DNA of 29,238 nt from a virus, in IMG/VR virus record IMGVR_UViG_3300030060_003632, positions 1-29,238 of that record; one strand, written 5' to 3'. The notes under the pieces are model-generated. The model made no database searches. It worked only from the letters and a program-made list of their open reading frames with translations, and was not told where the DNA came from. Of the stretch, positions 1 through 29,238 are shown piece after piece; the stretch's first letter is position 1; the number at the start of each line of letters is the position of its first letter. The translations under genes were made by a program, and so were the position numbers.

Positions 1-1
1 C

Positions 2-3000
2 GAATATTAAGTTTTGTGCTACACCATAATATATTATAGATGATATATTACCCATATCACTTTGTATTTGATTATAGCCTGGTGTCTTTCTTCTTTTAAC
101 TAAATCAGACAGTGCTTTCTTAGTTAACCTAGTCATCTGCATTGGTGTGTTCTGCCAAGCTAATATTATCCTACCCATAGGACCAGCTTGTTGCATTGAT
201 ATTAAGTCTGGTCTAGAAGACTGTTGTGTTTCTTCAGCTACTTCTTGAAAATCTAAAAACGCCTGTTCTCTAGCTTTATTTTCAGACATACCTTGTTTTA
301 AGTAAGTTTTAATTCTATTTCTATAAAATGCAGCACCACCTGCTGATATTGCAAAGCTATCTGCTATTTGTGTTGGTTTAAAACCTTTTTCTAATAATAA
401 AGCTAGTATAGCCTCTGGTCTACTTTTGCCTTGATTAAAAGCTCTTGTTATTTCAGATGCACTAACATCTATTTGTAATCCAGCTCTTCTTTGTTTTAAC
501 ATTGGAGAGTTAAATATAAATGCAAAATCTTTCCAATATTGAAGTTGATTAGCAAAAGCCGCGCTTGCTTTAAATAAATTGTTATCAGACATGTTAATAA
601 AGTTAACAGTTGATATCGTTTGAAGCGCTGCAGATCTAATATTAAAAAACATAGTTGCAGCAACAGAACCGTTTATCCAATCTAACCACATGTTAACTTG
701 TTTACTTTTACCACCTGGTCTATTAGTACCAGTCTCCATTCTGTATAACATATTTTCTAAAGCATCTCTAAAGTCTGTGCCATATATAGCTTCTATTTTA
801 TTTAAGTTTTGCTCTGAAAATATTATATTTTTATTTTCAATCCACTCAGCTAAAAAATCTTTTCTACCAGCTTTAAGAACCGCATTACTTAAATCGCTAG
901 CTATGCTTTGTACAACCCAATAACCTTCTGGTTGTATGTAGCCCTCTGGTACTCTAGATATAACACCTAGTGCATTAGCAAAGTTTTTTAAATCAGAATT
1001 GTTCTCAACGTGATTTACTAATTCTTCTATTTGTGATTCTGTTATTCCTGGTATTTCAAAACCAGCTTTGTTCCACAAGTAGACTCTTATAGCGTTATCA
1101 TTTGTAAATACAGTTCCAGGTACTTTTTTGTTTAATTTTTTACCAACAGTTTTAAATTGTTTTTTAACAGCTTGATAATCATCTGACATCGACTGTTTAT
1201 ACGTGTTCCACTGTCTAATACCTTTAGCAAATGGATCAAATAAATTCTTTTTAAACCAAGCAGCGTGAGCATCACCTTCTCTACCTCTACCTAAAAATGA
1301 ATAAACTAAACCTTTAAAATCTTCTGCTGATGGTGGAACAAAGAATTTTAATCTACCTTTACCAACACCTACTTTTCTAGCCTCTTGAGTTGAAAATATT
1401 TTTTCAGCTGGTACTTTTTTTGTTTGCTCTAATATTATATTAAGATCTAAAGGAGCTTTTCTACTAAACTTAATTTTAGCTTGTACTACTTTAGATTTAA
1501 TATCTAGTTGTTCTAGTACATTCTTAACAGCCTCTACGTTTGGTAGAGCATCATCTACAAAATACATATCATTGTATCCCTCTGCAAACTTTTCTAACAT
1601 CCAATCAGCTTTAGCTTGACCAGCACTATTACCTAATCCAGTTACATTTTTTCTGGGTATATTTATGCCATTACTTTTTAACCAATCATGTATAGCTTGT
1701 TCACTTTGTGGTGCTCTTGCTGTAAGTATAAATACATTTTCAGGTCCGTACTTTTTAATTTGATTCTTCATCTTTTCAAATAACGGTCCTGGTTTACCTT
1801 TAGTTACCTTATTAAAGTCACTAAAATCAAACTCATAACCTTGAGCAGCTAAGTCTTCACCAACAAATGGCCACTCATTAGATGCTATACGCTGAACATC
1901 ACTACCTTTTTTAGCTATAACAAAGTTATCACTAACACCAACTGTTTCATCAAAGTCAAACGTAGACATGCCTTTAGACTCATTGCTTTTACTATATTTA
2001 TTTAAATTGTCTTGAGCTTTTTTAGTGTTATTTATTTTACTTATAGTTTTTCTAGATGTTGTAATAATAGCTGGATCGCCGCTAGAGTTTATACCTAGAG
2101 TTTGACCAAGTGTTTTACCGTCTAAACCTATTATAGAATTAGGATTTATACCTATACCATCTACATTTACAACATCATTATTAAAATACCTTTGCCACCA
2201 ATTACCATCTATAGCACTCCAGTTTTTAGGCATTAATTTTTGCAACTTAGCTGCGGTTAGTTTTGTGTCCATAGCTTTATCCAGAGCTATTAATTTATAG
2301 TTGTCAATTACAAAATTATAAGATGCTTCAAAATTATTTCCAGATAAAGAAGCATCTAATAAATATAAGTACGCAGCAGTTGCTGGCATAGCGTGTTCAT
2401 ATTCAAACCTAGTTCCAGTTATATTAGTTGAGTAGCCAACAAATTGAGCTCCTAATTTGTGCCAGTGTGATGTATCATTACCGACTAGTTTTAAATAAGT
2501 ACCTATTATAGGTGCTTTATTTTTATCAGCTCTTATAGCTCTATTAAAACGCTTCCACATTTCTTTGTGTATTATAGAAACTTTTTTATTAAACTTGTCT
2601 ATATTACCATTAGCTATGTTTGCTTTTATTTTAGCTGGTGTTTCAAAAAGTGTGGTATAAGATGAAACCTTAAAGTCAATTACATTACCATTAGAGTCTT
2701 TAATGTCCTTGCCAAATTTAACATTATCACTATCTTTTAAGGCTTTTATTCTATCTCTTAAATCATTATAAGCCGCTGCTTGCTCGGGATATTTAAAATC
2801 ACCAATTTTTTTACCTTTAGGTATAACATCGCCTTTCTTGTATTTACCTACTTTTAAACCGTAAGATTGATTACTAGCTGTAAATACCGTACTATCTTTA
2901 CCAAACCAAAAGTTTTTGGGCATCAATGGTAGCAAGTCTTTTTCTATAGCTTTTATAAATGCTTCTCTACCTTCTTGTTTTCTTAAGTTAAAAGTCTTAG

Positions 3001-6000
3001 CAAGCTTATAAACACCACTTAAAAGTTTATCAACACCTTTTGTTTCTAGTTGAAAAGAATCTCTTACGTTTATTATTGCGTTAACCTTTTGACTAAACAT
3101 TACCTCTGATCTACCTTCTCCAACTTTTTCAACAACAGATCTAGCAACACCCTGTTCAATAGCATTCTTTCTTATTTGTTGATTAGCTTCTAGTTGAGCA
3201 ACTTGTAGTATAAAAGCTCTTATGGCACCATCAAGTGATGTACCCTTTTTAGTTGTTCCATCTGGGTTAATACCAAATGCAGCTAAAAAATCTTTATTAG
3301 TTATGTTAGGTTTTTTAACTTGAATAGGTAATCCAGATGCTGTAGCTCCTTCTTTCACTTTAGCTCTACCACCTTTAATATAAAACTTATTTAAAAGACT
3401 AGGCGCAACACCAGTTGCTTTGCCACTTCTATCAGTTCCTTCAGGTAGCATATCTATTAATTTACCTTTCTTAGATAGTTCAACTATTTTATCTCTAGCG
3501 GCTTTTCTTTGTTTACCATCTAGATCTTGATTCTTTCTTATTCTACTAACATCAACACCAAAGTCCTTAGAAACAATATCTAACACTTTATTTAATGGAC
3601 CGTTTGTAATTAATTTCTTAACACCCTTGTATGTTAATTTAGATAAAGGTACATTAGCTTCTTTAACTGTACTTTCTATTTCAGAAACTGATTTATTATC
3701 TAAACCTAATTCTTTATTAACTATTTTACCTTCAGCCTGCTGAACACTAACACCACCGCCCGCTGCTACACCTGTATCAGCAATATCTATATCACCTTCT
3801 TTTGTAGACATAGATATAGTTTCTATATTCTGACCCTTAAGTCTTTTTAGTATCTGACCATATCTACCTTCTAGTAGTCCTCTACCTGTTTGCGGATTTA
3901 TAGTTTGTATGTAGGCGCCAAAGTTTGGGTTAACACTTGGATCCCATGTTTTTGACAAAGCAACTAGCTCGTATAAAAACTCTTGTTGAAACTCTTCTAA
4001 TGGTATAGCTTTATCTGAACTCAAAGATTCTGTACCTGTTCTATAAGCGTTTCTAGCTATTTTATTAGCAACAGCCATGTTGTTTACAACGAGCTGATCT
4101 TTTATTCTTTGTGTTACAGCCTCTTTTAAACTAATATTTTCTTCTTCAGATTTTTTTGCCACCAAAGCAGATAACCTATCGTTTTCTTTTACTATTTCAA
4201 TAGTATTCTTTTTTAAAGTTTCAGATCGTTTTGTTTCAGCTTCTTTACCTTTACCAAAAAGACGATTTAATAATGCAGCTTCTTTAGCGATCTTACTTTT
4301 TTTTATAGCCTTTCTTTGATCTAAGGTTAACGTTCCAGCTTTTATTTTTTTAGCTAAAGCTGTAATAAAAGCAACAGCATCTGTTTCACCTTCAAAGTTG
4401 AAATCAAAATCTGAATTAGTAGCTTTAGCAACTCCTTTTCCAAATAAAAAACCCATTACAGCTCCTAATCCTTTATTGTTTTTAGAATTAAAATCTATTT
4501 TACCTTCAGCTACTAGCTCCATGTATCTAGTTATAACTTCATCTGCACCCATTCCTTGAGTTTCACTTACTAGTAGTGCATATAAATTAGGATTTTGGTT
4601 TTTAGTATATTGTAGTAGTTGATTTGCTATATTTGTAAAGGCCTCTGGGTTTTGACCTATAGCTTCAGAAAGTATTGTGTGACCAAGCTCATGTGTTCTT
4701 GTTTCAAGACGATCGTCTTTAGCCATGTTTTCTACAACTTGAAATGGAATATAATCACCATCATTTGTCGGCATATTAGCACCGTGACCACCTTCTTCTA
4801 TGTTTTTTATTGCTGCAGCTTTGTTAGCGTCAGACACGTTGTCTAGTTTATTTATTTCTTCAATAGCCTGTTCAACGGTTTGATAGTTTCTTAATGACTT
4901 ACCAAGTTTTGTTTTACCTCTTTTGTTTTTATAGTCGTTGTTTATATACTGAGCGTTATATATTAATCTACCTTCCTCTTGCACTTGAGCATCACTAGGA
5001 TTACTATTACCACCCTCTACTAGGTTGTTGTATGCTTCTTGAATTATTTTTTCTCTTTTGTCAGTATCTTCTTTTGAATCACTAGCTAGAAAACCATTAT
5101 ACTTGTTACCAAAAGCTTTAGGATCTTTTAACATATCTATTAGAACTTGATTCTTGTCAAATTTATTTTGAAGATTTTCTAATGCTTTCCTTTTTGTATC
5201 AGCATCTAAAGATGAATCGTTGGTTATTTTTTTAGCTTGATTTCTTATAACCTCTTGTCTTGAAACTAAACCTAGAAACTGTTGAACATTTTTAGCGGCC
5301 ATGTTCTGCATTTGATTTTCAACATTGTCTAGTATTTGATTATTCTCTTTTTCTAATGCATCAATTTGTTCATTTAAAATCTTAGCTGTTTCTGGTTTAA
5401 TGTACTTTCCTGTACCATCAAGTTGGGTTTTAAGATCTGTTATTTTATCTAGATTATCTCTATACTTTTGTTTAACTTCAGAGTTAGAAAATGTATTCAT
5501 CATAACACCCTTAATAAAAGGTGTACCACCAAATATAGTACCAAACATACCACCACTAAAAGCTTGATGAGCTAGATTTTCTGTTATTGGTCTACCAGTT
5601 AAAAGATTTTGCGTTATACCTGTTCCAACTTCTGATGTCATCTCTAACAAGGGATCTATCATTAATTGACGCTTGCCGTTTTGTATAAAATGTTGTTTAA
5701 TGCCATCTAATCCAGACTGCATATTTTTACTACTAGTTCCGTACATAGCTGCCCAAGATCTTTTCATTACCGGTAAAGTAAGAAATCTATCAAATATAAC
5801 CTCAGCTGTACCATATCCAGCGCTTGTTAAAGTCTTCTTTAATAACGATGATTCATTACCTGGGTTTTGAGCATCTTTTCTCAACATGTCTGTCCAATTG
5901 TCACCGGCGCTAGACAAACCTAAAGTTGGTATACCAATTGTTGGAATAGCTATTGTAGCAAATATAGGTATTTGATTACCTATTTCTTGAGCAAGAAATC

Positions 6001-7768
6001 TACCAAAGTTACCTTTTTTAAAAGCGTTTTCAAACTTAACATCTGGTTGAAATTCATTACGAGCAATTCGAGCTGCTTTATCATAGCTAAGTATACTTTT
6101 ATCTAAGGTTTTATTATCAGTGCCCATTAAACTTCCAATAAGTTTACTACCACCGTACCCACCTTTAACTATTATTCTAGAAAAACCAGAGGTTATATTG
6201 TAAGCAAACTTTTCTAAGTCATTGTAGTTTTTTTGTATAAGATTGTTTTTGTAATCACTATCTTGTAAGTTTTCTATTTTATCAAAATTGCTATCAACCC
6301 ATTCTTCAAAGTTTTCAATAGAGGCTTTTGTTACAATACTTGAAACTTCATACTGCTCCCATTTATTTTTAGGAATCTTTCTCCCGTCATTTAAAGTTAC
6401 ATATTCTTCTCCCTCCCCTATAGCAAACCTAGCTGTTGGATCGTTAATAAATTCAATCATATCATTAACAACCTTTGTGTTGGGGTTATTTTCTATAGCA
6501 TCTATTTTAGACTCAAAGTTTAATTCATAAGCTGCTAGTTCTTTTATATCTTTTTCATTTTTTAATAAAGAGCCTATCCTAACTCTATCAATAATACTTT
6601 CTGTGCCAAAACTTACAATCTCACCTGTTTGTCTATCTGTGTATTGACCCCTAGCGGTACCCTCTACCTTGTCAGAGTTCATTATGTCTACAATCTTTTT
6701 CTCTTTAGCTTCATTGGTATCTTTGGTTATTAAATTTTCTCTAGCAATTTTTTCTATCTGCTCTTTAGTTGGTTTCTCGTAACCCTCTCTAATTAATTGT
6801 TGTCTAGCTTTTTCCAACTCCTCTTTATAGGGTTCAATAGTAGTATCGTATGGCGTCACATCAAATCTACCAGTTATGTATTTTGTTTCTGTTATGGGTT
6901 TGAATAAATCTTCGTTTATTGTATCACCATTTTCATTAACAGAAGCGTATTTATTTTTTATATCTTGCCTTTGTTGTTTAGTTAAATCCATGTTTAGTGC
7001 TTCAACTTCACTAACAAGTTTACCTTGATTTATTCTAGATTTTATTTTATCTTCATCTGTAAGAGTGTTTTCTAAAAAATTAATTAAATTAACACTAGAG
7101 TTATTCTTATCTGCTTGGGTACCATAATTACCAAAGTCTAAAATTATATTTTGTCCAGAATTCTTATGTGTTACTTTAACTTTATTAAGATTATATCTAT
7201 CCCAAGTTTCTTCATAAGAAAATGGAGCATCATCACCCTCACCAAACATGCTTTTTAATTGTACTATTGCACCATCTTTGTCATTCTTAAAAAATTCATT
7301 AGTTCTACTAGTTGTTGTTTTTAAATCTTTACCAACTATAAAGCTATATAAACCTTTATTTTTTTCTGATAAATTATATTTTAACTCTTGTTGTTTTTCT
7401 TTTTTTTTAATTTCTTGTTTTTCTTTTCTATCCTTCTCAATTTGATCGCTAGTTAAAACAGTATATTCACCAAAAATATCCTTTTGACTCTCAACAATAT
7501 TACCTTGAGTGTCATATCTTTTTTGGCTCATTTGCTTAACTACATCTTCATCATACCAAGATGGTAATTCCGAAGAAGTATCGTCCGATTGTAATTCCGT
7601 ATTTTCTTGTTGATTGTTTTGGGACTGGCTCGTCCCTTTCGACTTTCCCAACTCATCAGATTCTAGAGTTGCTGTTAAATTTTGTTCTTCTAATTGTTTT
7701 AAGAATTCTTCTTCTTTGTCCAATGGAACCGATATAGGTCTACCATCAGGTAATATATAGTTTTTCAT
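2..7768 (-). CDS. Giant polyvalent protein (metallopeptidase + HAD phosphatase), partial
   Basis: An open frame of at least 2589 codons runs from an ATG at 7766-7768 to the left edge; I read it codon by codon and met no stop. An in-frame TAA at 7778-7780 fixes this ATG as the first possible one. Visible layout: a charged N-terminus; hydrophobic segments around 525-550 and 600-623 (IPIFATIAIPTIGIPTLGL) that may enter a membrane; a K/E/Q coiled-coil zone (about 730-930); a zinc-peptidase motif HELGH (1026-1030) with DE at 1076-1077; a sigma-like patch near 1276; a conserved-looking stretch ending in VAPSLLNKFYIKGGR (about 1460); and a HAD phosphatase module (about 1934-2080). This is the domain mix described for phage polyvalent proteins, thought to be packed in the capsid and injected. 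The C-terminus is missing. Confidence 0.8.
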   Translation of the reverse strand, partial: MKNYILPDGRPISVPLDKEEEFLKQLEEQNLTATLESDELGKSKGTSQSQNNQQENTELQSDDTSSELPSWYDEDVVKQMSQKRYDTQGNIVESQKDIFGEYTVLTSDQIEKDRKEKQEIKKKEKQQELKYNLSEKNKGLYSFIVGKDLKTTTSRTNEFFKNDKDGAIVQLKSMFGEGDDAPFSYEETWDRYNLNKVKVTHKNSGQNIILDFGNYGTQADKNNSSVNLINFLENTLTDEDKIKSRINQGKLVSEVEALNMDLTKQQRQDIKNKYASVNENGDTINEDLFKPITETKYITGRFDVTPYDTTIEPYKEELEKARQQLIREGYEKPTKEQIEKIARENLITKDTNEAKEKKIVDIMNSDKVEGTARGQYTDRQTGEIVSFGTESIIDRVRIGSLLKNEKDIKELAAYELNFESKIDAIENNPNTKVVNDMIEFINDPTARFAIGEGEEYVTLNDGRKIPKNKWEQYEVSSIVTKASIENFEEWVDSNFDKIENLQDSDYKNNLIQKNYNDLEKFAYNITSGFSRIIVKGGYGGSKLIGSLMGTDNKTLDKSILSYDKAARIARNEFQPDVKFENAFKKGNFGRFLAQEIGNQIPIFATIAIPTIGIPTLGLSSAGDNWTDMLRKDAQNPGNESSLLKKTLTSAGYGTAEVIFDRFLTLPVMKRSWAAMYGTSSKNMQSGLDGIKQHFIQNGKRQLMIDPLLEMTSEVGTGITQNLLTGRPITENLAHQAFSGGMFGTIFGGTPFIKGVMMNTFSNSEVKQKYRDNLDKITDLKTQLDGTGKYIKPETAKILNEQIDALEKENNQILDNVENQMQNMAAKNVQQFLGLVSRQEVIRNQAKKITNDSSLDADTKRKALENLQNKFDKNQVLIDMLKDPKAFGNKYNGFLASDSKEDTDKREKIIQEAYNNLVEGGNSNPSDAQVQEEGRLIYNAQYINNDYKNKRGKTKLGKSLRNYQTVEQAIEEINKLDNVSDANKAAAIKNIEEGGHGANMPTNDGDYIPFQVVENMAKDDRLETRTHELGHTILSEAIGQNPEAFTNIANQLLQYTKNQNPNLYALLVSETQGMGADEVITRYMELVAEGKIDFNSKNNKGLGAVMGFLFGKGVAKATNSDFDFNFEGETDAVAFITALAKKIKAGTLTLDQRKAIKKSKIAKEAALLNRLFGKGKEAETKRSETLKKNTIEIVKENDRLSALVAKKSEEENISLKEAVTQRIKDQLVVNNMAVANKIARNAYRTGTESLSSDKAIPLEEFQQEFLYELVALSKTWDPSVNPNFGAYIQTINPQTGRGLLEGRYGQILKRLKGQNIETISMSTKEGDIDIADTGVAAGGGVSVQQAEGKIVNKELGLDNKSVSEIESTVKEANVPLSKLTYKGVKKLITNGPLNKVLDIVSKDFGVDVSRIRKNQDLDGKQRKAARDKIVELSKKGKLIDMLPEGTDRSGKATGVAPSLLNKFYIKGGRAKVKEGATASGLPIQVKKPNITNKDFLAAFGINPDGTTKKGTSLDGAIRAFILQVAQLEANQQIRKNAIEQGVARSVVEKVGEGRSEVMFSQKVNAIINVRDSFQLETKGVDKLLSGVYKLAKTFNLRKQEGREAFIKAIEKDLLPLMPKNFWFGKDSTVFTASNQSYGLKVGKYKKGDVIPKGKKIGDFKYPEQAAAYNDLRDRIKALKDSDNVKFGKDIKDSNGNVIDFKVSSYTTLFETPAKIKANIANGNIDKFNKKVSIIHKEMWKRFNRAIRADKNKAPIIGTYLKLVGNDTSHWHKLGAQFVGYSTNITGTRFEYEHAMPATAAYLYLLDASLSGNNFEASYNFVIDNYKLIALDKAMDTKLTAAKLQKLMPKNWSAIDGNWWQRYFNNDVVNVDGIGINPNSIIGLDGKTLGQTLGINSSGDPAIITTSRKTISKINNTKKAQDNLNKYSKSNESKGMSTFDFDETVGVSDNFVIAKKGSDVQRIASNEWPFVGEDLAAQGYEFDFSDFNKVTKGKPGPLFEKMKNQIKKYGPENVFILTARAPQSEQAIHDWLKSNGINIPRKNVTGLGNSAGQAKADWMLEKFAEGYNDMYFVDDALPNVEAVKNVLEQLDIKSKVVQAKIKFSRKAPLDLNIILEQTKKVPAEKIFSTQEARKVGVGKGRLKFFVPPSAEDFKGLVYSFLGRGREGDAHAAWFKKNLFDPFAKGIRQWNTYKQSMSDDYQAVKKQFKTVGKKLNKKVPGTVFTNDNAIRVYLWNKAGFEIPGITESQIEELVNHVENNSDLKNFANALGVISRVPEGYIQPEGYWVVQSIASDLSNAVLKAGRKDFLAEWIENKNIIFSEQNLNKIEAIYGTDFRDALENMLYRMETGTNRPGGKSKQVNMWLDWINGSVAATMFFNIRSAALQTISTVNFINMSDNNLFKASAAFANQLQYWKDFAFIFNSPMLKQRRAGLQIDVSASEITRAFNQGKSRPEAILALLLEKGFKPTQIADSFAISAGGAAFYRNRIKTYLKQGMSENKAREQAFLDFQEVAEETQQSSRPDLISMQQAGPMGRIILAWQNTPMQMTRLTKKALSDLVKRRKTPGYNQIQSDMGNISSIIYYGVAQNLIF
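1500..1970 (-). other. HAD-superfamily phosphatase module within the giant protein
   Basis: All four HAD motifs are present in the right order and spacing. Motif I is FDFDET (nucleophile D1938, acid D1940), motif II ILTAR (T2016), motif III lysine K2053 in GQAKADWM, and motif IV VDDALPN (D2072, D2073). The region after motif II (QAIHDWLKSNGI) matches the helix usually seen in small HAD phosphatases. It should therefore be an active phosphatase, perhaps on nucleotides or nucleic acid ends; the substrate is unknown. Confidence 0.75.
4535..4693 (-). other. Zinc metallopeptidase motif within the giant protein
   Basis: H1026-E-L-G-H1030 is a full HExxH zinc motif, preceded by RT and followed by TILSEAIG. 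About 50 residues on, the sequence GADEVITRYMEL (E1077) offers a plausible third zinc ligand, which would make it a gluzincin-type enzyme. Catalytic E1027 is present. The target cannot be told: processing of virion proteins, or cleavage of host proteins after entry, are both possible. Confidence 0.7.
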
Positions 7769-7799
7769 ACTGTTTCGTTAGTTACCCGTTATTGTTTTT

Positions 7800-9056
7800 T
7801 TATTTTATTTCACCTCCTGTGTAAATATTTTCATCACCACTACTTTCGTTGTAATATTCTACTAGTTTTTGAGCTAACTCTTGTTCATCTGGTGTACCAG
7901 CGTATAAGGCTGTTATTTGCCTTTTAACATCTTCTGGTATTGACAAACCCGCCGTGTCAATAGGTGGAGCATCTTTTGGTATTCTTACAGGTCTACCACC
8001 TTTGTAGTAGAAACCAGGAAGCAATTTACTTCTACCAGCAACACCGTTGTTAAAGTTTTGTTTTAAAAACCCTGTAAAATAATTAATCATTTCTTGATTA
8101 GCTAAATTAGCGTATTGAGGATTGTTTATAAGCTCCATAGCTATTTGTTGAGCATCTTCCGGTGTTACGCTACCACCATTAGTATCTAAAGCTTCAATAG
8201 TTTCTTTAGGCACACCTAAGCTAGCGTAGTCTTGTGATTGAATTTTTTGCGTTAAATCTTGATAAAAAGAAGTAGTGCCAAACATATTATCAAACGCGAC
8301 AGATTTTCTATTAGATGTATCATTTAAAAGAGTAGCTATTTGTTGTTGCATCATAGCTTCTGGAAACTGAATATCTTCACCTTCTTTAACCTTTAAAGAT
8401 GCTTCAGTCATTTTATCTGCTAATCCACTTAGTCCAGCCTTAAAGCCTCTATCAAGTAAATTTTTATTTATACTTTCATTTATACTAGATATAGAAGTCC
8501 ACTTACCATCCATCATAACGCCCATGCGACCTTCATCAGCACAGTTTGGTTCGTTAGCTGGACAAACCTTTTGAACTAATCTACTATTATCTTTTAGTAA
8601 ATCTAAATAAGCTTGACCCTCTGGTGTTCCAGAAAAATAAGAGCTAAGTGCTTCGCCTTCAGCATTATCACCTGTAGCTAGTTCAGATAAATTTAATCTT
8701 AAATCTTTATATTCAGCATAATCTTGAGCTTTCATATTTAAATCCCTTATAGATAAAGCTCTACCTTTATTACCACCTAATAAGTAACCTTTTTTACCTT
8801 CCATTAGATTATCATATAAAGCGTCGTATTCAGAAGAAGGTAAATGACCTGCCTCATCTAAAACTTTTTGAGCATAACCTTGATACTCCTCGTTCTTAGT
8901 GTTAACATAATCAGTAAAACCATCTACTACACCTTGTATAGCAGCTGTTGTTCCAAAGGTTCCCAGCATTTTAGCTGCACCTAAGTTTTGTTTAGCTTTA
9001 CCTATAGCAGCCTCGCCAGCTATTAATGCACTACTTAATGAAGTTTTCTTAGCCAT
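7800..9056 (-). CDS. Probable internal virion protein, unknown family
   Basis: I do not recognise this 418-aa protein. Residues 8-48 are rich in A and G with hydrophobic stretches (AAKMLGTFGTTAAIQGVVDG, about 27-46) and could insert in a membrane. The rest is mostly helical and polar, with a cysteine pair in VCPANEPNCADEG (about 164-176). A proline/glycine segment near the C-terminus (FYYKGGRPVRIPKDAPPIDT, about 351-370) may be an exposed loop. It lies between the gp14-like gene and the giant polyvalent gene, with gaps of 20 and 31 nt, so it likely belongs to the same ejected set. There is no signal peptide or enzyme motif. The AGGAGG near its stop codon is part of the coding sequence and too far from the next start to act as a ribosome binding site. 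Confidence 0.55.
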   Translation of the reverse strand: MAKKTSLSSALIAGEAAIGKAKQNLGAAKMLGTFGTTAAIQGVVDGFTDYVNTKNEEYQGYAQKVLDEAGHLPSSEYDALYDNLMEGKKGYLLGGNKGRALSIRDLNMKAQDYAEYKDLRLNLSELATGDNAEGEALSSYFSGTPEGQAYLDLLKDNSRLVQKVCPANEPNCADEGRMGVMMDGKWTSISSINESINKNLLDRGFKAGLSGLADKMTEASLKVKEGEDIQFPEAMMQQQIATLLNDTSNRKSVAFDNMFGTTSFYQDLTQKIQSQDYASLGVPKETIEALDTNGGSVTPEDAQQIAMELINNPQYANLANQEMINYFTGFLKQNFNNGVAGRSKLLPGFYYKGGRPVRIPKDAPPIDTAGLSIPEDVKRQITALYAGTPDEQELAQKLVEYYNESSGDENIYTGGEIK

Positions 9057-9076
9057 ATTATTTAATCTTAATTTTA

Positions 9077-10042
9077 TTATCCTCCTTGATTAATTGTTGG
9101 ACCGTAAGTTCCTGGTGCAACTTCGTAATCGTAGTTAGTTGTAAACATATCTCCTGAGCCAATAGGCCATTCAAAAGTTTGATTAGCACCCTGCTGTGCC
9201 CTAGCTAGTCTAAAAGCTTCTTCAAAAGGCGTGCCACTACTTGTATCTCCTTGCGATACAGGAAGTGTGCCAGATCTTGTAGGCAGATCCATGCTAATAC
9301 CAGTATCCAACTTATCAATTGTTTTAGGCGCTAAAGTTGTTGCAGCGTTTGGATCTATACCTAAACTCCTAGCACTAGAACCATTAAATATATTAGCTAA
9401 AGCACCAGCTTGTACGCCAGCTATAGCGGCTTGACCAACACCTTTTATAATTCCACCTATTGCAGCTGTTTTAGCCATTTTAGCTTGACTCTGTCTATTC
9501 ATAGCCGCAGCTCTTCTTTGTTGAGCCATAGCTAATAGTGTTTCTGTTTGGTTTTGTTTTAAACCTCTAGAATATACTTCTCCTTTTCTTTCTAAGTTTT
9601 GAAGCTGACCAGCCATAGCTCTTTCAGCTCTTTGATTAGTTGCTTCTTGTTGACCTATACTAGCGGCAGATCTTTGAGAAGCTAATTGTCCTTGCTGTGC
9701 TAGAGATTGAGCTAGTGCTGCTATACCACTTCCACCAGCAGCCTCTCTTAAACCTGACATTATATTAGCTTGACTTTGAGCAAATTGTTGTCTTGAGAAC
9801 TCTGCCTGCTTTTGATTTATAGTCAAGTCTTCCATAACGTTCTCCATGTTTAAATATGGATTACTAGTATCTAAATTTTTATAAGCCTCTAGTTGTCGTT
9901 GATACTCTTCTTTGGCTCTTTTGTTTTGTCTTCTAGCTCTACGCTGTTCTTTTTTCGCCGCGCTAAGATTTGCTATACCACCACCTATTGAGGTTAAAGC
10001 TCCAATTCCTGCTGTGGCTATACTTACTGCTACAAATGACAT
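9077..10042 (-). CDS. Internal virion / ejection protein (T7 gp14-like role)
   Basis: This is a 321-aa protein. Residues 3-27 are a hydrophobic, glycine/alanine-rich helix, followed by a basic patch (KKEQRRARRQNKRAK, 30-44) and a long Q/A-rich coiled coil (about 45-190). The segment SGLREAAGGSGIAALAQSLA (96-115) is the signature I recall from internal proteins of marine short-tailed phages. A second hydrophobic glycine/alanine segment lies at about 191-219, and the C-terminal third is probably disordered. Two membrane-active helices around a coiled coil fit a protein stored in the head and inserted into the host envelope during DNA ejection. T7 gp14 is shorter (196 aa). The role is inferred from architecture and from the adjoining large proteins. 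Confidence 0.65.
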   Translation of the reverse strand: MSFVAVSIATAGIGALTSIGGGIANLSAAKKEQRRARRQNKRAKEEYQRQLEAYKNLDTSNPYLNMENVMEDLTINQKQAEFSRQQFAQSQANIMSGLREAAGGSGIAALAQSLAQQGQLASQRSAASIGQQEATNQRAERAMAGQLQNLERKGEVYSRGLKQNQTETLLAMAQQRRAAAMNRQSQAKMAKTAAIGGIIKGVGQAAIAGVQAGALANIFNGSSARSLGIDPNAATTLAPKTIDKLDTGISMDLPTRSGTLPVSQGDTSSGTPFEEAFRLARAQQGANQTFEWPIGSGDMFTTNYDYEVAPGTYGPTINQGG

Positions 10043-10044
10043 AG

Positions 10045-10542
10045 TTATTTATTTTTATTATTAATATATTCGTTATATTCTTCGTAACTTAAAGCTACGA
10101 TATTTTTTTCTAACTCCCTAACATCTTCTATATTGCTAGGATTTTTATGGGTATTGTACCAACAAGATTTCTCATGAGAATACAAAACTCTTTTTTCACC
10201 TGGTTCTGCTATTATAAAACAAGGAGCTATATATTCTTTAGTACCATTTTCACTAACAACACTAAGATGTCCTTCTAATAAAAAACACATATGAAGATGT
10301 TTGTGTATAGCTCCAATAACAACAGTATCTTTAAACATTGTCATCTTTCTAACGTAAACACCATCCATAAAAAAATGCTCTATTGGTATGTGTTCACTAT
10401 CTGTTACTATTGGATTATCTTCTGTACCCGCTATTATAGTTTCATTATCAGCTATAGATTTTAATTTACTTTCTAATTCAGTAACAGACTTTCTAAAATC
10501 TTTACTAAGTTTAAAACCTGTAAGATCTATTATTTTATTCAT
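10045..10542 (-). CDS. Cupin-fold protein (phage cupin)
   Basis: This 165-aa protein has a single cupin domain. Motif 1 is visible as GAIHKHLHMCFLLEG (residues 77-91), with H82, H84 and E90 at the spacing of cupin metal ligands and H80 in addition. Motif 2 lies around PGEKRVLYSHEKS (114-126), with H123 as the expected last ligand and a further H132. Residues 1-45 form a helical leader rich in K, S and E. I remember short cupin proteins with an IHK-x-x-H pattern in marine short-tailed phages near structural genes, without a known substrate. It could bind a divalent metal and act as a small enzyme, or be a virion protein that kept the fold. Neighbours are structural on both sides, and the next gene starts 2 nt after its stop. 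Confidence 0.75.
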   Translation of the reverse strand: MNKIIDLTGFKLSKDFRKSVTELESKLKSIADNETIIAGTEDNPIVTDSEHIPIEHFFMDGVYVRKMTMFKDTVVIGAIHKHLHMCFLLEGHLSVVSENGTKEYIAPCFIIAEPGEKRVLYSHEKSCWYNTHKNPSNIEDVRELEKNIVALSYEEYNEYINNKNK

Positions 10543-10584
10543 TTAATTAAATTTAACTACTAATATAGTTACATTTATTGCTAT

Positions 10585-10989
10585 TTATTTACTACTTTCA
10601 CTTATCTCACAGCCAACTGAATACAACTCTGCTCTACTAGAAGAACTATTTTTAAAATTAGCAGAACCATAATATCCTACTACAGAAGATCTATTAACAG
10701 TATTATCTTTACTAAAAAATAAATAATCAGTGTTACTTAAGTTAACAGTAGAATTAACATCAACAGTTATAGCTTTGGTTAGCGTTGTGACAGGATTTAG
10801 TGGATCTGTAGCTCCATCTACTATGCTGCCATCAGCTATAGCAGTAACTGGACCAAGTTGCTCTATACCTGTGGTTTCGCTAACGTTAAACCCACCTTCT
10901 ACATCTGTTGATCCAGATTTATATATAAAATCACCAACCTGTAAAGATGGAAAGTGTTGTCTTTTTAAATGTATTATTTGTGTACTCAT
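10585..10989 (-). CDS. Small virion structural protein, unknown role
   Basis: This is a 134-aa protein encoded 1 nt after the 510-aa gene. The N-terminus has IHLKRQHFPSLQVGDFIYKS (residues 6-25), with a QVGDFIY strand typical of small beta-barrel virion proteins. The middle shows VTAIADGSIVDG and the C-terminus ends in VGCEISESSK. I recall the latter, as VGSE...ESSK-like endings, in short structural proteins of uncultured marine phages. No membrane segment or catalytic motif is visible. Its place after the tail proteins suggests a tail accessory or head-decoration protein. A 42-nt A/T-rich gap separates it from the cupin gene, and I see no terminator there. Confidence 0.55.
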   Translation of the reverse strand: MSTQIIHLKRQHFPSLQVGDFIYKSGSTDVEGGFNVSETTGIEQLGPVTAIADGSIVDGATDPLNPVTTLTKAITVDVNSTVNLSNTDYLFFSKDNTVNRSSVVGYYGSANFKNSSSSRAELYSVGCEISESSK

Positions 10990-10990
10990 G

Positions 10991-12523
10991 TTAAGAAGCT
11001 GTTGATATGTTATCTATATTTAAATTAAACGTTGTATTTCCATCACCAAATCTCTGTATGAATATGTCATACTTAACAGTTAACACTGTATTCGCGCTAG
11101 ATCTAGTGGCAGATATATTTAAAATCTCAACGTGGTTATTACCTTGAGAAGAAGACGGAACAGAGTTTGTCCAAGAAGAATTAGATTGATTAGAACTAGA
11201 CCAAGTTGGAAGAGTTGGTGTACTAAAAGTAGTACCACCTGTAGCTGAAGCCACTATAGTTACTTGACTAAAAGTGTTTAAACCGTTAATATGTTTAAGA
11301 TCTTTGATAAACTTACCAACTTTTCCAGTGAAGCTAGTAGAAGATCCTCTAGATATAGAAACATTAGCTTGAGATTCAGTAGCTGAAAATGTCATAACTG
11401 GATCACTAAGTTGTCTTAATTTATATCTTTCTCTAATATTTCTAGACAGCGTTGTTCCTGATTTTGGAACAACCTCTAAAGTATATGTTTCAGATGCATT
11501 AGCGGGAAAATCTTGCAAAAAACTAAAACTTCTAGAAATGCCCTGGTTCTTGTTGTTACCAAAATAAAGCTCGCTATTTGTCGTCACAGTCATGCATGGC
11601 ATGCTAGCAAAAGGGTTTGATATAATATTATCATTTACAAGATGATTACTTAAAATAGATGTGCCATCAGATTTGTATATAGCGATACTAAATTCAGCTC
11701 CTTTACTTGCTTGTACAATTATTCTTCTTGTGTCACCTAAATGACTTATGTATTTATCGTTACCAAAATCAAACTTATTTACTTGTTTTATATCTTTTCT
11801 TATTTTTTCAGCTTTATAAGATAATATTATATCATCTTTATTAACGTCTTGATTAACCAAAGCTATTATATCAAAAGAATACTCTGTTATAAATCCTTTT
11901 CTGTCTGAATAAAAAATACTACTTTCACTCTTAACAACAGATGTTGTTTTTATTTCTATAGAACTACTATCAAATCCTCTATAAATAAGAGTAGGTTTGT
12001 TTTTAAAATAACACCCAGAGTTTGCTGTGACTTTTAAAGTAGCTATAGTTGTTTGAACACCTTTTTTTAAGGTACTAGATATAGCAACTGTTTTTATACC
12101 ATCAGATGTAGATTCAGTTAAAGAACTTGTTGTGTCTGTAAATGTAGATGTAGCAAACTCGTTAATATTACTATTGTCTATTATATTAGATTTGAACGTA
12201 AATGATACATCATTTTTATCAAATATTTTAGCATCACCAACTATATTTAAATATATATTCAAATTAGTTGTTGCTACAAAATCAGAACTAAAAGTAGCAG
12301 TACCAACAACATTGTTGCCAATGGTTCCAGCTGTAGATGAGTCAGTAAAGGCCACGGACTCTATACTGGAAGGTAAATTAATAACTGAAAAGTCTGAAGC
12401 AGAAACTACATAACCAGAGTTGGGTGTTATAGTTATACTACCCGACGTAGCCATATTGTTAAAAAATATAGAGTCGTTTTTAGTTTCTTTTGTTAAAAAG
12501 TTTGTTACAGTATAATTAGCCAT
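10991..12523 (-). CDS. Beta-rich tail or fibre-like structural protein, unknown family
   Basis: I do not recognise this 510-aa protein as a named family. The composition is rich in S, T, N, V and I with almost no cysteine. Alternating hydrophobic and polar residues throughout suggest stacked beta-sandwich domains. Segments such as SGSITITPNSGYVV (about residues 27-40) and TLEVVPKSGTTLSRNIRERY (about 349-368) look like repeated Ig-like or BACON-type strands, though I cannot assign a family. There is no signal peptide, coiled coil or enzyme motif. It overlaps the giant tail gene by 8 nt and is followed 1 nt later by a small structural gene, which places it in the tail assembly. A receptor-binding or tail-surface role is the most natural guess. 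A capsid-decorating protein is the alternative. Confidence 0.5.
   Translation of the reverse strand: MANYTVTNFLTKETKNDSIFFNNMATSGSITITPNSGYVVSASDFSVINLPSSIESVAFTDSSTAGTIGNNVVGTATFSSDFVATTNLNIYLNIVGDAKIFDKNDVSFTFKSNIIDNSNINEFATSTFTDTTSSLTESTSDGIKTVAISSTLKKGVQTTIATLKVTANSGCYFKNKPTLIYRGFDSSSIEIKTTSVVKSESSIFYSDRKGFITEYSFDIIALVNQDVNKDDIILSYKAEKIRKDIKQVNKFDFGNDKYISHLGDTRRIIVQASKGAEFSIAIYKSDGTSILSNHLVNDNIISNPFASMPCMTVTTNSELYFGNNKNQGISRSFSFLQDFPANASETYTLEVVPKSGTTLSRNIRERYKLRQLSDPVMTFSATESQANVSISRGSSTSFTGKVGKFIKDLKHINGLNTFSQVTIVASATGGTTFSTPTLPTWSSSNQSNSSWTNSVPSSSQGNNHVEILNISATRSSANTVLTVKYDIFIQRFGDGNTTFNLNIDNISTAS
12516..12523 (-). other. 8-nt stop/start overlap
   Basis: The sequence ATGGCTAA holds the start codon of the 510-aa gene (12521-12523) and, in another frame, the TAA stop of the giant tail gene (12516-12518). 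Such an overlap usually means translational coupling, so the 510-aa protein is probably made by ribosomes finishing the tail protein. Confidence 0.85.
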
Positions 12524-15500
12524 CGTATAAAGTTAATGAATCAAAGTTTGATGAAGCACCAGATCCCTCAGTTAAAAAGACTTGACCCGTAATAGATCTA
12601 CTTGAAAAATCTATAGGATCATCAGCCGCATTAAAGTTGGTAAACTCTTCTATTGTTATTGTCCACAATCCCTCTCCAAATGCATTATAGTTTGTGTTTG
12701 GGTTGCCAACATTGTTGAATTGCGTAAAATAATTAGCATTTAGATATGCAGTACTTGATATTACTGTAGTATTAATACCGTCTATAGCAAAATCAACTTC
12801 TGTGCCATCTAATTGGCTAGTAATATAATTTCTAGCCACAAGGCCGTTAGGAGCTGTCCATGTGTACTTTTTTGGAGCAGTTGTTACACCAGTGTCTAAG
12901 CTAGGAGATATTGATCCGCTGTAGTTTAGTAAAAAAATAATCTCAAGTGGTGGTAATTCTCCTAGTACAATATTTACTTCAGAAGAACTTAATACAGTAC
13001 CAGTTGAATCACTAGATATAGGATTACCTAAACCTTGAACAGCTATTTGTCCCATATCGTTCGTAAGATCTCCAGTAGATAAATTACTTTTTGAACTTAT
13101 TATTCTATTAAACCATTTGTTTTCTTTATTAATAAATTCATCAACCTGTCCAACCTGCATGTCTGTAGTAAAAGTATCAACATACCATCCAGTCTGCCCA
13201 TCTAAATTATAGTATTCATCACTATACGTTACACCCGCACTTGTAGCCTCTGACTGCATATCTATAATCTTACCCTGCGTGCCCTCGTAGTTAACAGCTT
13301 TAAACGATTTAACCACGCTAGGTAAATCATTAAATACTATTTCAATAGATGAACTACCAGTTTTTCCATAAAAATTATTTCTAGCCATATCATCACGATG
13401 ATGCTCGTACACTTCGTTCATTTTATCTTCAACATTATAAGGCCCGACTTTTTCACTTGTTGTTGTTAGGTATTTACCAGATACAGTTAAACCTGTTGTT
13501 GGAACAAAAGATTTAAAACTAACCCAGCCTTTACTACCCTCATTAAAACTTACGGATTTGTTAGTTAAACTTAAATCATCATCAAAATCTAAAGATAGAT
13601 TATACTCACCGTTTACACCATCAAAAGTTCCAACAAGTGAATCACATTTTTTTAAGTTTTCTCTAAAATAAGTTCTCATTCCAACGTCTGATATTGGAGT
13701 TAAACCGTCCATTGATAACCTAAGAACCGCGCCTCTTTGCTTGTCAGTAAAGTATAGTCTATAACTATCAGAAGCTAAAGATTCCGGATTAGTTGATATA
13801 CCATAATCACCGGCATAAGGAGTTGCATCACCTAAAACTCTATTAGTTGCCACCAACTGAGGATTACCATCTGCATTAAACACAGCATCTTTGTTGGCTA
13901 GAACTTTTAAAACTTTATCTTCAGAAAAAACAACTATATTATTATCTCTACTTTTTAGAGCTTGAATAGATCCGTAAGATGGGTTTATATTCTTTGTTAT
14001 TTTTTCAGCCATATTAAACTCGTTCAAGTTATTAACACTTGATATAGAGTTGTATAAGCCCGAGTGTATAAGTCCACTACTTATATTTTCTTGTCCATAC
14101 TCTAAAAACGTAGAAGAAACTCTACAACCATTATCTATTGTAGGCGTATTAAAATCATCACGTATTCTGTCAGACTCAATTCCGTTACCAAAAGAATAAC
14201 AATTAAACCAATTTAACATAACAGGATATCTCCAGATATTTCTATCAAGTTTAAAGTAACCTGTTTGCTCTATAAATGTAAACGTGGGATTATCAGCACT
14301 TCCTTGTATATTTGAAGTTAAAGCATTATTAAGTCTAACCTCTAAAATATCTAATGTTCCAGAAGGACCACCACCTCCAACTTCATTAAAATCTTTGTAT
14401 TGTATTTTTTTTATATACGTGTGTTTTGGAACTAATCCACTTGTGCTAGACGTTACAAACATACCTATTTTTAAAATTTTTCCTACCGCCTGACCTAACG
14501 CATCAGTTGGAACAGTATAATTACCTAGCAAACCTGGAGATATATCTGTTTCAAAACTCACACTTTCATAGTTATCATCAACAACGTTTACCGCGTCGCC
14601 ATCTTCATCTGTAGCTGAAGCAGAAGTATTTAAATCCGTACTAAAAGTTGTAAATCTAAAAAGTGTTTGATTTTGATCTTCTTGTACAGCAATACTAGTA
14701 GTCATGTTTACACTAGGTTTAAGAGATATTCTATTAGATTGCCTAAAAGAATCGCGGTTAAGCACCTCCGCACCTATTTTTTGCACATGATCAACCACTA
14801 AACTTTCTGTTTGACAACCGTCTGGTCTTCTAAAACAAACTCTATCACCAATGCTAATAATATCTTGATTTATTGATTCAAAAAGTAAACCAGGTGTAGT
14901 TGCAATACTTTGTGGAACAAGATTTGATGATGTTTGAACGTACTCTTCATCTTGAGCTCCTGGGTTAGTCAACTCTACGATTTGATCTTTTTTTATCTGA
15001 ACCACATTATCGTTAAAAGAAGCAAAAGCAAATGCCGAGTTGTTAACTTCTACGTACTCGTATGAACCTTGTGATACTCTAGGTTTAACATAAAAAGAGC
15101 TAGCTAGTGCAGCGTTTTTAGAAGAACCAACAAATGATTGTAAGTTGTCACTTTTTAGTATCATTGGTATAGCTGGACTTGCTTCATAATATATATCTAT
15201 ATCTGCAGTTTCTTTAGGCTCTGTTTCCCAACAAGCTGCTGTTGTTTCAAAAAACAAATCCGCATCAGCATTCATTGCTCTTTCAACTATTTCTATTCCA
15301 AAAGTTTCAGTACCATCGTGACGAACCTGCCCTCTTGGATCGAAGTAAGTAATATCTATACCTGTTCCAGGTAGGGTTTCGTTTAATTCACCAACTCTAG
15401 CAAATCTAACTATAAAAGTAGATCTTAAAGCTGCTGTTTCTGCTTTATTAACCTCTGGAGTTTTTGAGCTATCATAAAAGTTAGAAATTTGGTGTATTTC

Positions 15501-18500
15501 TAGATTACCTACAAATTGAAGCGAATCACTAGAGCCGGTAAAGATATTATCAATGTATTGAGTATTTTGTAAAATTCTATAAACCGTTTGAGAGGGATCA
15601 GCTGTAAACCTAAACAAAGTGCCTGGATTTTGCATTAAGTTCTTAAAGTTGTTATTGTCGCCATCTGTAAACTGACTTGGATATGTTGCTGATCCTAGGT
15701 TTATATCGGTGTAACCACTTATACTAGCAATATTACCTCTCTGTGAGGTAGTGGCAGAATTTTCAGATACGTCACTAACATTAGCTACACAAGAGAATGA
15801 CATTTGCCCATACTGTCCTGCACTTGCAAAACCCCCAGCGATTCCATGGGGTTTATAATTTTCACTATATCCAGTATTCCCAAAACCACCAAGACTTCCT
15901 TCATCATCCCAAACATCATACAAACTTGGGTGTTCTGGAGACGTAAGAAGTTCCTCAATATATTGTGGTAATCCTGTTCCATCATTGTAATTACTGTTAA
16001 CATTAGGAGCTGCATATGAAGATTGTAGATTTCCTTCAAAGTTACCAAATATTTGATAGCCACTTACAGTTGCACCTTGATCACCAGAATTTCTCCATAC
16101 ACTATGACTAATAGGACTTCCGTGACCAAAGTGGTGAAGAAGTCTATTAGTAGCCATATTAAGCCCAACACTCGCAGGGCCTGGGAATCTATATGTGTAA
16201 TCTTTTGCAGCTGGAGCTTCGTCTAGAAATATTTGAGTTGTAGTTTTGTTATACCAATTTTGCCAAAATTCTTTTGTTTTTTTGTAGTTTCCTGGTCCAA
16301 ACTCTGGAACCCCTTGAGTAAATGCTGCAGTTATAGCTACTTCATCTGAATACTCTATACCATAAGAGTTTTCAAACGACAACCTAAGTTTAAAATCTGG
16401 AAGATATTGATCGTTTGTTTCAGAGTTCATGTTTGCATCAATTGTCGGGCCGTTAACAAGATCGTCAACATCATTACTTGTTGTAAAACCAGCTACACTT
16501 CCAGTTATAGTACTATTGTAAGCAGCCCATAAATAATCTGATTGATTACCATTAGTAGCTGGATTTTGGTTATCATTAGTTATATATGCTATATCAAAAG
16601 AATTAAGAACGTTGTAATCTCCAGAACCTCTACTTGTTACTTTAGCGTCTAAAGTTTCATCTCTTTGTATTTTAACAAAAAACTTTCCAGCAAACTCAGG
16701 ACCCTCATGTTCAACCTCATCAAAAAACTCCATCGTATAGTTTATGTAATCAGCGTTACCAGTATTATCTGCATCCTCTTGATCTAAATCACCAGATATA
16801 CCTAGCTCTGTAAGCTGGTTGTTTATCTTGGTGTACATATTAACTTCGTTTGAATTGAACACCTTGTCAATGGTTATACTGTAAGGTGAACTACCGCTAC
16901 CTCTAAAGTTACTAGCTGTTCTAAACGGACTTTCTGCTATAAATGGAGTTACTGGATCAGTAGCATCATTCTCAAATGTACCTCTTATTTTAACTCTAGG
17001 CGTTCCTCTAAACATGTCTAAATTAATACCGAAACTATTGCTTGTCTCTATTTTGTTTACACTTATTAATTTATCTGGATAAGCATTTGTAGTAGCACCT
17101 GAAGTGCCTGAGTAAATATGATTTCTTGAAATTATTACGCTACCGACTGGATTTTGCTTAAGCTTTATAAAACTAGGGGCTTCATTTTCGATGGCTAGTA
17201 TTTTATACCTAGCAGGTTCTAAAACAGGTTGTTGACTACCATGTTCGTTTTTTAATATCAAGTAAGTCTCTTCATCTACTTTGTTTCTATCAGCTGAATT
17301 AAAAGATAACCAAAGACCATCATCTCCAGAATCAAAAAACCTATCCATAACTAGGTTATAGTATTCACTAGAAACTTCTTTTACATAATATTTTACATAA
17401 TCCATCCAACTCTCTGGGGTAGCATCCCAGTCCTGCTGTAATTGAAATTGGTTTTTAAAATGACAAAGTGTTTTTTCTACAGTAGCATCTCCAGTTGTAA
17501 CCTCACCCGCAGCTGTTTTAAAACTGCTAGGTAAAACTGGAGTTTCTCTACCGTACTTATCACCAAAAACCATACCCCACTTATAAGTTCTTATTGATTT
17601 TACAGATTTTTCAGGATTTGGAAATCCAATTGGATTAGAAATTACAGTTTGTTTTAAACCAATAGGTGTAGTTATTTCATAACCTTGAGTATAGTTTCCA
17701 TAGACTAATCTACTACCAGTTACTTCTTGTGCTTTAGCTTTTATAGGAACATTATCCCAAGATCTTAAAAGTTGATTAGATTCTAAAACTCTATTTATCA
17801 TTTCAGAGGTTATGGTTAGCTTTCCAAAATCTTCACCACCTTCAAACTCATTACCTGTACCATCAAAAGCTTCTACATAATCTTCCCATTCACTATCTCG
17901 CTCTCTAGTTATACTTTTTACTACGTAAATATTTTGATCATCTGTTGTTTTAAAAAGTATATCGACAGCTCTAACGTCATTTGGTCTTACTGATAAAGCG
18001 GGGATAAAACCTCTAACAATAAGCTCTCTAACATTATTCTGCATACCAGCATTAAAGCCGTTTTTAGGCGAATATAAAAATTCACCAGGTAAAAAAGCTA
18101 GTTCAGACCAAGGTGAAAAAGCTGAATATTCTCCATCTTCATATTTATATCTATAACCAAATCTACCAAACTTTGTTTCAAAAAGAGGTTTCTTTAATAG
18201 TACTTCAACATCCCAGTTTGTTGGATTTAAAGTACTCAACCTACTATCTACAAAGACACATAAAATTATATATCCATTTGTATCATCGGTTGAATCATAG
18301 AAAATAGGACCCTCTATGACTTGAGCGTCTATAAGAACTGGTGTTAAATCATAAGAAGTACTAGTAAATCTAAGTATATCATTTTCTCTAACATCTATAA
18401 CACTAGGTAATCTAACATATCTCTCAGAACCACTTGTGGCAATCTCATCACCTTGCTTTATTAAGTATGCTTGCTCCGCGGAAGAAGGGTCATTTCCAAC

Positions 18501-19832
18501 TGGGTCTGTTATACTAGAGGAATCAAAACTTGGATCTATATTCACTACACCATCTCCATCTAAATCTTCTGGCATAACATAATAAGAAACAAAACCACCT
18601 ATAACTTCACCATCACCATCACCATCTAAATCCACCATCGCTGGATAATTTATATTTACAGCGGTAGCACCAAGTCTAGTTGTTTCTTTCATTTCTAGAT
18701 TTGGTGGATTCGTTGGTTTTTTTCTTATAACAGTGATGTGTTCTTTTTCAACGTGCCCATAGTTTTGAGCAGTGTTGTATGATCCTACGCCTAAGTCTTC
18801 AACATCAAGTATAGACGTTAAATCACCATTTGATTTTTTAACCATAAGCTTAGTGTGCTTAGGATCTGTTTCGTAACTAGTGACTGTTTGATATTCACTC
18901 AATATTGTTCCAGCTAAAGATCTTTCTATGTTTATTTTTTTAGGCTCAGTTTCACCATCTGACCAAAATAACATGTTGTCGATTATGTTTATAGAGTTTG
19001 ATATAATTTTTCTATAGTTAAAATTTAAAACTCTTTCTGGGTGTATAAAATAAACAGCCGAGTTCATAGCGGAAATATTAAAATCTACTTCTTGTGCTAA
19101 GTAAACTGTATTACCGTTAATAGCAATTATTTCTACGCCATCTTGAACATCTTCAGGGAGACCAGTAATACTATTTTCAGGTATAAAAGTTTGATTTATT
19201 TCTGAACCTTGACCAGTATTACTAACAATTTTAACCGCAAAAAATCTCATACCAACTCTTAACTGATCTTTAATATCATCAACCACACTAAATGAATTAT
19301 AAGATGTAGTTGAAATTTCTGCACTACCTGTTCCAGGTTGGGTAGTAAATATATCAGTTTTATATCCAGTTACAGCAAACACATCTACAAAAACTGGTTG
19401 AGAACTTTCGGCATCAGCATCAACCTCTATAATACTATCAACCCAAAACCTAATGCTAGCTCCTGCTGAATTAACATCACGAGCCTCATAAATATCACTT
19501 GCATCTGGATTACTAAAACTAATTGTATTTTTACCATCATCAGGAACTGGAGAAGCAGCAAAAAAGTAAGCTTTGTTATTTTTTTCGTCAGCAACACTAC
19601 CTATTATTTTGGTCTTATTATTATCGTATCCAGTTATGCCATAAGCTAAACCTATACTTTTGTTTCCCTTTACATTTTGGGCTGTACCAGCTGAACCATC
19701 ACCAACCGAGTCAGCGTCAGTAGTTCTAACCTGTATATTACTAGCATCTCTATATTCGCCGTTACGAACTAATCTTAAATCAAGATCTTTGTTCATTTTA
19801 CCGGCAGTAAATGTGTGTTTAATTTCCGGCAT
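12516..19832 (-). CDS. Giant tail-tube / nozzle structural protein
   Basis: At 2438 aa this is by far the longest complete gene here; T7 gp12, the nozzle of a short-tailed phage, is about 800 aa. The N-terminus is diagnostic: HTFTAGKMNKDLDLRLVRNG (residues 6-25), then EYRDASNIQVR and later GTAQNVKGN. This is the usual opening of marine phage tail-tube proteins. MLFWSDGETEPKKINIERSL (287-306) is a second hallmark. Two acidic loops, DLDGDGDGE (401-409) and DLDGDGVVN (423-431), look like calcium sites. A glycine/aromatic-rich region lies around 1230-1330. A third conserved block with DYGISTNPES (about 2009-2018) and YRLYFTDKQRGAVLRLSMDG suggests a beta-propeller. The last 120 residues are beta-rich and may be an added surface domain. 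It starts 2 nt after the previous stop and its end overlaps the next gene by 8 nt. The core role is fairly sure; the meaning of the extra length is not. Confidence 0.75.
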   Translation of the reverse strand: MPEIKHTFTAGKMNKDLDLRLVRNGEYRDASNIQVRTTDADSVGDGSAGTAQNVKGNKSIGLAYGITGYDNNKTKIIGSVADEKNNKAYFFAASPVPDDGKNTISFSNPDASDIYEARDVNSAGASIRFWVDSIIEVDADAESSQPVFVDVFAVTGYKTDIFTTQPGTGSAEISTTSYNSFSVVDDIKDQLRVGMRFFAVKIVSNTGQGSEINQTFIPENSITGLPEDVQDGVEIIAINGNTVYLAQEVDFNISAMNSAVYFIHPERVLNFNYRKIISNSINIIDNMLFWSDGETEPKKINIERSLAGTILSEYQTVTSYETDPKHTKLMVKKSNGDLTSILDVEDLGVGSYNTAQNYGHVEKEHITVIRKKPTNPPNLEMKETTRLGATAVNINYPAMVDLDGDGDGEVIGGFVSYYVMPEDLDGDGVVNIDPSFDSSSITDPVGNDPSSAEQAYLIKQGDEIATSGSERYVRLPSVIDVRENDILRFTSTSYDLTPVLIDAQVIEGPIFYDSTDDTNGYIILCVFVDSRLSTLNPTNWDVEVLLKKPLFETKFGRFGYRYKYEDGEYSAFSPWSELAFLPGEFLYSPKNGFNAGMQNNVRELIVRGFIPALSVRPNDVRAVDILFKTTDDQNIYVVKSITRERDSEWEDYVEAFDGTGNEFEGGEDFGKLTITSEMINRVLESNQLLRSWDNVPIKAKAQEVTGSRLVYGNYTQGYEITTPIGLKQTVISNPIGFPNPEKSVKSIRTYKWGMVFGDKYGRETPVLPSSFKTAAGEVTTGDATVEKTLCHFKNQFQLQQDWDATPESWMDYVKYYVKEVSSEYYNLVMDRFFDSGDDGLWLSFNSADRNKVDEETYLILKNEHGSQQPVLEPARYKILAIENEAPSFIKLKQNPVGSVIISRNHIYSGTSGATTNAYPDKLISVNKIETSNSFGINLDMFRGTPRVKIRGTFENDATDPVTPFIAESPFRTASNFRGSGSSPYSITIDKVFNSNEVNMYTKINNQLTELGISGDLDQEDADNTGNADYINYTMEFFDEVEHEGPEFAGKFFVKIQRDETLDAKVTSRGSGDYNVLNSFDIAYITNDNQNPATNGNQSDYLWAAYNSTITGSVAGFTTSNDVDDLVNGPTIDANMNSETNDQYLPDFKLRLSFENSYGIEYSDEVAITAAFTQGVPEFGPGNYKKTKEFWQNWYNKTTTQIFLDEAPAAKDYTYRFPGPASVGLNMATNRLLHHFGHGSPISHSVWRNSGDQGATVSGYQIFGNFEGNLQSSYAAPNVNSNYNDGTGLPQYIEELLTSPEHPSLYDVWDDEGSLGGFGNTGYSENYKPHGIAGGFASAGQYGQMSFSCVANVSDVSENSATTSQRGNIASISGYTDINLGSATYPSQFTDGDNNNFKNLMQNPGTLFRFTADPSQTVYRILQNTQYIDNIFTGSSDSLQFVGNLEIHQISNFYDSSKTPEVNKAETAALRSTFIVRFARVGELNETLPGTGIDITYFDPRGQVRHDGTETFGIEIVERAMNADADLFFETTAACWETEPKETADIDIYYEASPAIPMILKSDNLQSFVGSSKNAALASSFYVKPRVSQGSYEYVEVNNSAFAFASFNDNVVQIKKDQIVELTNPGAQDEEYVQTSSNLVPQSIATTPGLLFESINQDIISIGDRVCFRRPDGCQTESLVVDHVQKIGAEVLNRDSFRQSNRISLKPSVNMTTSIAVQEDQNQTLFRFTTFSTDLNTSASATDEDGDAVNVVDDNYESVSFETDISPGLLGNYTVPTDALGQAVGKILKIGMFVTSSTSGLVPKHTYIKKIQYKDFNEVGGGGPSGTLDILEVRLNNALTSNIQGSADNPTFTFIEQTGYFKLDRNIWRYPVMLNWFNCYSFGNGIESDRIRDDFNTPTIDNGCRVSSTFLEYGQENISSGLIHSGLYNSISSVNNLNEFNMAEKITKNINPSYGSIQALKSRDNNIVVFSEDKVLKVLANKDAVFNADGNPQLVATNRVLGDATPYAGDYGISTNPESLASDSYRLYFTDKQRGAVLRLSMDGLTPISDVGMRTYFRENLKKCDSLVGTFDGVNGEYNLSLDFDDDLSLTNKSVSFNEGSKGWVSFKSFVPTTGLTVSGKYLTTTSEKVGPYNVEDKMNEVYEHHRDDMARNNFYGKTGSSSIEIVFNDLPSVVKSFKAVNYEGTQGKIIDMQSEATSAGVTYSDEYYNLDGQTGWYVDTFTTDMQVGQVDEFINKENKWFNRIISSKSNLSTGDLTNDMGQIAVQGLGNPISSDSTGTVLSSSEVNIVLGELPPLEIIFLLNYSGSISPSLDTGVTTAPKKYTWTAPNGLVARNYITSQLDGTEVDFAIDGINTTVISSTAYLNANYFTQFNNVGNPNTNYNAFGEGLWTITIEEFTNFNAADDPIDFSSRSITGQVFLTEGSGASSNFDSLTLYDG

Positions 19833-19834
19833 AA

Positions 19835-21154
19835 CTATTTAATTTGTTTACCCATACCTTTTAGTACTTGTGTAAATTCTTCTATCTTAATGTTTGACAA
19901 TCTTATTTTAGCTTTTCTTGTTTCAGCAAATCTTTCTTTTTTAAATCTTGCTAGTATAAACGGTGGTATATTAGATTTTGTAGATAATACACCGTAAGCT
20001 ATATGCTTGTATACAGCTTCTTCACAAAACTTATGAACAACCATTTCAGCGTCAGTACCTAAACCATCACTAACATAATGTAGTGTTACTGTTTCACCTG
20101 CTAAATCAGAACCAAACTTTATTAAACCTCTTAATTGATCTATAAAAAAGCTACCATTTATTTGAGAAAATTGAGGGTCTAATCCGTATTTTCTACCCTC
20201 TTTTGATATCTCTACGTCAGTAGCGTTATTAATATCATAATGATGATAGTCTATAGGTGTTTGACTTTTAAAGCTACTAAACGTATCACTAGGTGTTTGT
20301 TCTATTAAGTTTTCACCAGCTATCCCACCAGCATTTACAATACTTAAGGCTGCTGTAGATATGCTGCCACCACTATTAATAATACCTTCTCCACTTGGTG
20401 TTGATAAATTATCAAACTTGTTTTCAATTGTTAATAAACTACCTTCTGAAGTTGCTGTATAAAAATTACCTCCACCAAAACCATTTATAGCTGTAGCAAA
20501 AGCAGCGGCTTGAGTTGATGTTGTTAAAGAAGATACTGTCATGTGAACGGGTTGTGCTAAAGAGCTGGGATTGTTTGTTAGGCTTGTATTGACACCTGCT
20601 GGAATAGCGCCAGCATCAGCAGTGTTATCTTGAACTATAAAATGTATAAATGTTTGAACACCAACATTTACAAAACCTATTTTTAAGCCATCATCATCAC
20701 CTATTAGGCCTGAACTTGCTAAATCAAATGTTATTTTTCTTTTAGAGCCTCCACCGGTGAAATCATAATTACCATCTGCGTCTTGAGTTACAGCAAATGG
20801 ATCTGAAGTTTTTCTAGCTGGATATAAAACTCTTTCAATACCATCACTACCAACTCTAACTAACTTAACATAGTTAACATAGTCTTGGGGTAGTATCATA
20901 GATAAAGTGTTAGGTACTTCTATTTCTTGAGATTTAAAAGATTTTAAAACATCATATGATAATTCTTGCACAGCACGCATAGCGTGAAACTGAACATCTG
21001 TTCTATTTACTTTACCTATAATTTTATCTTCACCAACATAAGCAAACATAAAAGCATTTATAATATTTTCTAAAGAAGTAAATTGATAATCACCGTAATT
21101 AGCAGAATTGCTTGAGTTATAGTATTGTGATTGATTTTGAGTTAATAATCCCAT
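19835..21154 (-). CDS. Tail-tube adaptor / ring protein (gp11-like role)
   Basis: This is a 439-aa structural protein. The conserved part is N-terminal: IINAFMFAYVGEDKIIGKVN (about residues 31-50), followed by RTDVQFHAMRAVQELSYD and MILPQDYVNYVKL (about 87-99). I remember this block from many uncultured marine phage genomes directly upstream of the giant tail protein, as here. The middle (about 150-300) is a beta-rich, G/S/T-rich insertion. The C-terminal part (about 330-439) returns to a helical, charged composition. By position it corresponds to the T7 gp11-type adaptor between portal and nozzle, but direct homology is not evident to me. It is coupled on both sides with 2-nt gaps, so its stoichiometry may be tied to the nozzle gene. 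Confidence 0.65.
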   Translation of the reverse strand: MGLLTQNQSQYYNSSNSANYGDYQFTSLENIINAFMFAYVGEDKIIGKVNRTDVQFHAMRAVQELSYDVLKSFKSQEIEVPNTLSMILPQDYVNYVKLVRVGSDGIERVLYPARKTSDPFAVTQDADGNYDFTGGGSKRKITFDLASSGLIGDDDGLKIGFVNVGVQTFIHFIVQDNTADAGAIPAGVNTSLTNNPSSLAQPVHMTVSSLTTSTQAAAFATAINGFGGGNFYTATSEGSLLTIENKFDNLSTPSGEGIINSGGSISTAALSIVNAGGIAGENLIEQTPSDTFSSFKSQTPIDYHHYDINNATDVEISKEGRKYGLDPQFSQINGSFFIDQLRGLIKFGSDLAGETVTLHYVSDGLGTDAEMVVHKFCEEAVYKHIAYGVLSTKSNIPPFILARFKKERFAETRKAKIRLSNIKIEEFTQVLKGMGKQIK

Positions 21155-21156
21155 TT

Positions 21157-21942
21157 TTAATTATTTTGCGATTGATTTATTATTTGAAGATCTGTTACTC
21201 CAGCTTGTTGAACATCAGGTTGCTTCATCATAACACCAGCTAACATTAGTATTCTTGAAACTAAAACCTCTTCTTCACTAGGATGTAATTCAAAATTTTG
21301 TAGATCCGTAGCACTACCATTATAAAGAGCTTTACCACCTACAACATTATAAGTCCAATTAGGTGGTAGCGGTCTCTTATAGTAACTAACCTCAAAAGAT
21401 TCAGCATCATCAGCACCATCACTATTTGAATCTACGTTAAAAGTGCTAGTTGAAGCTGATGGGAATATTACTAATTTATTAGCATCTTCCCTGACAAATA
21501 TCGACCTTTTTAAAGTAGCTTTAGTTAGTGGATTATTTTCTGTATAAGCTATTTGATGCTTATTTAATTGTGTTAACTTATTACCAGATCCTCTAGCTGT
21601 ACTAAGAGCTGTTATACTTATAAGCTTGTGTACATCTTCTATTGTTGCTGTTGAATCACTAGGATCAATAGTAAGGTTTAATATAGAGTCTGCTGCTACA
21701 TTGTAAGTTCTATCTACATGTAAAGGGTGTAGCTTTTCTTCTAATATTTCTACCTCATCAGCATAAGGCTCTTGATTAGAAGGCTTCATTGTTGAATTTT
21801 TTATTCTATGGAAATAACTTGTAAATATTTCCATTTGAGCTTTATCTGCAAATAAATTAAACTCTTGAGGTGTTATATAACCTCTCTGTTCTTTATTTGC
21901 TATAACTAATACTTTTTGATATACTCTGTTTATACTTATCAT
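21157..21942 (-). CDS. Connector / ring protein (head-to-tail adaptor type)
   Basis: This 261-aa protein is the first gene of the tail block. The N-terminus carries RGYITPQEFNLFADKAQMEI (residues 20-39) followed by FTSYFH. This is a pattern I recall from small structural proteins of crAss-like and marine phages that are compared with P22 gp4-type tail accessory factors. The remainder is a mixed alpha/beta protein with a conserved-looking SYYKRPLPPNW segment (about 185-195). These features and the place between head and tail-tube genes fit a ring bound to the portal. The gene starts after a terminator and a 116-nt gap and ends 2 nt before the next ATG, so it probably opens a new transcript. 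The exact position in the connector (first or second ring) cannot be told from sequence. Confidence 0.65.
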   Translation of the reverse strand: MISINRVYQKVLVIANKEQRGYITPQEFNLFADKAQMEIFTSYFHRIKNSTMKPSNQEPYADEVEILEEKLHPLHVDRTYNVAADSILNLTIDPSDSTATIEDVHKLISITALSTARGSGNKLTQLNKHQIAYTENNPLTKATLKRSIFVREDANKLVIFPSASTSTFNVDSNSDGADDAESFEVSYYKRPLPPNWTYNVVGGKALYNGSATDLQNFELHPSEEEVLVSRILMLAGVMMKQPDVQQAGVTDLQIINQSQNN

Positions 21943-21971
21943 GTTATTTTTTTATAGGTGTATTTTACTAT

Positions 21972-21977
21972 ATTATA
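21972..21977 (-). promoter_or_regulatory. Possible -10 element upstream of the tail gene block
   Basis: The minus strand reads TATAAT here, 29 nt before the ATG of the next gene and downstream of a terminator, where a promoter would be expected. I find no convincing -35 element at 16-18 nt and no Bacteroidota-type TAnnTTTG -7 element. In DNA this rich in A and T such a hexamer can arise by chance. Confidence 0.2.
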
Positions 21978-22006
21978 GTTACATAATAAAGTGAAAGGTT
22001 AGCCCT

Positions 22007-22040
22007 AAATAAAAATAGCCACCCAAAATGAGTGGCTATT
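22007..22040 (-). terminator. Rho-independent terminator after the 280-aa gene
   Basis: A 9-bp perfect stem (AATAGCCAC / GTGGCTATT, arms 22014-22022 and 22032-22040) with a 9-nt loop is followed on the minus strand by TTTATTT. It lies 18 nt past the stop codon of the upstream gene. The T-tract is interrupted by one A, so it may be leakier than the terminator after the capsid gene. Confidence 0.8.
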
Positions 22041-22058
22041 AATATTAGCTAAAAGATA

Positions 22059-22901
22059 TTAGTTTAATCTTTTTTCTATGTTTTGGTATATCTCCATACC
22101 TTCATCTGTTTTAAACCAAGCAGCTAACGCTGAATATGGATGCTCATCAAATGGTACGTTCATTAACTTTCTATTGTTAGAGACCCAAGTAAATGTTCTT
22201 TGGTCTGGCGAAAGTTTTATTATACCCATCTCAGTAGCTTTGATACCAAAGTTTCTAAGCTGTACATTTTCATCATTAACTAACTCTAAGAATAATTCTG
22301 GACTTCTTTTAGCGTATAATAATAAATCTCTTTTAAGTTCTTTAGAACTTAACTCTGATACTTTAGAACCAATTTCTACTCTCATGATAGCTTCAGCTAA
22401 ATCAATATCTATATTTTTAGCAGCATTTAAAGCTTCAATTTCCATTTCTAACCAAGCTATTTCGCTTTTAGCTTTAACAACTGGTTTATCTTCATAGTAT
22501 AAAACATCTCTATCTGGATGGTATATAGATAATAACTTTTGCAAAATTACTTTTTCTTTTGGAACAAATAAGTAACCACTTCTAAAAACAATGTGTTCTA
22601 GTCTTTGATCACCTTTCATTTCATCTACAAAACAAGTTCTTTGATTTGATGTATTTTTTAGTTCTCTTTCGTAACCAGCTTCTTCATCAAACCAATGTAT
22701 GTTGGCAGGTCTGATAGATCTTGATAAAGGTCTTTTACCACCTTTTAAATTATACATTCTATCTTTTATCTCCCAACCATCATTTGATTTTTTATAGGAT
22801 GGTTCTACTCTTTTTGGTTTTTCTTTAACAACTGTTTCTACAGTAGTTGTTTCTTCAACTAAAGGTTCTTCAACCTTAGTTTCTTTATTTTTCTTTGCCA
22901 T
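22059..22901 (-). CDS. Conserved head-region protein of unknown function
   Basis: This 280-aa protein is encoded right after the capsid gene and is bracketed by two terminators. Residues 1-35 are K/E/T/V-rich and probably disordered. The folded part begins near residue 43 and includes ANIHWFDEEAGYERELKNTS (66-85), followed by QRTCFVDEMKG and a K/E-rich helical half (about 140-210). From memory, similar proteins lie beside the capsid gene in uncultured marine phages, with no assigned role. No enzyme motif, membrane segment or signal peptide is visible. Head decoration, capsid-assembly help or a head-neck role are possible from position alone. The ATG is preceded by an all-A/T leader. Its isolation between terminators suggests it is made in an amount different from the capsid protein. 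Confidence 0.8.
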   Translation of the reverse strand: MAKKNKETKVEEPLVEETTTVETVVKEKPKRVEPSYKKSNDGWEIKDRMYNLKGGKRPLSRSIRPANIHWFDEEAGYERELKNTSNQRTCFVDEMKGDQRLEHIVFRSGYLFVPKEKVILQKLLSIYHPDRDVLYYEDKPVVKAKSEIAWLEMEIEALNAAKNIDIDLAEAIMRVEIGSKVSELSSKELKRDLLLYAKRSPELFLELVNDENVQLRNFGIKATEMGIIKLSPDQRTFTWVSNNRKLMNVPFDEHPYSALAAWFKTDEGMEIYQNIEKRLN

Positions 22902-22921
22902 AATATAATATAATATAAATT

Positions 22922-22958
22922 AAAAAAAATATAAGGGCGATACTAGACCGCCCTTATA
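22922..22958 (-). terminator. Rho-independent terminator after the capsid gene
   Basis: A 10-bp perfect stem (TATAAGGGCG / CGCCCTTATA, arms 22930-22939 and 22949-22958) with a 9-nt loop is followed on the minus strand by eight T residues (22929-22922). It starts about a dozen bases after the capsid stop codon. It is the best terminator in the window. Confidence 0.9.
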
Positions 22959-22969
22959 AATGAATAGTC

Positions 22970-24475
22970 TTACTTCATTAACATAAAGTTGTTAGCACCT
23001 TGAGTAACTAAACATCTTTCAGATAAGAAGTGTAACTGCATCGCATCAAGTGCTGATGTAGCAGCTCCAACAGAACCAGTAACCCAAGTTTTCATTCTTC
23101 GGTCATCAGTTGCAGAAGCTCTATATCTAACGTGTAAGAACGGACGTTTTAGGTTTTTGCCTAAAGCTTGGTCATACACAGTAGAAGTACCAGCTGGAAT
23201 AATAACACCACGAATAGCAGCAGATCCTGCAATTCTGTTTATTTCTCCTCTTGTAGCTTTATCATTTAAGTATCTAAAGTCAGACTTGTAGAAGTCGTAA
23301 GAACCTCTTCGGAAACCTGAGAAACCTAAATTTAACGCCATATCTTCGTCGTTGTCAAATACTCCGTAAGAAGTACCTCCAGCTCCGTAAGAATTCATTG
23401 AAGCAAGCATATCATCAATAGCTAGAGATGTAGCTCTATTTACGAATAACATATTTTCTTCAATAGCACCTTGCTTATCAAACTCTGCTAATATAGCATC
23501 AAACTCCGCTAAATCAGTAGCAGCGTTAACACCTGTTACACCAGAAGTAATATTACCTCTTGACTCAATAGCAGCGAATAAACCTTCAGTACCAGCACCA
23601 CCTGCACCAGCATCAGCAGTACCTCTAATTTGCTTGTTAGCAAAACCAATAGCAGAATCAGCATGAGTTTTCTCAGCTTCTAGCATTGACATTTCTAAGT
23701 AGTCAGTAAATCTAGCTCTTGTATCGCCTTCAGCTTTTAAGTACCAGTAGTAACCATTTTGTCCTTCTTCGCCAGTTACTTCAACCCATCCTATTTGAGA
23801 TGCATCAGATCCAGATACTTCGTAGTAATCTTTCATGATGATTGGTTTATTGCTAAAAGACTTGAAAGTAGGCTCTAGTGCTGTTCTTCGATCAGCGTTA
23901 TGAGTACCTGTATTATCACTGTAGCTTTGTCCTTTACCGAACTCAGATCCAATAACTAATAAGATTGAACCAGACGCAGTTGTTGCGTGAGCAGATAAAT
24001 TTGCAGCACTATATGGTTCTACAGAAACTGTATCTGTTTCTGGAGTTTCAACAACTAAACATTTAGTTACTACTCCAGCAGTTGCTATAAGTACAACATC
24101 GTTAACTCTAATACCGTGGCTAGCTGCAACAAAGCCTTCACTTGCGCCATTACCATCAATATCAGTTACTACTTTAAAAGTACCATTAGTATCACCCGTC
24201 GTTGCTACTGTACCAACGTAGGATAAGTGTAACCTTGATTGCTCAGACCAAACTACTTGATCTGCTGTCATAGGCTCTTCTGCACCGACTTGAGCTAAGA
24301 AACCAGAAATAGTTCGTGGACCGAACACTTCAGCTTCTTTCTCCATTAAGTCTGGCAGGTATTGCTGTCTCCAGTCATTAGTGGAGCCAGTAAAATCTAT
24401 GTAGTTGCTAGCTAAAGCTTGCTGTTGTGCAGCAGGAACTTTATTTAGCAAACCACCTGGGTTTGAAATTGCCAT
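22970..24475 (-). CDS. Major capsid protein
   Basis: This 501-aa protein forms the icosahedral shell, presumably with the HK97 fold. The N-terminal part (residues 33-86) contains YLPDLMEKEAEVFGPRTISG followed by a block ending in WSEQSRLHLSY. I recognise this as the conserved core of capsid proteins from crAss-like and uncultured marine phages. Residues of about 87-180 look like a beta-rich insertion (many T, V, G) that interrupts the core. The core resumes around KPIIMKDYYEVSGSDASQIG. The start ATG-GCA is preceded by an A/T-only leader without Shine-Dalgarno. Several arginines use CGA or CGT, while AGA dominates in neighbouring genes, which would fit high expression. A strong terminator follows the stop, so this is probably the last gene of the packaging-head transcript. 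Confidence 0.9.
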   Translation of the reverse strand: MAISNPGGLLNKVPAAQQQALASNYIDFTGSTNDWRQQYLPDLMEKEAEVFGPRTISGFLAQVGAEEPMTADQVVWSEQSRLHLSYVGTVATTGDTNGTFKVVTDIDGNGASEGFVAASHGIRVNDVVLIATAGVVTKCLVVETPETDTVSVEPYSAANLSAHATTASGSILLVIGSEFGKGQSYSDNTGTHNADRRTALEPTFKSFSNKPIIMKDYYEVSGSDASQIGWVEVTGEEGQNGYYWYLKAEGDTRARFTDYLEMSMLEAEKTHADSAIGFANKQIRGTADAGAGGAGTEGLFAAIESRGNITSGVTGVNAATDLAEFDAILAEFDKQGAIEENMLFVNRATSLAIDDMLASMNSYGAGGTSYGVFDNDEDMALNLGFSGFRRGSYDFYKSDFRYLNDKATRGEINRIAGSAAIRGVIIPAGTSTVYDQALGKNLKRPFLHVRYRASATDDRRMKTWVTGSVGAATSALDAMQLHFLSERCLVTQGANNFMLMK

Positions 24476-24499
24476 AATAAATTTTTTTTAAATTTTTAA

Positions 24500-25693
24500 T
24501 TAATTCTTTTTTCTAATCTTAAAAGATCTATTTTTAATATCAGAAGAAGTACTGCCTAAAACCTTATATTTAACGCCCCCAATATTAGTTTCGCCGTGTG
24601 TTTTTCTAGGTTCTAAATTTATATTTTTATCTTTTACAATTCTATTTTTAGTAGCATCTGCCTTGCCTTGCTCATAAAAGTGCTTGGCAATAGCGTCAGC
24701 ATTCATAGCTGTAAATAAAGATTTATGATAACCTGCAGCATCATTAATAGTTGATTTATCTTCACCAACAAACTTGTTGATAAAATTATTAATATCACTT
24801 TGAGTATTCTTTACGCCATCAACATCTTTAACATTAAACCTATATCTTTTATCTCCGACGTTATATTCAAAACCTTTGAACTTGTCGTTGAATAAATTAT
24901 TGGTTTTATCTAAAAATACTTTTTTACTTTCTTCGTTTAATTTAATTTGTTGTTCTTGATCTTTATTATATCTATTAAAGAAATCTATAGCTTTCTGTTG
25001 TTCACTAGTTAATTTACTTCCAGCTTTAATATCTTCATAGTACTTAGACTTTTGCCCGTCTAAATAGGCTCTAGCCTCGGCAACTTGCTCTTTGAGGGCT
25101 ATCTTTTTTTTACGTATAGTTTTATCATCATCCATATCTTCATCAACACCAAACGTATCTTCTAATAAGAAGCTTCTTTCTTCTGCAGATAAATGAGATT
25201 TAGTTGTTCTGTAGTATTCATCTAATACATCAGAATCATCCATCTTAGAAACATCTCTATTTAGGTTTACATAATCTGCAACATCACCGCCGGTATCTTC
25301 CATGAAGTCAACTAGCTTTTGAATATTTTCAGGTAGTGGCTTACCGGCTGATACAGCTTCTTCTACAGCTTCTTCTACAGCTTCTTTAACTTCTTCAACT
25401 TGTTTATCTTCAACTGATTCTTCTACAACTTCTTCAACAACAGGTTGATTTACTTCTTCAACAACTTCTTCTAAGTTTTCTTTTTCCTCAACAACGGGTT
25501 GTTCTGTTGTTGGTGGATTACTTAAATCTACCTTTATAATATCAGGATTATCTGCGCTATCAAATTTTGATAAGTCTATTTTATTTTCAACCTCTTCAAT
25601 CGGTTGTTCAACAACTTGTTCAGTTGTTTCATTTTCTTGAGAAGTAACTTCATCGGTTACTTCTTCAACTATATTTTCTTTTTCTTCTGTCAT
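24500..25693 (-). CDS. Acidic scaffold-like head assembly protein
   Basis: This 397-aa protein sits between portal and major capsid genes, the classic place for a scaffolding protein. Residues 1-120 are extremely acidic and of low complexity, with many V-E-E repeats and no predicted fold. The middle (about 125-260) is charged and helical, with DxD-type acidic clusters around 186-193 and long K/E/Q stretches. The last dozen residues are strongly basic (SFKIRKKN at the end). An acidic body with a basic C-terminal tail that docks on the capsid protein is typical of scaffolds. I see no protease signature, so shell maturation by a domain in this protein is unlikely. The function is inferred from position and composition, because scaffolds diverge too fast for motif recognition. 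Confidence 0.65.
   Translation of the reverse strand: MTEEKENIVEEVTDEVTSQENETTEQVVEQPIEEVENKIDLSKFDSADNPDIIKVDLSNPPTTEQPVVEEKENLEEVVEEVNQPVVEEVVEESVEDKQVEEVKEAVEEAVEEAVSAGKPLPENIQKLVDFMEDTGGDVADYVNLNRDVSKMDDSDVLDEYYRTTKSHLSAEERSFLLEDTFGVDEDMDDDKTIRKKKIALKEQVAEARAYLDGQKSKYYEDIKAGSKLTSEQQKAIDFFNRYNKDQEQQIKLNEESKKVFLDKTNNLFNDKFKGFEYNVGDKRYRFNVKDVDGVKNTQSDINNFINKFVGEDKSTINDAAGYHKSLFTAMNADAIAKHFYEQGKADATKNRIVKDKNINLEPRKTHGETNIGGVKYKVLGSTSSDIKNRSFKIRKKN
25353..25388 (-). repeat. 12-bp tandem repeat in scaffold gene (EEAV units)
   Basis: Two exact copies and one near copy of acagcttcttct (plus strand) lie head to tail. On the coding strand each unit gives E-E-A-V. They belong to a longer degenerate stretch (about 25350-25640) in which GAAGAAGTT-like codons recur. 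Copy number could vary by slippage, since the disordered acidic region would tolerate length change. Confidence 0.8.
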
Positions 25694-25723
25694 AATAAAA
25701 TTTTATAAAATATTAAAAATAGG

Positions 25724-28120
25724 TTAGAACCTGTCTAAATTGGCCCCTCCTGTAAGTATATCATTACCTGACGACTCAAACTTTTTAAGTGAACTACCAC
25801 TACTTCTTTGGTCTATCATTTCTTTTTGGTGCATTGCCTGTCTATCAACTCTTGCATCTTTTCTATCTTCTGCAACTGATTGTTTAGAGTTTAACATTGA
25901 AGCTTCAACTTGTTTTAATTGAGAGTTTAAACTAAACTCATGGTTCATTAATTCTTTTTTAGCGTCAATTTCCTGTTGAAGATAATTTACTCTTAATTCA
26001 TTTTTAGTTTTTTCTAGTTCTGCTTCAGCTAAAGTTTTAGCTTGAGTCTTCTGTATCTCCATTTGAGCGGCAGCTTGCTGTGCTTGGTTGTTAGCTTGAG
26101 TTTGAGCTTGTATATTTTGTTGCTGCATAGCTTGATCACGCTCTTGTTTTTTCTTTCTTTTTATTTTTAAAAGCTGATTAGCTAATTTTATATTTCTAAC
26201 CTCTCTTAAATCTATAGCATCATCTAGGTCTATAAGTTTTTGAGCTAACGCTTGTTGTATGTTATTTTCAAGTATAGCTTTTTCTTCTTCATCTGGCATT
26301 AATTCTATAAATATACCAAAATCGTATAAGTGTAGTTCTTTTAACTCATCTAATGTGGCCACGTTGTGAGCACCAATAGCTTGAATAAAAGCTTCTTTTG
26401 TTGGCGAGTACTCAACTATATCTGCTATACGTAGTGATAAACACTCAGCAACCTCAGCTGTTATATACAGCATTGACTGCAGTATGTGTCTAGTTGCTGT
26501 ATTAGAGTTTGCTGCAGCTAGTTTTTGAACACCAACTAAAGCATTTTTATCTGGCATACTACCATCTCTTGCTTCATTTAAACCAGTTACATCACGTATC
26601 ATTTGTACGTAGTAATTATACGTGGTTATTAAACTCTGTATTTTATTACTATTGACACCGTTGTTTATTTGCTGTATTGGTACTTTACCGGGATTACCAT
26701 CACCATCAGCTGTAAAACTTCTACCAATAACACTACCAGTTTGGAAGAACATGTTAAGTGCTTCCTGTGGATTATAATTAGTACCATTACCAAGATCAAC
26801 TTCTGCTAAACCATCAGCATCTAAATAAACACCATCAGGCACCATACGTGCCATAACTTGTTGTAGCTTTAAATGTGTAAGCTGTATCATATCAGCAAAA
26901 CCAGTTATTCTACTAACAATAGATTCTATTCTACCTTGATACATTCGAGGTGCAACAATTTGATAATTCATTTTAACTCTGCTAAAATCAGATTCTGATC
27001 TCATCATGTTTTGACACATGTTCCATTTTAATAGCTTATTACAACCTAGAATATAAACACCTTCATATAAGGTTTCAATTACTCTTTCTAGTTTGCTAAA
27101 CTCACCATCCATGCTTTTAACTGGTGGATCAAATGTATCATCTTTTTCTATTACCTTTTCTGCTCCACTACCTGTTTTCTTTAACTTATAAACATCATTC
27201 ATGTGGGTTTTATAATTAAAGTATAGAACCTCTACTTTGTTTTTATCCATATTAGAGTTTGTTCTATAAGTACCGTAGTAACTAGATCCAGATGCATCTA
27301 CTATTTCTTTTATTTCAGATTCAGATAAATCTGGAAACTCTTTTACAAGCTCATTTATAGGTATTTCTTTTACTTCACCAACATAATATATATCATCAAA
27401 ATAAGGAGACTCTGTGTGTGAATAAACTATTGCAGCTGGATCTACATATTCAACACTAGCTCCTTCTGTAAAATCAAAAGTTGTTTTAGTAGCGCCCATG
27501 CCTAACACAGTTAAATCATATAGACATCTTCTTCTTATTAAATCATAATCACTACCTTCCATTAATACTTTTAAAGCTTGCTCTTCTGCTAACTCAACTG
27601 CTTGTTTGTAGTCAAGCTGCATATGAAGTGCAAGCTCTTGTTCTGAATCTGGTAAAGTTTTAGGATCGTTCTCGTATAAATCTATATTAAAATTAGCTTT
27701 AGCTACATCATTATAAGCCTTAGCTTGCATATCTCTTAACATAGACTCCATGTATTCAGTTCTTTTATTAACACCATGAATATCTTGAGAGTAGCAATTT
27801 ATTTGATAGCTTCTTTGAGCCATACCATTTACAACAATATCAACAAACTTAGGTATTATTGGAACTGGTTTCCAGTCTAGATTAAGATAAGATAAATCAC
27901 CGTTTATAGATAATTCGTTTTTATATTTTTGTACAGGTTGTTCACCTCTAGCATATAACCTCAACTTATGAAAGTTCGTTATATTTTCTCTATATTTAGA
28001 GCTCGCATCTGTAAACCACTCTTGTTTTATAGCTTTAGCAACTTTCTCCCCATATTCTGTTGTCATTTTTTCTAAATCACTAACAGCTTGAGATGGAAAA
28101 TTTACAATATAATCTATCAT
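25724..28120 (-). CDS. Portal protein, large crAss-like type
   Basis: The portal is the dodecameric ring at the capsid vertex through which DNA enters and leaves. At 798 aa it is far longer than T7-type portals (about 540 aa) and in the size range I recall for crAss-like phages. The segment NLDWKPVPIIPKFVDIVVNG (residues 80-99) is the most recognisable part and recurs, to my memory, in portals of crAss-like and marine phages. Residues of about 650-760 are rich in Q, K and E and should form a long helical or coiled-coil C-terminal extension, probably the barrel pointing into the head. The gene begins 1 nt after the terminase stop and is followed after 30 nt by the scaffold-like gene. No Shine-Dalgarno sequence precedes the ATG; the context is AAAGAAATAAT. 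Confidence 0.9.
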   Translation of the reverse strand: MIDYIVNFPSQAVSDLEKMTTEYGEKVAKAIKQEWFTDASSKYRENITNFHKLRLYARGEQPVQKYKNELSINGDLSYLNLDWKPVPIIPKFVDIVVNGMAQRSYQINCYSQDIHGVNKRTEYMESMLRDMQAKAYNDVAKANFNIDLYENDPKTLPDSEQELALHMQLDYKQAVELAEEQALKVLMEGSDYDLIRRRCLYDLTVLGMGATKTTFDFTEGASVEYVDPAAIVYSHTESPYFDDIYYVGEVKEIPINELVKEFPDLSESEIKEIVDASGSSYYGTYRTNSNMDKNKVEVLYFNYKTHMNDVYKLKKTGSGAEKVIEKDDTFDPPVKSMDGEFSKLERVIETLYEGVYILGCNKLLKWNMCQNMMRSESDFSRVKMNYQIVAPRMYQGRIESIVSRITGFADMIQLTHLKLQQVMARMVPDGVYLDADGLAEVDLGNGTNYNPQEALNMFFQTGSVIGRSFTADGDGNPGKVPIQQINNGVNSNKIQSLITTYNYYVQMIRDVTGLNEARDGSMPDKNALVGVQKLAAANSNTATRHILQSMLYITAEVAECLSLRIADIVEYSPTKEAFIQAIGAHNVATLDELKELHLYDFGIFIELMPDEEEKAILENNIQQALAQKLIDLDDAIDLREVRNIKLANQLLKIKRKKKQERDQAMQQQNIQAQTQANNQAQQAAAQMEIQKTQAKTLAEAELEKTKNELRVNYLQQEIDAKKELMNHEFSLNSQLKQVEASMLNSKQSVAEDRKDARVDRQAMHQKEMIDQRSSGSSLKKFESSGNDILTGGANLDRF

Positions 28121-28121
28121 A

Positions 28122-29238
28122 TTATTTCTTTATTATTGTTGATTGAAATCCTTTATTGTTGTATGTGGATATATTAAGGTTTATTTTACTTTTTTCTTTT
28201 TTAGGATTTGGTCTGTATAAGTGTCTATTACAAGCCATTATAGCTAGGCCTGAACTTATTGAGGCATCGTGCTTTGTTCTTTTATTTATATCGAACTTAG
28301 ACCAGTCATTTAAAGTGGTATTAAAATACATTGTACCATAAGTACCATCTTGAACTAAACCAACGTGGTCGTTAATATACATTTCAATTGCAGCAGCATG
28401 AGCTTGCTTTATATCTTCACTAGAGTTTGGTATTCCACCTACTTCTTTTTCTGCAACAGATAATTTATTCCAAATCTTATCTGGCCTATTCATACTAAAA
28501 CCTCTATAACCTCTTCTACGCAAGTAGTATAATAACCTTGGTTTATTATTCTCTGCTAATAGCGGCATGCCATAAAATACTAGCGCCATTAAAACATCTT
28601 CAAAAAATATTTCAGCTGTTTGTGGTCTTGCTATATATTCAAGAAAAAAAGTATTTGCTGGTGCATCTTCCATTGAAAACTTTGTTAAACCGTGCAAAGC
28701 TCCTTTTGATCCTTTATTATCTACTGTTCCTGATATATCGTACGAGTCACAACCAAAAGCACCCATGTGTTCATTGCCTGGATATTTTACACCGTTTTTA
28801 ATTATAACGTTGTTTTGTAATTTTACACCTGGCACCCAGCTTACATTAAATCTACCGTTTTGCTCAGGATTAAAAACAACTCTTGTATCTTTAACTCCAC
28901 CTACCCATTGAAAGTTACCAGTTGTTATTACTGATGTGTTTCTATTTCCTTCGTTGTAATCTATTTGTTCGTATATCTTTATAAGATTAAATAAACTATT
29001 TTTTGTTTCATCTCTAAACGCGTGCTCTTCTGTTCTAGGAAACTGACGATAAAATTCATTTAAAGCATCTTGGTCATCACGTAAACCATCAGCTTCATTT
29101 TCCCAATGGTTTATGACACCTTGTTCTATCTCTACTCCATGTGGATCAAATGATCGTTGTTTAGGATCAGTGAACACAGGTCGTCCGAATTCATCAATGA
29201 ATCCCTCGTAATTCCATTCCATAGGAATAAACAAAGAA
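28122..29238 (-). CDS. terL: Terminase large subunit, C-terminal part (cut by window edge)
   Basis: This is the DNA-packaging motor subunit, of which only the nuclease half is visible. The frame is open to the right edge. The first apparent start is a TTG at 29232-29234 with sense codons before it, so the true start and the ATPase domain lie outside the window. Near the visible N-terminus, FYRQFPRTEEHAF (about residues 61-73 of the visible part) is the usual junction after the ATPase domain. GCDSYDISG (about 161-169) looks like the first acidic strand of the RNase H-like nuclease, and KHDASISSGLAI (about 321-332) like its last acidic helix. The gene ends 1 nt before the portal start, the usual terminase-portal order. 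The family call rests on motifs and position; no search was run. Confidence 0.85.
   Translation of the reverse strand, partial: SLFIPMEWNYEGFIDEFGRPVFTDPKQRSFDPHGVEIEQGVINHWENEADGLRDDQDALNEFYRQFPRTEEHAFRDETKNSLFNLIKIYEQIDYNEGNRNTSVITTGNFQWVGGVKDTRVVFNPEQNGRFNVSWVPGVKLQNNVIIKNGVKYPGNEHMGAFGCDSYDISGTVDNKGSKGALHGLTKFSMEDAPANTFFLEYIARPQTAEIFFEDVLMALVFYGMPLLAENNKPRLLYYLRRRGYRGFSMNRPDKIWNKLSVAEKEVGGIPNSSEDIKQAHAAAIEMYINDHVGLVQDGTYGTMYFNTTLNDWSKFDINKRTKHDASISSGLAIMACNRHLYRPNPKKEKSKINLNISTYNNKGFQSTIIKK

Follow-up and report, generated by a model that had tools for sequence, protein, structure and literature searches.

The last gene of the virion gene block in a linear, 29,238-base IMG/VR virus record (the whole stretch of DNA that was analysed, hereafter the window) encodes a giant polyvalent protein, in whose family a zincin, a Pnkp-type HAD phosphatase and a C-terminal domain are constant, a nested kinase is optional and a sigma-like domain is probable. 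The protein is probably a self-processed effector of RNA-end healing that would be injected into the host cell, and the virus is likely an uncultured marine podovirus of Bacteroidetes. Polyvalent proteins have been described as very large phage proteins with several unrelated enzyme domains and a zincin as their hub, and self-processing by the zincin as well as injection together with the DNA were proposed for them (Iyer et al. 2017, PMC5512222). The giant shares with these proteins the large size, the several unrelated enzyme domains and the zincin. In contrast, the words "sigma", "phosphatase" and "haloacid" are absent from that text, and the passages of it that we consulted do not name "HAD" as a domain; we found no junction motif described in it, and the C-terminal domain of the giant matches no Pfam LPD family.

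The giant gene is read on the minus strand (Table 1). Its extent and its 2589 codons without a stop had been given correctly in the initial annotation, which left the strand unstated; the plus strand at these positions contains many stops and is not an open frame, and the gene is truncated by the contig end, complete relatives being ~260-300 residues longer and ending, for the most part, in Cys/His repeats. The frame is kept in more than 20 other IMG/VR contigs (~46-76% identity over the aligned stretches), and the C-terminal domain alone retrieved at least 593 IMG/VR loci, as compared with 24 for a search with the whole protein, which shows that the frame did not arise by chance. The description of a multi-enzyme giant of the polyvalent type closing a virion gene block was borne out, as were the zincin and HAD modules, and each of the modules that had been named (zincin, HAD and sigma-like patch) was recovered at a defined place. 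The "membrane-type segments" shrank to the single clear hydrophobic stretch found by hydropathy.

Table 1. Features of the giant and of the two genes preceding it. Positions are those of the window; residues are those of the giant.
Feature	Residues	Positions	Strand	Basis or remark
Giant ORF	1-2589	2..7768	minus	ATG at 7768; 2589 codons, no stop; 3' end beyond the left edge of the window
N-terminal leader	1-399	6572..7768	minus	Variable among relatives (conservation profile)
N-core	400-870	5159..6571	minus	Homology to phi18:3 gp123, a virion protein, and to other giants
Hydrophobic (membrane-type) segment	600-620	5909..5971	minus	Hydropathy; the sole clear one
Zincin module	940-1176	4241..4951	minus	HExxH plus distal Glu, both invariant (22 aligned sequences)
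Zincin active-site motif HELGH	1026-1030	4679..4693	minus	Motif
Sigma-70 region-2-like helical domain	1177-1311	3836..4240	minus	AlphaFold2 model; Foldseek, VIA-align
Module S4	1312-1556	3101..3835	minus	No known family
Junction motif MFSQ	1557-1560	3089..3100	minus	F in 36/43 and S in 39/43 aligned sequences
Module S5	1561-1923	2000..3088	minus	Confidently folded; near-invariant Glu-His pair; no known family
Junction variant KYSK	1924-1927	1988..1999	minus	Motif variant
HAD phosphatase, Pnkp 3'-phosphatase type	1928-2099	1472..1987	minus	Motifs, model
HAD motif I FDFDET	1937	1943..1960	minus	Nested-kinase P-loop ~35 residues further on in 23/93 relatives
Junction motif KFSR	2100-2103	1460..1471	minus	Motif
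C-terminal domain	2104-2589 and on	2..1459	minus	Best-conserved part of the family; no Pfam family
First small ejection-type protein, 321 aa		9077..10042	minus	N-terminus hydrophobic; profile matches phi18:3 gp120 and Gundel gp072 weakly
Second small ejection-type protein, 418 aa		7800..9056	minus	By position only

The giants constitute a large, unnamed family that is common in marine viromes, yet its hallmark, the C-terminal domain, has neither a Pfam family nor a tblastn match among 50,697 isolate phage records. The whole giant likewise had no tblastn match among these records, and gp074 of the Tenacibaculum phage Gundel, missed by tblastn, was detected by profile only. Pfam, PHROGs and PDB-sequence searches with the whole giant gave no useful match. 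We assembled 93 distinct giants including that of the window, 81 of them full length by our own criterion (2256-3871 aa). The HExxH motif occurs in 81/81 full-length giants and the HAD in 79/81 (72 by motif pattern and a further 7 by profile), with the zincin upstream of the HAD in all 72 giants tested; zincin and HAD together, in 79/81, and a kinase, in 23/93, place at least two unrelated biochemical activities on one polypeptide. The N-terminal half is a mosaic, conserved at ~20-40%, whose modules swap freely among relatives, and the HAD and the C-terminal domain are conserved at ~60-88%.

TerL and the capsid-type protein of the window match those of Manatee Spring podovirus, Maribacter phage Panino, Elemovirus and Cellulophaga phages of Pachyviridae and Pervagoviridae, TerL additionally matching Tenacibaculum Gundel. 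The nearest isolates thus belong to Elemovirus, Pachyviridae, Pervagoviridae and unclassified phages, and because NCBI places none of them in Crassvirales, the label "crAss-like" attached to this gene block at first is only loosely right and does not hold in the formal sense. In bacterial genomes, the C-terminal domain was matched in metagenome-assembled genomes of Flavobacteriaceae, Saprospiraceae and other Bacteroidetes, some of these bins looking contaminated; the host is likely a marine member of the Bacteroidetes, judging from these sequence matches.

On the minus strand, the window encodes in order the terminase, the portal (phrog_6547), a scaffold-like protein, the capsid-type protein (phrog_13704) and further virion proteins, followed by a 2438-aa protein (phrog_14478), small tail proteins, the two ejection-type proteins and, last, the giant. 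Positions 10045-10542 encode a short protein of the tail-fibre type (phrog_12032, E 1e-27), which separates the ejection-type genes from the virion genes. The profile of the 321-aa protein weakly matched phi18:3 gp120 (E 6e-5) and Gundel gp072 (1e-7) in a search against 10 sequences, and sequence searches with the 418-aa protein gave no significant match. In Cellulophaga phage phi18:3, which has the same order of final genes, gp120, gp121 and gp123 carry virion-protein annotations with the remark "experimental MS/MS proteomics", and the N-core of the giant is homologous to gp123 (HMM E-value 3e-26) as well as to phi38:1 gp101 (9e-24), elemoF (2.5e-18), the Panino protein (1e-14) and Gundel gp074 (5e-34). 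This homology and shared gene order with an MS/MS-annotated virion protein support the initial proposal of packing in the virion, and the giant is probably packaged in the phage head and would be injected with the DNA. It is the N-core that is tied to virions in this way, since phi18:3 gp123 has neither the zincin nor the HAD motif.

Two isolate proteins resemble the giant to different degrees: phi18:3 gp123 and Tenacibaculum Gundel_1 gp074 are both giants that end a run of virion genes and carry the same N-core, and Gundel_1 gp074 shares the zincin motif and the C-terminal domain too, differing by a weak match to GNAT and the lack of any match to HAD. The GNAT acetyltransferase match in Gundel_1 gp074 (L034:7109-14557) covers residues 896-966, between N-core and zincin motif, and may represent a payload swap. 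The last virion gene of Panino (L027:31738-37227) is annotated as a tRNA methyltransferase, and phrog_4752 (tRNA methyltransferase) matches one member of our alignment A1, probably this gene, hinting at another RNA-directed payload. Giant proteins delivered from virions are also known in two other settings. Phage N4 encodes, as gp50-gp51-gp52, a giant virion RNA polymerase of ~3500 aa together with two smaller ejection proteins, and the polymerase is ejected into the cell (PMC12633501); in Bacteroidetes phages of the Crassvirales, virion RNA polymerase proteins are giant and virion-delivered (PMC7886860). The window resembles N4 in the three-gene cassette with a giant encoded beside two smaller ejection proteins, and the Crassvirales in the host group and in the predicted delivery of a giant from the virion. 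Unlike both, it yielded no RNA polymerase family in the giant; in place of one, the protein has a domain resembling sigma and a HAD of the Pnkp type, and, as set out above, its nearest isolates fall outside Crassvirales.

In the zincin module, H1026, E1027, H1030 and the downstream Glu ligand E1077 are invariant across 22 aligned sequences. The assignment rests on this motif and its conservation; a search of the zincin profile against PDB returned chance matches only, and the module also had no match in NCBIfam.

The HAD module, recognised from the outset, has a complete set of motifs: besides motif I, these are ILTAR (2014-2018), K2053 and VDD (2071-2073), and the residues D1938, D1940, T2016, K2053, D2072 and D2073 are invariant in alignments of 17 and 57 sequences. 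Its AlphaFold2 model (mean pLDDT 76) matches HADs, and by fold and profile it is of the Pnkp 3'-phosphatase type. In VIA-align, the five best matches of the model were the phosphatases of T4 Pnkp and bacterial Pnkp1 (Z 12.6-11.6); the next matches, the first of them at Z 11.4, lie less than 1 to 1.5 below, matches within 1 Z unit being regarded as tied. By profile, phrog_415 ("polynucleotide kinase") matches inside the giant in 15/25 records of relatives (best E 2.8e-7), on the HAD where the match was mapped, and had no match outside the giant in those records. The sequence search against PDB was weak (PNKP, E 0.4), and Foldseek E-values exceeded 0.001 for this model and for the sigma-like one alike.

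Of the 93 giants, 23 have a P-loop kinase embedded in the HAD, at a single fixed site; the giant of the window itself carries none. The P-loop lies 35 residues after motif I in 22/23 kinase-bearing giants, namely those with an intact motif I, and the C-terminal tree implies four or five gains or losses. The insert matches AAA_33 (2e-11) and Zeta_toxin (1e-8), both over the curated cut-offs, and also resembles adenylate kinase. RNA ligase genes were detected in 9 of the 25 records of relatives, that of the close relative L003 among them, with 6 over the curated cut-off, and were not found in the other 16, which are possibly partial records. PNK-HAD enzymes accompany RNA ligases in jumbo phages as well (PMC7824862). 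Taken together, the Pnkp-like model, phrog_415, the nested kinase, the RNA ligases and the jumbo-phage pairing make RNA end healing the best reading of the HAD, its substrate being predicted from these associations. T4 Pnkp and the bacterial Pnkp1/Rnl/Hen1 system share with the giants the HAD fold (their phosphatases being the best structural matches, Z 12.6 and 12.3) and, in some relatives, a kinase partner and an RNA ligase. The arrangement differs: in T4 Pnkp the phosphatase is C-terminal (matched residues 156-300) with the kinase before it, whereas the kinase of the giants, where present, is nested within the HAD.

Zeta_toxin matches over the cut-off, a BFVD relative named UDP-N-acetylglucosamine kinase and the many small-molecule HADs that score Z 9-11 with the model would also suit a pair of enzymes acting on small molecules, that is, a Zeta-toxin-like UDP-GlcNAc kinase with a nucleotidase or sugar phosphatase, which would block cell-wall synthesis or rearrange nucleotide pools. 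We consider this rather unlikely, given that Pnkp phosphatases hold the five best places (albeit within the tie noted above), that phrog_415 falls on the HAD and that relatives encode RNA ligases. As a separate observation, the giant of L090 has FDFDET at residues 255 and 2529, perhaps reflecting a duplicated HAD with its second copy of the motif near the N-terminus.

That these modules have lost their enzymatic function and persist as spacers in what is mainly an ejection and scaffold protein appears very improbable. Such decay would be in line with the free exchange of N-terminal modules and with the C-terminal domain, rather than the zincin, being the best-kept part, but the catalytic residues are invariant (HExxH and the distal Glu in the zincin, the HAD motifs in 57 sequences), and the P-loop of the kinase, like its distance from HAD motif IV, is equally constant in all 23 kinase-bearing giants.

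For the sigma-like patch pointed out in the initial annotation, structure lends support and sequence tests detect nothing. All 50 VIA-align matches listed for its model are sigma factors (Z 9.3-7.3), as are the first 13 Foldseek matches in PDB (E 0.14); an RpoS region 2 fragment aligns with the model over 93/96 residues at 2.6 A, and in BFVD viral sigma factors rank high, with probability up to 0.96. The region has no Pfam match, Sigma70_r2 included, and none in NCBIfam, and the PDB sequence search gave a sigma factor in matching register at the weak E-value of 1. An ordinary helical bundle with a chance likeness to sigma region 2 would account for the failed sequence tests and for the Foldseek E-value, and helical bundles can reach such Z scores by chance; this is a substantial possibility, somewhat short of even, against which stand the exclusive presence of sigma factors among the listed VIA-align and first PDB matches, their high rank in a second library and the matching register of the PDB sequence hit. 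On the modelled structure, we lean towards a sigma region 2 fold for residues 1177-1311, and regard a sigma function as possible but less likely than not. No paper in a term-based literature search combined all the terms of a virion-associated, ejected sigma factor. A separate phage sigma gene was considered as the source of the domain and dropped, since neither hhalign nor hmmsearch matched the domain to the sigma genes that these phages encode. Separate genes for an RNA ligase (~283 aa) and a sigma-70 factor (~252 aa) lie ~2 kb apart in L116, L122 (9108-9956, 11416-12171), L123, L124 and L125.

S4 and S5, searched as single modules, had no match in NCBIfam, and neither they nor the C-terminal domain gave a structural match when searched as parts of larger models. 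Where these modules meet their neighbours, we detected a recurring tetrapeptide, [KRM]FS[KRQ]. It occurs 93 times in the 81 giants, 72 of these within three short zones, at densities of 3.2 (S4/S5), 3.9 (S5/HAD) and 11.7 (HAD/C-terminal) per 1000 residues as compared with 0.09 elsewhere, the level of shuffled sequences; at the two HAD junctions, the motif reaches 7.0 per 1000 against 0-2.8 for scrambled versions. Gundel_1 gp074 does not contain the FS tetrapeptide. Because the zones were picked after the first hits had been seen and the copies at one junction share descent, the strength of the motif lies in its recurrence at unrelated junctions. We propose it as a candidate processing site at three non-homologous module junctions, where cleavage is predicted. 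It is a nearly balanced question whether the tetrapeptide is instead a linker or docking signature, or marks where a folded element ends, and is copied along with the modules: inheritance of the HAD/C-terminal site in one alignment column fits such a role, and its appearance at three junctions with unrelated flanks, at chance level elsewhere, speaks for a processing site.

The best explanation overall, which we favour by a modest measure, is a giant polyvalent virion protein that is injected, serves RNA-end healing and has its modules freed by cleavage. In this model, the ejection machinery probably consists of the two smaller upstream-encoded proteins and the N-core, and the giant would enter the cell together with the DNA, like the N4 virion RNA polymerase. 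The zincin, or another protease, would then probably cut at the [KRM]FS[KRQ] junctions and free the payload modules. The Pnkp-type HAD most likely trims 3'-phosphates off broken RNA, probably off tRNAs that defence nucleases of the host have cut; in the quarter of relatives that have it, the nested P-loop kinase would add 5'-phosphates, and the separately encoded RNA ligase would seal the healed ends. Host RNA polymerase may be a binding partner of the sigma-like domain. A more far-reaching version, in which a self-cleaving virion polyprotein delivers at once a sigma-like factor and a phosphatase that heals RNA ends (or, in some phages, a complete nested kinase-phosphatase), such that tRNA damaged by host defences is mended and host RNA polymerase is diverted ahead of any phage gene expression, with the FS tetrapeptide as the cut site between modules, is speculative and, taken whole, improbable.

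The giant suggests a virus that arrives in the cell already equipped for repair and take-over. If RNA-end healing does enter with the DNA, the phage would begin to counter nucleases that cut tRNA before its genes are expressed, and two fields, those of polyvalent proteins and of phage RNA repair, would become linked. The junction motif turns the self-processing of polyvalent proteins, proposed since 2017, into a testable prediction at the level of residues.

Individual relatives show further features. The Manatee Spring podovirus giant (L029:741-12320; 3859 aa), annotated as "reticulocyte binding/rhoptry protein", contains HEFGH twice and lacks the HAD motif. In the Elemovirus giant (L030:1719-12803), a DUF3293 domain (residues 1323-1392) occurs shortly before the zincin motif (HEIFH 1543). 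The giant of L022 is divided between two frames (8111-12688 and 12807-17954), broken near S4, and the near-identical L020 has a single frame, so that the split reflects either fission or a sequencing error. Finally, the giants of L003, L006, L008 and others end in Cys/His repeats, at least one each, that follow the pattern RCxx...KCYAH, with weak DUF5763 and zf-primase matches, and these repeats probably bind zinc.
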